Assembly: GCA_017411435.1 (NCBI GenBank) | Contig: JAFQQD010000014.1 | Coordinates: forward strand, 1-64,000 | Source of the DNA: Clostridia bacterium | GTDB taxonomy: Bacteria > Bacillota > Clostridia > UMGS1883 | DNA: 64,000 nucleotides | Direction: 5' to 3' | Shown: positions 1 to 64,000 of the stretch, one piece after another | Layout: the number at the start of each line of letters is the position of its first letter | Numbering within the stretch: the first letter of the stretch is position 1 | The notes under the pieces: model-generated | What the model was told of the DNA's origin: nothing | The model's input: only the letters and a program-made list of their open reading frames with translations | Database searches by the model: none | Position numbers and translations under genes: made by a program

Positions 1-92
1 AAATCAAATAGTTCGTAAAACAACGAGCTTTATTTTGTGTACCAAGAATTAATGAAATTTCTAAAACTTATCCACATTTTGGGCAGAAAAAG

Positions 93-143
93 AGGGCGTT
101 GCCTCAATTGAGTGAAAAATCACTTATTGAGACACGCCCTTTT
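93..143 (+). terminator. Rho-independent terminator
   Basis: AGGGCGT at 93-99 pairs with ACGCCCT at 134-140, and the stem continues through CTCAAT/ATTGAG and AGTG/CACT around an AAAAAT loop. TTTTC follows. It would end a gene lying left of the window. Confidence 0.8.
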
Positions 144-596
144 CTTTGTGCTTGTTTACCCCCCGTTGTCCTCTTACCTCCGCCACTTGTTAACAACCGT
201 GTACTTTACCGACTGAGCGTGGCGAAGTTGGTAGTCTGCAAACCCTTCGCTGCCGGTGGCAGATGAAGAAGGAGTTGCAGAAACGCAGTAGCCACAGTTT
301 GCAGATGGCGATTTATTCGCCACGCACAAACTGTGCTGCTACAAGGTGTCGACTGAACACGGTTGCAGTCTAAATAAAAGTAACGGAGTCTATATTATTT
401 CGTTGGTTCGACAACTAATGCAACAAAAACTGCCCCGTCCCCAAACTGTTCCAGTGAACTGTCAGAGCCGAATCGTGACCGAACCGCAGTGAGATTGTAG
501 CGGTCGATAGATAGAGAGGGTGCTTGTCGCCCGAAGACAGATGTCGGGAACAACAAAAGAGGAGTTGGTTGAGTTATCTGTAACTTATTATTATTC

Positions 597-624
597 TTGA
601 AAAAAAGAAAAAATATGATATAAT
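597..624 (+). promoter_or_regulatory. Promoter of the R-M operon
   Basis: TTGAAA (597-602), 16 bp, TATAAT (619-624), with TG one base upstream of the -10 box (extended -10). It lies about 35 bp before the methyltransferase start. Confidence 0.7.
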
Positions 625-658
625 ATTTTATGTAATATTTGTTAGGTGGAGATAAAAA

Positions 659-1597
659 ATGAAGGCGGATAGAAATAAAACAATAGATATAACAGTAGAA
701 GAGGGAAAAGTTTTTTTGGATAAATGTATTTCTGTAGAACGAAAAATCAGTTTGGAAGATATAATTAACAAAACGATTTGTGGAAACACCTTTGAAGTTC
801 TAAATTATTTGCCCGAAAGGTTTATTGATTTGTTGATAGTAGACCCTCCCTATAATTTGGACAAAGAATTTGGTCAAAATAAATTCAAAAAAATGCGAGA
901 CGAAGATTATTGCGATTATACGGAAAAATGGGTAAATAAGGTAATTCCTTTGTTGAAAGAAACCGCGTCTATTTATGTGTGTTGCGATTGGAACTCTAGT
1001 ATGATTATAGGTCAGGTATTAAAAAAATACTTCTATATACAAAATAGAATCACTTGGCAAAGAGAAAAGGGAAGAGGAGCGTTGTCAAATTGGAAGAATG
1101 GAATGGAAGATATTTGGTTTGCTACAATGTCAAAAAACTATACTTTTAATGTTGATGATGTTAAAATCAGAAAGAAAGTTATAGCTCCTTATAAAATTGA
1201 TGGAAAACCGAAGGATTGGGAAGAAACTGAAAACGGTAATTTTCGCAATACCTACCCTTCGAATTTTTGGGACGATATTTCAGTTCCATATTGGTCTATG
1301 CCAGAGAATACAGCGCATCCAACCCAAAAACCCGAAAAATTACTTGCTAAAATTATATTAGCAAGCTCCAACCAAGGAGATGTAGTATTTGACCCGTTCT
1401 TGGGATCAGGAACTACTTCTGTAACAGCAAAAAAACTAGCGCGTAACTATGTAGGAATAGAAAAAAATGAGCAGTATTGTGTTTGGGCGGAAAAAAGGCT
1501 GGAAAAGGCTGATACCGATGCTACTATACAAGGATATACTGATGGAGTTTTCTGGGAGAGAAATACATTAAGCGAACAAAAAAAACATAAAAAGTGA
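659..1597 (+). CDS. DNA methyltransferase of a type II R-M system (N4/N6 amino-methylase, beta class)
   Basis: This 312-residue protein should transfer a methyl group from S-adenosylmethionine to an exocyclic amine of adenine or cytosine in a specific DNA site. The catalytic DPPY motif is at residues 62-65 and the AdoMet-binding FLGSG motif at about 246-250. This order, with the target-recognition region between them, marks the beta class. GGTGGAGA precedes the ATG. The restriction-enzyme candidate follows with a 1-bp gap, which makes a classic R-M pair. The gene is clearly more AT-rich than the 7-62 kb genes, suggesting acquisition. The recognition sequence cannot be read from the protein. 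Confidence 0.92.
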   Translation: MKADRNKTIDITVEEGKVFLDKCISVERKISLEDIINKTICGNTFEVLNYLPERFIDLLIVDPPYNLDKEFGQNKFKKMRDEDYCDYTEKWVNKVIPLLKETASIYVCCDWNSSMIIGQVLKKYFYIQNRITWQREKGRGALSNWKNGMEDIWFATMSKNYTFNVDDVKIRKKVIAPYKIDGKPKDWEETENGNFRNTYPSNFWDDISVPYWSMPENTAHPTQKPEKLLAKIILASSNQGDVVFDPFLGSGTTSVTAKKLARNYVGIEKNEQYCVWAEKRLEKADTDATIQGYTDGVFWERNTLSEQKKHKK

Positions 1598-1598
1598 T

Positions 1599-2780
1599 GT
1601 GGGGAAAATGTATAATAGAGAAATCATTAACGAATTAATAACATATGTTGAGAGTTTAAACGGGCTTGGAAATAAGGAGAAAGTGAAAACTCTTGTGCAA
1701 AATAGATTTTCATTGATAAAAGACAGGTCAGTTTTTTATAATGAAAGTTTTGCCATTAGGTTTGGATATAATGGCAAGAATGATAAAAAACGAATTTCAA
1801 ACACAGTGCTGAGTTTGTCTGCGATAAAGAATTATGATGACAGACCTTTGATTTTTTGTATTGTGACACATTCAATTAATCATTTACTGCTTATAAACAC
1901 AACTTTTTTGAGAAAGGTAAGCCATTCCTCAAAAGAGCTACGAGTTAATAATATTCGTGGAAGTATAAATTGTAGTGATATAATTATGGAATATGATGAT
2001 ATTCCAAATTTTCCGTCAAATTTTGAAAGTTTATATGCGTATCATTCGGAGATTTCTTTTGAAGATAATTTAGAGAGATTGGTGGAAAGCACCAACAATA
2101 TTGTGGGGCGTATACCGAAATTTACTGTTACTCCTGAAATTGAAAGAAAAATATTCAGTTCTGTTGATTTAGCGGCAACTTTTGTTACATCAAACGAATA
2201 TTTTGATTTGCAACATGATTTAGAGGAAAGAGTTAAGAAAGTTCAAGGAGAAATAGCGATAGCCGCATTTATAGACAATGTAAATTTGCGTGGTCGTATT
2301 ATAGAATATCTAATTACGGACAACGGCTCTAATCTGAAAAATCAAATAATTAATGCATTAAGAACAAAGTCTTCTTTGCCCAATTTTACGACCCCAGATA
2401 GATTAGGGGATTATACTAAAAATTATCCTTTATACAATACTGAAACGGATATAAAAACAAAAGTTTTGTTTTTAGAAGGAAATCCTAAAGGATATAATAT
2501 CGATAAATTGTTAGAGTTTTTGTCTACAGAAAAGGCGGTTTATATGATATATTTGTTAGGAGTTGACAACAAAGGAGAGATTGTTGCTTCATTATGTTCT
2601 GCTTTTGATAAAAGATTAGTAAAAGCCACTAGTGTACAGCATCACTGGGCGGGCAGAAACACTAGAGGTGTTACCCAATTTATAGGTAGTAGTTTAAGGG
2701 AGATTCTTAATAATCAAAAAAACACATTCGTTGATAGAGATAAGGCAAAAGAGTTTTTGAGAGATATGATATCTAGGTGA
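1599..2780 (+). CDS. Putative type II restriction endonuclease
   Basis: The assignment rests mainly on position: the gene starts 1 bp after the methyltransferase stop and shares its low GC. In the C-terminal third (roughly residues 283-293) the string TDIKTKVLFLEG, an Asp followed by hydrophobic and Lys residues, could be a PD-(D/E)XK-type core; this is inference. No transmembrane segment or other domain is recognised. The first start is GTG at 1599; an ATG at 1608, preceded by GGGG, is an alternative that removes three residues. The product would cut unmethylated DNA at the site protected by the upstream enzyme. I do not recognise the specificity. Confidence 0.7.
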   Translation: MGKMYNREIINELITYVESLNGLGNKEKVKTLVQNRFSLIKDRSVFYNESFAIRFGYNGKNDKKRISNTVLSLSAIKNYDDRPLIFCIVTHSINHLLLINTTFLRKVSHSSKELRVNNIRGSINCSDIIMEYDDIPNFPSNFESLYAYHSEISFEDNLERLVESTNNIVGRIPKFTVTPEIERKIFSSVDLAATFVTSNEYFDLQHDLEERVKKVQGEIAIAAFIDNVNLRGRIIEYLITDNGSNLKNQIINALRTKSSLPNFTTPDRLGDYTKNYPLYNTETDIKTKVLFLEGNPKGYNIDKLLEFLSTEKAVYMIYLLGVDNKGEIVASLCSAFDKRLVKATSVQHHWAGRNTRGVTQFIGSSLREILNNQKNTFVDRDKAKEFLRDMISR

Positions 2781-2871
2781 AAACTCAAAATCTTTCTGTG
2801 TGCGAGTAGGGATATTTCTAATTCTTACTATGCGTTGAAAGGTTGATATTTTACTGAAATCTATGATAAGC

Positions 2872-2906
2872 ACAAAAAGAACCCAGCGTACTAAAGTACA
2901 CTGGGT
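2872..2906 (-). terminator. Terminator of the first XRE regulator gene
   Basis: ACCCAGCGTACT (2881-2892) pairs with AGTACACTGGGT (2895-2906) with one mismatch. Read on the minus strand, TTCTTTTT follows. The hairpin also lies downstream of the endonuclease gene and could end it, though the plus-side T tract is poor. Confidence 0.75.
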
Positions 2907-2910
2907 TTGT

Positions 2911-3114
2911 TTACTTCTTCACAAATTCCTTTCCATTTATCAAAAAATCAATAGAAACATTAAAATAACTTGATAACTTATTCAGCATATCAAGGCTCGG
3001 CTCTCGTTTACCGTTTTCGTAGTGGGAAAGGGCTTCGCGCGATATATTAAGGTCCATCGCAACTTTGAGTTGATTAAGATTTCGTTCTTTTCGTATCATT
3101 TTTAACCCTTTCAT
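2911..3114 (-). CDS. XRE/Cro-CI family transcriptional regulator
   Basis: This 67-residue protein is almost entirely one helix-turn-helix domain of the XRE type: a scanning helix around LKVAMDLNISREALSHYE, then the usual tail NKLSSYFNVSIDFLI. I start it at 3114 because AGGGGGG lies 5 bases upstream; an in-frame ATG at 3132 has no ribosome site. It is divergent from the SLH gene at 3209, and the intergenic region holds two 21-bp palindromes over the SLH promoter. It is probably a repressor of itself and that neighbour. It is not clearly an R-M controller protein, since it faces away from those genes. Confidence 0.85.
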   Translation of the reverse strand: MKGLKMIRKERNLNQLKVAMDLNISREALSHYENGKREPSLDMLNKLSSYFNVSIDFLINGKEFVKK

Positions 3115-3125
3115 AGAATCCCCCC

Positions 3126-3154
3126 TTGACATTATTGTAACAATTTGTTACAAT
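3126..3154 (+). promoter_or_regulatory. Promoter of the SLH gene at 3209
   Basis: TTGACA (3126-3131), 17 bp, TACAAT (3149-3154). The -10 box lies wholly inside the first palindromic operator. Confidence 0.8.
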
Positions 3155-3178
3155 AAATATGTTACATAATGTAACATA
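3134..3178. promoter_or_regulatory. Double operator, probably for the XRE regulator
   Basis: Two perfect 21-bp palindromes lie at 3134-3154 (half site ATTGTAACAA) and 3158-3178 (half site TATGTTACAT), with centres 24 bp apart. Together they give four copies of TGTWACA. One covers the SLH -10 box and the other lies just downstream. Both sit between the divergent XRE and SLH genes. Confidence 0.8.
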
Positions 3179-3208
3179 TAAAAGACAGCAAAGGAGAGAA
3201 TGTAAATT

Positions 3209-3862
3209 ATGAAAAGGGTAGTAGCATTGATTTTGATATGTGCATTGACATTAATATCAACCTGCATAAATGTATTTGCAGAGGACATGTCCAAACATAT
3301 CACAGAGCTTACAAAGTACAACATTATAAAAGGCGACCCTGACGGAAATATGCGCCTTGCGGACCACCTTACACGAGCAGAGGCAGTTACTTTGATAGTA
3401 AGAATGTACGGATTCAGCCCTGAAACAAGTATGGCGGCTCCTGCCAATGAATTTTCCGATATGGAGGGGCATTGGGCGTGTAATGCCGCTATGATTGCTA
3501 AGGGACTTCGAGTAATTGAAGAAAACGAAAAGATTTTCGCACCTGAAGAAAATATAAAATCAGAAGAATTTATAAAAATGATAGTAACTCTTTTGGGCTA
3601 TAAAGAGGTAGCTGAGCAAAAAGGCGGAAATCCGGTGGGGTATTTAATGACCGCATCTCAAATAGGTGTCACAAAAGGCGTGTCCATAGCAACGGGACGC
3701 TACATAACCCGTGACAATGCCGCAAAAATGCTTTTTAACAGCTTTGATGTTCCGCTTATGGTACAGACTGTTTACGGAGAAAATAACGAATATGCAATTA
3801 TGGACGGTAAAGACGGAAGGGCTTACCAAACTTTAAGAACAATGTTTGAAACAGGAGAATAA
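3209..3862 (+). CDS. Small secreted S-layer-homology (SLH) domain protein
   Basis: The 217-residue product begins with a Sec signal peptide (residues 1 to about 25, ending VFAED). It then shows SLH-like segments: ITELTKYNIIKGDPDGNM with the LTRAEAV signature, FSDMEGHWACNAAMIAKGL, and a third repeat ending ITRDNAAKMLF. SLH domains bind secondary cell-wall polymer, so the protein should be anchored at the cell surface, but it carries no further enzyme domain. AAAGGAG precedes the start. Its promoter is overlapped by palindromic operators shared with the divergent XRE gene, and a clean terminator follows, so it is a monocistronic, regulated gene. Confidence 0.82.
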   Translation: MKRVVALILICALTLISTCINVFAEDMSKHITELTKYNIIKGDPDGNMRLADHLTRAEAVTLIVRMYGFSPETSMAAPANEFSDMEGHWACNAAMIAKGLRVIEENEKIFAPEENIKSEEFIKMIVTLLGYKEVAEQKGGNPVGYLMTASQIGVTKGVSIATGRYITRDNAAKMLFNSFDVPLMVQTVYGENNEYAIMDGKDGRAYQTLRTMFETGE

Positions 3863-3867
3863 TACAC

Positions 3868-3900
3868 AAAGCAGTGTACCAAAGGTACACTGCTTTTCTT
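3868..3900 (+). terminator. Terminator of the SLH gene
   Basis: AAAGCAGTGTACC pairs perfectly with GGTACACTGCTTT around an AAA loop, followed by TTCTT. Confidence 0.9.
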
Positions 3901-3951
3901 TTCGTTTCACTCTTGAAACAAACTGCAACGGTTAACACTCACATAGCAGCG

Positions 3952-4167
3952 TTAAATGTTTCTGGGATATGGAGTTTTTTCCTTAGTCAAACCAAGTATA
4001 TAATCAGTTGATGTATTGAAATACTGAGATAATTTGATAAGAGCATCAAGAGGAATTTGGCGTTGGCCGTTTTCATACTGAGAATAGGTGTTTTGTTTTA
4101 TGTTAAGAAACTCCGCCAGTTGTTTTTGTGTAATATCAGCATCTTCTCTTAGATCTTTTATGCGCAT
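3952..4167 (-). CDS. XRE/Cro-CI family transcriptional regulator (second)
   Basis: This 71-residue repressor-like protein has an N-terminal helix-turn-helix (ITQKQLAEFLNIKQNTYSQYENG) and the short tail typical of stand-alone XRE regulators (LIKLSQYFNTSTDYILG). The start at 4167 is chosen because GGGGTG lies 7 bases upstream; longer in-frame starts would run into the divergent promoter. It faces the VanZ-like gene, and matching ATCTC/GAGAT inverted repeats occupy the shared promoter region, so self-control and control of that operon are likely. It resembles the regulator at 2911-3114 in arrangement, but its operator sequence differs. Confidence 0.85.
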   Translation of the reverse strand: MRIKDLREDADITQKQLAEFLNIKQNTYSQYENGQRQIPLDALIKLSQYFNTSTDYILGLTKEKTPYPRNI

Positions 4168-4195
4168 TTTGTTCACCCCACACATATTATATGTA

Positions 4196-4235
4196 ATCTC
4201 AAAACGAGATATTGACATATATCTCAAAATGTGAT
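4196..4235. promoter_or_regulatory. Operators for the second XRE regulator
   Basis: Two related sites, ATCTCAAAACGAGAT (4196-4210) and ATCTCAAAATGTGAT (4221-4235), have centres 25 bp apart. The second fills the -35/-10 spacer and touches the -10 box of the VanZ operon promoter. Confidence 0.7.
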
Positions 4236-4240
4236 ATACT
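4212..4240 (+). promoter_or_regulatory. Promoter of the VanZ-DUF5067 operon
   Basis: TTGACA (4212-4217), 17 bp, TATACT (4235-4240). Because the promoter occupies this stretch, coding starts upstream of 4266 are excluded. Confidence 0.8.
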
Positions 4241-4265
4241 CTTGAGCGTGAAGGAGTATACATTT

Positions 4266-4706
4266 ATGGTAAGCCAAGCACGAACACTATTTGAACGAAG
4301 GGTAAAATATTTTTTACTTGGTTTAATAGCAATTTTTATTGGTTTTTTTATTTATTTAATTTTTAGACCCAATACCCATATTTCAAAATTGGTCTCGCAA
4401 TTTTTGGGATTTGATATGTCAGGCAGATTTAAGAATATTGATGCCTTTTTCATAAAATTCTACTTTGCAGACTACCTGTGGGCATTTGCTTTTTCTTGTT
4501 GGCTTCGTTGTGTTTTTATTGATGCGTCCGAAAGAAGATTATGTGTTCTGATAGTGAGCCTCGCAGGAATATCATATGAAATTATTCAGTTTTTCGGTGT
4601 TGTTTCCGGAACGGGGGATATTTGGGATTGTTTGTTGTACATATTAGCAGCTTGGACTGTTAATATATTAAATATTAATGATATACAAAAGGAGAATTTA
4701 GTATGA
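4266..4706 (+). CDS. VanZ-like membrane protein
   Basis: The 146-residue product has about four hydrophobic segments. Near its end it carries the family signature SYEIIQFF followed by GTGDIWDCLLYILA, the E-x-x-Q and G-x-x-D-x-x-D pattern of the VanZ fold. Members are integral membrane proteins; the founding VanZ gives low-level teicoplanin resistance by an unsettled mechanism, and most homologues are uncharacterised. The ATG at 4266 has AAGGAG 9 bases upstream. The next gene overlaps it by 4 bp (ATGA), so the two are translationally coupled under a repressed promoter. Confidence 0.8.
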   Translation: MVSQARTLFERRVKYFLLGLIAIFIGFFIYLIFRPNTHISKLVSQFLGFDMSGRFKNIDAFFIKFYFADYLWAFAFSCWLRCVFIDASERRLCVLIVSLAGISYEIIQFFGVVSGTGDIWDCLLYILAAWTVNILNINDIQKENLV

Positions 4707-5206
4707 GAAGAAACAAAATTTTCAGTTTCATTATGGTGGCGCTACTGCTGGTAGTTTTTTGCGTGTTTGCAATAGGCAGTGGGGAGAGCTCAACAAAAGA
4801 GCAGGGGAAAGGAAAAACAGAGAACGCAGCTGAATCTGCCACAGAACTGGGAGACTACAATGTAGAGATTAAGTCTTGCAGACTGGCAAAAGATTATGAG
4901 GGAAAAGCTGTTGCAATCATTACATATGGTTTTACTAATAATGCCGATGATCCGGCATCGTTTATGTTTGCATTTGAACACCAGGTATATCAGAATGGAG
5001 TAGGTCTTAATGAGGCATATGTATTGGCAGAAAATGCAAATTATGCCGAAGAAAATCAGACAAAAGAAATAAAAAAAGGCGCCACCTTAGATGTGGAAGT
5101 TGCATATGAACTGAATGATACAACAACTGACTTGGAAGTAGAAGTAAAAGAATTGATAAGCTTTAGTGACGATATGGTTAAAAAGACATTTAGTATTATA
5201 GAATAA
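4703..5206 (+). CDS. Secreted DUF5067-like protein
   Basis: The 167-residue product starts with a hydrophobic signal segment (residues about 5-25) and a Ser/Glu/Lys-rich linker. A single beta-rich domain then follows (LGDYNVEIKSCRLAKDYEG, FTNNADDPASFMFAF, a QNG-x-x-L-x-x-A region) that fits the DUF5067 family of extracytoplasmic immunoglobulin-like proteins. No lipobox cysteine is seen, so it may be membrane-tethered by an uncleaved signal or released. It overlaps the VanZ-like gene by 4 bp and a strong terminator follows. Its role is unknown; co-regulation with VanZ suggests an envelope function. Confidence 0.7.
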   Translation: MRRNKIFSFIMVALLLVVFCVFAIGSGESSTKEQGKGKTENAAESATELGDYNVEIKSCRLAKDYEGKAVAIITYGFTNNADDPASFMFAFEHQVYQNGVGLNEAYVLAENANYAEENQTKEIKKGATLDVEVAYELNDTTTDLEVEVKELISFSDDMVKKTFSIIE

Positions 5207-5210
5207 ATTG

Positions 5211-5240
5211 AAGGAGCACTCGACAGTGAGTGCTCCTTTT
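5211..5240 (+). terminator. Terminator of the VanZ-DUF5067 operon
   Basis: AAGGAGCACTC (5211-5221) pairs perfectly with GAGTGCTCCTT (5228-5238), followed by TT. Confidence 0.9.
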
Positions 5241-5314
5241 AACATTTAATTCGAATATAAGAGAAACCAATAGCAAAGATTTCCCAATATGAATAATTAA
5301 CCTAATTGTTCATA

Positions 5315-5980
5315 TCAATTGCTGAAAGATGGTGCTTTAACCTCATTATTGGCAAATGCGTCAGGTCCGGGCATCGACATTGAAAAATACATCTTTGCGG
5401 CTTTTGTTGTGCCGAAATCTCGGTTAGAACCGCTGTTTTGCACTTTGTTGAATGCATCTCGGAACATCTGGTTATGCGCTTCTTCACGGTTAAGAAGAAA
5501 GTCAATAGTTTCTTTTACCTTCTTGTCATCAATCTGACGGTACAAATATTCATAAACCACTTTTGCGCGCTGTTCGGATGCTATATTACTCAGTAGGTCA
5601 GCACACAAGTCGCCTGTTACAGTAACATAATCTGCCGTCCAGGAGTATCCCGAAGCATTTATAAGACCGGGATTAAGTCCCAAAATGACATGAGACTGAA
5701 CCTCGCCTGCCTGTACTTTTGTAGCATCTACATCATGCCCGTTAAGCAAGTTAATGGTCTGGGCAACCATTTCCATATGCCCAAGCTCCTCAGCCGCTAT
5801 ATCAAGGAATAAATCCTTGATTTCGGGGTCTTTGATACGGAAGCTCTGCGACATATACTGCATAGCCGCCTTAAGTTCTCCGTTTCCGCCGCCTAGTTGC
5901 TCCTGAAGAAGTACCGCATATTGCGGATTTGGTCTTTCTACTTCCACGGGATGAAAAAGCATTTTTTCGTGTTTGAACAT
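5315..5980 (-). CDS. Manganese catalase family protein (CotJC-like)
   Basis: The 221-residue protein fits the dimanganese ferritin-like catalases, which turn hydrogen peroxide into water and oxygen; the short spore-coat version is CotJC. The metal ligands are visible: Glu35, the EELGH helix (Glu65, His68), Glu136 in SEQRAK, and NREEAH (Glu166, His169). GGAGG lies upstream of the ATG at 5980. It stands alone on the minus strand, so no cotJA/cotJB neighbours support a spore-coat role here; oxidative-stress defence in an anaerobe is the simpler reading. The protein is full length for the CotJC type. Confidence 0.88.
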   Translation of the reverse strand: MFKHEKMLFHPVEVERPNPQYAVLLQEQLGGGNGELKAAMQYMSQSFRIKDPEIKDLFLDIAAEELGHMEMVAQTINLLNGHDVDATKVQAGEVQSHVILGLNPGLINASGYSWTADYVTVTGDLCADLLSNIASEQRAKVVYEYLYRQIDDKKVKETIDFLLNREEAHNQMFRDAFNKVQNSGSNRDFGTTKAAKMYFSMSMPGPDAFANNEVKAPSFSN

Positions 5981-6047
5981 TTTATTTTACCTCCAATTGC
6001 AGTTTTACTTATTTTTAGCAATTAAAAGGGTTTTATCCCAAAAACAC

Positions 6048-6125
6048 CTATTTAGAAAAAAATCTAAATAGATGTTGACAACCCGAAGGCTTTGTCGTAT
6101 AATCTATTTAGATAATTATCTAAAT
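6048..6125. promoter_or_regulatory. ArsR operators flanking a consensus promoter
   Basis: The upstream inverted repeat CTATTTAGA / TCTAAATAG (6048-6071, 6-bp gap) ends 3 bp before the -35 box. A downstream perfect 20-bp palindrome with half site ATTTAGATAA (6106-6125) begins 2 bp after the -10 box. Both share TTTAGAT and are the natural targets of the ArsR-type repressor encoded just downstream. Confidence 0.8.
6075..6103 (+). promoter_or_regulatory. Consensus promoter of the arsR-sdpI operon
   Basis: TTGACA (6075-6080), 17 bp, TATAAT (6098-6103): a full match to the housekeeping sigma-factor consensus. Confidence 0.9.
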
Positions 6126-6146
6126 TATATCAAGGAGGATGATTTT

Positions 6147-6413
6147 ATGGGAATGAACGAAACCTTAAAAGCAATCTCCGACCCCGTAAGGCGCGATATA
6201 CTCTCTATGCTTAAAAAGGGAAAAAAGTCAGCAGGGGAAATCGGGGAGCGCTTTAACCTGACGGGTGCAACAGTTTCGTATCATCTGTCAAAATTAAAAC
6301 AGGCAGACCTGGTTACGGAGCAAAAATATAAAAACTTTATTTACTACGAGCTTAATACATCCGTTTTTGAAGATGTATTAAGATGGATTTATATGCTGGG
6401 AGGGAATAAATAA
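6147..6413 (+). CDS. ArsR-family winged-helix repressor (SdpR-like)
   Basis: This 88-residue protein is a minimal ArsR-type winged helix: LKAISDPVRRDILSML, then the recognition helix region NLTGATVSYHLSKLKQADLV. It has no cysteine pair for metal sensing, which argues for a SdpR/autorepressor type. The start at 6147 has AAGGAGG upstream. It overlaps the SdpI-like gene by one base, the same order as the autorepressor and immunity pair sdpR-sdpI known from Bacillus. Palindromic operators on both sides of its promoter imply tight self-repression. Confidence 0.88.
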   Translation: MGMNETLKAISDPVRRDILSMLKKGKKSAGEIGERFNLTGATVSYHLSKLKQADLVTEQKYKNFIYYELNTSVFEDVLRWIYMLGGNK

Positions 6414-7027
6414 TGAAATTCTTCAAGTGGAAATTTTTCGCTGTTACAAGTGCCGTTTGCTTGTTGCCCATACTTCTGGGTCTTGCACTGTGGAGCAAAT
6501 TGCCCGATGAAATGGCGATACATTTTGATATTTACGGTACTCCCGATAATTTTGCGTCAAAGGAATTTGTAGTTTTCGGACTACCTTTTTTAATGGTGCT
6601 GCTTCAGGGGTTTTGCTGCTTTGTAAATGACATAAATTCTTACCATCACGGCGAAAGAGTAAAGTTTGAAACAGTTACAAAATGGATTATTCCGTGCCTT
6701 TCAATTGCTCTTCAGATATTGACTCTGGGAGTAGGTCTCGGCTGGAAGATTGATGTTCATAGGGCAGTCTCTTTTATCGTGGGTGTTATGTTCATCGTGA
6801 TAGGCAACTATCTTCCCAAGTTTGACAGAGTTAAAAATATCAGAATGGATGCCGAAAAAGCGAAAAAAGCTAACAGATTCATCGGTTATGAAACGGTTGT
6901 TATGGGGCTTTTGTTCCTGATAAGCAGTTTTCTTCCGCCTGTTTACACAGTGGCGTGCATATTTCTTCTGATACCTTATGCGATTATAAGTATCATCTAC
7001 TCAGTAATAATAGCGAAAAGACCTTGA
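6413..7027 (+). CDS. SdpI-family membrane protein
   Basis: The 204-residue integral membrane protein has five to six hydrophobic segments. The first loop reads WSKLPDEMAIHFDIYGTPDNFASK, typical of the DUF1648/SdpI family, and GNYLPKFDRVKNI resembles the SdpI core. In Bacillus, SdpI protects against the SdpC toxin and relays a signal to SdpR. No toxin gene is seen here, so immunity is inference and a general envelope-stress role is possible. It is co-transcribed with the ArsR-type gene and ends in a long perfect terminator. Confidence 0.82.
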   Translation: MKFFKWKFFAVTSAVCLLPILLGLALWSKLPDEMAIHFDIYGTPDNFASKEFVVFGLPFLMVLLQGFCCFVNDINSYHHGERVKFETVTKWIIPCLSIALQILTLGVGLGWKIDVHRAVSFIVGVMFIVIGNYLPKFDRVKNIRMDAEKAKKANRFIGYETVVMGLLFLISSFLPPVYTVACIFLLIPYAIISIIYSVIIAKRP

Positions 7028-7054
7028 TTCAAGGTCTTTTCGCTATTGATTTTT
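7009..7054 (+). terminator. Terminator of the arsR-sdpI operon
   Basis: Perfect 17-bp arms, 7009-7025 and 7031-7047, around GATTC. The left arm covers the end of the coding sequence. GATTTTT follows. Confidence 0.9.
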
Positions 7055-7119
7055 GCTTCATGCTGTTTTATAATAAAGGTATAATTTGATGCAGACATAA
7101 AATGAAAGGAACTATCGAT

Positions 7120-8217
7120 ATGCTTAAAGAAATTTTAGCACAAAGAGACTACCTTCCTATACTTAAAATGAATGACGGAAGCGATGTTACTCCCGAAAAC
7201 TGGGAAGAGCGCAGAAAAGAACTCCGCGCATTACTTGAAAAATATTCCTACGGACACACTCCTGATGTAGAAGTGAAAGTTACAGGTAAGCTTATAAACG
7301 AAGGTTTATACCACTGTGCAGGAAAATGTAAAGAAGAAAAAATACAGCTTACATACGAAACCAAGCATGGCAAGGGCTCATATCCTATTCAGATTTTTGC
7401 CCCTACCAAAATTGAGAAAGCACCTGTGTTTTTACATATTTGTTTTGGCCTTGCTCCGCACAGATACTGCCCCGTTGAGGAGATCATTGACGGAGGATAT
7501 GCTCTTGTTGTTGTGGATTATCGCGATATGGTAAACGATGCTCATTTCGGCGATTTCAGTGGCGGTATTGCCGAGCATTTCGGCACCACTATGGAGCGTG
7601 GAGAAGAAGAATGGGGCAAAATAGGTATGTGGGCATGGGGCGCAAGCCGTGTGCTTGACTATCTCATTGAAAACAGACCTGACCTTGACACTAAAAAAGT
7701 AGTTGTTGCCGGACATTCGCGCCTTGGTAAAACTGCGCTCTGGTGCGCAGCTCTTGACGGGCGATTCATTGGCGCAATATCAAATAACTCGGGCTATGGC
7801 GGTGCTGCTTCTTCCAAGCATGGCACGGGCGAGAGAGTTACAAGCTTTATGAAGTCAGGCTCCTGGGATTGGTACTGTGAAAACTTCAAGAAATTCTCAG
7901 GCGAACTTGAAGACCAGAAACCCTATGACCAGAGCTTTATGACGGCACTTATCGCGCCTCGTCTTGTAATGGTTGGCTCTGCGAAAGAGGATTCTCCTGC
8001 CGACCCGCAGAGTGAATTTTTGACAACGCTTCACGCATCTTCGGCGTGGGAACTCCTCGGTAAAAAAGGTCTTGTCCCAGAAGAAGACAGAATGCCCGAA
8101 ACAGGCGATTTCTGGGGAGAGGGAAATATCCTCTACCACTACCGTGAGGGAAGACACTACTTCTCACGCGAGGACTGGAATGCATATATGAGGTTTTTAG
8201 ATAAGAAGATAAAATAA
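7120..8217 (+). CDS. CE15-like (glucuronoyl esterase-type) alpha/beta hydrolase
   Basis: This 365-residue cytoplasmic protein has the serine-hydrolase elbow GHSRLGK (Ser200) that marks carbohydrate esterase family 15, followed by a NNSGYGGAA stretch and a late REGRHYFSREDW segment whose His346 can complete the triad. CE15 enzymes split esters between glucuronic acid and lignin alcohols; no signal peptide is present, so a small imported ester is a likelier substrate. The start at 7120 is chosen from AAAGGA 9 bases upstream and because the paralogue at 13249 also begins MLKE. It is convergent with an AraC regulator gene and shares its terminator hairpin. Confidence 0.8.
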   Translation: MLKEILAQRDYLPILKMNDGSDVTPENWEERRKELRALLEKYSYGHTPDVEVKVTGKLINEGLYHCAGKCKEEKIQLTYETKHGKGSYPIQIFAPTKIEKAPVFLHICFGLAPHRYCPVEEIIDGGYALVVVDYRDMVNDAHFGDFSGGIAEHFGTTMERGEEEWGKIGMWAWGASRVLDYLIENRPDLDTKKVVVAGHSRLGKTALWCAALDGRFIGAISNNSGYGGAASSKHGTGERVTSFMKSGSWDWYCENFKKFSGELEDQKPYDQSFMTALIAPRLVMVGSAKEDSPADPQSEFLTTLHASSAWELLGKKGLVPEEDRMPETGDFWGEGNILYHYREGRHYFSREDWNAYMRFLDKKIK

Positions 8218-8223
8218 AGGGAA

Positions 8224-8252
8224 AAGTCCGCGCATTTTTATTGCGCGGACTT
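8224..8252 (+). terminator. Terminator between the CE15-like and AraC genes
   Basis: AAGTCCGCGCA pairs perfectly with TGCGCGGACTT, with TTTTTCTTT after it on the plus side. The stop codon of the convergent AraC gene (8238-8240) lies in the loop. Confidence 0.85.
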
Positions 8253-8999
8253 GTTTTTCTTTAATTTCAGCGGTGTTACGCCCATATATTTTTTGAAAGT
8301 TTTTGAGAAATAATCATAATTTTCAAAGCCTAAATAATCGGAAATATCGGAAAGTGCCATTTCTCCGCTTAAGATAATGTTCTTCGCAAGTAACGACTTT
8401 TGCTCGTTTATATATGACACAAGAGGGAGCCCCATTTCGCGCTTGAAAATATATGAAGTATGTTCTTTTGAAAGATGAAAATGCTCTGCTATATCGCAAA
8501 GCGACATTCTCTCAGTTATGTGCTCGTCAATATACTTTATGATATTTATAACATGCTCGTTTGTACTTCTGAGTTTATGCAGGTCATAAAGCTCAAGAAG
8601 AATGTAATTTAGTATGTTCTGACACTTTTCCTTTGAATGAAACCTCTCTACAAGGTGGCTTGGAGGATAGACGGAAATAAGCCTCCTTATTTCTTCGTTG
8701 ATACATTTTTTCAGAAATTTGTCGAATGGGAGCATCTTTCCGCTCTCTGACTGAAAATTGAAGCTCACATAATGAGCAGGTGCTTTTCCTTCTTCGCGCC
8801 GTCTTAAATCCCCCGGGCGCAGAAAAATTGCATCACCGTTTTCAATTACAATTTTCTCGCCATTAATGAAATAAGTCAGACTTCCGCTCAGTACAAAAGT
8901 GAAATCATAGTAATCAAGTTCTTTTTCCTCAAGCGGTAATGAGTGAATAACCGAACGGTTGCAATAGTAACTGACATTACTTACAATATATGAATTCAT
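8238..8999 (-). CDS. AraC-family transcriptional regulator
   Basis: The 253-residue protein has an N-terminal cupin-like sensor half (about 1-130, with INGEKIVIENGDAIFLRPGD) and two C-terminal helix-turn-helix motifs: MSLCDIAEHFHLSKEHTSYIF, then the AraC signature ending YFSKTFKKYMGVTPLK. Such proteins usually activate sugar-use genes when a carbohydrate binds the cupin. The start at 8999 has GGGGG 8 bases upstream; the ATG 15 bases earlier has none. It is convergent with a CE15-like esterase and divergent from the epimerase/oxidoreductase operon at 9150, its probable target. Confidence 0.88.
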   Translation of the reverse strand: MNSYIVSNVSYYCNRSVIHSLPLEEKELDYYDFTFVLSGSLTYFINGEKIVIENGDAIFLRPGDLRRREEGKAPAHYVSFNFQSESGKMLPFDKFLKKCINEEIRRLISVYPPSHLVERFHSKEKCQNILNYILLELYDLHKLRSTNEHVINIIKYIDEHITERMSLCDIAEHFHLSKEHTSYIFKREMGLPLVSYINEQKSLLAKNIILSGEMALSDISDYLGFENYDYFSKTFKKYMGVTPLKLKKNKSAQ

Positions 9000-9014
9000 A
9001 AATTCAACCCCCAT

Positions 9015-9149
9015 GTGCTTAAAATCGTGCGAAAATTAATATATACGGATAATATAGACCATTCCATAAAAAACTATAGTTTTATATAATTATAATATAA
9101 TAAATATTTTTTGTAAATATTAAATTTATGCGACAGGCGGTGCTTTGTA
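9015..9149. promoter_or_regulatory. Divergent promoter region of araC-type gene and sugar operon
   Basis: A very AT-rich stretch with several TATAAT-like boxes on the plus strand (about 9083-9105) and a 14-bp palindrome AAAACTATAGTTTT (9070-9083) that could be a regulator site. No single promoter stands out. Confidence 0.45.
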
Positions 9150-10007
9150 GTGATTAAATTAAGCGGCTTTGCTGACGAGATATCAAGCGAGGTTAAAGTT
9201 CAATTCGAAGTGTTTAACAAACTGGGTATTTCTTATTTTGAACCCAGAGGTATCAACGGCAAAAACATTTCTCTCCTGAATGATGAAGAAATTGAAGACC
9301 TGAAGTGTATGATGGCAAAATATAATATCAAGGTATCTTCAATCGGGTCGCCGGTGGGTAAGATGAAGATAAGCGATGACTTTTCAGAACATTTTGAAAT
9401 GTACAAGCATGTTGTAAAGATTGCAAAAGAACTCGGAACAAAGTATATCAGAATGTTCAGCTTCTATAACGACGGCGGAGAATGGACCCAAGATGAAGTG
9501 GCTGAGGTTAAAGTCCGCCTTAAAAAACTTATTGACTATGCAAAGGAGCAGGATGTAGTTCTTCTCCACGAAAACGAAAAAGACATCTACGGAGAAAGCG
9601 TAAAGAGGGTGCTTTCCCTTATGCAGGAACTTTCCTGCGACAATTTCAAGGCGGTATTCGACCCCGCAAACTTCGTTCAGGTGCAGGAAAATACTGTTGA
9701 AGCGTTAAAGACACTCCGCCCTTATGTTGAGTATTTTCACATCAAGGATGCGCGTATGGAAGACGGCTTTATCGTTCCTGCAGGCGCAGGTGACGGACAT
9801 ATTGAAGAAATCGTGCGCGAACTTGTGAAAGAGGGTTATGACGGATTCTTAAGCCTTGAACCGCATCTGGGCACCTTCGAAGGGCTTGCAGATTTAGAGC
9901 TTGACGACAAAATGCTCAGCCTTCCCAAAGCGGGTGAGGGCACATTCACACTTGCTTATAATGAACTTAGTAAAATAATAAAGAAAGTACAGGAGGAACA
10001 AAAATGA
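9150..10007 (+). CDS. Sugar phosphate isomerase/epimerase-like TIM barrel
   Basis: The 285-residue protein matches the xylose isomerase-like (AP endonuclease 2) TIM-barrel family: LLHENEKDIYGES, VFDPANF, EYFHIKDAR and SLEPHLGTF carry the usual metal-binding Glu, Asp, His and Glu. Such enzymes isomerise or epimerise sugars, inosose or 3-keto-sugars; the substrate cannot be read here. It uses a GTG start with AGGCGG 9 bases upstream. It is the first gene of a four-gene operon (epimerase, oxidoreductase, epimerase, oxidoreductase) and overlaps the next by 4 bp. Confidence 0.85.
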   Translation: MIKLSGFADEISSEVKVQFEVFNKLGISYFEPRGINGKNISLLNDEEIEDLKCMMAKYNIKVSSIGSPVGKMKISDDFSEHFEMYKHVVKIAKELGTKYIRMFSFYNDGGEWTQDEVAEVKVRLKKLIDYAKEQDVVLLHENEKDIYGESVKRVLSLMQELSCDNFKAVFDPANFVQVQENTVEALKTLRPYVEYFHIKDARMEDGFIVPAGAGDGHIEEIVRELVKEGYDGFLSLEPHLGTFEGLADLELDDKMLSLPKAGEGTFTLAYNELSKIIKKVQEEQK

Positions 10008-11167
10008 AAAAGGTAAAACTTGGCGTAGTAGGTTACGGAAACATGGGTGCATCTCATTGTAAAAGCATTATGAGAGAGGGTAAGGTACCCAATATGGAGG
10101 TTACAGCAATCTGCGACATCGACCCCGAAAGACTTGAACTTGCAAAGGAAAGATTCCCTGAAATAGCTCGTTTTGATAATGCAACAGACCTCTTTAAGAG
10201 TGGCCTTTGCGACAGTGTTATCATTGCAGTTCCCCATTACGACCATCCAAGACTTGTTATAGAGGCTTTTGAAAATGACCTTAATGTAATCACAGAGAAG
10301 CCTGCAGGCGTTTATACAAAGCAGGTTCTTGAGATGAATGAAGCAGCGGCAAAGAGCGATAAGCTTTTTGGTATCATGTATAATCAGAGAACTAATCCCA
10401 TGTATCAGAAGGTTCGTCAGATGGTTCAGAGCGGCGAACTTGGTCATATCAAGAGAATTTCCTGGATTATCACAACCTGGTACCGTCCTCAGGCATATCA
10501 CGACAGCGGCAGCTGGCGTTCAACATGGAAGACAGAGGGTGGCGGTGCGCTCATCAACCAGAACCCCCACCAGCTTGACCTCTGGCAGTGGATGTTCGGT
10601 ATGCCCGACAAGATTACATCATTCGTATCATTTGGTAAGTACTACGATATCGAAGTAGAAGACGATGTTACTGCATTTTTTGAATATGAGAATGGTACAA
10701 CGGGAACATACATCACATCAACAGGCGAAGTCCCCGGTTCAAACCGTCTCGAAATCGCTTGTGACATGGGTAAAATCGTTATTGAAAACGATGTAATGGT
10801 ATTTCATCGCAATGTTATTTCCGAGCGTGAACATAATAAGCAGAATACACTTCCCTTCGGAAGACCTGAATGCTGGAAGTGCGAAATACCTGTTCAGGGA
10901 CAGGGCGAACAGCATGTTGGCATATTCAAGGATTTCGCAAATGCAGTTCTTAATGGAAGTAAGCTTCTTGCACCCGGCGAAGAGGGTATCCGTGGTCTTA
11001 CAATTTCAAACTCTATCCACTACTCTGCATGGACAGGCAAAACTGTTGAAACAAAGAACTTCCCGCACGATGAGTTCTATGAACTTCTTCAGGAAAAAAT
11101 CAGGAATTCAAAAGTTGACAAGAGCAATGTAAAGAGAAATGCAGCTGATACAGACGGTACTTATTAA
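10004..11167 (+). CDS. Gfo/Idh/MocA-family NAD(P)-dependent oxidoreductase
   Basis: The 387-residue enzyme opens with a Rossmann fold (LGVVGYGNMGASHC). It shows the family EKPA motif (residues about 91-94), with the catalytic Lys, and the GGGALINQNPHQLDL segment, whose His is usually catalytic. Members oxidise a sugar or cyclitol hydroxyl with NAD(P). It overlaps the upstream epimerase by 4 bp (ATGA) and is 12 bp from a second epimerase, so the two activities are made together. This fits oxidation-isomerisation of an unusual sugar. Confidence 0.88.
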   Translation: MKKVKLGVVGYGNMGASHCKSIMREGKVPNMEVTAICDIDPERLELAKERFPEIARFDNATDLFKSGLCDSVIIAVPHYDHPRLVIEAFENDLNVITEKPAGVYTKQVLEMNEAAAKSDKLFGIMYNQRTNPMYQKVRQMVQSGELGHIKRISWIITTWYRPQAYHDSGSWRSTWKTEGGGALINQNPHQLDLWQWMFGMPDKITSFVSFGKYYDIEVEDDVTAFFEYENGTTGTYITSTGEVPGSNRLEIACDMGKIVIENDVMVFHRNVISEREHNKQNTLPFGRPECWKCEIPVQGQGEQHVGIFKDFANAVLNGSKLLAPGEEGIRGLTISNSIHYSAWTGKTVETKNFPHDEFYELLQEKIRNSKVDKSNVKRNAADTDGTY

Positions 11168-11179
11168 GGAGGAACTATT

Positions 11180-11944
11180 GTGGATAAAAGAATAGGTGCA
11201 CAACTTTTCACTGTAAAAGAATTTTGTAAAACGCTTGAGGATTTTGACGAAACCTGCCGTAAAATCAGCGAAATGGGTTACAAGGTAATCCAGCTTTCAG
11301 CAATCGGAGATTTTGAAGCAGAAGACATCAAAAAAATACTTGATAAATACAGTCTTACAGTTGCGTGTACACACCGTCCTCCGCAGAACTACCTTGAAAA
11401 TCTTGAAAAGGAAATCTCTTTCCATAAAACTCTCGGTATAAAGATTGCAGGTATTGGCTCAATGCCCGGTTTTGACGCGAAGGAAGAAACTGTTGAAGAC
11501 TTTATATCAAAGTACAAGAGTGTTGTGGCAGAACTTAAAAAGCACGGACTTATTTTTGCATATCACAACCATGACTTTGAATTTGAAAAGAGAGACGGCA
11601 GACATGTGTTTGACAGAATTGTCGAAGGTATTGACAGCGACAATTTCCAGCTCATCCTCGATGTGCACTGGATTGCGCGCGCAGGTCTTGATGTCCCCAA
11701 ATTCATCCGCGACCATAAGGATATGATTGCGTGTGTACATTACAAGGATTTCAAGGTTGTAAACCGTGAACCACTCTTTGAAAAAGTGGGCTACGGCAAT
11801 ATGGACTGGGACAGCATCATCGCTGCCTGCGAAGAATCAAGTGCACAGTTTGCCCTTGTAGAGCAGGATAAATGCTACGATGAAGACCCGTTTGAATGTC
11901 TGAAGAAGAGCTACGACTATCTTGTGACAAAGGGGTATAACTGA
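11180..11944 (+). CDS. Sugar phosphate isomerase/epimerase-like TIM barrel (second)
   Basis: The 254-residue protein belongs to the same barrel superfamily as the gene at 9150 but is only distantly similar. It carries IGAQLFTVKEFCK at the start, AYHNHDFEFEK, LILDVHWIARAG, CVHYKDFK and ALVEQDK, which hold the metal-site Glu, Asp, His and Glu. A GTG start follows AAGGAGG. It lies 12 bp after one oxidoreductase and overlaps the next by one base (TGATG), so it is the third gene of the operon. The substrate is unknown. Confidence 0.85.
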   Translation: MDKRIGAQLFTVKEFCKTLEDFDETCRKISEMGYKVIQLSAIGDFEAEDIKKILDKYSLTVACTHRPPQNYLENLEKEISFHKTLGIKIAGIGSMPGFDAKEETVEDFISKYKSVVAELKKHGLIFAYHNHDFEFEKRDGRHVFDRIVEGIDSDNFQLILDVHWIARAGLDVPKFIRDHKDMIACVHYKDFKVVNREPLFEKVGYGNMDWDSIIAACEESSAQFALVEQDKCYDEDPFECLKKSYDYLVTKGYN

Positions 11945-12912
11945 TGAACGCTTGTATAGTTGGATTCGGTTGTATAGGACCGGTTCACGCAATTTCTATT
12001 AAACACACCGATTGCGCGACAGTTTATGCAATCTGTGATATAAATAAGAAGCGTGCCGACAAGGGCGCCGAGGAGTACGGAGCGAAGGCATACTACGATT
12101 ACGATGAATGTCTGAATGACGAAAATATTGACACCGTTCATATCTGCACACCGCATTATCTCCATTTTGAGATGGTAAAAAAGGCGCTGGAAGCAGGCAA
12201 AAGGGTTGTTTGTGAAAAACCCGTAACAATAAAAAAAGAGGAATTTAAGATACTTCTTGAAAATTACGATGTATCAAAGATTTTCCCGATAATTCAGAAC
12301 AGGACAAACGCTTGTATCGTAAAAATGAAAGAGCTTATTTCTTCAAACGATTATGGTAAATTAAAGGGCGCGAAAGGTCTTGTTACCTGGCATCGTGATG
12401 AAGGTTACTACAATAGCGAAGACTGGCGTGGGAAGAAAGAAACAGAGGGTGGCGGCGTTCTCATCAATCAGTCGGTACACACACTTGACCTTATGATGCT
12501 CTTCTGCGGTAAGGCAAAAAGTGTTGAAGCAACCATGAAAAATTACTCCTTGAAGGGTGTAATTGAGGTTGAGGATACTGTTGATGCTTTCATTCAATAC
12601 GAAAATGGGTCAACAGGAATTTTCTACGCTACGAATGCTTATGCCGACAATTCCTCAGCACAGCTTGAAATAGAATTTGAAAACGCGCGCCTTTCGTATA
12701 TTGACCGCAAACTTTTCGTAAACGGAGAATGTGTTTGCGAAGACGGCGACGGCTTTATCGGTAAAAATTACTGGGGCAAAGGCCACGCCAACACAATTAA
12801 CGACTTCTATACTGGAAAAAGCAAACTTTCACTTGCAGACATAAAGAACACAATGGACGCAATGTTTGCAATCTACGAAAGCGCAGAATCTAACAAACCT
12901 GTAAATTTATAA
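11944..12912 (+). CDS. Gfo/Idh/MocA-family oxidoreductase (second)
   Basis: The 322-residue enzyme has the N-terminal nucleotide-binding motif IVGFGCIGPVH, CEKPVTIKKEE with the catalytic Lys, and EGGGVLINQSVHTLDLMM. It is the last gene of the operon that begins at 9150 and overlaps its predecessor by one base. Two different Gfo/Idh/MocA enzymes alternating with two TIM barrels suggest successive redox and isomerisation steps on one substrate. No clear U-tailed terminator follows; instead a repeat-rich 336-bp gap leads to the second CE15-like gene. Confidence 0.87.
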   Translation: MNACIVGFGCIGPVHAISIKHTDCATVYAICDINKKRADKGAEEYGAKAYYDYDECLNDENIDTVHICTPHYLHFEMVKKALEAGKRVVCEKPVTIKKEEFKILLENYDVSKIFPIIQNRTNACIVKMKELISSNDYGKLKGAKGLVTWHRDEGYYNSEDWRGKKETEGGGVLINQSVHTLDLMMLFCGKAKSVEATMKNYSLKGVIEVEDTVDAFIQYENGSTGIFYATNAYADNSSAQLEIEFENARLSYIDRKLFVNGECVCEDGDGFIGKNYWGKGHANTINDFYTGKSKLSLADIKNTMDAMFAIYESAESNKPVNL

Positions 12913-13022
12913 GGGGACGGGGACATTTTTGTAATCCGCAGGTGCAACAAAAATTGACCTGTCCCCAAGCAAAGACGGGGTGTTTTTTTGTAAGCCGAAG
13001 GCGTAACAAAAATTGCCACCCC
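12913..13022. repeat. Two related G/C-ended inverted repeats
   Basis: 12913-12966 and 12976-13022 each run from GGGG through a T tract and TTGTAA to ACAAAAATTG and back to CCCC, so each can fold into a long hairpin with a short GC loop. A similar half unit (ACAAAAACTGCCCCGTCCCC) is seen near 423-442. Probably a dispersed intergenic palindrome. Confidence 0.6.
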
Positions 13023-13200
13023 TCTCCCGAGGCGTGCCCCTTTTGTCCTTCGGACATTTTCCCCGCTACCGGGGAAATCCCGCTTCCTGCGGCGTGCCCC
13101 TTTTGTCCTTTGGACATTTTCCCCGCTATCGGGGAAATCCCGCTTCCTGCGGCGTGCCCCTTTTGTCCTCCGGACATTTTCCCCGCTACCGGGGAAATCA
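13021..13200. repeat. Three tandem 60-bp repeats
   Basis: Units 13021-13080, 13081-13140 and 13141-13200 are nearly identical. Each holds two small hairpins, TGTCC/GGACA and TTTCCCC/GGGGAAA. The changes between units fall mainly in the loops (TTC, TTT, TCC; CTACC versus CTATC) and in the first eight bases. Because 60 is a multiple of 3, apparent open frames run through, but nothing suggests they are translated. Confidence 0.85.
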
Positions 13201-13248
13201 ACCCCAAACAAAGACGGGGACATTTGTTCCCGCGAGGAGTGGAAAATT

Positions 13249-14289
13249 ATGCTTAAAGAAATGATCAAGGAGAGAAATCTCCCCGAGTTCAAGTCAAAAG
13301 AAAAAATGCTAGAAATCATGAAAAGCGAGGTCTACGGATATCTTCCACCTGCTCCTGAAAGTGTGGAATTTATCGAAACCGATGCCTTTATTCCCAACTA
13401 TTGTGCAGGGAAGGCAATCTCAAAAAAGGTTGATGCAAAATTGACTGTTAAGGGTCAGGAATTTACATTCCCATTCTTTGTGGCAATTCCCAAAAAAGAG
13501 GGTAAGCATCCGTTTTTCGTTTTTATAGGTTTTGGAAGTGAGATAAATGCCCGCTATCTTCCCGTGGAGGAAATTATAGATAACGGTTTTGCAGTACTTC
13601 ATTTTCAGTATGGCGATGTAACGCGCGATAACGATGACTTCACAAACGGTCTTGCTGGCATTCTTTATCCTGACGGTAAGCGCGGAAAATCCGATGCAGG
13701 TAAAATTGCAATCTGGGCATGGGCGGCACAGCGCATTATGGACTATGCTCAGACTCAGGACTGTCTCGATTTGGACTTTGCGACCGTTTGCGGACATTCG
13801 CGCCTTGGCAAAACTGCACTTTTTACAGCAGCAACCGATGAGCGTTTCAAGTTTGCATATTCAAATGATTCAGGTTGCAGCGGTGCGGCATTATCAAGAG
13901 GCAAAGTAGGCGAGCAGGTAGAAAGAATCTGTAATGTTTACGGCTACTGGTTCTGCGAAAACTATGTTGCTCATTCAAAGGATGTTGAATCAATGCCCTT
14001 TGACCAGCACTATCTTACAGCTGTAATCGCACCAAGATATCTGTATGTTGCAAGTGCAAGCGAGGATCAGTGGGCAGACCCCGTATCGGAATTCTTAAAC
14101 TGCGTTACAATAAGCGAAATTTATGAATCCCACGGTAAAAAAGGTTTCATCTGCGAGGACAGACTCCCCGAAATCGGTGACGAGTACCACGAAGGAACTG
14201 TCGGCTATCATTTAAGATCGGGCACGCACTACTTCAGCCGCGAGGACTGGCAGAAAGCAATAAAATTCATAAAAAGCAAAATGAACTAA
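13249..14289 (+). CDS. CE15-like (glucuronoyl esterase-type) alpha/beta hydrolase (second)
   Basis: The 346-residue paralogue of the protein at 7120 has nucleophile elbow GHSRLGK (Ser184), then SNDSGCSGAALSRGK, IAPRYLYVASASEDQWADP, and His327 in RSGTHYFSRED. It matches the bacterial CE15 pattern somewhat better than the first copy. No signal peptide is seen, so it acts in the cytoplasm. GAGGAG precedes the ATG. Like the first copy it is convergent with an AraC-type gene and shares a terminator with it, so the esterase-regulator arrangement occurs twice. Confidence 0.82.
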   Translation: MLKEMIKERNLPEFKSKEKMLEIMKSEVYGYLPPAPESVEFIETDAFIPNYCAGKAISKKVDAKLTVKGQEFTFPFFVAIPKKEGKHPFFVFIGFGSEINARYLPVEEIIDNGFAVLHFQYGDVTRDNDDFTNGLAGILYPDGKRGKSDAGKIAIWAWAAQRIMDYAQTQDCLDLDFATVCGHSRLGKTALFTAATDERFKFAYSNDSGCSGAALSRGKVGEQVERICNVYGYWFCENYVAHSKDVESMPFDQHYLTAVIAPRYLYVASASEDQWADPVSEFLNCVTISEIYESHGKKGFICEDRLPEIGDEYHEGTVGYHLRSGTHYFSREDWQKAIKFIKSKMN

Positions 14290-14292
14290 AAT

Positions 14293-14328
14293 AAAAAGTA
14301 TCAGTAGCCTTAGCTACTGATACTTTTT
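14293..14328. terminator. Bidirectional terminator between CE15-like and AraC genes
   Basis: Perfect 16-bp arms (AAAAAGTATCAGTAGC and its complement) around CTTA, with T tracts on both strands. The AraC stop codon (14310-14312) is in the loop. Confidence 0.9.
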
Positions 14329-15110
14329 GCATATTCACTTGGGGTTTTGCCGGTATGCCTCTTGAAAACCTTTGAAAAGTAGAACTGGTCAGTATAACCA
14401 CTTAGGCGGGAAATTTCACAAATATTGGTTTTCTTACTGCTAAAAAGCTGCATAGCATACGAAATGCGAAGATCATTAAGATATTGCGAGAATTTCTTTC
14501 CCGTTTTTTTTACAAACAGGGACGAAAGGTATTTTTCGCTGTAGAAAAATATGTCCGCTACTTTTTTTAGCGACATATCCTTTGATGTGAAATTGTGATT
14601 TATATATTCTAAAATGCTTTCGAATTTATCCTTGGAGTCTTTCCTGTTTGTATTGTCCGAATTATCTATAAAGGAAAGAGTATACATCAAAACGCTTTCA
14701 GTAAGCACATTTGCATTGTTTTTGTTTATCCTCTTTACCGCGTCCATCCAAAAAGAAAGTATATTATTAAATCCATGGTATACGCAGTTTTCTTTATTGA
14801 TATTAAGTGAACTTAAAAGTGGCTGAGCACCCGGTCCGTTAAAGCTGATATAAAGAAAAGTGAAGTTGTCGTCTGCATCGATGGAGAAACTCTTTTCCGG
14901 AAAAGCGAAAAAGACATCACCGCTTTCAAGAGAAAATTCATTATTGTTAAATTTCAAAACGCCCGTTCCATTAACAACAAGATATATGTAAAAGTTGAAA
15001 TGAACAAAAGGCTGACGAAGCTTCTTTATGTTTGTTTCATATACAAAATGCAAAAATTCCAAACCGTCTTTATGGTTTTTAGGGGGGATAAAATTACATA
15101 CATCATCCAT
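14310..15110 (-). CDS. AraC-family transcriptional regulator (second)
   Basis: The 266-residue regulator has a cupin-type sensor domain (FNNNEFSLESGDVFFAFPEK) in the first half and a C-terminal AraC DNA-binding domain: MSLKKVADIFFYSEKYLSSLF, and FYFSKVFKRHTGKTPSEY near the end. GAGGTG lies upstream of the ATG. It is divergent from the oxidoreductase gene at 15269 and convergent with a CE15-like gene, so either may be its target. It is only distantly similar to the regulator at 8238, so the parallel arrangement is old or independent. Confidence 0.87.
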   Translation of the reverse strand: MDDVCNFIPPKNHKDGLEFLHFVYETNIKKLRQPFVHFNFYIYLVVNGTGVLKFNNNEFSLESGDVFFAFPEKSFSIDADDNFTFLYISFNGPGAQPLLSSLNINKENCVYHGFNNILSFWMDAVKRINKNNANVLTESVLMYTLSFIDNSDNTNRKDSKDKFESILEYINHNFTSKDMSLKKVADIFFYSEKYLSSLFVKKTGKKFSQYLNDLRISYAMQLFSSKKTNICEISRLSGYTDQFYFSKVFKRHTGKTPSEYAKSISS

Positions 15111-15220
15111 GGCAGGTCACCTCGTTTCAAATTATAATATGAAAATATGCACAAAGTCAAGAAAATAGTGCGTTTTCGCTGCTCGAAATGGTTTTTTTCC
15201 ATTTACTTGTGTGGCGGTTA

Positions 15221-15229
15221 TGCTATAAT
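15221..15229 (+). promoter_or_regulatory. Extended -10 promoter of the oxidoreductase at 15269
   Basis: TGCTATAAT: TG plus a -10 box at 15224-15229. No good -35 box is visible, which fits a promoter that needs an activator such as the divergent AraC protein. Confidence 0.55.
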
Positions 15230-15268
15230 TTTGGTAACGAACAGAAAATTCTACAAGGAGTGAATGTT

Positions 15269-16405
15269 ATGAAAAAATTACGAATTGGCGTTGTAGGTCT
15301 CGGACACAGAGGAAGAGAACTTACGAAAATCGCATCCCAGTTTGACCAGGTTGAAATTGCCGCGGTGTGTGATATTCTTCCCCATAACTGGTATCAGAAA
15401 CAGTGGCTTTCTAATATGGCTTTGTCAGAAATGTTCCCCGAAACAGCATTTTACGAAGATTATGACAAAATGCTCAGCGAAGCAAATCTGGATGCGGTTA
15501 TCGTTGAAACAGGAGCGGATATTCACGCTGAATTCTGTATTAAAGCACTTGAAAAAAACATAAATGTTCTTTCCGACATTCCTAATGTTGCAAGTCTGAA
15601 AGAGGCTGAGGATTTATGGAAAGCATCGCTTAAATCCCAGGCAAAGATTTATACAGGCGCTAACCCCAATTATCAGAAATTCACTATACTTTTAAGAGAA
15701 TTTTATAAAAAAGGTCTGCTCGGCAACCCCTACTGTATGGAAGCAGAGTATATTCACTGGGATTTGCCAGGCGGAGAAGAAAACATACATCTTAATGAAA
15801 ACGGAGACTGGCGTAAACTTCTTATACCGATTCGCTATTGCACCCATTCATTGGGCCCCCTCCTTACTATATTGGATGAAGAGCTCAGAAAGGTAAGCTG
15901 TTTTGGTACAGGTCAGCATGCGGACCCGTCTGATTACAGAGGAGCCAGTGGTGACGATATGATGTGTGCTCAGTTCCAGACTGAGTCCGGAGTTGTTATC
16001 CGCCTTATGAGGAATAAGAGATGCCGCGCTCAGATCGGTCATCATAATTACAGAGTTTTCGGCTCAGAAGGTTATATGGAAAGAATCGAAAGATTTTCAA
16101 AACCTGTTATCAGATATAATTCCATGAAAGAGCTTGACACAGACCTTAAAGAAATCGGCGGAGAATTTATGCCTCCTGCATACGCTGATAATCCCAAAGC
16201 AGTAGGACATGACGGTATAGACTATGCTATGCTTGATAATTTCTTCATGGCAATCGGCGAAGGCAAGGGCGAGCCTATAACATTAAAAGAAGGTCTTGCA
16301 ATGACAATCCCGGGCATATATGCTGAAGAATCTGCAAAGCGTGGCGGACAGGTCCTTGTTATGCACTATCCCTGGGAAGAGGATTGGACAACAGAAATTG
16401 AATAA
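15269..16405 (+). CDS. Gfo/Idh/MocA-family oxidoreductase (third)
   Basis: The 378-residue enzyme starts IGVVGLGHRGRELTK (Rossmann fold). In place of the usual EKP motif it reads SDIPNVAS at about residue 98-105, so the standard catalytic Lys is missing or moved. This sets it apart from the other three oxidoreductases in the window and fits a divergent subgroup. The start at 15269 has AAGGAG upstream; the longer frame would begin before the promoter. It is a single-gene unit whose terminator hairpin carries the inserted element at 16476-16748. Confidence 0.82.
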   Translation: MKKLRIGVVGLGHRGRELTKIASQFDQVEIAAVCDILPHNWYQKQWLSNMALSEMFPETAFYEDYDKMLSEANLDAVIVETGADIHAEFCIKALEKNINVLSDIPNVASLKEAEDLWKASLKSQAKIYTGANPNYQKFTILLREFYKKGLLGNPYCMEAEYIHWDLPGGEENIHLNENGDWRKLLIPIRYCTHSLGPLLTILDEELRKVSCFGTGQHADPSDYRGASGDDMMCAQFQTESGVVIRLMRNKRCRAQIGHHNYRVFGSEGYMERIERFSKPVIRYNSMKELDTDLKEIGGEFMPPAYADNPKAVGHDGIDYAMLDNFFMAIGEGKGEPITLKEGLAMTIPGIYAEESAKRGGQVLVMHYPWEEDWTTEIE

Positions 16406-16446
16406 TAAATCAAATCTGATAATCTAACGATTTCAATTTAGCGAAA

Positions 16447-16475
16447 AGAGGATGCAAATATTTTTTGCATCCTCT
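16447..16475 (+). repeat. Left copy of duplicated terminator hairpin
   Basis: A 29-bp hairpin (AGAGGATGCAAA... pairing with ...TTTGCATCCTCT) repeated exactly at 16749-16777. This copy has lost its T tract to the inserted element. Confidence 0.85.
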
Positions 16476-16748
16476 CAGCGTGTCGATAAACCTATCGACA
16501 CGCTGGCAGACGAGGAAAAAGGAAGGTAAATTTGTTCAACACGAACTCGTAGGCGCACGAGGGTGCGGTAGAGGGCGTGTTGGACGAAAGCAAGCAAAAA
16601 CCCTGAAAATTGCAATTTTCAGGGTTTTTTATTATGTGGCTAATGGTGTCTTTTGTTCTTTTATAAGTTTATCGAAAATTTCCAAGCGCTGCAAAAAATA
16701 TTTATTATTTATTTTTGCTTGCGTTTGACCGACTTTTTCGACAGTCTG
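16476..16748. mobile_element. 273-bp structured non-autonomous element (copy 1)
   Basis: It begins CAGCGTGTCGATA and ends TCGACAGTCTG; the ends are imperfect inverted repeats (CAGCGTGTCGA against CAGACTGTCGA). Direct copies of a 29-bp terminator hairpin flank it. Inside are a perfect 13-bp hairpin at the left end with AACC loop, a stem joining GTTCAACACG to CGTGTTGGAC, and its own U-tailed terminator (16601-16630). A second copy with different flanks is at 38797-39181. No plausible protein is encoded. Confidence 0.8.
16601..16630 (+). terminator. Terminator carried by the 273-bp element
   Basis: Perfect palindrome with half CCCTGAAAATTG, followed by TTTTTT and preceded by AAAAA. The same hairpin occurs in copy 2 (about 38922-38945). 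Confidence 0.85.
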
Positions 16749-16780
16749 AGAGGATGCAAATATTTTTTGCATCCTCTTTT
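16749..16780 (+). terminator. Right copy of the duplicated terminator hairpin
   Basis: The same 29-bp hairpin as 16447-16475, here still followed by TTTTTATT. Confidence 0.85.
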
Positions 16781-16785
16781 TATTA

Positions 16786-16814
16786 TTGATTAATACTTAA
16801 AAATAAAGTATAAT
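16786..16814 (+). promoter_or_regulatory. Promoter of truA
   Basis: TTGATT (16786-16791), 17 bp, TATAAT (16809-16814). Confidence 0.65.
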
Positions 16815-16849
16815 TAATTTATCAATATAAATTTTCATCGGAGAAAATT

Positions 16850-17584
16850 ATGAAAAACTACAAAATAACTGCTGAGTATGACGGAACTAAATATAACGGC
16901 TGGCAGCGGCAGGGCAACACAAAAAACACAATTGCCGAGCGTTTTGAAAATGTGCTTTCAAGAATGTGTGGAAAAGATGTGGAAGTTTTTGCGTCCGGCA
17001 GAACTGATGCAGGTGTTCACGCTGATGAGCAGACTGCAAATTTCAAATGTGATACCTTAATGACTGAGCCAGAGATTCAGGACTATCTTAATAAATACCT
17101 TCCTGAAGACATCCGGGTAACCTCGATTGAAGAGGTTGATATGCGTTTTCACAGCAGACTTAACGCCGTATCAAAAACATACGAATACACAATCGCCACA
17201 GAAAAACCCGATGTCTTTATAAGAAAGTATGTTTATTTTGCAAACAGAAAGCCCGATATTGAGAAAATGAAAAAAGCTGCTATGCTCATCACAGGGAAAC
17301 ACGATTTCAGAGGCTTTAGCAGTCTGGGAAGAACTAAAAAATCAACGGTCAGAACAGTTAATTTTATTGAAATAGAAGAGGAAGAGGGTCTTATAAAAAT
17401 CAGGATTAATGGGGACGGCTTCCTTTATAACATGGTCAGGATTATCGCAGGCACTCTTTACGATATAGGATGCGATGCGCTTGATGAAAGCGTTATTGAA
17501 GAAATATTTGAAGAGAAAATAAGGGAGAGGGCAGGCGTGACACTTCCTGCATCAGGACTTCGGCTTGTGAAGGTTTATTATTGA
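16850..17584 (+). CDS. truA: tRNA pseudouridine(38-40) synthase
   Basis: The 244-residue enzyme isomerises uridines 38-40 in the tRNA anticodon arm. The catalytic motif GRTDAGVHA is at residues 50-58, with Asp53 as nucleophile, and the C-terminal FLYNMVRIIAGTL is the second family signature. Length is normal for TruA. CGGAGA precedes the ATG. The stop is 1 bp before the start of a second pseudouridine synthase gene, so the two form a small RNA-modification operon lodged within carbohydrate genes. Confidence 0.95.
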   Translation: MKNYKITAEYDGTKYNGWQRQGNTKNTIAERFENVLSRMCGKDVEVFASGRTDAGVHADEQTANFKCDTLMTEPEIQDYLNKYLPEDIRVTSIEEVDMRFHSRLNAVSKTYEYTIATEKPDVFIRKYVYFANRKPDIEKMKKAAMLITGKHDFRGFSSLGRTKKSTVRTVNFIEIEEEEGLIKIRINGDGFLYNMVRIIAGTLYDIGCDALDESVIEEIFEEKIRERAGVTLPASGLRLVKVYY

Positions 17585-17585
17585 T

Positions 17586-18458
17586 ATGGGAAAAGAAATA
17601 AGTATTAAAATTGATTCTGCAATGCACGGCCACAGAATAGAATATGTACTTAAAAAAGAACTTAAAATATCCTCTTCTCTTATAAAACGGATGAAAAGAG
17701 CGGAAAACGGAATTTTGTTAAACGGCGTCCGCACTACCGTAGTCACTAAGGTCAGCGATGGAGATATTCTGACTGTAAACATAAAGGGAAAAGAAACTGA
17801 AAATGTTATTCCCGTAAATATCCCCATTGATGTCCTTTGGGAAGACGAAGACATACTCATTGTGAATAAGCCTGGGACAATGAGCGTACACCCTTCGGGT
17901 GCTCATAAAACAGATACTCTTGCAAATGCCGTAATGTATTATATGGGAAGTTGTGAGGCTATTCACATAATAACGCGTCTTGACCGCGAAACCTCGGGAG
18001 TCCTTCTTATTGCGAAAAATCCAAGGGTGGCGGCACTGCTCTCGGAAGATATAAAAGCAGGAAAAGTTAAAAAAGAGTATATTGCGATTGTAAACGGAGC
18101 CCCTGACCCTTCTATGGGAACGCTTTCCGCACCAATTAAAAAGAAAGAGGGCAGGGGAAGTGCAAGATGTGTTTCGAAGGACGGTAAAGAAGCAGTGACA
18201 TTATACGAATTGATTAAAAAAACGGACACACTTTCTTTAATGAAGCTTATTCCCATTACAGGAAGAACGCATCAGTTAAGGGTGCATATGAGCCATATCG
18301 GGCACCCTATTTACGGTGACTGTATTTATGGAGCGCCGCAGATGGGAGAAAGGGTAAGGCTTCATTGTCAAAGAATAACTTTTCTTCATCCCATAACGGG
18401 CAAGGAAGTTTCAATTACTGCAGAAGTCCCCGAGGATTTTAACGGATTATTCAAATGA
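17586..18458 (+). CDS. RluA-family pseudouridine synthase
   Basis: The 290-residue protein has an N-terminal S4 RNA-binding region (residues about 15-65, SSSLIKRMKRAENGILLNG) and the RluA catalytic domain with RLDRETSG (Asp133) and a later GRTHQLRVHMSHIGHPI. It converts uridine to pseudouridine in rRNA or tRNA; which site (RluC-, RluD- or other type) cannot be told. It is encoded 1 bp after truA, with an oxidoreductase gene following after 19 bp. Confidence 0.92.
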   Translation: MGKEISIKIDSAMHGHRIEYVLKKELKISSSLIKRMKRAENGILLNGVRTTVVTKVSDGDILTVNIKGKETENVIPVNIPIDVLWEDEDILIVNKPGTMSVHPSGAHKTDTLANAVMYYMGSCEAIHIITRLDRETSGVLLIAKNPRVAALLSEDIKAGKVKKEYIAIVNGAPDPSMGTLSAPIKKKEGRGSARCVSKDGKEAVTLYELIKKTDTLSLMKLIPITGRTHQLRVHMSHIGHPIYGDCIYGAPQMGERVRLHCQRITFLHPITGKEVSITAEVPEDFNGLFK

Positions 18459-18477
18459 TGTTGAAAGGGAAATGAAT

Positions 18478-19485
18478 ATGAATAAAATTAATTTTGTAAT
18501 CATCGGCACGGGGATGATTGCCCCTGCTCATGCCGATGCAATAAACAGTATTGAGAGGGCGTGCCTTTACGGCGTTTGCGGAAGAAACAGCGAAAAAACT
18601 GCGGAATTTGCTAAAAAATACGGGGTAAAATGCTATAACAGTTATGAGGAAGTTCTCTCTGACGGCAATGTAGATGCGGTTTCAATATGTACTCCCAGCG
18701 GTTATCACGCCGAGCAGGCTATACAGGCACTTCATCACGGCAAGAATGTTATTGTCGAAAAACCTATGGCTCTCAATACAGCAGATTGCGACAGAATAAT
18801 TGAAGCCGTTAAGGAAACAGGCAAAACCCTTGCGGTAATTTGTCAGCTTCGTTTCAGCGAGGATGTTCAGCGCGTGAAAAAGTTATACGAAGAAGGTGCG
18901 TTTGGCACAGTATCGCTTTGCGACCTCTATATGAAATATTGGAGAGAGCCGTCTTACTACGCAGAAAACACATGGCGCGGTACGAAGGCGCTTGACGGTG
19001 GCGGTGCCCTTATGAATCAGGGTATCCACGGCATAGATTTACTTCTCTATATTACGGGTGGGGCAAAACTTATTTCAGCGCGTACAAAGACTGCATATCA
19101 CGATATTGAGGTCGAAGATACAGCAGTGGCACTCCTTGAGTACCCAAATGGTGCAGCAGGTGTTATTGAAGGTTCAACCTGTACATATCCGGGATTTGAA
19201 CGAAGCCTGGAAATACACGGAAGTAGTGGTTATGTAGTATTAAAAAGTGGAATTATCGAAAAACTTGTGCTGGATGGTAAGGATATCACACCGAAAAACG
19301 ATGATGCCGAAAGACATAATTCATCCTCCGACCCCAAGGCTACGGGATTTTTGCGTCACGCGAAAGAATACGAAAACTTTATTGCTGCAATAAATGGCGA
19401 AGAAGAACTTCTGATTGATGCCTGCGAGGGAAAAAAGGCGGTCGAACTTATAGAAAGCATATATGAAACATCAGCAGATATGTAA
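18478..19485 (+). CDS. Gfo/Idh/MocA-family oxidoreductase (fourth)
   Basis: The 335-residue enzyme has the Rossmann motif IGTGMIAPAHADA, VEKPMALNTADC with the catalytic Lys, and DGGGALMNQGIHGIDLL with the family His. A typical C-terminal beta-sheet domain ends the protein. I prefer the ATG at 18478, 8 bases after AAAGGG, to the one at 18472. It follows the rluA-type gene by 19 bp, so it may be co-transcribed with truA/rluA. A new consensus promoter begins after it. The sugar substrate is unknown. Confidence 0.87.
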   Translation: MNKINFVIIGTGMIAPAHADAINSIERACLYGVCGRNSEKTAEFAKKYGVKCYNSYEEVLSDGNVDAVSICTPSGYHAEQAIQALHHGKNVIVEKPMALNTADCDRIIEAVKETGKTLAVICQLRFSEDVQRVKKLYEEGAFGTVSLCDLYMKYWREPSYYAENTWRGTKALDGGGALMNQGIHGIDLLLYITGGAKLISARTKTAYHDIEVEDTAVALLEYPNGAAGVIEGSTCTYPGFERSLEIHGSSGYVVLKSGIIEKLVLDGKDITPKNDDAERHNSSSDPKATGFLRHAKEYENFIAAINGEEELLIDACEGKKAVELIESIYETSADM

Positions 19486-19528
19486 TTTGTAAAATATTCC
19501 TTAAAAGTGGAAATCTACACTACCGGGA

Positions 19529-19557
19529 TTGACAAAAAAAGCTATGACGAGTATAAT
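19529..19557 (+). promoter_or_regulatory. Consensus promoter of the GH3 operon
   Basis: TTGACA (19529-19534), 17 bp, TATAAT (19552-19557). A palindrome TGTGAT/ATCACA (19574-19587) lies just downstream and may be an operator for an unidentified regulator. Confidence 0.85.
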
Positions 19558-19601
19558 ACTACTTACAATTTAATGTGATTTATCACAAAAGGAGTAAAAG
19601 A

Positions 19602-21314
19602 ATGAACAAGGAACAGTTTATTAAAGACAGAATCGCACAGATGTCCCTCGAAGAAAAAGTAGGTCAGTGTTTCGTTATCGGTTATGTTGGTGCAATGGTA
19701 ACACCCGAAATCATCAGACGAATTAAAACATATAAGCCCGCCGGCATCCGCGCAGGTCTTATGTGGCGAATCAGAACCGTTAAGCACGACCCCAACGGTA
19801 CAAATACTGATTTTGCATCTCGTCTTCAGCGTCCCTACAAGGGCACAATCAAGGACTTTTTGCCTGACATTCCAGTTCCTCACTTCACAAATGAGGAGTT
19901 CTGTGAATATACAAATACACTTAAAAAAGCGGCTATTGAAAATGGTAATGTTCCGCTTCATTTCACATTTGACTTTGAAGGCGATGTTTCTGCCGACTAC
20001 TACCGTGGCGGCGTAAAATATTTCCCCAGCAGCATGGGTATCGCACACAGCGGCGACAAGAATCTTGCAAAGGATGCAGCATGGGCAGTAGGCCGTCAGC
20101 TTGCGCCTCTCGGTTTCTCATGGATTCACTCACCCCTTATGGATGTTAACACAAACCCCAGAAACCCCGAAATCGGTGCAAGAAGCTACTCTGAAAATCC
20201 TGATGTAGCTATCGAATTTGCAGCAGAAGCAATTAAGGGCTACAAGGAAGCAGGCATCATCGCAACGGGTAAGCATTTCCCCGGCCGTGGCGAATCTGCA
20301 GCCGATGCACATCACGGCCTTCCCGTAATTGATACAGACAAGGAAACTCTTTACAAAGACCACATCAGACCCTTTAAGGCTATGATTGATGCAGGTATTC
20401 CTGCTATTATGACAGCTCACACAGCGTATCCCGCACTTGACGATTCAGGTCTTCCTGCAACACTTTCAAAGAAGATTGTTACAGGCATCCTTAAGGAAGA
20501 GCTCGGCTTCAAGGGTGTAGTTACAACAGACGAAATCACAATGGGCGGTATCGTTTCAAAGTTTGAAGTTAAGGATGCTTGCCTTGAAGCAATCAATGCA
20601 GGCTGTGACCTTGTACTTCTCCGTGATGAAGGCGGTCTTATTGATGAAGTTATCCCCGGTCTTGTTCAGGATGTCAAGGACGGAAAGCTCAGCGAAGAAA
20701 GACTTAACGATGCTATAACAAGAACACTCGGTGTTAAGTATGACTATGGTTACTTCACAGAGGAACAGATTCGCGATGTAGCAAAAGCAAGCGAAGGTAT
20801 CAACGACCCCAAGGTAGCCGAAATTGCTCTCCGTGCTGCAAAAGAGGCTATGAATGTTGTTCGTGACGAAAACAAGATTCTTCCCCTTAAGGAAGGTACA
20901 AAGGCGCTCTTTGTATATCAGATTAACCCCGTTCACGAAAGAACAAATACTCAGAGTTGTAATCCTGCAACTCCCTGGCTTGAAATGCTCAAGTATTCTG
21001 ACGATGTATTCTGCGTGGAAGCAAAGATGAGCTACCCCGAGGAAGACAGAAAGAGAGTATACGAAAGACTTGATGAAGCAGATGTTATCATCGTGACAAA
21101 CTACTTTGACAGAAGAAATCCCGACAGCGGTAACAGCTTTGTTAAGGAGCTTCACGAAAAGTCCGGTAAGCCCGTTATCGTTGTAACAAACTCTCCCTAT
21201 CAGTTCACAATTCTTGATGAGTACAAGACAGTTATCTGTACATACAGCTCTTCAGTTGAAAGCTTCAAGGTACTTGCAAATACTATCTTCAAAGGTGATG
21301 GTAATGTCAGATAA
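19602..21314 (+). CDS. Glycoside hydrolase family 3 enzyme, NagZ-type beta-N-acetylhexosaminidase
   Basis: The 570-residue cytoplasmic enzyme has the GH3 barrel with GKHFPGRGESAADAHHGLP, including the Asp235-x-His237 dyad that in NagZ-type enzymes acts as acid/base. The nucleophile is Asp310 in GVVTTDEITMGG. A C-terminal alpha/beta sandwich follows (residues about 400-570). NagZ-type enzymes release N-acetylglucosamine from cell-wall fragments or chitin oligomers; some of this group are phosphorylases. The start at 19602 follows AAAGGAG. The next gene overlaps by 11 bp. nagB, which would use the product after deacetylation, is at 40188. Confidence 0.87.
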   Translation: MNKEQFIKDRIAQMSLEEKVGQCFVIGYVGAMVTPEIIRRIKTYKPAGIRAGLMWRIRTVKHDPNGTNTDFASRLQRPYKGTIKDFLPDIPVPHFTNEEFCEYTNTLKKAAIENGNVPLHFTFDFEGDVSADYYRGGVKYFPSSMGIAHSGDKNLAKDAAWAVGRQLAPLGFSWIHSPLMDVNTNPRNPEIGARSYSENPDVAIEFAAEAIKGYKEAGIIATGKHFPGRGESAADAHHGLPVIDTDKETLYKDHIRPFKAMIDAGIPAIMTAHTAYPALDDSGLPATLSKKIVTGILKEELGFKGVVTTDEITMGGIVSKFEVKDACLEAINAGCDLVLLRDEGGLIDEVIPGLVQDVKDGKLSEERLNDAITRTLGVKYDYGYFTEEQIRDVAKASEGINDPKVAEIALRAAKEAMNVVRDENKILPLKEGTKALFVYQINPVHERTNTQSCNPATPWLEMLKYSDDVFCVEAKMSYPEEDRKRVYERLDEADVIIVTNYFDRRNPDSGNSFVKELHEKSGKPVIVVTNSPYQFTILDEYKTVICTYSSSVESFKVLANTIFKGDGNVR

Positions 21315-22119
21315 GAAGTTTTTCATCGGTGTTGACTCTGACGGTACAGCGTTTGACAGTATGACCATAAAGCATACTGACTCCTTCATCCCCGCTATGT
21401 TTGAGGTGTGGGGACTTCAGGGTATCCGCGCGAGAGTTACCGAAATTGAACAGTATATCAATCTTTATTCAAAGGACAGGGGGGTAAACCGCTTCCCCGG
21501 ACTTCTGATGACATTTGAAAAAATGATTGAAGAGGGTATCTTTGATAAAGATGTAAGTGACCTTGATGCATTCGTAAAATCCGGCAGAGGTTTTTCAACC
21601 AAAGCTCTTGAAGATTTTATCGCGGAAACAGGAAGCGAATTCTTAAAGGAAGTTCTCGCGTGGAATAATCTCTCAGACGAACTCTTTGCGAAAAACTGTA
21701 AGGATATTCAGCCATTCAAATTTGTAAAGGAATCACTTTCAAAAGCGCAGGATAAAGCCATAGTCGGTGTTATTTCCTCCGCTACAAAGGAAGGCCTTGA
21801 AACCGACTGGAAAGGCGGCGGTATCGCGCAGTACGCATCGGTTATCCTCGGTAAGGAAAACGGAAGCAAAAAGGAGCAGTTAAAATCAGAAGCTGACGGC
21901 AAGTACGATAAGGAAAAAATCCTTATGATTGGCGATGCTATCGGAGATTTAGAGGCTTCAAAAAGCATAGGCGCACTTTTCTACCCCATTATCGCAGGCG
22001 AGGAAGAGGCATCATGGGAAAAGTTTTATAACGAAGCCCTTGATATCTTCTTTGACGGTAAATATGCAGGCGAATACGAAAAGTCGCTCATTGACGCATT
22101 TTATAAAAGGTTTGAATAA
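21304..22119 (+). CDS. HAD-superfamily hydrolase
   Basis: The 271-residue protein begins FFIGVDSDGTAFDSM, HAD motif I with Asp11 and Asp13 (DSDGT instead of the usual DFDGT). Motif II is near GVISSATKEG, and LMIGDAIGDLEASKS is motif IV. A long helical cap lies between motifs I and II. It is probably a phosphatase acting on a sugar phosphate. The start at 21304 lies inside the end of the GH3 gene (11-bp overlap) with AAAGGTGATG upstream, so the two are coupled. Confidence 0.82.
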   Translation: MSDKKFFIGVDSDGTAFDSMTIKHTDSFIPAMFEVWGLQGIRARVTEIEQYINLYSKDRGVNRFPGLLMTFEKMIEEGIFDKDVSDLDAFVKSGRGFSTKALEDFIAETGSEFLKEVLAWNNLSDELFAKNCKDIQPFKFVKESLSKAQDKAIVGVISSATKEGLETDWKGGGIAQYASVILGKENGSKKEQLKSEADGKYDKEKILMIGDAIGDLEASKSIGALFYPIIAGEEEASWEKFYNEALDIFFDGKYAGEYEKSLIDAFYKRFE

Positions 22120-22122
22120 CAG

Positions 22123-22157
22123 AAAGAGGAAATCCTATTTCAGGGGTTTCCTCTTTT
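22123..22157 (+). terminator. Terminator of the GH3-HAD operon
   Basis: AAAGAGGAAAtCC pairs with GGgTTTCCTCTTT, followed by a T tract. Confidence 0.85.
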
Positions 22158-22209
22158 TATCTGTATTGATTCTATGCAATATTTTGGTGTCTTGCGATAA
22201 TATTTTAGG

Positions 22210-22237
22210 TTGACACACCATGAAAAAGTTTTATAAT
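22210..22237 (+). promoter_or_regulatory. Promoter of the glycosidase-like gene
   Basis: TTGACA (22210-22215), 16 bp, TATAAT (22232-22237). It rules out an upstream ATG at 22220 as translation start. Confidence 0.8.
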
Positions 22238-22285
22238 AAAATTAAAGGAAACTACAGACAAAAGGTCTTAAAAGGAGTGCTTAAA

Positions 22286-24343
22286 ATGCCCCATTATTCA
22301 AAAAATGCAGAAATTTTTGCATGGATGCCCCTTCTGGGATTTGACAAGGACAAAAGGGACAAGGGTGTAGGTCAGCTTGTAAAAAGAATGGGATTTACCC
22401 CCCATGCAGTGTCAGTTTTTCTGTGCCATCCTGATATAGTTCATCATCATGATGGTGTAAAAAAGGTGCGTCAGCTCCCTCCTGACAACTGCTCCTATCA
22501 CGCTAACCCTTATAATGAGGAGCGCCGCCGCCAGGACTGGACGAACAAGGACTTAAAGTGCCTTGCAGACAACCTCAGGAAAAAGGGGATTGAGTCATAC
22601 CTTGGAATTATGGGCATTGACTTTTTCAATGCGCATCATCAGGAATGGCTCTATGACCATACTGAACTGAAAGCACATTTGCGTAATATAAAATGGTCGC
22701 TTAATGTTCTCAAACGGTTTAAGGATGGTACTTATTACGAGGACTTTTTCATAGATAAGCTCTGTCAGACTCTTTCGGATTATGGCTTTGACGGAGTGCA
22801 TGTTACCGATAATTTCTGCCCCAGCGGAGGCGGATGCAATGAGTTTTCCTGCGATATGGTGGGGCAGTTTTATGACTATCTGGGACAGGATATGCCAGAT
22901 GAATTAAAAGCACTGAACGATGAAAGTGAGGAGCATATAAATCTGCGCGGAGACTGGATTTATAAAAATGTGCGTAAAGAGTGGATTGAATTTTTTGCGT
23001 GGCGTTGGGAGCAGTTCTGGAAGAAAATCTGTGACAGACTTCATGCTATCGGCAAGAAAGCATTCGTTCTCGGCTCATATTGCACAGATCCCTTTGCAAC
23101 CCTTTTCTTAAAGGGTGTTGACCTTCGCCGTATTGTAAATGCGGGCGTTGACTACCTTATGACAAATGCCTATGCAAATGCATCAACTATGAGGCATGCA
23201 GGCCGTCCGTGGTCTTATTATGAACATTCTTCAATTTGCTTACTTATTGATGCACATACCGATAAGGGTAAGAAACTGCAGATGCTTGGTGTAAAGGATG
23301 TCAGCGAGGAATGGGATGTTCTTCACCACGCACCAACATTGCTTGAGCGTGATATCACATATATGTCAGGCTATCACAGGCAGACAGAGAAGGAATATAA
23401 GCACAGCCTTGACGGATTTCTTGTGTGCCTTTCAGACGGAATCTATGCCGATGAATGGGAATGGCTCCGTCAGCGGTTTGATGTAGGATTCAAGGATTCT
23501 CCCGAAAAATATATTTCCCCGTCACTTGTCTGGTCAGATACGGCGCACTATGCAATTCTTCCCGAATACCTGAAGACACGCCGTTACACTGCGCATAAGT
23601 GGATGAGTGCACTTGACTGGGAGGGCGCAAACACCGGCTCTGTTGTAAGAAGCGAAAATATAAATGAAAACAGCGGTGACCTTTTTGTCCCCAATTTCGA
23701 TTTGCTTTCTGAGGAGGAGCAGAAGTTCCTTGCCGCATACAAGGGCGGAAGCGTTATTGCAACTGCATCAAAGATGGGAGATTTTTCTCCTGAAAAGCTG
23801 GGCATAAATCCCGATATTTATTTTGAGGACCACGATACACCGTTTATAAATATGGCGTTTGCCTATAATATGGATATTAACGATAAAAGGGCTATTTTAG
23901 ATTTGGTGCGCGAGGATGATGATACCCCTGTTATAGAGGATGTTACAAAGGTTGACGACAGTATCAACACCGTAAGCACTCAGCTTTCTTATCAGAAGGT
24001 TTCAAGCGGTTTTCGGAAAGCCCTTGCAAAGCTTCTTAAAAACAACACCGAAAAGATTTTTGAGGCAAGCCATCCCGTGATTGCTATGAAAATGAAGGAC
24101 GGAGCATTGCGCGTATATGTTATGAACAATGACCGTTTGCGCTACGCTCCTGCGACAATTACTGTAAAAAACGGCGATATTGAAAAAGTAAATGTTGTCA
24201 GCAAATTCCCCGTCCTTCCGGTGAAGTTCTCCGATGAAAAGGTATTTTCTTTCCAGGCGCAGGATTATCCGGGTGAGGAACACACTTTCCGCGTGCTTAC
24301 ACCTCAGGGCGGTGTTTCGGTTGTTGACATCTATCTTAAGTAA
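22286..24343 (+). CDS. Large glycoside hydrolase-like protein of unrecognised family
   Basis: The 685-residue cytoplasmic protein has no family I can name. The first 440 residues look like a TIM barrel (YLGIMGIDFF, DGVHVTDNFCPSGGG, FAWRWEQFW, KAFVLGSYCTDP, VDYLMTNAYAN). Next comes a class I amidotransferase-like segment (LFVPNFDLLSEEEQKFLAAY, then GGSVIATAS), as in GH42 beta-galactosidases, then a C-terminal beta domain. This layout suggests a retaining glycosidase; the inference is from architecture alone. AAAGGAG precedes the ATG at 22286. A GTG-started gene follows after 14 bp. Confidence 0.6.
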   Translation: MPHYSKNAEIFAWMPLLGFDKDKRDKGVGQLVKRMGFTPHAVSVFLCHPDIVHHHDGVKKVRQLPPDNCSYHANPYNEERRRQDWTNKDLKCLADNLRKKGIESYLGIMGIDFFNAHHQEWLYDHTELKAHLRNIKWSLNVLKRFKDGTYYEDFFIDKLCQTLSDYGFDGVHVTDNFCPSGGGCNEFSCDMVGQFYDYLGQDMPDELKALNDESEEHINLRGDWIYKNVRKEWIEFFAWRWEQFWKKICDRLHAIGKKAFVLGSYCTDPFATLFLKGVDLRRIVNAGVDYLMTNAYANASTMRHAGRPWSYYEHSSICLLIDAHTDKGKKLQMLGVKDVSEEWDVLHHAPTLLERDITYMSGYHRQTEKEYKHSLDGFLVCLSDGIYADEWEWLRQRFDVGFKDSPEKYISPSLVWSDTAHYAILPEYLKTRRYTAHKWMSALDWEGANTGSVVRSENINENSGDLFVPNFDLLSEEEQKFLAAYKGGSVIATASKMGDFSPEKLGINPDIYFEDHDTPFINMAFAYNMDINDKRAILDLVREDDDTPVIEDVTKVDDSINTVSTQLSYQKVSSGFRKALAKLLKNNTEKIFEASHPVIAMKMKDGALRVYVMNNDRLRYAPATITVKNGDIEKVNVVSKFPVLPVKFSDEKVFSFQAQDYPGEEHTFRVLTPQGGVSVVDIYLK

Positions 24344-24357
24344 AGGGGACCTTTCTC

Positions 24358-25260
24358 GTGATAGAGCGCAAATTACTTGAAAAACTTGAATTTGAAAGTG
24401 AAGATATTGATTATATCATTAAGTGCGACAAACGGTATGGAAGCAAGATTTCTCCTCTTTCTTCAGAGTTTATGAAGAGTGAAAAATCAGAAAATGAGAG
24501 AAGAGCATTTTCTTCCGAGCTGGTACAAAAGGCAGTAGATACCGCACCCGATTTTGATAATCCTTATATTTTAAGACTTTTATTCTGGCTTTATTGCATC
24601 CCGTATGCAAAAGAGCATTATAAAAAGAAAAACATAAGTGAAGAAATCTTTTTTGATACAATGAAGGACCTTTCCTGTAAAACGCACGAGTGTAAAGAAG
24701 TATTTGGAAAGACAGGCATTTACTATCCGTATTTTTACCTGCATTTTGGGTGCGTATATTTTGCTCTCGGCCGTCTTCAGTTCTGTATTGATACATACGC
24801 TCACGACACATACTCATCAGGCGGATATGTTATAAATAAAGGAGACCGCATATATTCCTGCCACATACCTTCAGGGGACAGGCTGACAGAGGAAAAATGT
24901 ATGCAGTCGCTTCAAAGAGCATATGAGTTCTTTAAGCCTGAACTTAAAGGAAATATTCTTCCCGTTATATGTACTTCATGGCTCTTGTACCCTCCTTACA
25001 TAGAGCGCGTTTTTCCCAAGGGCTCGAATATGGAGAAGTTTGCAAAATTATTCGACATAACGGGGCAGTACGAAACCGGTAGAAGATTTACCGAATGTGA
25101 GAGGATTTTCGGTGTTGCTTTTGAGGGTAGCACAGAAAATTTCCCGTGTGATAATTCCCTCAGAAGAAATATGATTGAGTATATGAATTCAGGAAGACTT
25201 TCAGGGCATGGTATAGGGATAATTTTATATGACGGCATAAAAAGAGAAATAGTAAGATAA
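24358..25260 (+). CDS. Acyltransferase-like protein with GNAT-like C-terminal domain (DUF5596 type)
   Basis: The 300-residue protein shows FALGRLQFCID, HIPSGDRLTEEKCMQSLQRAYEFF and TSWLLYP, a pattern I associate with the acyltransferase/GNAT_C (DUF5596) family found beside carbohydrate genes in Firmicutes. Its reaction is not established. It starts with GTG, with AAAGGGGACC upstream, 14 bp after the glycosidase-like gene, so they form one operon. The CoA-binding loop of classical GNAT enzymes is not obvious. Confidence 0.6.
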   Translation: MIERKLLEKLEFESEDIDYIIKCDKRYGSKISPLSSEFMKSEKSENERRAFSSELVQKAVDTAPDFDNPYILRLLFWLYCIPYAKEHYKKKNISEEIFFDTMKDLSCKTHECKEVFGKTGIYYPYFYLHFGCVYFALGRLQFCIDTYAHDTYSSGGYVINKGDRIYSCHIPSGDRLTEEKCMQSLQRAYEFFKPELKGNILPVICTSWLLYPPYIERVFPKGSNMEKFAKLFDITGQYETGRRFTECERIFGVAFEGSTENFPCDNSLRRNMIEYMNSGRLSGHGIGIILYDGIKREIVR

Positions 25261-25276
25261 AATTTGAGGTTGAGTG

Positions 25277-25305
25277 TTGAAAATTGCTGGTTAAGATGTT
25301 ATAAT
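25277..25305 (+). promoter_or_regulatory. Promoter of the cupin gene
   Basis: TTGAAA (25277-25282), 17 bp, TATAAT (25300-25305). Confidence 0.75.
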
Positions 25306-25326
25306 AGCTCTGTAAGAGGTGATTGT

Positions 25327-25671
25327 ATGTATAAGAAAATCGAGCAGTGTAACACAGATATAAAATACAACAATATAGGCAAGGAAAAAATGTTTATGAC
25401 TGACCTTGCGGATTTTGATATCAAGGATGAGCGTGTAAGGCTTTTTTCTCTCGTACAGGTAAAACCGGGCGAGGAAGTGGAGTACCATATGCATGTCGGC
25501 GAGAGTGAAAATTATGTAATTCTTGCAGGAAAAGGCCTTTACAACGATAACGGAAACAAGGTTGAACTTGAAGCAGGTATGGTGACATATACTCCATCGG
25601 GACAGGGACATTCCTTCAAAAATACCGGCGATGAAATGCTTGTTTTTGTTGCTATGATTCTTGCTGATTAA
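25327..25671 (+). CDS. Small cupin-domain protein
   Basis: The 114-residue single-domain cupin has motif 1 as PGEEVEYHMHVGESENYVIL (metal ligands His, His, Glu) and motif 2 as PSGQGHSFKNTG (His). It therefore has a complete mononuclear metal site. Such proteins are sugar isomerases, dioxygenases or ligand sensors; no specific role can be given. The start at 25327 has AGAGGTG upstream and its own promoter. It ends the carbohydrate island. Confidence 0.85.
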   Translation: MYKKIEQCNTDIKYNNIGKEKMFMTDLADFDIKDERVRLFSLVQVKPGEEVEYHMHVGESENYVILAGKGLYNDNGNKVELEAGMVTYTPSGQGHSFKNTGDEMLVFVAMILAD

Positions 25672-25718
25672 AATATTTTCGTCTTAACAGGGTATACTAC
25701 CTGTGAGGTGATTTTATT

Positions 25719-25847
25719 ATGAAAAAAGATAAAGAGGCCGGAAAGGAAAAAACTGCAACAAATAATCAGTGGATATCTACAGGTCTGGTCCGCCCGACAG
25801 ATAAAAAAGTCAGAAAAGACGGCCCCGGCGGAGAAGACGCAAAATAG
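25719..25847 (+). CDS. Small hydrophilic protein, 42 residues
   Basis: A short reading frame begins MKKDKEAGKEK, contains QWISTGLVRPTDKK and ends GPGGEDAK. GAGGTG lies 9 bases before the ATG. It has 16 charged residues, no membrane segment and no cysteine. The codon use and ribosome site look real, but I do not recognise the family. Confidence 0.55.
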   Translation: MKKDKEAGKEKTATNNQWISTGLVRPTDKKVRKDGPGGEDAK

Positions 25848-25863
25848 AGAGTTTTGTTACATC

Positions 25864-26179
25864 AAAAAGGAGAAATCGATTAAAGCGGCGTTCACATAGG
25901 GATTATTTGTCCAAAAATAGTGATTTTGGCGTATAACTGCGTTAAAAATGCTTGTAATCCGTCAGGATAACTTCACATTTTTGCCTTGTTCTACATCCAA
26001 ACTTACTATTTTTTTAGATGCTTCGCAGTTTTAGAATAGAGATTTTTCGTTTAAGACAAGAAACAAAAATGGCGGAATACTTGCGTATTTCGCCGTTTTT
26101 TTGCGTAGTATTAACGGAAAAGATCAGTCTAAAACCAATTCATCCCTATATGAACGCCGCTAATCGGTTTCTCCTTTTT
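25864..26179. mobile_element. 316-bp element with about 40-bp terminal inverted repeats
   Basis: Left end 25864-25903 and right end 26142-26179 are inverted copies (AAAAAGGAGAAA, CGATT, GCGGCGTTCA, ATAGGGAT) with a few mismatches. Inside lies a terminator-like hairpin (26065-26102). A core around GTAATCCGTCAGGAT (about 25941-25987) recurs inverted in the element at 43346-43624. No transposase and no clear target duplication are seen. Confidence 0.75.
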
Positions 26180-26189
26180 TTCTGTATAC

Positions 26190-26270
26190 GAAATTGAGTG
26201 TTTTTATCGCGAGCGACATTTGTTGGTTTTAAGTTTGGTTGAGACGCGAAATGGGTGAAGCGGCGCGCTT
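26190..26270 (+). repeat. 81-bp dispersed repeat (copy 1)
   Basis: Matches 58560-58640 in inverted orientation at about 71 of 81 positions by eye. The best-kept part reads GACGCGAAATGGGTGAAGCG. The other copy overlaps the 3' end of trmO. Confidence 0.8.
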
Positions 26271-26522
26271 CTTTTTAAGTTTATCTGTCTTAATCCTAGG
26301 TTTCGGGACAGAGATTTCGTTGAAAAAGAGTTTCAAAAATTCCATATAGTTATGATAATTCCATTTACTTGAAGAAGACAGTTATGTATAATAAAATAGA
26401 TATAATTAAGAGCCAAATATCAAACTGACATCGAAATCTGAAGCATTGGAATACTAATGCGAATATATCTATATCTCAAAAAAAGAATTATTTAATAAAT
26501 TTGACAGAAAGGTGTGTTGTGA

Positions 26523-26819
26523 ATGGAAATCAAACAGGCCGCAATGGTCGGAACACTGGAATCCAGTGATATCCAGATCAGTATTTCGCCTAATCCCTCT
26601 AAGGGAATCAGTATCGAGCTGCAAAGCGTTGTAAAAGCTCAGTTCGGCGATGCTATTGTTGCAACTATGACTGAGGTTTTGGAGTCTTTCGGCATTAAAG
26701 ACGCAATTGTAAACGCTGTGGACAGAGGTGCGCTGGAATGGATTATCCGCGCCAGAATGCAATCTGCTTGCTGCAAAGCCACCGGAACACGATTTGACTG
26801 GAAGGGGGAGGACAAATAA
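26523..26819 (+). CDS. citD: Citrate lyase acyl carrier protein (gamma subunit)
   Basis: The 98-residue subunit carries the phosphoribosyl-dephospho-CoA prosthetic arm on the Ser of GTLESSD (Ser14). In the complex it carries the acetyl and citryl thioesters between the alpha and beta subunits. Length and motif are normal for CitD. AAAGGTG precedes the ATG. It is the first gene of an eleven-gene operon and overlaps citE by one base (TAATG). The genes for prosthetic-group synthesis and attachment (citG, citX) and for the ligase (citC) are not in this window. Confidence 0.93.
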   Translation: MEIKQAAMVGTLESSDIQISISPNPSKGISIELQSVVKAQFGDAIVATMTEVLESFGIKDAIVNAVDRGALEWIIRARMQSACCKATGTRFDWKGEDK

Positions 26820-27718
26820 TGCAGACAGCCAAACTTAAAAGAACCTCTCTTTATGTCAGCGGCGCAAGTCCGATTAATATGATTCAGGCTGCATTTTATA
26901 ATGAAGACTGTCTTGTTTACGACCTGGAGGATTCAGTTCCCAATTCGGAAAAGGACGATGCGAGACTCGTTGTGTACAACACAGTCCGCTATCACAGACC
27001 TGCTAACAAGTATGTTATTATCCGTGTAAACGGCATTTATTCTGAGTACATAGACGAAGATCTGGAGGCAGCCGTTCGCGCAAATCCCGATGCAATCCGT
27101 ATTCCCAAGGTGGAATATAAGGAAGAGGTTATCCGTATTTGCCAGCGTATTACCGAAATTGAAAAAGCCGCAGGTATGCAGGTCGGCAAAATTGAGGTCT
27201 GGTGTAATATCGAATCATACCTTGGACTTATCAATGCGTACGAAATTGCAACCGCAGACGAGCGTGTTGTTGCATTGGCACTCGGTGCAGAGGACTTTAC
27301 TGCAAGTATGAAGTCTCACCGTACAAAAGAAGGCCTTGAAATATTCTATGCCCGTAACGCACTTCTTACCGCTTGCCGCCATGCAGGTGTTGAAGCAATC
27401 GATGCGGTATTCTCCGATATCAACGACCTGGAAGGTCTTAAAGAAGATACAGCTCTTACCCGTAACTTGGGTTTTGACGGAAAAACCTGTGTTCATCCCA
27501 GACAGATCGATGTCGTTAATTCTTTCTTCACTCCCAGCAAAAAGGAAATAAAGTACGCACTTCGTGTTCTTCAGGCAGTTGAAGAAGGAAAGAAACAGAA
27601 AAAAGGTGCTGTTACACTCGATGGCAGCATGATAGATAAACCCATGGAGCTTCGTGCAAGAACAACTCTTGCTCAGGCAGAAGCTGCCGGAATTAATGTA
27701 GAGGAGGAGTTACTATGA
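26819..27718 (+). CDS. citE: Citrate (pro-3S)-lyase beta subunit
   Basis: The 299-residue TIM-barrel lyase subunit cleaves citryl-ACP to oxaloacetate and acetyl-ACP; the same fold serves citramalyl and malyl thioesters. Motifs seen: YDLEDSVPNSEKDDAR, RVNGIYSEY, ALALGAEDFTASM (Mg-binding Glu and Asp) and CVHPRQID. It is coupled to citD (1-bp overlap) and citF (4-bp overlap). Sequence alone does not separate citrate from citramalate lyase. Confidence 0.92.
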   Translation: MQTAKLKRTSLYVSGASPINMIQAAFYNEDCLVYDLEDSVPNSEKDDARLVVYNTVRYHRPANKYVIIRVNGIYSEYIDEDLEAAVRANPDAIRIPKVEYKEEVIRICQRITEIEKAAGMQVGKIEVWCNIESYLGLINAYEIATADERVVALALGAEDFTASMKSHRTKEGLEIFYARNALLTACRHAGVEAIDAVFSDINDLEGLKEDTALTRNLGFDGKTCVHPRQIDVVNSFFTPSKKEIKYALRVLQAVEEGKKQKKGAVTLDGSMIDKPMELRARTTLAQAEAAGINVEEELL

Positions 27719-29277
27719 TTAATGCAGTAGGTAGAGAGCTGCCGGAAAAAATCGGCGATTACATAGTAAAGCCTTATGCCGGAGCAAAAGAGACAATTGA
27801 TGCAGAAAAGACTGTAGCATCACGCAGGAAGCCTTCTAAGCGTGCTGTAAATGGAACGAAACTTATGCCCGACCTAAAAGAGGCAATAAAGAAAACAGGC
27901 CTTCGTGACGGAATGACAATTTCTTTCCATCACTGTTTCCGAGAAGGCGATTATATAATCGGTCTTGTGCTTTCAGCAATTAAGGAGCTTGGTATCAAGG
28001 GACTTCGTTTTGCTCCCAGTGCGGTTGTAAATATTAAAAATCCCTCTATTGTGGATTTCGTTAAAGACGGTACGATTAACCGTATTCAGGCAAGCGGTAT
28101 CCGTGGAGAACTCGGCGATGCAGTAGTTGAAGGACTCGAACTTGCTGAGCCTGTTATACTCCGTCCGCACGGTGCCCGTCCTCACACTATCGAAACGGGC
28201 GACCTTTCAATAGATGTGGCATTCATCGGTGCATCTGCAGCGGATGACTTCGGTAACTGTACCGGACAGGTTGGTCCCAATGCCTGCGGTTCTCTTGGTT
28301 ATTCATTTATTGATGCAACCTGTGCCGAAAATGTAGTGGTAATTACTGACAATCTCGTTCCCTATCCCTGTGTGCCCATCTCAATTTCACAGATGTATGT
28401 AGATTATGTGGTAAAGGTTGATCAGATTGGCGATTCAGCAAAGATTGGCGCAGGTGCTGCCCGCAGAACAAAGAATCCGCGTGACCTTCTGATTGCACAG
28501 CGTGCAGCAGATGTTATGGCAGCAAGCCGCCTCTTCAAGGACGGATATTCATTCCAGACAGGCGCAGGTGCAATAAGTATTGCTTGTACAGACTTCCTGG
28601 CTGAACACACGGAAAAAGCAGGAATCGTGGCAAGCTATGCTCTTGGCGGAATGACCGCTAATATAGTTGAAATGCATAAAAAGGGACTTGTAAATACTCT
28701 TTTATGCTCACAGTCTTTTGACGCTGTAGCGGCAAGGGCTATTGTAGAAAACCCCAACATCATTGAAATTGACAATTCAATGTACGCCAATATGTTTAAC
28801 AAGAGTTGCGCTCTTGATAAACTCAATTTCGGTGTTTTAGGAGCACTTGAAATCGATGTGGATTTCAATATCAATATCTTAACCGGTTCAAACGGTGAGA
28901 TGATGTCAGGCATCGGCGGAGGTCCCGATGTTGCAGACGGTGCAGATATTTCTATCGTAACACTTCCCATCGTCCGCGGACGAATTCCCTCTGTAGTAGA
29001 CAGGGTATTTACCTGCTGTACACCCGGTTCTTCAGTAGCAGTTGTTGTTACCGAAGCGGGCATAGCGCTTAACCCCAAGCATAAAAGTTACGAGATGCTC
29101 AAGGAAGACCTTCAGAAGGCAGGAATTAAAACAGTATCTATTGAAGAACTTTTGAAAATTGCCTACTCACTTACAGGTGTACCCAAGCCCATCGAGACAA
29201 CTGACAAAATCACCTGTATCGTAGAATACCGTGACGGAACAGTAATCGATGTTATTCGAGAGATTAAAAGAGATTAA
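27715..29277 (+). CDS. citF: Citrate lyase alpha subunit (citrate:acetyl-ACP transferase)
   Basis: The 520-residue CoA-transferase-like subunit swaps the acetyl group on the carrier protein for citrate. Seen are the N-terminal family start (NAVGRELPEKIGDY), the glycine-rich FQTGAGAISIA, and SGIGGGPDVADGADISIV. Length is typical. ATGA overlap links it to citE. It is the third part of a complete lyase core. With a fumarase-type hydro-lyase and PrpD downstream, the substrate could be citramalate instead of citrate. Confidence 0.92.
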   Translation: MINAVGRELPEKIGDYIVKPYAGAKETIDAEKTVASRRKPSKRAVNGTKLMPDLKEAIKKTGLRDGMTISFHHCFREGDYIIGLVLSAIKELGIKGLRFAPSAVVNIKNPSIVDFVKDGTINRIQASGIRGELGDAVVEGLELAEPVILRPHGARPHTIETGDLSIDVAFIGASAADDFGNCTGQVGPNACGSLGYSFIDATCAENVVVITDNLVPYPCVPISISQMYVDYVVKVDQIGDSAKIGAGAARRTKNPRDLLIAQRAADVMAASRLFKDGYSFQTGAGAISIACTDFLAEHTEKAGIVASYALGGMTANIVEMHKKGLVNTLLCSQSFDAVAARAIVENPNIIEIDNSMYANMFNKSCALDKLNFGVLGALEIDVDFNINILTGSNGEMMSGIGGGPDVADGADISIVTLPIVRGRIPSVVDRVFTCCTPGSSVAVVVTEAGIALNPKHKSYEMLKEDLQKAGIKTVSIEELLKIAYSLTGVPKPIETTDKITCIVEYRDGTVIDVIREIKRD

Positions 29278-29318
29278 TTAAATAAAAATAAAAAATCAAA
29301 ATTCAGGAGGAAAATGTA

Positions 29319-30224
29319 ATGAACACAATGGAAGAAACAAGAAAATTTTTAGAGACACTCGGTCAGCCCGGAGGAGACCTTTATAATCTCCCCGATTCAG
29401 AAAAGCGCTTTGACGACGGTTGTCAGTATCGTTTTGAGGTTCCCGGAATTCAGAGCCCCAGCGTTATGAAAGCACTTCTTGAAGAAGTTGACAGACTTGG
29501 CTTCTACATCCACCGCGTAACACAGACAAAGGGTATCTGGACACTTTCAGACGAAGATATCCAGGGTATGGTTGCACTCGCAAAAGAATATCAGGTAGAA
29601 CTCGTACTCGCAGTTGGTCCCCGTGCTACAACAGATACAAGTGCATCTGTTAAGAGCCCCGAAGGCGTAAGAATGGGCTACCGTCTCCGCGGTCAGGACC
29701 AGGTAGTAAGAGCAATCGAAGATGTACGCCGTGCAGCTCGTCTTGGCGCTCGTACATTCCTTATCTATGATGAAGGTTGTCTCTGGGCACTTGGTAAGGC
29801 TCGTGAAGCAGGTCTTCTTCCCGAAGATTGTAAGTTCAAGATGTCTGCTCACTCAGGTCACGGCAACCCCTGTAGTGCAAAGCTCCTTCAGGATATCGGT
29901 GCTGACTCATTCAATATCGTGCGTGACTATCAGCTTCAGCATCTTGCAGCAGTTCGTAGCGCTATCGACATTCCGATTGACTGTCATACAGAAAACCCCA
30001 CATCTTCAGGTGGTTTCATCCGTCACTACGAAGTTCCCGAAATGATTCGTGTTGCATCTCCCATCTATCTTAAGACAGGTGGCTCAGTTGCACAGACACA
30101 CAGCTGGGATTCTACAGAAGCAGATGCTAAGAAGCGTGCTAAGCAGGTTATGCTCGTTAAGCGTGTAATTGATTCTTACTATCCCGAAGCAACATACTCA
30201 CCCAAGGGATCAATCAAGCACTAA
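29319..30224 (+). CDS. TIM-barrel protein resembling U32-family peptidase-like proteins
   Basis: The 301-residue protein is of unknown function. Repeated beta-alpha units are visible: YRFEVPGIQSPSVMKALLEE, FYIHRVTQTKGIW, VELVLAVGPRATTDTS, TFLIYDEGCLWAL, DIPIDCHTENP, and GGFIRHYEVPEMIRVASPIYLK. I recognise this as a family often labelled U32 peptidase-like, with no proven peptidase activity. AGGAGG precedes the ATG. It stands between citF and the hydro-lyase genes, so it more likely acts on an acid or thioester intermediate than on peptides; that is inference. Confidence 0.55.
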   Translation: MNTMEETRKFLETLGQPGGDLYNLPDSEKRFDDGCQYRFEVPGIQSPSVMKALLEEVDRLGFYIHRVTQTKGIWTLSDEDIQGMVALAKEYQVELVLAVGPRATTDTSASVKSPEGVRMGYRLRGQDQVVRAIEDVRRAARLGARTFLIYDEGCLWALGKAREAGLLPEDCKFKMSAHSGHGNPCSAKLLQDIGADSFNIVRDYQLQHLAAVRSAIDIPIDCHTENPTSSGGFIRHYEVPEMIRVASPIYLKTGGSVAQTHSWDSTEADAKKRAKQVMLVKRVIDSYYPEATYSPKGSIKH

Positions 30225-30249
30225 TCTCTCAAAGAAAGGGATACATATT

Positions 30250-30759
30250 ATGGAAACAAGAACAATAACAGCACCCTTTACTGATGAGGTGTTAAGTTCA
30301 CTCAAGGTGGGGGATATCGTAAATGTGTCCGGCATAATCTATGCCGGACGCGATGCGGTGCTTCCCAAAATCGTTGATATGATTGAAAAAGACACTCTCA
30401 AAGATACTGATATCAACCTTGAAGGCAGTGTGATTTTCCACACTGCAGTAAGTCCCGCAGGTGTAGGCCCCACATCAAGCAACAAGCTTGAAATTGAAGG
30501 TACTATGCCCGAACTTACAAAAGCAGGTATCAGAATGCATTTAGGTAAAGGTGCACTTAAAAAAGAAACAGTAGAAATGTTTAATGAGTACAATGCCGTT
30601 TATGCGGTTATCGCTCCCGTTACAGCACTTCTTAACAGCAAGGTTAAGGCAAAGCGCTGTGTTGCTCATCCTGAGCTTGGTATGGAAGCATTCTACGAAC
30701 TGCAGGTGGAGGAATTCCCCTGCATCATCGCAGCCGCTCACGGCGAAAGTATGTTTTAA
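30250..30759 (+). CDS. Fumarase/L(+)-tartrate dehydratase-type hydro-lyase, beta subunit
   Basis: The 169-residue subunit matches the C-terminal domain of class I fumarases: SGIIYAGRDAVLPK, GPTSSNKLE, MHLGKGAL and HPELGMEAFYELQVEEFP. With the next gene it forms a two-subunit iron-sulfur hydro-lyase that adds or removes water on fumarate, tartrate or mesaconate. The start at 30250 follows AAAGGGA. Subunit order is beta then alpha, 10 bp apart. Confidence 0.88.
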   Translation: METRTITAPFTDEVLSSLKVGDIVNVSGIIYAGRDAVLPKIVDMIEKDTLKDTDINLEGSVIFHTAVSPAGVGPTSSNKLEIEGTMPELTKAGIRMHLGKGALKKETVEMFNEYNAVYAVIAPVTALLNSKVKAKRCVAHPELGMEAFYELQVEEFPCIIAAAHGESMF

Positions 30760-30769
30760 GGGGGTTAGT

Positions 30770-31630
30770 ATGATGACTTTTGACTATAATGAAGTAGTTG
30801 CAAAGGTAGCAGATACTTTAGTTCGAGCAGGCTCTACCTTCAGCGAAGATAAGAAAGACGCTTATCGCCGTGCTATCGCATCGGAGGAACTCCCCCGTGC
30901 AAAATGGAATCTTGAAACAATTCTTGAAAATGCAGAGGTTGCTCAATGTAACCGCAGCCCCTTGTGTGACGATACAGGTATACCTCATGTGTTTATTGAG
31001 GTTGGTCCTAACCGCGCAGTAACAGGTGCTCTCCTTTCTGCAATTCAGGAAGGCGTTCGTGAAGGCCTTCGCACTCTTCCCGGTCGTCCCATGGCTATTA
31101 TGGGCAATGACAAGGAAAGAATTGATATGAGTGGAGGTATCAGCCCAGACAGTGATGCACTTGACACAGCACCCTTCCTCATCAAAGAGGTTGAGGAAGA
31201 TGTACTTCGCGTTCATGTACTGATGCTCGGCGGTGGTCCTGCTATCCGCGGTATCACACACCGTATTTTCCACAAGCATAGCATGGATGTTGTGCTTGAC
31301 GAAATTGTTAACCGTACCAAGGATGCTACCAAACTTCTCGGTTGTACACCCTGCGCAGTTGCAGTTGGTGTAGGCCGTTCTCAGTACGAAGCTACTGCTC
31401 TTATGATGGAAGCAATGGTTTACGGAGATTTTGGTAAGCAAAGTGATATGGAACAGTACATTACTGATGAGGTTAATAAGACCGATGTAGGTCCTCTTGG
31501 ACTTAACGGTAAGACAACAGTTCTTGCAACCTTTATGAAGGTTGGCCCTCAGAGAGCAAGCGGTGTGCGTGTAGTGGCAATCCGTCCCGGATGCTGCTTC
31601 GAGCCCCGTATTGCAAGCGTAGAACTTTAA
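30770..31630 (+). CDS. Fumarase/L(+)-tartrate dehydratase-type hydro-lyase, alpha subunit
   Basis: The 286-residue subunit should carry an oxygen-sensitive [4Fe-4S] cluster. The candidate ligands are Cys in PLCDDTGIP, Cys in LLGCTPCAVAVGVGR, and Cys in RPGCCFEPRIA, in the order known for TtdA/FumA. AAGGGGG lies 5-8 bases before two ATG codons (30770 and 30773); either may be used. Mesaconase, fumarase and tartrate dehydratase share this family. The operon context with a citrate/citramalate lyase makes mesaconate-citramalate interconversion a good candidate. Confidence 0.88.
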   Translation: MMTFDYNEVVAKVADTLVRAGSTFSEDKKDAYRRAIASEELPRAKWNLETILENAEVAQCNRSPLCDDTGIPHVFIEVGPNRAVTGALLSAIQEGVREGLRTLPGRPMAIMGNDKERIDMSGGISPDSDALDTAPFLIKEVEEDVLRVHVLMLGGGPAIRGITHRIFHKHSMDVVLDEIVNRTKDATKLLGCTPCAVAVGVGRSQYEATALMMEAMVYGDFGKQSDMEQYITDEVNKTDVGPLGLNGKTTVLATFMKVGPQRASGVRVVAIRPGCCFEPRIASVEL

Positions 31631-31659
31631 TCTGTTATAAAATTAAGGAGAGTTTAGTA

Positions 31660-32778
31660 ATGAGCAATGAATTCAAACCCATGAAATTCGGCTGCGGCAG
31701 ATATATTCAGGCTCCCGGTGCTCTTGAAGTTGTCGGCAGAGAGGCTTCTATGCTGAAAAGCAAAAAGGCTCTTATTGTCGGCGGTAAGAACGCACTTGAT
31801 TCTACAGGTGCAAAAATGGAAAAGAGCCTTAAGGATGCAGGTGTTGAGCCCGTATTCTACACAATGACATCTGACTGTACATACGAAACACTTGATTATC
31901 TTCAGAATACACTTATTCCTCAGGAAAAGGCTGACCTCGTAATCGGCTCAGGCGGTGGTAAGGTTATTGATATGGCTAAGGCTTCAGGTAAGTGCAGCGG
32001 TCTTCCCGTCCTCAATGTTCCTTCATCTGTTGCAACATTCAACTGCTGGTCAGCGATGAGCGTTATGTACACTCCTGACCACAAGCCGATTGACAGAATC
32101 TGGCACGCATCCGAGATTGACGGTGTTATCATCGATACTCAGGTTATTGCAGATGCACCTGTTAAACTGTTTGCTTCAGGTATGGCTGATGCTTTTGCAA
32201 AGTATATCGAAACAGGCTTCATGGATGAGTCCTATACTGTAAACAACACCCCTGCAGGTATGTATACATCTAAAGTTATGGCAGGTACAACTAACGAAAT
32301 CATCTTAAACCGTGGCGAAAAGGCTTTCCGTGACTGTATCGAGCACAAGGTTACAGATGACCTTGATGCCTGCGTTTTCGCAAATGTAGCTACAACTGCT
32401 ATTGCTGCGGCTGTTAACTACAGCAATCATTCTTTGATTCAGAGCGGTAACGGCAAGGGTGCTACTTTTGCTCACGCTCTCTATTACGCTTGTAAGGCAA
32501 AGTATACTGAAGAAACAAGCAACTGGCTTCACGGCGAAATCGTTGGTCTTGGCTGTCAGGCATCTATGTATGCTTATGAGCGCGGTGAATATGAAACAAA
32601 GAACTTTGCACGCTTCATGAAGGCTATCGGACAGCCTATGAGCCTTAAGGAATTAGGTCTTGACACAAGTGATAAGGGCATTAAAGAGCTTGTTGACTGC
32701 ATGATGGTTGTCTGGGGTAAGCGTCCCGAGGCGCAGCGGCCCATCATCTATGATGCATTGCAGAAAATTAAAGGATAA
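31660..32778 (+). CDS. Iron-containing alcohol dehydrogenase (GldA-like)
   Basis: The 372-residue enzyme has the NAD-binding GSGGGKVIDMAKA and PSSVATFNCWSAMSV. Its metal ligands are Asp in GMADAFAKYIE and His residues in FAHALYY and WLHGEIVGLG. Members reduce aldehydes or ketones, or oxidise polyols such as glycerol. The substrate here is unknown; it could dispose of NADH or handle a hydroxy-acid semialdehyde. AAGGAG lies upstream of the ATG at 31660. Its stop codon overlaps an intercistronic hairpin. Confidence 0.85.
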   Translation: MSNEFKPMKFGCGRYIQAPGALEVVGREASMLKSKKALIVGGKNALDSTGAKMEKSLKDAGVEPVFYTMTSDCTYETLDYLQNTLIPQEKADLVIGSGGGKVIDMAKASGKCSGLPVLNVPSSVATFNCWSAMSVMYTPDHKPIDRIWHASEIDGVIIDTQVIADAPVKLFASGMADAFAKYIETGFMDESYTVNNTPAGMYTSKVMAGTTNEIILNRGEKAFRDCIEHKVTDDLDACVFANVATTAIAAAVNYSNHSLIQSGNGKGATFAHALYYACKAKYTEETSNWLHGEIVGLGCQASMYAYERGEYETKNFARFMKAIGQPMSLKELGLDTSDKGIKELVDCMMVVWGKRPEAQRPIIYDALQKIKG

Positions 32779-32805
32779 TTCAAGGGGCTTTATGCCCCTT
32801 GAATT
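32777..32805 (+). promoter_or_regulatory. Intercistronic hairpin without U tract
   Basis: AATTCAAGGGGC (32777-32788) pairs perfectly with GCCCCTTGAATT (32794-32805) around TTTAT. ATAAAGGAG, the next ribosome site, follows instead of a T tract. It is better read as an mRNA-processing or stability element than as a full terminator. Confidence 0.6.
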
Positions 32806-32822
32806 ATAAAGGAGATATGTGT

Positions 32823-34166
32823 ATGAACCTTTCAGATACATTTATACATACACTTTACACATTAAAAGAAGGTCCTATCCCGAATGAGGTAAAGGAGGAG
32901 GCAAGAAAATGCCTTCTTGACGAAGTAGGTGCCATGCTCGTAGGAGCAAAAGAGATTAAGGAGCGTCTCTCCTCTTATCTTTCTATGTTCTCAGGAAACG
33001 ATGCGACAGCAGTCGGACTTGGGTGTAAGGCATCGCTTCAGAATGCGGCGCTCGTTAACGGAATAAGCGGCCACGCTTATGACTTTGATGACGGTCACCG
33101 TTTTTCAACCGTTCATCTCGGTTCTTCCATAATTCCGGCAGTACTCGCTGTGGCTGAAAAAGAAAACCTGGTTATGGATGATGTTCTTCGCGGCATTATA
33201 ATCGGCTACGAAGCCGCTATCCGTATGGGTAACTGTATTCAGCCGGGACACCGAGGGAGAGGATTTCACGCTTCCGGCACAGTAGGAACTATCGGCGCGG
33301 CTATGGGTGTAGCGGCACTTCTTGATTTTGACAGACAGCAGTTCAAAACTGCACTCTCTGCAGCCTGCACAAGTGCCGGCGGAATCCTTGAAATGCAGGT
33401 AGGCCGCTCGACATTAAAGCCTTTTAATATCGGCCGTGCAACGCATGACGGTATTACTGCAGCCCTTGCTGCAAAGGCAGGCTTTGTAGGTCCCGATGAA
33501 CCTCTTGAAGGGGAGTTCGGCTTCTTCAGAGCGTACAGTGATACCTGCAAACCCGAAGTGCTTTCACTGGAAAACAATAAAAACTATAACATCTGCGGAT
33601 GTTATCATAAACCCTATGCTTCGTGCAGACATACACACGGCCCCGTATTTGCGGCTATCCGAGCAGCAGAGGACAACAATGTAAACTGGCGTGATATAGA
33701 AAACATTACTGTAGATATGTATGCTCAGGGTGTTAACGGTCACGACCACACAGATATTCCCAGCATAGTTTCGGGAAAAATGTCGACTCCGTACTGTATT
33801 GCTATGGCACTTGTTACCGGTAAAATAGGAATTTCTTCCTATACGGAAGAGGCTCTTAATGACCCCGACATTCTATCCCTTACTAAAAAGGTTACAGTTA
33901 ACGCGGACGAGGAAATCACATCATGGGTACCTAAAAAGCGTGCCGCAAGAGTGAGCGTTACTCTTAAAAACAAGCAAACCTTTACTTTCCAGGCAGATTA
34001 TGCCCTCGGCGAGCCGGAGCTTCCCATGTCAATAGAAGATTTCTGCTCAAAGACTACCGAACTTGGAATGTCTGCAGGAAAAACAGAAGACGAAATGAAG
34101 AAAATTATCGATATGATTCTCACATTTGACGGAAATGTTGCAGAACTCATGAAAACATTAGCATAA
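32823..34166 (+). CDS. MmgE/PrpD-family protein
   Basis: The 447-residue member belongs to the family of 2-methylcitrate dehydratase (PrpD), cis-aconitate decarboxylase and iminodisuccinate epimerase. Signature stretches are SGHAYDFDDGH, GRGFHASGTVGTIGAA, KPFNIGRATHDG and KPYASCRHTHG. The enzymes add or remove groups on tricarboxylic acids. Here it could dehydrate or decarboxylate the acid feeding the lyase or hydro-lyase. AAGGAG precedes the ATG at 32823. No prpB or prpC lies nearby, which argues against a plain methylcitrate cycle. Confidence 0.87.
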   Translation: MNLSDTFIHTLYTLKEGPIPNEVKEEARKCLLDEVGAMLVGAKEIKERLSSYLSMFSGNDATAVGLGCKASLQNAALVNGISGHAYDFDDGHRFSTVHLGSSIIPAVLAVAEKENLVMDDVLRGIIIGYEAAIRMGNCIQPGHRGRGFHASGTVGTIGAAMGVAALLDFDRQQFKTALSAACTSAGGILEMQVGRSTLKPFNIGRATHDGITAALAAKAGFVGPDEPLEGEFGFFRAYSDTCKPEVLSLENNKNYNICGCYHKPYASCRHTHGPVFAAIRAAEDNNVNWRDIENITVDMYAQGVNGHDHTDIPSIVSGKMSTPYCIAMALVTGKIGISSYTEEALNDPDILSLTKKVTVNADEEITSWVPKKRAARVSVTLKNKQTFTFQADYALGEPELPMSIEDFCSKTTELGMSAGKTEDEMKKIIDMILTFDGNVAELMKTLA

Positions 34167-34198
34167 ATCATTTTATACTGAAATCCAGAGGTGAAAAT

Positions 34199-35776
34199 AT
34201 GGATCTTATTCGTAAACTTGTCAGCGCAGATGAAGAGTATCTGCGTGACGAATCTAAAAAAGTAGGTTTTGCCGAAACCATCTCTTTCCCCGAAAATCAC
34301 GAGCAGGTAAGAGAAATTATGGCACAGCTTTATAAAGACGGAACATCTGTTACCGTTCAGGGTAGCCGTACAGGTCTTGCATCAGCGGCAGTACCCTTCG
34401 GAGGTCACATACTCAACACATCAAGAATGGACAAGGTTCTCGGCATGCGTGAGAAGGACGGTCATTTTTACATCACCGTTCAGCCCGGCGTAATCCTTCA
34501 GAAGCTGAACAAGGCTATCGCTGCGCGTGCCTTTGATACAAGTGCTTGGGATGAAGCATCTCAGGCTGCATTTGAAGCATTCGGCAAGGCTCCCGTTCAG
34601 ATGTTTACTCCCGACCCCACCGAAAGCACAGCAGCAATCGGCGGTATGGTAGCTTGTAACGCATCAGGTGCGAAAAGCTATCACTACGGCGCGACAAGAG
34701 GTCACATTCAGGCGCTTCGCGGTGTACTTGCAAACGGTGAGAGCATTTGTATAAAGAGAGGCGAAATTTTCGCAAAAGGTCTTGACCTTGCTCTTACTAC
34801 TGAAGAAGGAAATACCATCAATGTAAAACTTCCCACTTACAAGATGCCCAACTGCAAAAACGCATCAGGTTACTACTGCGCACCCGATATGGATGCAATT
34901 GACCTTATGATTGGCAGTGACGGTACACTTGCTGTTTTAACTGAAATTGAAATATCACTGCTTCCCGTTCCTGCACTCAGTTGGGGTGTAAGTACTTTCT
35001 TTGAGGCAGAATCACAGGCAGCAAAGTACACAAAACTTGCAAAACAAATCGCAAATGGTATTGTTGCTATCGAATACTTTGATGCTTGCGCACTTGATAT
35101 TCTTCGTAAGCAGAAGGCGGAAAACACCGCTTTTGCAGGACTTCCGTTCCTTCCTGAATCTTACGGCTGTGCAGTATATACAGAGCTTCATTGCGATAAC
35201 GAGGACCAGGCATACGAACTTCTCGAATCACTCAGCAAATATTGCACCCAGGCAGGTGGCAACCCCGAAATGACATGGGTGGCTACAAGCGACAGCGACC
35301 GTGATATGTTGCACTTCTTCCGCCATGCGGTTCCCGAAAGTGTAAATATGCAGGTAGAACGCACAAAGCGTACATACCCTGAAGTTACAAAGGTTGGCGG
35401 CGACCTTGCCGTTCCCGATGAATACTTTGAAGAACTTCTCAAAATTTATGATACTACTTTGGAAGAAGAAGGTCTCTTGCACGCTGCATGGGGACATATT
35501 GGTGACAACCATATCCATGTAAATATTCTTCCCCGTGATATGGATGAATACAGCCGCGGAAAAGCGCTTCTTGCCAAATGGGCAGGCGAAGTCTCCCGTA
35601 TGGGTGGCGCAGTTAGTGCCGAACACGGTGTAGGTAAACTCAAGGCACCCTTCCTCGAAGTTATGTACGGAAAAGAACACATCAGCGAAATGGCTGCATT
35701 GAAGGCTGTATTTGACCCGAAATGCATGCTCGGAAGAGGAAATCTCTTTGCACCGCAAGAGGAGGTAAAAGCATGA
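34199..35776 (+). CDS. GlcD-type FAD-linked 2-hydroxyacid dehydrogenase
   Basis: The 525-residue flavoprotein has an N-terminal PCMH-type FAD domain (TVQGSRTGLASAAVPFGG, GGMVACNASGAKSYHYGATR). Its C-terminal oxidase domain contains HIGDNHIHVNIL and SAEHGVGKLK. The family oxidises lactate, glycolate or 2-hydroxyglutarate. etfB and etfA follow directly, with a 4-bp overlap. This matches Ldh-EtfAB complexes that pass hydroxyacid electrons through flavin, in some anaerobes by electron confurcation. GAGGTG precedes the start. The exact hydroxyacid is unknown. Confidence 0.87.
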   Translation: MDLIRKLVSADEEYLRDESKKVGFAETISFPENHEQVREIMAQLYKDGTSVTVQGSRTGLASAAVPFGGHILNTSRMDKVLGMREKDGHFYITVQPGVILQKLNKAIAARAFDTSAWDEASQAAFEAFGKAPVQMFTPDPTESTAAIGGMVACNASGAKSYHYGATRGHIQALRGVLANGESICIKRGEIFAKGLDLALTTEEGNTINVKLPTYKMPNCKNASGYYCAPDMDAIDLMIGSDGTLAVLTEIEISLLPVPALSWGVSTFFEAESQAAKYTKLAKQIANGIVAIEYFDACALDILRKQKAENTAFAGLPFLPESYGCAVYTELHCDNEDQAYELLESLSKYCTQAGGNPEMTWVATSDSDRDMLHFFRHAVPESVNMQVERTKRTYPEVTKVGGDLAVPDEYFEELLKIYDTTLEEEGLLHAAWGHIGDNHIHVNILPRDMDEYSRGKALLAKWAGEVSRMGGAVSAEHGVGKLKAPFLEVMYGKEHISEMAALKAVFDPKCMLGRGNLFAPQEEVKA

Positions 35777-36564
35777 AAATAATCGTTTGTATGAAACAGG
35801 TTCCTGCTGCTGCTACGGCAAGCATTGACCCGCTTACAAAAACTATCGTGCGTACAGGCCGTAATGCAGTAACAAATCCTTTTGACCTTTATGCGCTGCA
35901 GACTGCACTCGATATTAAAGAAGGTGTAGGCGGAACTCTTACCGCTATTACTATGGGTATTCCTGCCGCACAGAAGGTTCTTCGCGATGCTATCAGCCGT
36001 GGTGCTGACGATGGAGCAATTCTTTCTGACCGTGCTTTTGCCGGTGCAGATACGCTCGCAACATCATACGCTATTTCGCTCGGTATTGAAAAACTCGGCG
36101 GAGCAGACCTTGTTGTTTGCGGTAAGATGGCAGTTGACGGTGATACAGCCCAGATTGGTCCTGAACTTGCTCAGCATCTGGGTATTTCACATGTTTCTGA
36201 TGTAACTGAAATCCTTGAAATGGCAGAGGACCACCTTGTAGTACGCCGTGTATGGGATGATATAGACCAGGAGCTTTATCTTCCGCTTCCTGCGCTTATC
36301 ACAGTTGCAAAGGGAGTAAATCTTCCCAAGCTTCCCACAATCCCCGGTATGCTTCGCGGCCGCGTGGCAGAAATCCCCACATTCACCGCAGAAGATTTAG
36401 GTGCAGATATTGCCCGTTGCGGACTCAAGGGTTCTCCCACACAGGTTGTTCGCACATTTACACCCCCGGTGCGCGGTGAAGCACAGGAAATTGAAGGTAA
36501 TGAAACACAGCAGGCTGCAAAGCTGGCTCAGATTATCAGGGAGGTGCTCCATGGAGAGGATTAA
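35773..36564 (+). CDS. etfB: Electron transfer flavoprotein beta subunit
   Basis: The 263-residue subunit starts MKIIVCMKQVP and contains ADLVVCGKMAVDGDTAQIGPELA and LPALITVAKGVNLP, which are diagnostic for EtfB. It binds a nucleotide or second flavin and passes electrons from the GlcD-type dehydrogenase. Its start overlaps the upstream stop by 4 bp, and etfA begins inside its last 14 bp. The tight packing argues for one complex. Confidence 0.93.
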   Translation: MKIIVCMKQVPAAATASIDPLTKTIVRTGRNAVTNPFDLYALQTALDIKEGVGGTLTAITMGIPAAQKVLRDAISRGADDGAILSDRAFAGADTLATSYAISLGIEKLGGADLVVCGKMAVDGDTAQIGPELAQHLGISHVSDVTEILEMAEDHLVVRRVWDDIDQELYLPLPALITVAKGVNLPKLPTIPGMLRGRVAEIPTFTAEDLGADIARCGLKGSPTQVVRTFTPPVRGEAQEIEGNETQQAAKLAQIIREVLHGED

Positions 36565-37534
36565 AAAAGGTGCCCTTTGGGTATTTTGTGAAGTTCAGGC
36601 AAATGAACTCTTGCCTGTAGGCTTACAGCTTCTTGGCAGAGGTAAGACATTGGCTGAGGAAAGCAACCGTCCCCTTTACGCAGTAGTGCTCGGTAAAATT
36701 CCGCAGGAAAGCGTAAAACTTCTGCATGCAAGCGGAGCAGATGAGGTTATAATGAGCGTTGGCGCGGCTCTCGAAGAAAAACTTGAAAAGCCTTATGCTG
36801 ACAGTTTAATTGCTCTTGCAAAGCAGTTTGAACCCGACATTTTATTAGTTGGCGCAACTCCTTTTGGACGCGCTTTTGCACCGAGAGTAGCAGCAGCACT
36901 TCAGACTGGTCTTACAGCAGACTGTACAGAACTCAGCATTGAAGAAGAAAGCGGACTTTTACTTCAGACCCGTCCTGCATTCGGCGGTAATATGATGGCT
37001 ACTATCCGCACTGCAACAAGCCGTCCTCAGATGGCTACTGCGCGTCCTGGAGTATTACCCCTTCCCGAACCAATGGAAGTGGAAGACCGTGACCCCGTGA
37101 TTATTGAGGATAACGGTGAACTCAGCGTAGTGAAGCTCCTCAAGGAAACTGCTATAGAGCGTGGCGCAGATATCAGCCAGAGCAAAATTATCGTTGCCGC
37201 AGGCCGCGGTATCGGTCAGAAGAAAAATCTTAAACTTGTACAGGCACTTGCAGATAAACTCGGCGGTGCTGTTGGATCAACCCGTCCTTTGGTAGATATG
37301 GGCTTTTGTCCCTACAGCAGCCAGATTGGTCAGACAGGCTACAGCGTAGCACCCGACCTTCTTATCTGCTGTGGTATTTCAGGTGCAGTTCAGCATCTGG
37401 CAGGTATCGGCGGAGCAAAGACTGTTATCGCTATCAATACCGACCCCAAAGCTCCTATCTTTGCAGTAGCAGATTACAAAATTGTTGGCGACTGTGTCAG
37501 CGTTCTTGAAAATTTAATTAAAGCTTTGGATTAA
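36551..37534 (+). CDS. etfA: Electron transfer flavoprotein alpha subunit
   Basis: The 327-residue subunit has the C-terminal FAD-binding domain clearly visible: AAGRGIGQKKNL, LGGAVGSTRPLVDMGF, QIGQTG, CGISGAVQHLAG, and INTDPKAPIFAVADYKIVGD. No N-terminal ferredoxin domain is present. GGGAGG lies before the ATG at 36551, inside the end of etfB. It is the last gene of the operon and a perfect 12-bp-stem terminator follows. Confidence 0.93.
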   Translation: MERIKKGALWVFCEVQANELLPVGLQLLGRGKTLAEESNRPLYAVVLGKIPQESVKLLHASGADEVIMSVGAALEEKLEKPYADSLIALAKQFEPDILLVGATPFGRAFAPRVAAALQTGLTADCTELSIEEESGLLLQTRPAFGGNMMATIRTATSRPQMATARPGVLPLPEPMEVEDRDPVIIEDNGELSVVKLLKETAIERGADISQSKIIVAAGRGIGQKKNLKLVQALADKLGGAVGSTRPLVDMGFCPYSSQIGQTGYSVAPDLLICCGISGAVQHLAGIGGAKTVIAINTDPKAPIFAVADYKIVGDCVSVLENLIKALD

Positions 37535-37547
37535 AATCAAGTTAATA

Positions 37548-37582
37548 CAAAAGGAGGCACTATTGGATGTTGCCTCCTTTTG
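37548..37582 (+). terminator. Terminator of the cit-etf operon
   Basis: CAAAAGGAGGCA (37548-37559) pairs perfectly with TGCCTCCTTTTG (37571-37582). Confidence 0.9.
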
Positions 37583-37642
37583 CTTGCTTTGTGTTTTTTG
37601 AAAAAGGAATAAATTCCCAAAGTAAAAAATTATAACAAATTA

Positions 37643-37671
37643 TTGAAAAAAATGTCGATTTATAGTAAAAT
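37643..37671 (+). promoter_or_regulatory. Promoter of the DUF3048 gene
   Basis: TTGAAA (37643-37648), 17 bp, TAAAAT (37666-37671). Confidence 0.65.
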
Positions 37672-37703
37672 CAAGGCAGAAGTATTTTCGGGAGGAAAAC
37701 AAA

Positions 37704-38768
37704 ATGAAAAAAGCATCAAGTGTAATAGCGTTATTTTTAACTGCAGTTTTAATCCTTTCAGCTTGTCAGACGAAAAAGACATCTGAAAATGGGAAAATCA
37801 CGAAAGACCCAGTAAAAAAGGAAACTGTGACAGAACAGAAAGTGCCCAAGGCCGAAGAAAAGGAAAAAGACCCTGAAATAGAAGCATTTTTCGATAAATA
37901 TGTAAACTCAAAAAAACGCCCGATTGCCGTAATGATTGATAATGATAACGAGCAGGCAAGACCGCAGGCAGGACTTGACGATGCATATCTTATATACGAG
38001 ATGGTAATTGAAGGCGGAGCCACAAGATTTATGGCATTTTTCAAAGATGCTGCTACTGAAAAAATCGGACCTGTCCGTTCTTCAAGACATTATTTCCTTG
38101 ACTATGCACTTGAAAACGATGCCATATATACGCACTTTGGATGGAGCCCCAGGGCAATGACGGACATTCCTGCTCTTGGTGTAAATAACATCAATGGAAT
38201 TATAGCAGGCGATGACAGCATTTTCTGGCGTGAAAGGAAATTCAAGGGAGATTGGCACAGCGCATTTACAAGCATTGAAAAAATAAATTCAATGGCAGAT
38301 AAAAAGAAGTATCAAAAGGAAACTGCGCACGCAAATTCTATTAACTATTCAAAAGAGTATCTTGATATGAAGACAGAAAGTGTCGCAAATACTGTAAGTC
38401 TTGCTTATTCCTATCACTATACTACAGGCTATACCTACGATACTGAAACAAAGCTTTACGAAAAAACTATAAACGGAAAGCCTCACACTATGCAAAACGG
38501 GAAAACAGTGAAGGTTAAAAATATCATAGTTCAGTTTATTACGGACACTTCGCTTGGTGACGGAAGTGCCAGACGAAACATAAACACAGCAGGCAGCGGA
38601 AAGGGATACTACATAACGGATGGCTGTTGTAAGAGCATAACATGGTCGAAAGACTCCCGAACTGCAAACACAATCTACAAGGATGCAGATGGAAACACTC
38701 TTTCTGTTAATCCCGGTAAAACAATTATAAATATCATCAGCCCCAGTGCTAAAATAACAATGAAATAA
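37704..38768 (+). CDS. DUF3048 family lipoprotein (YerB-like)
   Basis: The 354-residue exported protein has a signal peptide ending in the lipobox LSAC (Cys21), so it is anchored by lipid to the outer face of the membrane. After a Lys/Glu linker comes the DUF3048 domain: RPIAVMIDNDNEQARPQAGL, then YEMVIEGGATRFMAFF and a conserved SSRHYFLDYA, with the C-terminal half rich in beta strands. YerB-type proteins are widespread in Firmicutes and their role is not settled. GGGAGG precedes the ATG. Its terminator hairpin is the target of the element at 38797-39181. Confidence 0.88.
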   Translation: MKKASSVIALFLTAVLILSACQTKKTSENGKITKDPVKKETVTEQKVPKAEEKEKDPEIEAFFDKYVNSKKRPIAVMIDNDNEQARPQAGLDDAYLIYEMVIEGGATRFMAFFKDAATEKIGPVRSSRHYFLDYALENDAIYTHFGWSPRAMTDIPALGVNNINGIIAGDDSIFWRERKFKGDWHSAFTSIEKINSMADKKKYQKETAHANSINYSKEYLDMKTESVANTVSLAYSYHYTTGYTYDTETKLYEKTINGKPHTMQNGKTVKVKNIIVQFITDTSLGDGSARRNINTAGSGKGYYITDGCCKSITWSKDSRTANTIYKDADGNTLSVNPGKTIINIISPSAKITMK

Positions 38769-38774
38769 AAAGAA

Positions 38775-38796
38775 AGAGGATGCCCCGTCATCCTCT
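38775..38796 (+). repeat. Left copy of duplicated terminator hairpin (second locus)
   Basis: A 22-bp hairpin with arms AGAGGATG and CATCCTCT, repeated exactly at 39182-39203. The arms equal those at 16447, but the loop is different (CCCCGT). Confidence 0.85.
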
Positions 38797-39181
38797 CAGC
38801 GTGTCGATAAACCTATCGGCATGCTGGCAGACGAGGAAAAAGGAAGGTAAATTTGTTCAACACGCACTCGTAGGCGCACGAGGGTGCGGTAGAGGGCGTG
38901 TTGGACGAAAGCAAGCAAAAACCCTGAAAATTGCAATTTTCAGGGTCTTTTATAACATAGGAAATTGCGCGCGAAAAGTGCGCAATAGGCTTGTTTCAAA
39001 CAAGCGTACCGACCTGCCCCCAAGAGTGGGGGTCAGGGGGTTGATGCGTTAAGAACGCTTTTTTATTATGTGGCTAATGGTGTCTTTTGTTCTTTTATAA
39101 GTTTATCGAAAATTTCCAAGCGCTGAAAAAATATTTATTATTTATTTTTGCTTGCATTTGACCGACTTTTTCGACAGTCTG
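38797..39181. mobile_element. Structured non-autonomous element (copy 2), with a nested repeat
   Basis: A 385-bp copy of the element at 16476-16748: the same ends (CAGCGTGTCGATA and TCGACAGTCTG) and the same internal terminator. A 113-bp insertion (38946-39058) splits the T tract of that terminator. The insertion is nearly all of the 117-bp cassette also found at 58685-58801. The left-end hairpin differs from copy 1 by two changes that both keep pairing as G-U. Confidence 0.8.
38950..39066. repeat. 117-bp multi-hairpin cassette (copy 1)
   Basis: Identical to 58685-58801. In order: ATTGCGC/GCGCAAT, GCTTGTTT/AAACAAGC, CCCCCA/TGGGGG and GCGTT/AACGC followed by TTTTTT. The last hairpin is a terminator. 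Nested in the larger element. Confidence 0.88.
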
Positions 39182-39206
39182 AGAGGATGCCCCGTCATCC
39201 TCTTTC
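39182..39206 (+). terminator. Right copy of the duplicated hairpin, with T tract
   Basis: Same 22-bp hairpin as 38775-38796, followed by TTCTTTTT. Confidence 0.8.
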
Positions 39207-39235
39207 TTTTTGCTCTGCGCAATTTAATCAAGTCA

Positions 39236-40039
39236 CTATCCCAGCATTACATCAAGCAGCATCATAACAGCAAATCCCAGTATAATTCCCATCGTTGAAA
39301 AATAGGGTTCTTTTTCCTGATTTTTCTGACATTCGGGAATGAGCTCGTGTACGGCAACTAAAATCATCGCACCTGCGGCAAACGACAGGGCATAAGGCAA
39401 AATGGTTTCTACATAAACAACCATCCACGCTCCGATTACACCGGCAATCGGCTCAACCATTCCCGATGCCTGACCGAGAAAAAAGCTTTTTCTCCTTGAA
39501 TATCCTTCCCTCCTCAGAGGAAGAGAAACCGCCGCCCCCTCAGGGAAATTCTGAAGACCAATCCCTACGGCTACAGTGATTGCACCCATAAGTGCCTCGG
39601 GGGTAAAGGCTCCGTTTCCGAGAACTCCGAAAGCAACTCCAACTGCAAGCCCCTCGGGAATATTATGAAGAGTAATAGAAAGAATAAGCATTATAATTCG
39701 GCTTATTTTTTCGTTTGATTTACCCTGTATACTGTTTGCTCTTTTTCTTGTAAAAGAGACTATTTTATCTGAACCCCACATAAAAAGAGCTCCGAGCAAA
39801 AAGCCTGTTGTAGCTACAAGATATGCAGGTAATTTTGACGAAATCTGTGCGCGCTCTATTGCTGGAGCAAGCAGCGACCAGAAACTTGCGGCTATCATAA
39901 CTCCCGAAGCGAAACCGAGCATGAGATTAAGATATTTTGCTTTAGGAGATTTGAAGAAAACGACCATTGCACTGCCGAGCGCAGTCACAAACCATGTGCC
40001 GAGCGTGGCAAATAGTGCCATCAAGACAAATTCATCCAT
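39236..40039 (-). CDS. ZIP-family divalent metal transporter
   Basis: The 267-residue membrane protein has about eight hydrophobic segments. The two metal-path motifs of ZIP carriers are present: HNIPEGLAVGVAFG in helix 4 and LQNFPEGAAVSLPL in helix 5. It should import zinc or a similar divalent cation. The start at 40039 has GGAGG upstream, and the preceding in-frame stretch overlaps the divergent promoter zone. A second ZIP gene is at 43671; the two are paralogues of the GufA-like group. Confidence 0.88.
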   Translation of the reverse strand: MDEFVLMALFATLGTWFVTALGSAMVVFFKSPKAKYLNLMLGFASGVMIAASFWSLLAPAIERAQISSKLPAYLVATTGFLLGALFMWGSDKIVSFTRKRANSIQGKSNEKISRIIMLILSITLHNIPEGLAVGVAFGVLGNGAFTPEALMGAITVAVGIGLQNFPEGAAVSLPLRREGYSRRKSFFLGQASGMVEPIAGVIGAWMVVYVETILPYALSFAAGAMILVAVHELIPECQKNQEKEPYFSTMGIILGFAVMMLLDVMLG

Positions 40040-40125
40040 AATACACCTCCACTTTACATTATATTTTGGGCGGAGGAAACTGTGAATGTAAAGTGAAATT
40101 TGAGAAATATGACAATTCAAAGTGG

Positions 40126-40154
40126 TTGACGGAGAGAAAACAATATAGTATAAT
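40126..40154 (+). promoter_or_regulatory. Promoter of nagB
   Basis: TTGACG (40126-40131), 17 bp, TATAAT (40149-40154). Confidence 0.8.
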
Positions 40155-40187
40155 ACTAATAGAATTTTCAGTTGGAGGTAAAAAATT

Positions 40188-40919
40188 ATGTTTCATACAA
40201 GATTTATTGTGGCAGAAAATGCGCAGGAGGCAGGCGCTCTTGCGGCAGATATTTTTGAAAACCTTATAAATGTAAAGCCTGCGTGTGTATTAGGCCTTGC
40301 AACAGGTTCATCACCGCTTCCTATTTATGCCGAGCTTATAAAGCGCGAAAAAGAAGGAAAGATTGACTTTTCCCGTGTTCGTTCAGTAAATCTTGACGAA
40401 TATAAGGGCCTTGCTCCCGACCACGAGCAGAGCTACCGCTACTTTATGCAGGAAAATCTTTTTAATCATATTTCAATCAAGCCCGAAAACACGACCGTTC
40501 CCGATGGCCTCGCAACAGATGTTGATGCTATGTGTAAGGCGTACGAGGAAAGAATCGAAGAATGGGGCGGAATAGACCTGCAGCTTCTCGGCATAGGACA
40601 TGACGGTCATATCGCATTCAATGAGCCGGAAGACCACTTCCCCAAGATGACTCATGAAGTAAAGCTTACCGAAATGACCATTGAAGCTAATAAACGCTTT
40701 TTCAATTCTGCTGACGAAGTTCCCAAGAGTGCATTTACAATGGGTATCGGCACAATTATGAATGCAAAAAAGATTGTTATGATTGTTACAGGTGCAGGCA
40801 AGAAGGAAATCCTTAAGAAATCTTTCTGGGGCAATGTTGACCCACAGGTTCCTGCTTCAATTCTTCAACTGCATCCTGATGTAACAGTTGTTTGTGATAA
40901 AGACGCATACCCTTTCTAA
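40188..40919 (+). CDS. nagB: Glucosamine-6-phosphate deaminase
   Basis: The 243-residue enzyme converts glucosamine 6-phosphate to fructose 6-phosphate and ammonia. Phosphate-binding loop LATGSSPLPIY is at residues 37-47, the catalytic Asp70 is in NLDEY, and GHDGHIAFNEP holds His141 and Glu146. GGAGG precedes the ATG. It is monocistronic, with its own promoter and a 19-bp perfect terminator. nagA is not in the window. It could use amino sugar released by the GH3 enzyme at 19602. Confidence 0.95.
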   Translation: MFHTRFIVAENAQEAGALAADIFENLINVKPACVLGLATGSSPLPIYAELIKREKEGKIDFSRVRSVNLDEYKGLAPDHEQSYRYFMQENLFNHISIKPENTTVPDGLATDVDAMCKAYEERIEEWGGIDLQLLGIGHDGHIAFNEPEDHFPKMTHEVKLTEMTIEANKRFFNSADEVPKSAFTMGIGTIMNAKKIVMIVTGAGKKEILKKSFWGNVDPQVPASILQLHPDVTVVCDKDAYPF

Positions 40920-40955
40920 TAAGCACGATTAAATAGTGCGCCACAACTAACTAAA

Positions 40956-40997
40956 TAAAAGAAGTACGAAATACTAGCGTATTTCGTACTTCTTTTA
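40956..40997. terminator. Bidirectional terminator between nagB and the E2-like gene
   Basis: Perfect 19-bp arms, 40956-40974 and 40979-40997, around TAGC, with A and T tracts on both sides. The convergent gene's stop codon begins at the next base. Confidence 0.9.
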
Positions 40998-41852
40998 TTA
41001 TCTTATATCTTCAACGACTCTTTCCGGAGGAGAAAGAAGCTGCTCAGGATTAGCAAGTATTCTCTTAAGCTTACGGAAAGCCGTTGCATAGTAATGACCG
41101 TCACAAATTCTGTCATCACACATAATTGTAATATCAATTACACGGCGCTTTTTAGTTTCGCCGTTCTTGTCGAGATAATACTCGGTTCTTTTTGCACCCA
41201 TTGCAATAAACATGGGAAGGTTGCCGAAATCATACAAATGGTGGAAAACAGGTGGCATACCGAGTGACCCCATATTGGTTATAAACAAAGAGCCATGGAA
41301 CGGGGAAAGCTTTGTAAGAAATCTCGGAAGCAATCCGAAATAATCAAGAACCTTGAGAAATGAAACGGTTGTGCGAAGAATAATTCGAGGAAGCTTCATA
41401 AGCCATCTCACAGCAAAGTCCATATTGTTGTGGTCGCCTTCAGCCTTGTTTTTTTCAATTTCACTGCTAAGTGTTTCATAGATATCGGATAAAGCATTTT
41501 GTGGGGAGGCTTCAAGCTTAACAATGGTCTCAGGGGCGTTTAATTTGAGCTGCTTTTTAATAACCATGCAAATTTCAATACCGTTGCGAGCGTAAACGCG
41601 CTGACCGCGGATAAATCGGTTTATACCCGGAAGCTGCGAAACCAGACGGACATATGCCGCCATAAAAACATGTATCATACCGAGTGACTCCATACCGTTT
41701 GCTCTTTGCTCACAGATGAGCTGCTCGATTTTTTCAATATCTATTGTTGCAGAAAAACTGTTTGCAGCACCAACTCTGCTATTCATTATGAATGGCGATA
41801 CCGCATCCATAGGCATACCGCTTTTAATTCGTCTTCCTTCTTTTTTTCTCAT
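40998..41852 (-). CDS. Stand-alone 2-oxoacid dehydrogenase E2-like (CAT-fold) protein
   Basis: The 284-residue protein resembles the catalytic core of dihydrolipoyl acyltransferases (FSATIDIEKIEQL, MIHVFMAAYVRLVSQLPGINRFI, SLFITNMGSLGMPPVFHHLYDFG). It has no lipoyl or E1-binding domain and no E1/E3 neighbours. The active-site motif HxxxDG reads DRICDG with Asp247 in place of His. It is therefore not a normal acyltransferase; another acyl transfer, a chloramphenicol acetyltransferase-like role or a binding role are possible. GGGGTG lies upstream of the ATG. Confidence 0.7.
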   Translation of the reverse strand: MRKKEGRRIKSGMPMDAVSPFIMNSRVGAANSFSATIDIEKIEQLICEQRANGMESLGMIHVFMAAYVRLVSQLPGINRFIRGQRVYARNGIEICMVIKKQLKLNAPETIVKLEASPQNALSDIYETLSSEIEKNKAEGDHNNMDFAVRWLMKLPRIILRTTVSFLKVLDYFGLLPRFLTKLSPFHGSLFITNMGSLGMPPVFHHLYDFGNLPMFIAMGAKRTEYYLDKNGETKKRRVIDITIMCDDRICDGHYYATAFRKLKRILANPEQLLSPPERVVEDIR

Positions 41853-41950
41853 TATAACAACACCCCATTTTATTACATTTTATCATAAATTACATCAAAA
41901 TTCAAGAAAAAGTAATAAACTGTTCAAAATGTTTTTTTAATTATAAAATG

Positions 41951-41979
41951 TTTACTTTAAGATAATGATATGTTATAAT
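41951..41979 (+). promoter_or_regulatory. Promoter of the flavodiiron-rubredoxin operon
   Basis: TTTACT (41951-41956), 17 bp, TATAAT (41974-41979), with an extended -10 TG at 41971-41972. Confidence 0.75.
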
Positions 41980-42003
41980 AAATCTGTTTAAGGAGGTAAT
42001 AAT

Positions 42004-43155
42004 ATGTATGTTTCAAACGATATCAAATATATAGGTGTAAACGACCACGATATAGATTTGTTCGAAGGACAGTATGTGGTGCCGAACGGAATGTCCTATA
42101 ACTCATACGCAATAATTGATAAAAAAATTGCAATAATGGATACTGTTGATGCACGCTTTACTGATGAGTGGCTTGATAATATAAAAAACACTCTTGGTGA
42201 AAAAAGCCCTGACTATCTTGTCGTGCAGCACATGGAACCTGACCATTCGGCAAATATTGTCAGTTTTGTAAATGCCTATCCTGAAGCAAAGATTGTTTCT
42301 TCCTCAAAGGCATTTGTGATGATGAAACAATTTTTCGGTATAGATTTTAAGGACAAGCAGATAGTAGTAGGAGAAGGGGATACTCTTTCTCTAGGTACGC
42401 ACAATCTTACTTTTGTAACAGCGCCCATGGTTCACTGGCCTGAAGTAATCGTTACTTACGATGACAAGGATAAGGTGCTTTTCTCTGCAGACGGATTTGG
42501 TAAATTCGGAGCTCTTGACATTGAGGAAGACTGGGCGTGTGAGGCAAGACGCTACTATATCGGAATTGTAGGTAAATACGGTGCACAGGTGCAGGCTCTT
42601 CTTAAAAAGGCGGCATCACTTGACATTAAAAAAATCTGTCCTTTGCACGGACCTGTGCTTAGTGAGGATTTGGGCTATTATATAAATCTTTATGACATCT
42701 GGTCAAGCTATAAAACCGAGAGCGAAGGTGTTGTAATCGCCTATACATCCGTTTACGGAAACACGAAAAAGGCAGTCAGGATTCTTCAACTTGTACTTGA
42801 AGAAATGGGAATGAAGGTAGCTGTGAATGACCTTGCCCGCTGCGATATGGCGGAAGCCGTTGAAGACGCTTTCAGATACGGGAAAATAGTTCTTGCGACA
42901 ACAACATATAATAACGATATATTCCCGTTTATGCGCGAGTTTATAAATCATCTGACCGAGCGTAATTTCCAGAATAAGACAGTTGCACTTATTGAAAACG
43001 GTTCATGGGCACCGACTGCAGCAAATACCATGAAGAAAATGCTTGAAAACTGTAAGAACATTACATTTACAGATTCAACGGTGAAGATTATGTCAGCGCT
43101 CAGCGAAGAAAATGAAGAACAGCTTGTTTCGCTTGCGAAAGAACTGTTAAAATAA
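42004..43155 (+). CDS. Flavodiiron protein (FprA-type oxygen/NO reductase)
   Basis: The 383-residue protein has an N-terminal metallo-beta-lactamase-like di-iron domain and a C-terminal flavodoxin domain. Iron ligands seen: His76, Glu78, Asp80, His81 (HMEPDHS), His144, Asp163 and His215. The flavin loop is TSVYGNTKKA near residue 245. Such enzymes reduce oxygen to water, or NO to N2O, and protect anaerobes. AAGGAGG precedes the ATG. Rubredoxin, the usual electron donor, is encoded 31 bp downstream. Confidence 0.94.
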   Translation: MYVSNDIKYIGVNDHDIDLFEGQYVVPNGMSYNSYAIIDKKIAIMDTVDARFTDEWLDNIKNTLGEKSPDYLVVQHMEPDHSANIVSFVNAYPEAKIVSSSKAFVMMKQFFGIDFKDKQIVVGEGDTLSLGTHNLTFVTAPMVHWPEVIVTYDDKDKVLFSADGFGKFGALDIEEDWACEARRYYIGIVGKYGAQVQALLKKAASLDIKKICPLHGPVLSEDLGYYINLYDIWSSYKTESEGVVIAYTSVYGNTKKAVRILQLVLEEMGMKVAVNDLARCDMAEAVEDAFRYGKIVLATTTYNNDIFPFMREFINHLTERNFQNKTVALIENGSWAPTAANTMKKMLENCKNITFTDSTVKIMSALSEENEEQLVSLAKELLK

Positions 43156-43186
43156 AAATTATTTATATTAGAAGGAGAAAATTATT

Positions 43187-43345
43187 ATGAAAAAGTATGT
43201 ATGCGATGTTTGTGGATGGGTTTATGATGAAGAAGCAGGCTCTCCCGAAAACGGAATCGAAGCAGGTACAAAGTTCGAAGACCTGCCTGACGATTTTGTC
43301 TGCCCCCTTTGCGGAGTAGGTAAGGAAAGCTTCAGCGAAGAGTAA
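43187..43345 (+). CDS. Rubredoxin
   Basis: The 52-residue electron carrier binds one iron by four cysteines in CDVCGW (Cys6, Cys9) and CPLCG (Cys39, Cys42), with the usual [14 protein letters not shown] and [11 protein letters not shown] between them. AGAAGGAG precedes the ATG. It follows the flavodiiron gene and should donate electrons to that protein. A 279-bp element with inverted ends begins at the base after its stop codon, separating the gene from its apparent terminator. Confidence 0.96.
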
Positions 43346-43624
43346 GTAACCGAAAGAGAGTAATCCGAACCTGCCTAAAATGGCGAAATTTCGGTATCTT
43401 TCGGCTTGTCATCCTTGCAAGGCATCAAGCCTTGCTTCCTCTTCCGCACCAAAATCTACTCAAAATTTCATCCGTTTTAGGTCGATGGAATTTTTAGAGA
43501 GCAGATTTTTGATTGCGGAAGGCAAAAACACAGGTAATCCTGACGGATTACCGAGTATTTTAACACATCGGAAGCGAAAATCCGCCTCTAAAAATCAGAG
43601 TTCGGATTATTCCCTTTCGGTTAC
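43346..43624. mobile_element. 279-bp element with 25-bp terminal inverted repeats
   Basis: Ends 43346-43370 (GTAACCGAAAG, TAATCCGAAC) and 43600-43624 are inverted copies with 2 mismatches in 25. The inner core at 43519-43564 matches, inverted, the core of the element at 25864-26179. It has no transposase. It lies between the rubredoxin stop codon and terminator. Confidence 0.75.
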
Positions 43625-43650
43625 AAATACGGGAGACAACTCCCGTATTT
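43625..43650 (+). terminator. Terminator-like hairpin after the element
   Basis: AAATACGGGAG pairs perfectly with CTCCCGTATTT around ACAA. Probably the original rubredoxin terminator, now 279 bp away from the gene. Confidence 0.7.
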
Positions 43651-43670
43651 TACATAAAGGGTTGTTTGTT

Positions 43671-44423
43671 ATGCAAATGGTATTACTCACAGCGCTCGGC
43701 GTTGGCGGAGCTACTGTCATAGGCGCGATAATAGGCTTTTTATTTAAGTCAGTATCGCATAAATTTTCGGATATAGTTCTTTCTTTTGCGGCAGGAATAA
43801 TGCTTTCTGCTGCAGTTTTGGGACTTATCGTTCCGTCTCTTGAATACGGCGGAAGATACGGGCTGTTTATAACAGTTTCAGGAATTTTTGTGGGTGCAAT
43901 ATGCCTTAATATGGTGGACAAGCTGGTTCCTCATCTTCACAAGCTTGTTGGAAGCGATATTGAAGAACACCCAAATGCAGATTTAAGTAAGATACTCCTT
44001 TTTGTTATGGCGATTGCCATACACAACCTTCCCGAGGGGATTGCGGCAGGAGTAGGATTTGGCTCAGGCGATGTCTCTCAGGCACTTTTAATCGCAGGCG
44101 GTATTGCCCTGCAGAACATTCCTGAAGGTATGGTAATTATTGCCCCGATGCTTGCGGCAGGTGTAAGTCCTTCGAAAACATTTATCTGTGCTATGCTCAC
44201 AGGTGTTGTGGAAGTGATAGGAACACTGATTGGCTATTTTGCAGTAAGCATTTCTGTTATTGTTTTGCCGTTTGCTCTTGCATTTGCAGGCGGGACAATG
44301 CTTTATGTAATAAGTGACGAAATGATTCCCGAAACACATGCTCACGGTAACGAACGCGGGGCGACCTACGCACTTCTGGTAGGTTTTTGCGTCATGCTCA
44401 TAAGTGATGTGCTTTTAGGTTAG
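43671..44423 (+). CDS. ZIP-family divalent metal transporter (second)
   Basis: The 250-residue membrane carrier has about eight hydrophobic segments and the ZIP motifs HNLPEGIAAGVGFG and LQNIPEGMVI. The C-terminal FVMAIAIHNLPEG and LLVGFCVMLISDVLLG parallel the protein at 39236. The start at 43671 is used because the upstream in-frame codons lie within the inserted element and the hairpin; AAAGGG precedes the ATG. The CCA-type gene starts 8 bp after it, so they are co-transcribed. Confidence 0.87.
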   Translation: MQMVLLTALGVGGATVIGAIIGFLFKSVSHKFSDIVLSFAAGIMLSAAVLGLIVPSLEYGGRYGLFITVSGIFVGAICLNMVDKLVPHLHKLVGSDIEEHPNADLSKILLFVMAIAIHNLPEGIAAGVGFGSGDVSQALLIAGGIALQNIPEGMVIIAPMLAAGVSPSKTFICAMLTGVVEVIGTLIGYFAVSISVIVLPFALAFAGGTMLYVISDEMIPETHAHGNERGATYALLVGFCVMLISDVLLG

Positions 44424-44431
44424 GTGATAAA

Positions 44432-45781
44432 ATGTACGCTCAGGACTCTTTTGAAAAAGTGAATAAAATCGCAAACCTTGTAAAAGAGCAGGGCGGCACA
44501 GCTTATTTTGTTGGCGGATTCGTCCGCGACAGACTGCTTGAAAAAGAAAACAAGGACATTGATATTGAGGTGCACGGAATCAGTCCCGACACGCTTGAAA
44601 AAATACTCGACAGCGTAGGAAATCGTATGGAAATCGGCAAAAGTTTTGGCGTGTATAGTCTTTGTGGGACAAACATCGATATTGCTATGCCCCGGAAAGA
44701 AACCGCCACCGGAACGGGACACCGTGATTTCAAGATAGATGTTGAGCCTTTCATCGGCACTCAGAATGCCGCAAGAAGGCGTGATTTTACGATAAATTCC
44801 ATTATGCAGGATATACTCACGGGAGAAATTGTTGACCACTTTGGCGGACAAAAGGATTTGCGCGAAGGAATACTTCGTCATGTGAATAGCGACTCCTTCT
44901 CCGAAGATCCCTTAAGAGTTTTGAGGGCGGCGCAGTTTGCGGCAAGGTTCAATCTTGAAATAGCGCCTGAAACGCTTGCTCTCTGTAAGGGAATTGATAT
45001 CAGCACTCTCTCATCGGAAAGGGTTTTGGAAGAGCTAAAAAAGGCTCTGCTCAAGGCAGAAAAACCGTCAGTCTTCTTTGAAACTCTTAAAAAAATGAAT
45101 AAACTTTCCCCTTGGTTTAGTGAGGTAGAAAAGCTCATAGGAGTACCGCAGAGCACCATTTATCATAAAGAGGGCGATGTTTATACTCATACAATGATGG
45201 TGCTCGATGAGGCAGCAAAAATGCAAAATACTGCACAGGAACCCTTTTACTTTATGCTTTCGGCGCTTGTGCACGATTTTGGAAAAATTAATTCTACCAG
45301 TTTTTATAATGGAAATTACCACGCAACAGGGCACGAAGAAGCAGGCGTATTTATTGCAGGGGAGTTCCTTCGAAAAATTACAAATGAAAGCGCTCTTATA
45401 AGCTATGTGCTGAATATGACTGCACTTCATACAAAGCCCCGTATGATTGTCGATGATAATTCCTCGGTAAAAGCATCAAATAAAATGTTTGATACTTCTG
45501 AAAATCCGCGTGACCTTATAAAACTTTCGCTGTGTGACGGTCTGGGAAAAATTCCCCGCAAACCGATAGCACACGCAGAAGCATTTTTAATTAAACGACT
45601 TGAAATTTACAATGAATATATGGCGCGTCCGTATGTAACGGGACAGGACCTCATAAATGCAGGTATGTCCCCAGGAAAAGAGTTTTCAGAGCTTCTTTCC
45701 TACGCTCACAAGATGCGTCTTGCAGGAATAATGAAAGAGACGGCTCTTTCTATGGTGATGGCAGAGGCAAGGAAAAAGTAA
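44432..45781 (+). CDS. CCA-adding-type tRNA nucleotidyltransferase with HD domain
   Basis: The 449-residue class II nucleotidyltransferase has the N-terminal catalytic motif GGFVRDRLL with Asp42 and Asp44 (DIDIEV), RRDFTINSI, then the neck helices. An HD domain follows (HTMMVLDEAAKM, LVHDFGKIN, HATGHEEAG). It should add or repair the CCA end of tRNA; poly(A) polymerase activity cannot be excluded by sequence. GGTGATA precedes the ATG. It lies 8 bp downstream of the ZIP gene. Confidence 0.88.
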   Translation: MYAQDSFEKVNKIANLVKEQGGTAYFVGGFVRDRLLEKENKDIDIEVHGISPDTLEKILDSVGNRMEIGKSFGVYSLCGTNIDIAMPRKETATGTGHRDFKIDVEPFIGTQNAARRRDFTINSIMQDILTGEIVDHFGGQKDLREGILRHVNSDSFSEDPLRVLRAAQFAARFNLEIAPETLALCKGIDISTLSSERVLEELKKALLKAEKPSVFFETLKKMNKLSPWFSEVEKLIGVPQSTIYHKEGDVYTHTMMVLDEAAKMQNTAQEPFYFMLSALVHDFGKINSTSFYNGNYHATGHEEAGVFIAGEFLRKITNESALISYVLNMTALHTKPRMIVDDNSSVKASNKMFDTSENPRDLIKLSLCDGLGKIPRKPIAHAEAFLIKRLEIYNEYMARPYVTGQDLINAGMSPGKEFSELLSYAHKMRLAGIMKETALSMVMAEARKK

Positions 45782-45820
45782 TTCAATTTTCCCTATTTCT
45801 TATACTATTTTCCAATACGG

Positions 45821-45849
45821 TTGATAAGGCGAAAACTTCGTTATATAAT
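45821..45849 (+). promoter_or_regulatory. Promoter of the PPi-phosphofructokinase gene
   Basis: TTGATA (45821-45826), 17 bp, TATAAT (45844-45849). Confidence 0.75.
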
Positions 45850-45911
45850 AAAATAGCATGATAGTAGTGATGTAATTGCGCTTATTTTTTATAAAAGGGA
45901 GAGGAAGTTTT

Positions 45912-47153
45912 ATGGTATTTGGAAATGTAATGGTAGGGCAGTCGGGCGGTCCGACAGCGGTTATCAATTCAAGTCTTGCAGGTGTTTTTCAAACAGCCCG
46001 AGACAGTGGTTGTAAAAAAATTTACGGAATGGTAAACGGTATTGAGGGCCTTTATTATGGCAACTATGTTGATGTGTCAGACTATATCAAGACTAACCTT
46101 GATATAGAACTACTGAAAAGAACTCCGGCATCATTTTTAGGCACCTGCAGATATAAGCTCCCATGTGTTGATTCCAACGCAGAAGTTTACGAAAAAATAT
46201 TCGAAACATTGAAAAAACTCGACATTAAGTATTTTTTCTATATCGGCGGAAACGACTCAATGGATACCATAATGAAACTCTCGCATTATGCAGAAAATAT
46301 CGGCTCTGACATCCGTTTTATCGGTATACCAAAAACTATTGATAACGACCTTGATATGACAGACCATACTCCAGGATACGGCTCTGCGGCTAAATATATT
46401 GCCACAGCAATAAAAGAAATTATATGCGATGCCAATACATATATCACAGACTCTATAACAGTTGTCGAAATTATGGGTAGAAATGCAGGATGGCTTACAG
46501 CGGCATCATCACTTTCAAAATGCGAAGACTGTGAAGGACCTGACCTTATTTATCTTCCTGAGCGCACATTTGACCACGATGCATTTTTGAATAAAGTTAA
46601 TGAAATCAAAAAACGAAAAAAAGTCGTGACAATCGCCGTATCGGAAGGCGTCAAAATGAAAGACGGAAGATATGTCTGCGAAGCTAATAAGAGAAATACG
46701 GTTACGGACTCGTTCGGCCATAAGCTTCTTGGCGGTACAGCGATGTATCTTTCAGACTTCCTTATGGAAAATACGGGTATAAAGTCAAGAGGTATTGTTT
46801 TTTCAACTCTACAGCGATGTGCATCACATATGGTGTCGCGCTGCGATATATCAGAGGCGTATATGGCAGGTGCCGATGCGGTAGTTTCTGCACTTGACGG
46901 CGAAACAGGAAAGATGATAGTTTTTAACCGTGTTTCAAACACCCCATATTCTATTGCAACAGGTCTTATCAATATAGATAAAATTGCAAATAAAGAAAAA
47001 TGTGTGCCTGACAGCATGATAAATAGTGACGGCATAGGAGTAACAAAGGAATTTTATGATTACGCCCGACCGCTTATAATAGGCGAACTGCCTCCTTTCA
47101 TTGTTGACGGTCTACCGAGACATTTGCGTTTGCAGGATAAAAAATTCGAGTGA
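45912..47153 (+). CDS. Pyrophosphate-dependent phosphofructokinase
   Basis: The 413-residue enzyme phosphorylates fructose 6-phosphate. GGNDS (112-116) replaces the ATP-type GGDGS, and PKTIDND (140-146) carries the Lys typical of PPi-dependent enzymes, so diphosphate is the likely donor and the reaction is reversible. MGRNAGW is the substrate site. The Asn in GGNDS, where Asp is usual, is slightly odd. GGGAGAGG precedes the ATG at 45912. PPi-linked glycolysis is common in gut Clostridia. Confidence 0.88.
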   Translation: MVFGNVMVGQSGGPTAVINSSLAGVFQTARDSGCKKIYGMVNGIEGLYYGNYVDVSDYIKTNLDIELLKRTPASFLGTCRYKLPCVDSNAEVYEKIFETLKKLDIKYFFYIGGNDSMDTIMKLSHYAENIGSDIRFIGIPKTIDNDLDMTDHTPGYGSAAKYIATAIKEIICDANTYITDSITVVEIMGRNAGWLTAASSLSKCEDCEGPDLIYLPERTFDHDAFLNKVNEIKKRKKVVTIAVSEGVKMKDGRYVCEANKRNTVTDSFGHKLLGGTAMYLSDFLMENTGIKSRGIVFSTLQRCASHMVSRCDISEAYMAGADAVVSALDGETGKMIVFNRVSNTPYSIATGLINIDKIANKEKCVPDSMINSDGIGVTKEFYDYARPLIIGELPPFIVDGLPRHLRLQDKKFE

Positions 47154-47199
47154 CAGCTTGCGGAATATAAATTTGCTAAAGAGGAGAATTACAAAAAAC

Positions 47200-48075
47200 A
47201 TGAAGAAATCCTATTTTTATGCAGGAGTATCAATCTTTTGCTGGTCAACTGTAGCAACTACCTGTAAACTGCTTCTGGGCGAAATCAACAGCGCTCAACT
47301 TTTGTGGATGAATTCCTTGATTGCCGGATTATTTCTGCTTATCGTAAATATATGCAATGGGAATTTCAGAATACACAGACAATATAAGATAAAAGACTAT
47401 CTGATTATGGCGGCTATTGGCCTTCCCGGAACATTTTTTTATTATATTTTCTATTATTCCGGAACAGATATTTTGCCAGCGTCTCAGGCATTTGTCATTA
47501 ATTATCTGTGGCCTATTATGAGTGTGTTATTTGCGTGTATCATTTTAAGAGAAAGATTGACTTTAAGAAAAATAGTGGCAATTATTATCTCTTTCTTAGG
47601 CGTTGCTATTGTAATAGGAAACTCAATAAAGGGTTTCGATACTAAGACATTGCTCGGTGCGATATATTGTATATTAGGCGCTGTATCTTATGGCGTTTTT
47701 ACTGCGCTCAACCAGAAAATGAATTATAATAAAACTATGACATTGATGGTAAGCTACTTTGCTACCTTTATAATTACAACTGTTATGAATTATATAAATT
47801 CCGATTTGTTCCTTGCAAAATTCGGGCAGATGGCAGGATTTTTGTGGAACGGAATATTTGCAGTAGCGATAGCGAATTTGTGCTGGGTGACTGCACTTAA
47901 AAAAGGGGAGACGGCAAAAATATCAAATCTTGCATACATAACTCCGTTTGTTTCAAGTGTGTGGACAGCCGTCTTCCTGAAAGAAAAAACAACTGTAAAT
48001 TTGATTGCAGGATTATTGGTTATTATACTGGGCATCTTTATTCAGATGAAAGATAGTGACAAGAAAAAGGTATAA
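47200..48075 (+). CDS. EamA-family (drug/metabolite) transporter
   Basis: The 291-residue protein has ten hydrophobic segments in two EamA halves. The first half opens SIFCWSTVATTCKLLL, with INYLWPIMSVLFACIILRERLTLRK at its end; the second ends FVSSVWTAVFLKEKTTVNLIAG. It probably exports or imports a small metabolite. GAGGAG precedes the ATG at 47200. The start of the PIG-L frame falls at its stop codon, so it leads a four-gene cluster with a deacetylase, a MATE exporter and an SGNH hydrolase. Confidence 0.85.
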   Translation: MKKSYFYAGVSIFCWSTVATTCKLLLGEINSAQLLWMNSLIAGLFLLIVNICNGNFRIHRQYKIKDYLIMAAIGLPGTFFYYIFYYSGTDILPASQAFVINYLWPIMSVLFACIILRERLTLRKIVAIIISFLGVAIVIGNSIKGFDTKTLLGAIYCILGAVSYGVFTALNQKMNYNKTMTLMVSYFATFIITTVMNYINSDLFLAKFGQMAGFLWNGIFAVAIANLCWVTALKKGETAKISNLAYITPFVSSVWTAVFLKEKTTVNLIAGLLVIILGIFIQMKDSDKKKV

Positions 48076-48092
48076 TGAAAGGAGAAAACAAA

Positions 48093-48935
48093 ATGAGAGT
48101 ACTAATGATAGGCGCCCATCAGGACGATAATGAGTTTGAATCAGGAGGACTTGCCTCAAAACTTATTAAAAACGGACATACCGTACAGTTTTTGAGTATG
48201 TGCAACGGTTGCGGAGGGCATCATAAATTAAGCCCGAAGAAGATATCAAAGCGCAGAGCAAAAGAATCTGCCGAGGTTGCAAAGCTTCTTGGTATAAAGT
48301 ATGATATTTGGAATAACAATGACTGTAATCTTGTTGCAGATCTTAAAACAAGAAAGCGCACAATACGCTATATAAGAGAGTTTAATCCTGATCTTATTAT
48401 AACTCACAGAACTGTTGACTATATGCCCGACCATCGTGCGACTGCACAGCTTGTGCAGGATGCATCATATCTGCTCACTGTCCCCAATGAATGTGCAGAT
48501 GTGCCGGCAATGCGCTTTATGCCCGTTATCATGTGCAGTGAGGACAAATTTACAAATCCGGTATTCAGACCCGACTTAGTTGTTGATATTGATAGTGAAG
48601 TGGATGTCAAGCTCCAGATTGCAAATATCAATGTGTCTCAGGTTTATGAGTGGCTTCCTTATACATATGGTGAAGAAGTTCCCGAGGGTAAGGAGGAGCG
48701 CTTCCGTTGGCTTTGCGGTATGGAAGTAACATCTGATACAACAGATGAAGAAATTATGTCAGCAGGCAGAGGTTATGCTATTCGCTATGCAAAGCCTGCA
48801 GCTCGCCACAGACAAAGGCTCATTGAACTTTACGGCGAAGAGCGAGGCAGCAAAATCCGTTTTGCTGAGGCTTATGAGATAAGCGAATACGGAAGCCCAA
48901 TGACAGAAGAAATGAGAAAAGAATTGCTTAAGTAG
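48093..48935 (+). CDS. PIG-L family deacetylase
   Basis: The 280-residue LmbE-like zinc enzyme removes acetyl groups from N-acetyl sugars or related amides. Zinc motif AHQDD lies at residues about 8-12, with the second part HRTVDYMPDHRATAQLV. The start at 48093 has AAAGGAG upstream; an ATG at 48075 is part of the ribosome site. No signal peptide, so it is cytoplasmic. The next gene is a MATE exporter 10 bp away. The substrate is unknown. Confidence 0.87.
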   Translation: MRVLMIGAHQDDNEFESGGLASKLIKNGHTVQFLSMCNGCGGHHKLSPKKISKRRAKESAEVAKLLGIKYDIWNNNDCNLVADLKTRKRTIRYIREFNPDLIITHRTVDYMPDHRATAQLVQDASYLLTVPNECADVPAMRFMPVIMCSEDKFTNPVFRPDLVVDIDSEVDVKLQIANINVSQVYEWLPYTYGEEVPEGKEERFRWLCGMEVTSDTTDEEIMSAGRGYAIRYAKPAARHRQRLIELYGEERGSKIRFAEAYEISEYGSPMTEEMRKELLK

Positions 48936-48945
48936 AGGGAAAATT

Positions 48946-50319
48946 ATGCTGAAGAAATGGTTTGGACCAACCGATATGACAACAGGAAGTCCATGGAAAA
49001 AGATACTGATGTTTACAATGCCGATGATTATCGGAAACATTGCTCAGCAGCTTTACAGCACTGTTGACAGTATTGTTGTAGGAAAATATGTAGGCGATAA
49101 TGCACTTGCCGCAGTGGGTAGCTCTATGCCAATTCTTAATATGCTTCTGGTACTTTTTATCGGTATATCAGTAGGCGCAAATATTATGGCGGCACAGTAT
49201 TTCGGTGCACAAAGCCGTGAGAAGCTCTCACACGCTATCGGTACTTGTATTACTGTTACTGCGATTGCGTGTGTTGCGCTCATAATTGTGGCAACACCTT
49301 TTATAAGGCCGATACTTATTGCATTAAATACGCCCGACTCAATTCTTGACTGGTGTGCAGATTACCTTACAATATCTCTTGTCGGAATTGCAGGTATGGC
49401 ATACTACAATATTTTAAGTGGTATTATCCGCGGTATGGGAGATTCCGTTTCAGCACTTTTATATCTGCTTGTTGCAACTGTTGTAAATATTGTATTGGAT
49501 ATTTATTTTGTAGCAGGGCTTAATATGGGTGTAGCAGGTGTTGCACTTGCTACCGTTATTGCACAGATTATTTCCTCAGTGCTCTGCTTTATAAAGCTTT
49601 CCAGAATGAGGCAGAATTTCGATTTTGGAACAAAATATCTTGCTCCTAAGCGCATATATGTGAAAACACTAATAAAGCTTGGACTTCCGTCAGGTATTAC
49701 GCAGATGATAATGTCCTCTGCAATGATAGTTGTTCAATCTCTTACAAATCAGTTTGGTGAGCTTTTTATTGCCGCAAATGTCGTTATTATGCGTGTTGAC
49801 GGATTTGCAATGATGCCAAACCTTTCTTTCGGTACGGCGATGAGCACCTACGCGGGACAGAATGTCGGCGCAAATCGCTACGACAGGGTAAAGGAAGGCG
49901 CAAAGCAGGGACTTATTATAGCGGTTACGACTGCTACACTTATAACGATTCTTATTCTTATTTTCGGCAAGTCACTTATGCATATGTTTACCAAAACGCC
50001 CGAACTTGTGAATATGAGCTATGACCTTATGAAAATCCTCGCCGTAGGATATATCGCGATGGCAGTCACGCAAAGTCTTTCCGGAGTTATGCGCGGCGCA
50101 GGCGATACGGTAAGTCCTATGTGGATTTCGCTTATTACCACAATCGGACTTCGCGTTCCGCTGGCATATCTGATTTCCTATCTCACAAGAACGCCCGAGC
50201 TTCCTTATGGTATAAAAGAGTGTATACAGATTTCGCTCGTTACAGCCTGGATTATAGGCGCTGTTGTAACTACGATTTTCTATGTAAGAGGAAAATGGAG
50301 AAGTAAAGCAATAAAATAA
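48946..50319 (+). CDS. MATE-family efflux transporter
   Basis: The 457-residue protein has twelve membrane segments: the N-terminal MTTGSPWKKILMFTMPMIIGNIAQQLY, VVGKYVGDNALAAVG and ANIMAAQYFGA are typical for MATE carriers, and the second half repeats the pattern (SYAGQNVGANRYD-like STYAGQNVGAN). It expels cationic compounds by Na+ or H+ exchange; the compound is unknown. GAGGGA precedes the ATG. It is 14 bp upstream of the SGNH hydrolase gene. Confidence 0.92.
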   Translation: MLKKWFGPTDMTTGSPWKKILMFTMPMIIGNIAQQLYSTVDSIVVGKYVGDNALAAVGSSMPILNMLLVLFIGISVGANIMAAQYFGAQSREKLSHAIGTCITVTAIACVALIIVATPFIRPILIALNTPDSILDWCADYLTISLVGIAGMAYYNILSGIIRGMGDSVSALLYLLVATVVNIVLDIYFVAGLNMGVAGVALATVIAQIISSVLCFIKLSRMRQNFDFGTKYLAPKRIYVKTLIKLGLPSGITQMIMSSAMIVVQSLTNQFGELFIAANVVIMRVDGFAMMPNLSFGTAMSTYAGQNVGANRYDRVKEGAKQGLIIAVTTATLITILILIFGKSLMHMFTKTPELVNMSYDLMKILAVGYIAMAVTQSLSGVMRGAGDTVSPMWISLITTIGLRVPLAYLISYLTRTPELPYGIKECIQISLVTAWIIGAVVTTIFYVRGKWRSKAIK

Positions 50320-50333
50320 AAGGGGAGAAAACA

Positions 50334-51407
50334 ATGGCAAAAAGTCTTGAAGCAATTGATAAGAATTTTAAAGTAGAAAAAAAAATAAAGCGTGAAGGTG
50401 TCAAATTTTACGACATTGAGCAGGAACCTTTTGAAATACACGGTGTATACAAGGAAAATGGAAAATTCCGCCGTATGCCTGAAAAGGTCGCAATCAGCAC
50501 AAAAAATGACGGCGTAATTGCACTTCATTCAAACACTGCAGGCGGACGAATTCGTTTCCGTACTGACAGTCCCTATGTTGCAATCAGTGTAAAACTTTGC
50601 GACGCGCTTCGCGATATGGGTAAATTTTCAGTTACAGGTGCACTCGGCCTTGATATGTACGTAAATTACGGCGATGGCGAAGGAGATGTGTATCAGCACA
50701 CTTTTGTTGCTCCTCCGGATCTTGAAAACGGCTATGAATCATTAAAAGGCGAATTCAAGGATGATAATATGCGCGATATAACAGTAAACTTTCCTCTTTA
50801 CAGTGGGGTTGAAAAGCTTTATATCGGCCTTGACGAAAACGCAAATCTTGAAAAAGCCGCTCCCTATATTGATAAGAAGCCTATCGTATATTACGGCTCT
50901 TCTATCACACAGGGAGGATGCGCGTCGCGTGCAGGAAACAGTTATCAGGGCTTTATTTCAAGAAGATTTAATTGCGACTACATAAATCTGGGATTTTCGG
51001 GTAGCGCAAGGGCGGAAGATGAAATGGCGGAATATATCTCAAATCTTGATATGTCAATTTTCGTTTTTGACTATGAGCATAATGCACCTACTATTGAATA
51101 TCTCAGAGAAACTCATCAGAAGATGTTTAATAAAGTAAGAGCAAAGCACCCAGCTCTCCCCATAATCATAATGACATCTCCGCGCTATATTCAGCCTCCC
51201 CAGAGAGAAATATGGTGCGATGTCGTAAAGGAAACCTACGAAAAAGCCGTTGCTGCAGGTGACAAGAATGTTTACTTCCTTGACGGTAAAGATTTGATGG
51301 CACTGTGCAAAAACGAAGGCACGATTGACAAAACTCATCCCAATGACCTTGGCTTCTTTGCAATAGCATCTGCAGTAGGTGACATTATTGAAAAAATCTG
51401 GAAGTGA
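50334..51407 (+). CDS. SGNH/GDSL-family hydrolase
   Basis: The 357-residue two-domain protein has an N-terminal beta-sandwich (residues about 1-175) and a C-terminal SGNH hydrolase. The hydrolase shows block I YYGSSITQGG (nucleophile Ser), block II INLGFSGSA (Gly), block III FVFDYEHNAPT (Asn) and block V KTHPNDLGFFA (Asp/His pair). Such enzymes remove acetyl groups from carbohydrates. No signal peptide is seen. AAGGGGAG precedes the ATG. It is last in the EamA/PIG-L/MATE cluster. Confidence 0.87.
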   Translation: MAKSLEAIDKNFKVEKKIKREGVKFYDIEQEPFEIHGVYKENGKFRRMPEKVAISTKNDGVIALHSNTAGGRIRFRTDSPYVAISVKLCDALRDMGKFSVTGALGLDMYVNYGDGEGDVYQHTFVAPPDLENGYESLKGEFKDDNMRDITVNFPLYSGVEKLYIGLDENANLEKAAPYIDKKPIVYYGSSITQGGCASRAGNSYQGFISRRFNCDYINLGFSGSARAEDEMAEYISNLDMSIFVFDYEHNAPTIEYLRETHQKMFNKVRAKHPALPIIIMTSPRYIQPPQREIWCDVVKETYEKAVAAGDKNVYFLDGKDLMALCKNEGTIDKTHPNDLGFFAIASAVGDIIEKIWK

Positions 51408-51524
51408 TGATGGAGCAATTATCACAACTGTTTTCTACACAATGGAAAAACGGACAGAAAAGCAAGTTTTGAAGGCTTCTAGCTGTATCATAGGTTTATT
51501 ATAGTAAAAAGAGGAGATTCTATT

Positions 51525-54101
51525 ATGAAAAAGAAAATCTCATTATTGATTTGTTTAGTGATGATTATGCAGCTTTTTTCAGCAGGGTTTGCAAGTGCTG
51601 CAAAAATAGGAACAAAGACCATCACTTCAAAAGGCGCATGCGTAATGGACTTTGAAACCGGAGAGGTTTATTACGAGTTTAACGGAAATAAGGCGCGCGT
51701 TCCTGCAAGTATGACTAAAATCATGAATGTTTACTTGATTTATGAGGCACTTGAAAATGGTCTTATAACACTTGACACAGTAGTCCCCATTAGTAAAAAT
51801 GTTTATGAAAAATCCCGAAATTCTGTTTATCAGAGTGTGTTACCGCTTTACTATAATAAGACATATACAGTCGACCAGATGCTTGATGTCATCGTGGTAT
51901 ATTCAGCAAGTGGTGCTGCTGTCGCAATGGCAGAACTTCTCGGTGGCGGAAGCGAGGCGGAATTCGTAAAGAAAATGAATGCAAAAGCAACCGAGCTTGG
52001 CGTGGACGCATACTATAAGGACAGTTGCGGTATTGCAACGAACGAAATCACACCTATCGGTATGGCTAAACTTGCAAGACAGATAATAAAGGATTACCCC
52101 GATATTCTCAAAAGAAGCAGCCAGAAATCAGTAAAATTCCACGGAAATACATACAAGACTACAAATCATCTCCTTGACACATACTATTATGAAGGTGCAG
52201 ACGGACTCAAGACAGGAACAACTTCTCAGGCAGGTTACTGTTTCTGTGGTACCGCGGTAAGAAACGGCAGAAGAATGATTTCTGTAACTATGTCTTCGGC
52301 AAGTACCGGACAGAGGTTTGTAGACACTGCAACGCTTCTTGATTATGGATTTGAACAGGCAGAAAAGAGGGCGGCAGCACAACCTTCAATTGATGAAATA
52401 CTGGAAAAAAACAACAGTATCTACTATACTGATATAAGAACTTTCATTAACGAAAATGAAGTTCCTACATTCCTGTATGACGGTGTAAAAACTCATCCTG
52501 TAATTATTGCGGAAGATCTCGCAAGGTACGGATTTGATGTAACCTATGATGAGAAGGCAAAGATGCTGCTTATCAAACACAACCCAAATAAGAAACCTCA
52601 TCCGATAGATATGAGTTACTACCGTGGCAAAAACGGAGAAAAAGCATATTCAATCATTCCCGAGCGTTTAGATGTTGTAGTATCTGCAGGTGAACTTGAC
52701 TATTTCCTTACAGATGTTTACAATGTAAACGGATATATTTGCATATCTGTTGATGAACTTAAAAAAATGTATAATTTCGAGTGGAAAGACAGCGAAAGAG
52801 CATCATATATCTCTCCGGGTCAAAACAGTGCATCGTCACAAATTACAGTTTCAGGTGAAGCGCGTGCAATTCTTCCCAATGGAGAGGAGCTTACATCAGG
52901 CAGCGCATATATAATGGACTTTGAATCCGGGAAAGAGCTTTACAGTTTCAATGCGGATACTCAGAAAGCCGTTGCATCAATTGCAAAAATGATGTCAATA
53001 TATGTAATTCTCGATGCTGTTAAAAACGGCGAAATAGCACTTGATACAGTTGTTCCTATAAGTGAAAATGTTTATAATCTCTCTCGCGTGGAAGATTATA
53101 AAATGATGGTTAATCTCGAATACGATGAAGTATATACCGTTGATGAAATGATAGATATGATTATCATTGATTCTGCAGCGGCTTGTGTTACTGCAGTGGC
53201 AGAACTTATTTCTGGCAGTGAAGAAGAATTCGTAAAGAGAATGAATAAAAAAGCAGAGGAAATAGGAATCGGTTCAGTATTTTATAATGGCACAGGCGTT
53301 TGCCTTAACCCTGCAGTTGACAAGGAAAATCTCATGAGTGCACGAGAAGTTGCAATCATGACAAAGAAAATGATTGAAGATTATCCCGATGTTCTTGAAA
53401 GAACAAAGGAAGCTTCAGTAGTATTCCACGGCAAGACATATTACAACCTTAATAAGATGTTTACAGACTACTACTACGAAGGTGCAGACGGCTTCAAAAA
53501 TGGTATGACACCCGCATCAGGATACTGTATGTGCGGTACTGCAATCCGCGATGGAAAACGCGTAATAACTGTAACTCTTCCTTCAAATTCAAACGAAGCA
53601 CGCTTCACAGATACTGCAAAGATGTTTGATTACGGATTCACCGTATTGGGCGTAGAGATAACAAACGATAAAAATGAAAATCCCAATGAGCCTGTATATA
53701 AGGACGGCGAGGATGTAAAAATAAACATAGACGGAAATTATGAAATGAACTTTGCCGTTCAAAAACCTGTAATTATAGATGGCAGAGCGATGATTCCCGT
53801 TCGTGAGCTTCTTGAAACTCTTGAAAAGAAAGTGGATTGGAACGATGAAACAAAACAGGCAATAATAAGCGATGAGGCAACAACAGTTAAGCTTTCCGCA
53901 GGAAATAATATTATGATTAAGGAAGTAAAAAATCCCTTAAGCGGGGAAGTTACTTTTGAAAATGTAAAACTCGAAGTGGCACCTGTTATTGTAAATGGAA
54001 GAATCCTTCTTCCCATTCGCGCTGTAGTTGAGGCTTTTGGAATGGCAGTAATCTGGGAAGAAGATACAAGAACAATCCTTATAATCGCCGGCGTTTGCTA
54101 A
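51525..54101 (+). CDS. Tandem D-alanyl-D-alanine carboxypeptidase-like (S11) protein with copper amine oxidase N-like domain
   Basis: The 858-residue exported protein has a signal peptide (about 1-26) and two S11 domains. The first has SMTK (Ser62) and KTG (229-231); the second has SIAK (Ser485) but KNG (658-660). The SxN motif reads SAS (127-129) in the first and SAA (550-552) in the second, so its Asn is missing in both. A copper amine oxidase N-terminal-like domain lies at about 735-857, with a related segment at 300-425. It should act on peptidoglycan stem peptides or bind them. AGAGGAG precedes the ATG. Confidence 0.85.
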   Translation: MKKKISLLICLVMIMQLFSAGFASAAKIGTKTITSKGACVMDFETGEVYYEFNGNKARVPASMTKIMNVYLIYEALENGLITLDTVVPISKNVYEKSRNSVYQSVLPLYYNKTYTVDQMLDVIVVYSASGAAVAMAELLGGGSEAEFVKKMNAKATELGVDAYYKDSCGIATNEITPIGMAKLARQIIKDYPDILKRSSQKSVKFHGNTYKTTNHLLDTYYYEGADGLKTGTTSQAGYCFCGTAVRNGRRMISVTMSSASTGQRFVDTATLLDYGFEQAEKRAAAQPSIDEILEKNNSIYYTDIRTFINENEVPTFLYDGVKTHPVIIAEDLARYGFDVTYDEKAKMLLIKHNPNKKPHPIDMSYYRGKNGEKAYSIIPERLDVVVSAGELDYFLTDVYNVNGYICISVDELKKMYNFEWKDSERASYISPGQNSASSQITVSGEARAILPNGEELTSGSAYIMDFESGKELYSFNADTQKAVASIAKMMSIYVILDAVKNGEIALDTVVPISENVYNLSRVEDYKMMVNLEYDEVYTVDEMIDMIIIDSAAACVTAVAELISGSEEEFVKRMNKKAEEIGIGSVFYNGTGVCLNPAVDKENLMSAREVAIMTKKMIEDYPDVLERTKEASVVFHGKTYYNLNKMFTDYYYEGADGFKNGMTPASGYCMCGTAIRDGKRVITVTLPSNSNEARFTDTAKMFDYGFTVLGVEITNDKNENPNEPVYKDGEDVKINIDGNYEMNFAVQKPVIIDGRAMIPVRELLETLEKKVDWNDETKQAIISDEATTVKLSAGNNIMIKEVKNPLSGEVTFENVKLEVAPVIVNGRILLPIRAVVEAFGMAVIWEEDTRTILIIAGVC

Positions 54102-54208
54102 TTGATAGAAAAATCCGGAAATAATGATGTGCAATACATATTTATCACTGAGAAGTGCACAATAGCTTTGAGAGAAAAACTCTCGAATTAAAAAAAGGAG
54201 CGATAAAT

Positions 54209-54325
54209 ATGTCAGAACAGAACAAGAAAAATCAGGAGCAGAAGAATCAGAACCAGAACCAGAATCAGAAGGAAAATAAAAACGAAAAAAAGAATTCTGA
54301 AAACAACAACATTCGTTTTAACTAA
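54209..54325 (+). CDS. Small Asn/Gln/Lys/Glu-rich protein, 38 residues
   Basis: A short frame starts MSEQNKKNQEQK and ends NNNIRFN, with a run of alternating N and Q in the middle. More than four fifths of it is N, Q, K or E, and it should be unstructured. AAAGGAG lies before the ATG and a perfect terminator begins 2 bases after its stop, so it has the signs of an expressed monocistronic gene. No family is recognised. Confidence 0.65.
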   Translation: MSEQNKKNQEQKNQNQNQNQKENKNEKKNSENNNIRFN

Positions 54326-54326
54326 C

Positions 54327-54360
54327 AAAAAACGCTGTGGCAATTGCCACAGCGTTTTTT
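54327..54360 (+). terminator. Terminator of the small N/Q-rich gene
   Basis: Perfect 17-bp arms (half AAAAAACGCTGTGGCAA) meeting at AATT, with T6 at the end. Confidence 0.92.
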
Positions 54361-54387
54361 CTTAAGTATCTTGCTTTTTGATTCTTT

Positions 54388-54415
54388 TTGAGGTAAAATA
54401 ATAGTAATATATAAT
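54388..54415 (+). promoter_or_regulatory. Promoter of the phosphoglucomutase gene
   Basis: TTGAGG (54388-54393), 16 bp, TATAAT (54410-54415). Confidence 0.6.
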
Positions 54416-54448
54416 GGTACATTAAAAATATTTTATCAGAGGTGTATT

Positions 54449-56092
54449 ATGAGTTACAGAAAAGAATATGAAAAATGGCTCGCATCAGACAAGGTAACAG
54501 ACGAAATAAAGGCAGAGCTCCGCGCCCTTGACGAAAAAGAAATCGAAGACAGATTTTACAAGGAACTTGAATTCGGTACAGCAGGACTTCGCGGAATTAT
54601 GGGTGCAGGTATAAACCGTATGAATGACTATACGGTAAGACGCGTTACTCAGGGACTTGCTTTTGAAATCCTTGAATCAGGCGTGGAAAACGAGGGTGTT
54701 GTTATCGGGTACGATTCCAGAAACAACTCGGCTTCATTCGCTCTTGAATGTGCAAAGGTGCTTTGTGCCAACGGTATCAAGACATATCTTTTTGATTCTC
54801 TTCGCCCTACTCCTGAACTTTCATTTGCACTTCGCCACCTTCGTTGTGCGCGCGGTATAGTAATTACTGCAAGCCACAATCCCAAGGAATATAATGGTTA
54901 TAAGGTTTACGGAGAAGACGGCGGTCAGCTTCCTCCCGAGGTTGCAGATATAATCGTAGGATATATTGAAAAAACGGATATTTTCGAAGATATAAAAATG
55001 ACACAGACTCCCGATTACATATCTATCGGGGAGGATTTAGACCGTGCATATATTGATGCCGTTAAAGAGCAGTCGCTCGGCATCAAAATCCCCGAAGATT
55101 TCAAGGTTGTCTACACACCGCTTCACGGTAGCGGTAATAAACTTGTGCGCCGTGTTCTTGACGAAATTGGTGTAAAAAATGTTTTTGTTGTTCCCGAACA
55201 GGAAAAACCCGATGGAAATTTCCCCACCGTGAAGAGCCCCAATCCCGAAAATGCTGAGGCATTTACTCTTGCTATAGAGTACGCCAAAGAGCAAAATGCA
55301 GACATTATCTTCGGAACAGACCCTGACAGTGACAGAATCGGTGTTGTCGTAAGAAAAGCTGACGGAACTTTTGCAGTTCTCACGGGAAATCAGACAGGCG
55401 CGCTTCTTTGCGAATTTATTTTAAGAACAAAAAAGGCAGACGGAACACTTCCCAAAGAGGGTGCAGTTATAAAGACAATTGTTACAACGGAAATGATTCG
55501 TGCTATTGCCGACAGCTTTTCTATGGAAACAATTGATGTGCTTACGGGATTCAAATTTATCGGCGAGAAGATAAAAGAATTTGAGGCAGAGGGTAAGTTT
55601 GACAAATATCTCTTCGGCCTTGAAGAAAGCTATGGGTACCTCAAGGGTAGCTACGCGCGTGATAAGGATGCAGTCGTTGCATCTATGCTCGTTGCTCAGC
55701 TTGCCGCTGATCTTAAGCTTCAGGGCAAGACTCTTTATGACGGACTTATTGAGCTTTATGAAAAGTATGGATACTTCCTCGAATCCCTTGAAACAAAAAC
55801 TCTCACCGGTATTGAGGGCGTAGAACAGATTAAAGCAATTATGAAAAAATTCAGGGAAGAGAAGCTTCCTCTCGATATCGAAAAGATGCTTGACTACAGT
55901 AAAGGTGTAGACGGACTTCCCAAGAGTGATGTCCTTAAATATTTCCTCGCGGACGGAAGCTGGTTTGCAGTTCGCCCCTCAGGTACCGAGCCTAAGATTA
56001 AGTTCTACTTCGGTGTGTGCGGGAAAACTCAGGCGGAAGCCCAGGCAAAAATGGATTCTTTCAAGAAAAATGTAATGTCATTTGCCGGCTAA
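54449..56092 (+). CDS. Alpha-phosphoglucomutase/phosphomannomutase
   Basis: The 547-residue enzyme exchanges the 1- and 6-phosphates of hexoses. Opening FGTAGLRGIMGAGINRMN, phosphoserine loop TASHNP (Ser142), Mg site GTDPDSDRIG, sugar loop FGLEESYGYL and phosphate loop RPSGTEPKIKFY are all present. It matches the PgcA-type phosphoglucomutase of Firmicutes in length. AGAGGTG precedes the ATG. It supplies glucose 1-phosphate for wall polymers and glycogen. Confidence 0.94.
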   Translation: MSYRKEYEKWLASDKVTDEIKAELRALDEKEIEDRFYKELEFGTAGLRGIMGAGINRMNDYTVRRVTQGLAFEILESGVENEGVVIGYDSRNNSASFALECAKVLCANGIKTYLFDSLRPTPELSFALRHLRCARGIVITASHNPKEYNGYKVYGEDGGQLPPEVADIIVGYIEKTDIFEDIKMTQTPDYISIGEDLDRAYIDAVKEQSLGIKIPEDFKVVYTPLHGSGNKLVRRVLDEIGVKNVFVVPEQEKPDGNFPTVKSPNPENAEAFTLAIEYAKEQNADIIFGTDPDSDRIGVVVRKADGTFAVLTGNQTGALLCEFILRTKKADGTLPKEGAVIKTIVTTEMIRAIADSFSMETIDVLTGFKFIGEKIKEFEAEGKFDKYLFGLEESYGYLKGSYARDKDAVVASMLVAQLAADLKLQGKTLYDGLIELYEKYGYFLESLETKTLTGIEGVEQIKAIMKKFREEKLPLDIEKMLDYSKGVDGLPKSDVLKYFLADGSWFAVRPSGTEPKIKFYFGVCGKTQAEAQAKMDSFKKNVMSFAG

Positions 56093-56107
56093 TATGGAGA
56101 TGAACTA

Positions 56108-57898
56108 ATGAGAAAAATATTTTCAGTATTACTTATCCTTGCGATGTTGATGTCTTGCATACCGGCAGGAGCATACTATTCGTACGGGAAAGACCTTGAC
56201 TTTACTGATATGGACTACACCCATTGGGGCTACTACTATATAAAAGACTGCGTGAATAGCGGAATAATGAAGGGCACGAGTGATACTACTTTCTCTCCCG
56301 ATTCCACAATAAGCGTTGCGGAAATTATTACCATTGCAGTAAGGCTTGCAGGAATAAAAACCGTATCTTCAGGAGAAAACTGGTATGACGGAGCGGTAAA
56401 CGCAGCTGTTCATAGCGGCATTATAAAAGAAGGTCAGTTTGACAGCTTTACAAGAGAGGCAAGCCGTGCCGAGGTTGCAGGTATGCTTGGCGTAGTAAAG
56501 CCTGAAAGCTCATACAAAGCCATAAACAATATATATGCAATATATGATGTCAATGAAATGACACCATATTGCGGTGAAATATATAAACTCTACCGCGCAG
56601 GAATACTGACAGGCAGCGGAAATAGTGCTGCTTTCAAGCCTTATGAAAATATAACCCGTGCAGAGACTGCGGCACTTGTAGCAAGACTTCTTGACGAAGG
56701 TCAGCGCAGAAACTTTACCATTGTTGAAAGCCCTTCTGACTATACGGTTAAGACCACAGACAAGAGGCTCAACATCGGCGGAGTATACGGTTACGGAATA
56801 GTTGAAATCGGCGGAAAGTATTTTATAATGCCTGAACTTTTCAAGGCTACTCATGGAGAAGTTAACGGCAGAATTTTAACTTTCAACAAAGAAAGCAAGG
56901 ATTATTATCTTGACATTAAGAAAGGCTATCCCGATGATGTTGCTTATGCAATTGACTATTCCTTTGCAATGCCGTCAGGACTTGTAATGGGAACTGCAGA
57001 GCTTGCCCCCGAAATACTTTATTTCAACTACAAAACGGCGTGTTATAACAGCCTTTATACAATTGACGGTAAATTCCATCTGGTAAGCCTTGAGGCAATA
57101 GGCGCATATGAAGAAGGAAACGATTTTGTACTGCCTGTAGAAAGATACGCATCAGTTATACATAAGGAAGTAGATATGGTGGGAAATGCTCTTGCATCTC
57201 TTCAGCGCGCAAATGCAAAGGATACCGCCCGTGCAATACATGACTATATCGTAAACACCATCACTTATGACCCGACAGTTATGGCGTATTCAGGAATAAC
57301 GCAGGCAAAACTTGACGAGGTGCAGTCAGCAAAAGAATCCGCAGAGGCAACATATAATTTTGATAACAATATAACCCTTGCTTCAAAATACGGAGTTTGC
57401 CATAATTACGCACTTCTTATTAATGAAATGTATTTACGAAGCGGAATTCCCTGCTTTTATGTAGCGGGCGAAACATCAGGCAGCTACGGACTTGAAGGCC
57501 ATGCGTGGAATATGGTATATGTAAACGGAGAGTGGCTCTTTGTTGATTCTACTTGGGATGACCCCGTATCAAAAAAGCCCCAGCTCAGCCATTCTTACTT
57601 TTTAGTTGGCGTGGAGACTATGGCAAGAAGCCGTATATGGGACGGCTATCCCATGCCAGAAGAATATGACCCCGAATGGGAAAAAATTGACCCCAATAAT
57701 ATAACAAGTGCAGATATGTACAGAAAATGCCTTGTAGCACAGATTGCAATGGGTAAAACAAACTTCAGCCTTCGTCCTGTGAAATCGGGCGCCTACGGCG
57801 GAAATATGAGTGCGTATTTGTATTCGGAAAGCTATTTCTGGTCGATGAGCTGTCGCTACAACAGTAAAACAGGCGCATATGATTATGTGGTTGAGTGA
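56108..57898 (+). CDS. SLH-domain protein with transglutaminase-like domain
   Basis: The 596-residue surface protein has a signal peptide (1 to about 22) and then three SLH repeats (about 30-195; TDMDYTHWGYYYIKDCVNSG, FTREASRAEVAGML, ITRAETAALVARLL). A linker leads to a transglutaminase-like domain at about 365-490 with the complete triad Cys431, His465 and Asp480. SLH repeats tether it to wall polymer; the catalytic domain may be a protease or crosslinking enzyme at the surface. It follows the phosphoglucomutase gene by 15 bp and precedes trmO by 1 bp. Confidence 0.9.
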   Translation: MRKIFSVLLILAMLMSCIPAGAYYSYGKDLDFTDMDYTHWGYYYIKDCVNSGIMKGTSDTTFSPDSTISVAEIITIAVRLAGIKTVSSGENWYDGAVNAAVHSGIIKEGQFDSFTREASRAEVAGMLGVVKPESSYKAINNIYAIYDVNEMTPYCGEIYKLYRAGILTGSGNSAAFKPYENITRAETAALVARLLDEGQRRNFTIVESPSDYTVKTTDKRLNIGGVYGYGIVEIGGKYFIMPELFKATHGEVNGRILTFNKESKDYYLDIKKGYPDDVAYAIDYSFAMPSGLVMGTAELAPEILYFNYKTACYNSLYTIDGKFHLVSLEAIGAYEEGNDFVLPVERYASVIHKEVDMVGNALASLQRANAKDTARAIHDYIVNTITYDPTVMAYSGITQAKLDEVQSAKESAEATYNFDNNITLASKYGVCHNYALLINEMYLRSGIPCFYVAGETSGSYGLEGHAWNMVYVNGEWLFVDSTWDDPVSKKPQLSHSYFLVGVETMARSRIWDGYPMPEEYDPEWEKIDPNNITSADMYRKCLVAQIAMGKTNFSLRPVKSGAYGGNMSAYLYSESYFWSMSCRYNSKTGAYDYVVE

Positions 57899-57899
57899 T

Positions 57900-58595
57900 A
57901 TGAAGATAATTGCACATATTAAAACCCCCTTTCGTGAAAAATTCGGAATTCCCAGGCAAAGCGGACTTCTGGACACAGAAGGGCAGATAATTTTTGAAAA
58001 GGAATACCGTGTGCGTGAGGCTTTTCGGGGACTTGAGGACTATTCACATATATGGATCTTGTGGAATTTTTCCGAGCATAATGAAAACGAGTGGTCGCCA
58101 ACTGTACGCCCTCCGCTTCTTGGCGGAAATAAGCGTATGGGCGTATTTGCAACTCGCTCTCCTTTTCGTCCTAATCCGATAGGATTATCTTGCGTTAAAC
58201 TTGAAAAAATAGAATACACAAGGGATTTTGGTCCCGTGCTTCATATAAGTGGAGCCGATTTAATGGATGGCACTCCTATCTATGACATCAAGCCGTATCT
58301 TGCATACGCTGATTCATTTCCCAATGCGATATGCGGATTTACCAAAAATCTTTCCGAAAGGAAAATTGATGTCAGGGTAGAAACAGATTTATCTGATAAA
58401 ATTCCTCAGAAAACGAAAGAGGAAATTATAAAAGTCCTTTCGCATAACCCGACACCGTCTTATAAGGGCGAAGGAAAAACCTATAAAATGAAATACGCAG
58501 ATTACGATATTTCGTTTGAAATCAGGGAAAGTATTTTATATATAACAGACATAAAAAATAAGCGTGCCGCTTCACCCATTTCGCGTCCCAACTGA
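57900..58595 (+). CDS. trmO: tRNA (t6A37) N6-methyltransferase TrmO-like protein (TsaA/YaeB family)
   Basis: The 231-residue protein matches the TsaA-like beta-barrel family: IAHIKTPFREKFGIPRQSGL, LEDYSHIWILW, GVFATRSPFRPNPIGLS and DGTPIYDIKPYL. The family N-methylates t6A37 in tRNA using AdoMet. The start at 57900 overlaps nothing and follows the SLH gene stop by 1 bp. Its last dozen residues (KRAASPISRPN) come from an 81-bp dispersed repeat, so the natural C-terminus has probably been replaced or extended. Confidence 0.88.
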   Translation: MKIIAHIKTPFREKFGIPRQSGLLDTEGQIIFEKEYRVREAFRGLEDYSHIWILWNFSEHNENEWSPTVRPPLLGGNKRMGVFATRSPFRPNPIGLSCVKLEKIEYTRDFGPVLHISGADLMDGTPIYDIKPYLAYADSFPNAICGFTKNLSERKIDVRVETDLSDKIPQKTKEEIIKVLSHNPTPSYKGEGKTYKMKYADYDISFEIRESILYITDIKNKRAASPISRPN

Positions 58596-58640
58596 GCTTA
58601 AAGCCAACATATGTTGCTCGCGATAAAAACACGCAAATTC
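58560..58640 (-). repeat. 81-bp dispersed repeat (copy 2)
   Basis: Inverted relative of 26190-26270 (about 88 percent identical by eye). It covers the last codons and stop of trmO. Confidence 0.8.
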
Positions 58641-58651
58641 CTAAACGGTAA

Positions 58652-58681
58652 AAAACGCCTCGAATCACTTCGAGGCGTTTT
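58652..58681 (+). terminator. Terminator after trmO
   Basis: AAAACGCCTCGAA pairs perfectly with TTCGAGGCGTTTT around TCAC. The multi-hairpin cassette begins 4 bp later. Confidence 0.88.
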
Positions 58682-58684
58682 CTC

Positions 58685-58801
58685 TTATAACATAGGAAAT
58701 TGCGCGCGAAAAGTGCGCAATAGGCTTGTTTCAAACAAGCGTACCGACCTGCCCCCAAGAGTGGGGGTCAGGGGGTTGATGCGTTAAGAACGCTTTTTTA
58801 T
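58685..58801. repeat. 117-bp multi-hairpin cassette (copy 2)
   Basis: Identical over 117 bp to 38950-39066. Here it lies between two convergent genes; its terminal hairpin with T6 reaches into the stop codon of the minus-strand DUF4364 gene. Confidence 0.88.
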
Positions 58802-59328
58802 AAATTTTTTGTAAGCACCGACAAAAACTCGGAATAAAGTGACTGCGGGTCGTTTTTGAATGCGGCACACATTTTTTTTGCCATAAGCTCATCACTTACG
58901 GAAATGGAAACATTGAACATATCAAAGTTCCCTTCGGAAATTCCAAGTGATACCAGATATTCAATATCGTTTACTTTTTTGTAGTCGGCCTTTACGCTGA
59001 GTGCGTTTTTAAGGTCCTTAATCTTTATTTTGATTGCGCGCATAAGCCGTTCACGGACTGTTTTGGGAATCCTGTCGCTGAAGAATCCCAACGCCTGAGT
59101 ACCCTTTTCTGTAAGAGAATAGAATCTGTCATTGTTCTCGACATAGTAGGTTACGAGTTCCTCTTCTTCAAGTTCGCCCATCTGATGTTGTAAATCAAAG
59201 TAGTTTACAAACGGTTCAAGCGAAAGAGTGTCCACGATGAAGGAATTGGGAACAGGCATTTTGAAGTTGTCAATAATAAACAGAGCGATTAGCTTTACAT
59301 CTACTTTTTCGTCAAAGCTGTAATCCAA
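58798..59328 (-). CDS. DUF4364 family protein
   Basis: The 176-residue protein matches DUF4364: KLIALFIIDNFKMPVPNSFIVD, then a winged-helix-like DLQHQMGELEEEELVTYYVEN and FYSLTEKGTQALGFFSDRIP. It is a probable PadR-like or other DNA-binding regulator found throughout Clostridia, with no known target. The start is a TTG at 59328 because GGGAGGG lies 6 bases upstream; an earlier TTG at 59343 has no ribosome site. The gene's last codons touch the multi-hairpin repeat. Confidence 0.8.
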   Translation of the reverse strand: MDYSFDEKVDVKLIALFIIDNFKMPVPNSFIVDTLSLEPFVNYFDLQHQMGELEEEELVTYYVENNDRFYSLTEKGTQALGFFSDRIPKTVRERLMRAIKIKIKDLKNALSVKADYKKVNDIEYLVSLGISEGNFDMFNVSISVSDELMAKKMCAAFKNDPQSLYSEFLSVLTKNL

Positions 59329-59372
59329 AGAAAACCCTCCCAATGACTTTCTATCTTCAAAGACGCAAAGAT

Positions 59373-60269
59373 TTATTGCGCATTATCATCCTCAGGCACA
59401 GGTACTGCGCCGGTTAACATTTCTTCTTCGAGGTTTATAAGCTCGCCATCCTCACCAATAACGAGTGAAGGAGATTCTGTAAGAGATGGAAATGCTCTTA
59501 CAGCAATGAAATCAACTATCGCAAGGGTAAGGAATACAACTGCGGTCTCGAAAAATACACTTATGAAGAAAATCATAAAGAATACCGAGAACGATGTAAG
59601 CTCAACGCCTGACTTTGAATAATGCATGATGAAATCATATATAGGATAGTCAATAAATACCTTGTATATGAGTGACATCAGAATAATATTAACAAATGCA
59701 GAGACTACAAACCTTACCATAAAAGATTTAACAAGAAGATCCGTATAGAAACCACGGAAACGCGTTCCGAACCACATAGTTTTATTTCTGTACAGAATCC
59801 AGCCGTGCAAAAATCCTGCAACTGCGGCACCTATAACATAACCTATAAAGAAACCGTGACCTGAAACTATCATTCTTACAATACAGCATAGTGTTACGCT
59901 GATACAGCAGATAACGGGACCGTAGAAGAAACCGAGCAGTGCATTTACAATGATGTCAAGATTTGTTGTTATGTACTGAACAACCTTTTGATTGTAGAAC
60001 TCAAATTCAACAGTTCCTGCAACGCCTAAAAGAATGTATACAGCGATAAGCAGGAAAATAACAATGATAGTAGCAGGGGAACGGAAATGATAAACAGAGC
60101 TGGCAAGCATAGTTTTGCAGTTTTCCCAATACTCTTTAATTCTTGCGGCAATCATTTCACGGCGACTTGAAAATTCAACAAATTCCTCATCAAAAAAATC
60201 GTCATCCGACTCAAAGTAGGGAAGAGGCGCCATATTAGGGTCGAACAAGTTTTTATCGTTGTTGCTCAT
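59373..60269 (-). CDS. ECF transporter substrate-binding (S component)-like membrane protein
   Basis: The 298-residue protein has a charged N-terminus (1 to about 65), about six membrane segments and an acidic tail. LDIIVNALLGFFYGPVICC and GYVIGAAVAGFLHGWILYRNK fit the folate-type ECF S component, which captures a vitamin for the ATP-driven ECF module. Its long acidic N and C tails are unusual for that group. The start at 60269 has GGAG upstream; the ATG 12 bases earlier is part of that site. No energising module is nearby. Confidence 0.6.
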   Translation of the reverse strand: MSNNDKNLFDPNMAPLPYFESDDDFFDEEFVEFSSRREMIAARIKEYWENCKTMLASSVYHFRSPATIIVIFLLIAVYILLGVAGTVEFEFYNQKVVQYITTNLDIIVNALLGFFYGPVICCISVTLCCIVRMIVSGHGFFIGYVIGAAVAGFLHGWILYRNKTMWFGTRFRGFYTDLLVKSFMVRFVVSAFVNIILMSLIYKVFIDYPIYDFIMHYSKSGVELTSFSVFFMIFFISVFFETAVVFLTLAIVDFIAVRAFPSLTESPSLVIGEDGELINLEEEMLTGAVPVPEDDNAQ

Positions 60270-60355
60270 AAAAAACTCCATTCCGCCTTTGAGGCAAAAA
60301 TTATTATATATAAATACATTATAACTTATTTATATAATATTTTCAATACATTTTT

Positions 60356-60985
60356 TCAAACTCCCATTTTTTTGCAAATGGGATTACACGGACAAGAGCT
60401 GCACTTCGGATTTCTTGCTGTACAAAACGCTCTGCCGTGCAAAACAAGGCGATGGCAAAAATCACTGTGTTTTTCACGCGGTAAAAGGTTTTCGGTGTCT
60501 TTCTCAACGCGTGTAGGCTCGGTCTCTTTTGTAAGTCCAACGCGTTTTAATATCCTTTTTGCGTGGGTGTCGATAACCATTCCGCCTTTGCCGAAAATAT
60601 CACCAAGAACAAGATTTGCAGTTTTCCTGCCAACTCCTGCAAGTGAGAGCAAATCCTCCATATTATCAGGAACTTCTCCGCCAAAATCCGAGGCGATTCT
60701 TCTGCAACACTCAATAATGTTTTTAGCCTTGTTGTGATAAAACCCCGTTGATTTTATATCTTTTTCAAGTTCTTCCAGGTCAGCGCTCGCAAAAGCATTT
60801 ACATCGGGGTACTTGGGGAACAGTGTCTTTGTTACTATGTTAACACGCGCATCAGTACATTGCGCTGAGAGCATTGTTGCAATAAGAAGCTGAATGGGGG
60901 TTTCATATTCAAGAGAGCATATTCCTTCAGGATAAAGCTCTTTTAATATATCAAAAAAGGCCTGCGCCCGTTCCTTTCTTCGCAT
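60356..60985 (-). CDS. nth: Endonuclease III
   Basis: The 209-residue base-excision repair glycosylase removes oxidised pyrimidines and nicks the DNA. Helix-hairpin-helix LAGVGRKTA with catalytic Lys121, catalytic Asp139 in VIDTHAKR, and the [4Fe-4S] loop C-x6-C-x2-C-x5-C at the C-terminus are all present. GAGGTG lies upstream of the ATG at 60985. Divergent from rarA, another DNA-maintenance gene, with under 100 bp between the starts. Confidence 0.95.
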   Translation of the reverse strand: MRRKERAQAFFDILKELYPEGICSLEYETPIQLLIATMLSAQCTDARVNIVTKTLFPKYPDVNAFASADLEELEKDIKSTGFYHNKAKNIIECCRRIASDFGGEVPDNMEDLLSLAGVGRKTANLVLGDIFGKGGMVIDTHAKRILKRVGLTKETEPTRVEKDTENLLPREKHSDFCHRLVLHGRAFCTARNPKCSSCPCNPICKKMGV

Positions 60986-61019
60986 AAAATCACCTCGATC
61001 ATATTTTAACATAAAACAC

Positions 61020-61048
61020 TTGTTTTTGAAAGAAAAAATTTGTATAAT
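61020..61048 (+). promoter_or_regulatory. Promoter of rarA
   Basis: TTGTTT (61020-61025), 17 bp, TATAAT (61043-61048). Confidence 0.7.
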
Positions 61049-61083
61049 GTATGTAATGGATATTTATGAAAGGAAGAGTAAAG

Positions 61084-62340
61084 ATGCGCAGTCCGTTGGC
61101 AGACAGAATACGGCCCCAATCGCTTTTGGATGTTGTTGGTCAGAAACACATTCTTTCCGAGGGGAAAATTCTTTACAACATAATACAAAGCGGCGACATC
61201 CCCAATATGATTTTCTATGGGCCTTCAGGCACGGGAAAAACAACTGTTGCCAATATTGCCGCTAAAAATGCGGGAAAGCCTCTTTATAAGCTCAATGCAA
61301 CCAATGCGTCTGTTTCTGATATTAAGGCAATGCTTCAGGAAGCAGAAACAATGCTCGGTGCAGACGGGGTGATACTCTATCTTGACGAGATTCAGAATTT
61401 CAATAAAAAGCAGCAGCAGTCACTCCTCGAATGTATTGAAAACGGCAAGGTAACACTTATAGCGTCAACTACCGAAAATCCGTATTTTTATATATATAAT
61501 GCGATACTTTCGCGCTCTACCGTATTTGAATTTTACGGCGTTGAAACAGGCGAAATAAAAACCGCTCTTTACAGGGCCAAGGAAAAACTTGACTTCCCCA
61601 TTGTTCTCGAGGAGGATGCGGCAGAGCATATTGCAGCCACGGCCTGCGGAGATGTGCGCAAGGCGCTTAACGCCCTTGAAGTAGCCGTAATGGCAACTGC
61701 GCCTGACGAAAATCAGAATGTTACAATAACGCTTAATATTGCAGAGGCAGTAACGATGAAAAAGGCGTTCCGCCACGACCGTGACGGAGACAGCCATTAC
61801 GATGTATTGAGTGCATTCCAGAAATCTGTCCGCGGCAGCGACCCTGACGGAGCACTTCATTACCTTGCACGACTTGTAAGTGCAGGCGATTTGCAAAGTA
61901 TATGCCGCAGAATACTTGTCATGGCGGCGGAGGATATCGGTCTTGCATATCCTAACGCGATTGTAATCACTAAATCCTGTGTGGATGCGGCACTTCAGCT
62001 CGGCTTTCCTGAGGCACGGATACCCCTTGCCGAAGCAGTCGTAATGCTTGCAACTGCGCCCAAATCAAACAGCGCAATCTGTGCAATTGATGCGGCTCTT
62101 TCCGATATTGAAAGCGGAAAGATGGGCGATATCCCTGCTCATTTGAAGGATGCTCATTACAGCGGTGCGAAAAAACTCGGTCACGGCATAGACTATAAAT
62201 ATCCGCACGCGTATCCCAACCACTATGTAAAACAGCAGTATCTTCCCGATACGCTTAAAAACAAAAAATACTATATTTACGGAGACAGTAAACTCGAACA
62301 GCAGACAAAAGCCTACTGGGACAGTATTAAAGAGAAATAA
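61084..62340 (+). CDS. rarA: Replication-associated recombination protein A (AAA+ ATPase)
   Basis: The 418-residue clamp-loader-like ATPase acts at stalled replication forks. N-terminal SPLADRIRPQSLLDVVGQKH is typical; Walker A GPSGTGKTT is at 46-54, Walker B LYLDEIQNF follows, then sensor 1 ASTTENP. The C-terminal domain has the family AHLKDAHYSGAKKLGHG and YKYPHAYPNHYV. Full length. AAAGGAAGAG before the ATG at 61084 decides the start over an ATG at 61066. Confidence 0.94.
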   Translation: MRSPLADRIRPQSLLDVVGQKHILSEGKILYNIIQSGDIPNMIFYGPSGTGKTTVANIAAKNAGKPLYKLNATNASVSDIKAMLQEAETMLGADGVILYLDEIQNFNKKQQQSLLECIENGKVTLIASTTENPYFYIYNAILSRSTVFEFYGVETGEIKTALYRAKEKLDFPIVLEEDAAEHIAATACGDVRKALNALEVAVMATAPDENQNVTITLNIAEAVTMKKAFRHDRDGDSHYDVLSAFQKSVRGSDPDGALHYLARLVSAGDLQSICRRILVMAAEDIGLAYPNAIVITKSCVDAALQLGFPEARIPLAEAVVMLATAPKSNSAICAIDAALSDIESGKMGDIPAHLKDAHYSGAKKLGHGIDYKYPHAYPNHYVKQQYLPDTLKNKKYYIYGDSKLEQQTKAYWDSIKEK

Positions 62341-62576
62341 AAAATGACGAGGAGTTAGAGGCGTGCTCTAAAGTAATGTCGGTAAGCGTCAAGCGGTGTA
62401 ACTACTGAAGTTGCACCGCTTGACCTTATGAAAGGAAAGAAACTTGTTTGAAAGCAGTATGCCGCTATGGTAAACAGAAAAGAATTTGCAAGAAATGACA
62501 CGATGAAAGATATTTATACTAAGCGTTGTGTTTGCAGCCGCGCCGAAGATTCAAGAAGATTTGCTGTGAAACAGAA

Positions 62577-62622
62577 TAAGCCCGAACATACAAGCGAAAA
62601 TCAGCTTGCATATTCGGGCTTA
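62577..62622 (+). terminator. Hairpin upstream of the recombinase gene
   Basis: 19-bp arms with two mismatches, followed by ATTTGTATCTT. A weak terminator or a structured insulator. Confidence 0.5.
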
Positions 62623-62690
62623 ATTTGTATCTTAAAATCCGCACATTTGTCAAAAAGAAATTATTGGAATATACTATGTGAAGCAAATCT

Positions 62691-62719
62691 TTGACAGCTT
62701 CACGGATATACTTTATGAA
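62691..62719 (+). promoter_or_regulatory. Promoter of the tyrosine recombinase gene
   Basis: TTGACA (62691-62696), 17 bp, TATGAA (62714-62719). Confidence 0.6.
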
Positions 62720-62757
62720 AATGGTAGAATATATACAGAAGAAAGGAAGTTGTTAAA

Positions 62758-63609
62758 ATGAAATTATTAACCAAGGAACTAATTCAGAAATTCAAAATTT
62801 ATTTAATCAATGAAGAAAAAGCGGAAGCGACCATTGAGAAATATATGCGAGATATATGCGCATTTATGGAGTGGATTTGCGAGAAGGAAGTGTGCAAGGA
62901 GTATGTTTTGCATTACAAAAAAGAACTTATAGAAAAATATGCTCCAGCAAGTGTAAATTCGATGCTTTCGTCACTCAATGCATTTTTTGCTTACAATGAA
63001 TGGTATGAACTCAGAGTAAAATCCATTAAAATTCAAAAGCAAATATTTAGTGCTAAAGAGAAGGAACTTACAAAAGCGGAATATGAAAGGCTTATCAATG
63101 CCGCAAAGAGTAAAAACAACAAAAGATTATATTATCTAATGCAGACTATTTGTTCCTGTGGCCTGAGAGTATCGGAATTGAAATTCATTACAACAGATGC
63201 CGTAAGGCGTGGACAAGCAACAATTAACTGCAAGGGAAAGATGAGAATTGTTATTTTGCCAAAACAGCTTTGCAAAATGCTCGCAGTTTATATGAAAGAA
63301 AACAATGTAAAAAGCGGCTCCGTGTTTGTAAGCAAAAACGGAAGACCGCTTAACAGGTCAAATATATGGTCTGATATGAAAAAACTCTGTGAATCTGCCG
63401 GAGTTTCCAAAGATAAGGTATTCCCTCATAATCTCAGACATCTTTTTGCAAGAACATATTACTCTCTTCAAAAAGATATAGTAAGACTAGCTGACATCTT
63501 GGGTCATTCAAGCGTAAATACTACGAGAATATATACTATGGAAAGTGGAGATGTTCACAGAAAGCAAATTCAAAAACTAGGGTTACTCCTGTGTAATAAT
63601 ACATTATAA
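62758..63609 (+). CDS. Tyrosine recombinase (XerC/D family)
   Basis: The 283-residue site-specific recombinase has an N-terminal SAM-like core-binding domain (1 to about 90) and a catalytic domain with the full set: Arg137 (GLRVSE), Lys159 (CKGK), His224 and Arg227 (HNLRH), His250 (LGHSS) and the nucleophile Tyr259 (TRIY). AAAGGAAG precedes the ATG. No prophage or conjugative genes are visible in this window. The stop codon lies inside the first of two inverted recombination-like sites, which suggests a dedicated invertase for the adjacent DNA. Confidence 0.92.
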   Translation: MKLLTKELIQKFKIYLINEEKAEATIEKYMRDICAFMEWICEKEVCKEYVLHYKKELIEKYAPASVNSMLSSLNAFFAYNEWYELRVKSIKIQKQIFSAKEKELTKAEYERLINAAKSKNNKRLYYLMQTICSCGLRVSELKFITTDAVRRGQATINCKGKMRIVILPKQLCKMLAVYMKENNVKSGSVFVSKNGRPLNRSNIWSDMKKLCESAGVSKDKVFPHNLRHLFARTYYSLQKDIVRLADILGHSSVNTTRIYTMESGDVHRKQIQKLGLLLCNNTL

Positions 63610-63631
63610 CATAATTTGTATTATGTTATAA
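63604..63631. promoter_or_regulatory. Left inverted recombination site (candidate)
   Basis: A perfect 11-6-11 site: arm TTATAACATAA, spacer TTTGTA, then the complementary arm TTATGTTATAA. This is the geometry of dif/XerCD sites. It shares ACATAAT-TTGT-ATTATGT (18 bp) with the right site in inverted orientation. The recombinase stop codon is in its left arm. Confidence 0.65.
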
Positions 63632-63664
63632 CATCACAGACACTAAACCTAATTATACAGTATT

Positions 63665-63693
63665 ATTATAGCATGCAAAGGTAGAAAAGTCAA
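63665..63693 (-). promoter_or_regulatory. Strong minus-strand promoter inside the segment
   Basis: On the minus strand: TTGACT (63693-63688), 17 bp, TATAAT (63670-63665). In this orientation it fires toward the 3' end of the recombinase gene. Confidence 0.75.
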
Positions 63694-63763
63694 TGATTTG
63701 CAATTAATTTACATAATTTTATATTTCTTTCGGATATTTGAACAAAAATAGACAACGAAAAAT

Positions 63764-63804
63764 AGGCCAATGTAATAATTTCTGACAACATTGGTCTTTT
63801 TTTC
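63764..63804. terminator. Terminator hairpin inside the segment
   Basis: AGGCCAATGT (63764-63773) pairs with ACATTGGTCT (63788-63797), one G-U pair, with T7 after and A5 before it, so it can act in both directions. Confidence 0.75.
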
Positions 63805-63813
63805 GTGTGCAAA

Positions 63814-63842
63814 TTGACACATATGCCCTATACAAGGAAAAT
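63814..63842 (+). promoter_or_regulatory. Weaker plus-strand promoter toward the flavodoxin-like gene
   Basis: TTGACA (63814-63819), 17 bp, GAAAAT (63837-63842). The -10 box matches only 4 of 6. Confidence 0.4.
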
Positions 63843-63856
63843 ATATCAATAACTAC

Positions 63857-63880
63857 ACTACATAATACAAATTATGTAGT
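63857..63880. promoter_or_regulatory. Right inverted recombination site (candidate)
   Basis: ACTACATAA, spacer TACAAA, TTATGTAGT: 9-bp arms and a 6-bp spacer that is the reverse complement of the left site's spacer. It lies 57 bp upstream of the next ATG. Confidence 0.65.
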
Positions 63881-63937
63881 AACTGTCAGTGGATAAAACT
63901 ATGTATATAAAATTAAAAAAGCAAAGGGGGTTAAACC

Positions 63938-64000
63938 ATGGAAAGGCTTGATAGTAGCTAGTTATTCTTATCATGGAAACTCAACAAGTAAGACATTTAG
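63938..64000 (+). pseudogene. 5' end of a flavodoxin-like gene, apparently out of frame, cut by the window edge
   Basis: AAAGGGGG lies 7 bases before an ATG at 63938, but that frame stops after seven codons. One base shifted, from 63951, the sequence reads IVASYSYHGNSTSKTF, which fits the first strand and FMN-phosphate loop of flavodoxins. Either one base is extra between the start and codon 5, or a TTG at 63948 with poor ribosome spacing is used, or the read has an error. The rest lies beyond the window, so the call is tentative. It is the first gene downstream of the invertible-segment candidate. Confidence 0.5.

Follow-up and report, generated by a model that had tools for sequence, protein, structure and literature searches.

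The window analyzed here, a stretch of 64,000 nucleotides, corresponds to positions 1-64000 of a 96,788-bp contig from a 2.0 Mb Clostridia genome, its edge lying inside the contig. As described in the initial annotation, it carries a complete tyrosine recombinase gene, an open reading frame on the forward strand (62758-63609) coding for a 283-residue, Xer/XerA-like protein, presumably an invertase, with matches to the Pfam profiles PF00589 (E 1.7e-30 in the profile search) and PF02899. The protein has the catalytic R-K-H-R-H-Y set of tyrosine recombinases, and R137, K159, K161, H224, R227, H250 and Y259 are invariant across 146 aligned relatives. The nearest solved structures are 4a8e, 5hxy and 1a0p. 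Protein family and catalytic residues are common to the chromosome-resolution recombinases XerC, XerD, XerA and XerH, but unlike these the window recombinase is multi-copy and adjoins inverted sites, and its scores fall far under the NCBIfam equivalog cut-offs (141 vs 220 for XerA, 132 vs 330 for XerD and 116 vs 335 for XerC), which ruled out identity with any of these three equivalogs.

Two palindromic recombination sites follow this gene. The left site (63604-63631) is, as first described, an exact 11-6-11 palindrome with the spacer TTTGTA that overlaps the recombinase stop codon; despite this overlap, the gene would not be disrupted by strand exchange within the spacer. The right site (63857-63880) has the position and inverted orientation originally assigned to it, but not the 11-nt arms, since it is a 9-6-9 palindrome, ACTACATAA-TACAAA-TTATGTAGT. 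The reverse-complement spacers and the 18 bp common to both sites in inverted orientation were also recovered, the likeness extending to 23 bp at 91%. The axes of the two sites are 251 bp apart, which is 23.9 turns at 10.5 bp, and the two inverted sites with their matching spacers flank a putative invertible promoter segment (63632-63856) without cargo genes. Homologues of this segment are oppositely oriented in relatives, and it aligns in opposite orientation to locus L110 (69% over 174 bp). In the whole 2.0 Mb genome the pattern ACATAAT-N4-ATTATGT has exactly four copies, two in the window and two beside a paralogous recombinase, and the reversed control pattern none. This paralogue (C20, 69% identical) is the only close second recombinase in the genome; its switch has the same layout, with the sites CCACATAAT-CGAA-ATTATGTGG and CCACATAAT-TTCG-ATTATGTGG and a promoter-like TTGACA-17-TATACT that points at the recombinase, and is followed by a small ORF and then by a gene for a large secreted protein.

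The region is rich in promoter-like sites, with nine in 63500-64000 compared to 3.6±2.1 in shuffles, in agreement with the promoters initially placed between the sites. The best match, a TTGACT-17-TATAAT with an extended -10 TG on the reverse strand (63665-63693), faces the recombinase and, judged by sequence match only, could face the target once the segment is inverted. The assembled orientation, with its main promoter pointing left at the recombinase, is therefore predicted to be OFF for the downstream operon. A weak match on the forward strand (TTGACA-17-GAAAAT, 63814-63842) faces the operon; it is doubtful and has no general counterpart among relatives, and given this match the OFF state may be leaky. 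The segment also contains a hairpin (63755-63806) with 19-nt arms, 89% complementary, and A/T tails on both sides, which could act as a bidirectional terminator. The terminator originally described between the sites is thus present as a hairpin, but it was absent from the list of the terminator scan, and for this reason we call it putative.

Downstream of the right site, a ribosome site followed by the start of a flavodoxin-like gene had been reported, making a redox protein the unusual target of the switch. The ribosome site is a good one, but the ATG behind it (63938) opens only a 7-codon ORF, MERLDSS-stop (63938-63961, forward strand), a leader or remnant located between the right site and a surface-protein gene. 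The flavodoxin-like letters (63948-64000, forward strand) span about 17 codons in a frame other than that of this ATG, have no good start of their own, and run into the signal peptide MKSKKIIAWILFMAMLVTMIPSSLVFA..., which begins beyond the window at contig position 64017. Their frame is continuous with that of a 2,520-residue secreted surface protein, which has its ATG at this position. In addition, the 30-residue flavodoxin-like stretch had no Pfam match, and no flavodoxin-like remnant was found in relatives. The flavodoxin target was rejected on these grounds; the claimed redox target, which would have been surprising, is not real. When the target was read beyond the window edge (L004, C2:54001-72000), the 2,520-residue protein showed a bacterial Ig-like match (PF12245) and was followed on the same strand by genes for four proteins (470, 214, 649 and 708 residues) that each have S-layer homology domains; one of the four also contains BspA-type leucine-rich repeats, and one a von Willebrand A domain. 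A 482-residue subtilase also belongs to this operon, which reaches about 79,370; beyond this point the strand switches and housekeeping genes follow. By its predicted domains the target is a cell-surface operon, the classic target class of invertible promoters.

The recombinase belongs to a family that is widespread in Clostridia. A GTDB genome scan gave 80 loci, and searches by rank found matches at E≤1e-60 in 61 of 391 sampled Clostridia genomes, with at most six per genome and close relatives in distant families of the class. The DNA downstream was long enough for testing at 144 of the 158 distinct recombinase genes. Loss of the sites beside the recombinase in related genomes had been named as evidence against a switch; in the stretch from the 3' end of the recombinase to +500, an inverted repeat scoring at least 16 was found in 131 of these 144 relatives and in none of 432 Markov shuffles (the window pair scores 18), while 13 relatives have no recognisable pair. 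In many relatives the sites have only 17-20 bp in common. The family consensus of the sites is ACCACATAAT-N4-ATTATGTGGT, with which switches can be annotated in one assembly alone, with no need of reads. At the 102 loci with exactly two sites, picked by arm letters alone and not by spacer match, the spacers are identical in the inverted register in all 102 cases and in the direct register in none (permuted mean 3.0), and 61 distinct spacers occur among them. Strand exchange by tyrosine recombinases such as Cre, Flp and Xer needs agreeing spacer letters, which a mere binding site does not; spacers that are matched but otherwise free therefore favour strand exchange over mere binding sites.

We also considered distinct spacers as a rule within genomes, and found it unsupported: eight of 58 within-genome pairs have the same spacer, compared to 2% of all pairs, because some sets of paralogues are recent copies. 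At three loci of one genome (G330; L139, L140 and L141) the segments are 100% identical over 248 bp and the recombinases about 91-93% identical in DNA, and these segments look as if they had been copied between loci; a sister copy, L142, has a pilin-like gene downstream. Some switches have an extra site copy 32-46 bp from one site and in the same orientation as its neighbour, on the right side in L022, L026, L027, L049 and L051, on the left side in L028 and L080, and also in L048 and L070, which may serve as an alternative crossover or for accessory binding.

Promoters and orientations could also be compared across the family. A promoter score of at least 11.5 was reached by 83% of the family segments vs 1.4% of shuffles, and a score of at least 12.5 by 61% vs 0%. 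Hairpins with a stem score of at least 11 are likewise over-represented (25% vs 3%). The promoter faces the recombinase (OFF) at 80 loci and the target (ON) at 25, an excess that could reflect selection or asymmetry; as a guess, antisense transcription across the recombinase gene in the OFF phase might lower its level and stabilise OFF. The -10 end is mostly 34-48 bp away from the axis of the site closer to it, at about three distances, 35, 46 and less often 57 bp, roughly 11 bp apart. Furthermore, a comparison of homologous loci, akin to the one of related strains recommended in the initial annotation, revealed both orientations: with no promoter call used, 39 pairs of homologous segments are oppositely oriented and 72 have the same orientation, these flipped pairs being between species or paralogues and not between strains. 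Such pairs include L018/L110, with 90% identity over 175 bp, L112/L115, with 79% over 247 bp, and L041/L056, both from a single genome, with 82% over 196 bp. The 39 flipped pairs indicate that inversion has been repeated in evolution.

The centre-to-centre distances between sites are not evenly spread but cluster near 220, 230, 241, 251, 262 and 272 bp. At a period of 10.5 bp the mean resultant length R is 0.557 (n = 117), with a phase of 0.95 turn, near whole turns; when each 75% identity cluster contributes a single locus, it is 0.51 (n = 73), and with 65% identity clusters it is 0.36 (n = 38, p about 0.01). Periodicity is lower for the distances from the stop codon to the left site (0.22) and from the right site to the start codon (0.12). 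In branch-disjoint pairs of the recombinase tree, length differences that reach 6 bp tend towards multiples of 10.5 (mean cosine 0.55, n = 25, V-test p 5e-5), and so do those of at least 3 bp over longer paths (mean cosine 0.27, n = 36, p 0.012); clustering and branch-disjoint pairs reduce the effect of shared ancestry and do not wholly remove it. That short DNA loops carry a torsional cost is established from the looping of repressors and from studies of Cre and Flp, and the whole-turn distances suggest selection for sites on the same helix face. We consider it likely that this is a large family of self-contained switches in Clostridia in which sequence and length drift but the sites stay separated by whole helical turns, mostly 21-26. 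The natural variation would thus record the torsional cost of pairing across a loop of about 250 bp, and the spacers would drift freely but in step at each locus. We found no report in the open-access literature of helical phasing as an evolutionary signal in invertible promoters, and this phasing and the spacer drift are possibly new points. The phasing predicts a flipping rate that oscillates with segment length, with a period of about 10.5 bp.

With regard to the targets, a crude signal-peptide rule predicts a secreted product for the first downstream gene at 53 of 102 loci, compared to 20% of a background set of 350 genes. Proteins of 1000 residues or more are encoded within the first three genes at 31 of 102 loci vs 1% of background genes; the target fractions are per locus and the background per gene, and they give a direction, not an exact enrichment. 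A TetR-like regulator, named by eye, comes right after the switch in L026, L028, L029, L044, L049, L050 and L060, in place of a direct surface-protein target, and in several of these loci a giant secreted protein is next. Other targets named by eye are helicase-like (L025, L058) and DnaK-like (L020) proteins, TGHRPDK proteins (L069, L071, L096, L127, L150) and IIKYEGDNSTF proteins (L018, L113, L167, L168). The recurrence of non-surface operons in several genomes indicates that the module is not limited to surface proteins. Altogether, this appears to be a portable, multi-copy phase-variation module of Clostridia from the gut, represented mostly by ruminant and rabbit MAGs. Every copy has a recombinase and sites of its own and a promoter close to consensus, and the module mostly precedes large surface proteins or lipoproteins and also TetR-like regulators, helicase-like and pilin-like genes.

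Sequence comparison gives the anatomy of the locus, the matched spacers, the promoter match, both orientations among homologues and the identity of the target. The phase-variable promoter switch of the initial annotation is borne out at this comparative level by the conserved site pair, the spacers, the two promoter orientations and the flipped homologous segments, and it is very probable that the window carries an invertible-promoter (phase-variation) module in which the recombinase flips the segment and switches the surface operon. The recombinase would bind the two palindromic sites directly behind its own gene and exchange strands in the matching 6-bp spacers, inverting the segment of about 250 bp. 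In the ON state the strong promoter of the segment would read into the secreted and S-layer-homology surface operon, and in the OFF state, the assembled orientation, it would read back at the recombinase gene and leave the operon off. The whole-turn spacing suggests that the two sites have to lie face to face if they are to pair efficiently over so short a loop. The flipping by this recombinase, its occurrence in this strain and the dependence of transcription on orientation are inferred.

Other explanations account for part of these data. The region is AT-rich, and the initial annotation had not excluded chance given the 18 bp shared; the counts refute this, since the four genome-wide copies all lie in two recombinase-linked pairs and the arrangement is conserved in the family and absent from shuffles, so that chance palindromes have essentially no probability left. 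Sites that are both palindromic and helix-phased also resemble the operators of looping repressors, and they could bind the recombinase or a repressor for autoregulation, with no inversion. A repressor needs no matched central letters, whereas the asymmetric spacers match only in the inverted register at every two-site locus though they differ between loci, and homologous segments are found flipped, making operator-like autoregulation very unlikely.

A mobile element or phage remnant, with the sites as attachment sites, might be suspected from the integrase-family protein and its close relatives in distant Clostridia families. It is extremely improbable, as no relatives of the recombinase were found in viral contigs, the sites are inverted and not direct, with matched spacers and no cargo between them, and all seven active-site residues are kept in the 146 proteins. 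Finally, a former switch could now be frozen in this strain, by a silent recombinase or by decay of the sites: the outer arms of the sites differ beyond the 18 bp, and the orientation is OFF. This seems unlikely, since the spacers, the 7-bp inner arms and the frame and active site of the recombinase are intact, and the same short identity is seen in many relatives.

Promoter inversion by tyrosine recombinases has ample precedent (PMC5903667, PMC7446863, PMC9286219), and the module for which we argue, a segment flipped by its adjacent recombinase, can be compared with several of them. Inverton group 139, defined from reads of gut strains, has 32 of 33 members from Clostridia and, beside almost all of its invertons, a tyrosine recombinase of invertase group 35, and its flipping has been proven by reads (Microbiome 2025, PMC11892184). 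By two printed coordinate sets of this group, the site centres are about 231 and 241 bp apart, within the distance classes of the window family, and this group, which agrees in host class, adjacency and spacing, is probably the same family as the window switch; the passages on group 139 do not discuss helical spacing or spacer matching (PMC11892184). The RecV switches of Clostridioides difficile (cwpV, flgB, cmrRST and pdcB) likewise consist of a short segment upstream of a gene or operon, short inverted repeats and a tyrosine recombinase (PMC5903667, PMC7446863, PMC9286219), and include a surface gene, cwpV, among their targets. RecV acts on several remote sites with mostly unrelated repeats, whereas in the window family each pair has its own adjacent recombinase and the arms follow a common consensus; a remote master invertase of the RecV type was rejected for the window because each of the four exact site copies that the genome contains adjoins a recombinase gene. 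Mpi of Bacteroides fragilis also controls invertible promoters for surface structures, as proposed here, but it belongs to the serine recombinases and acts at many loci (PMC5903667), in another phylum and at different sites.
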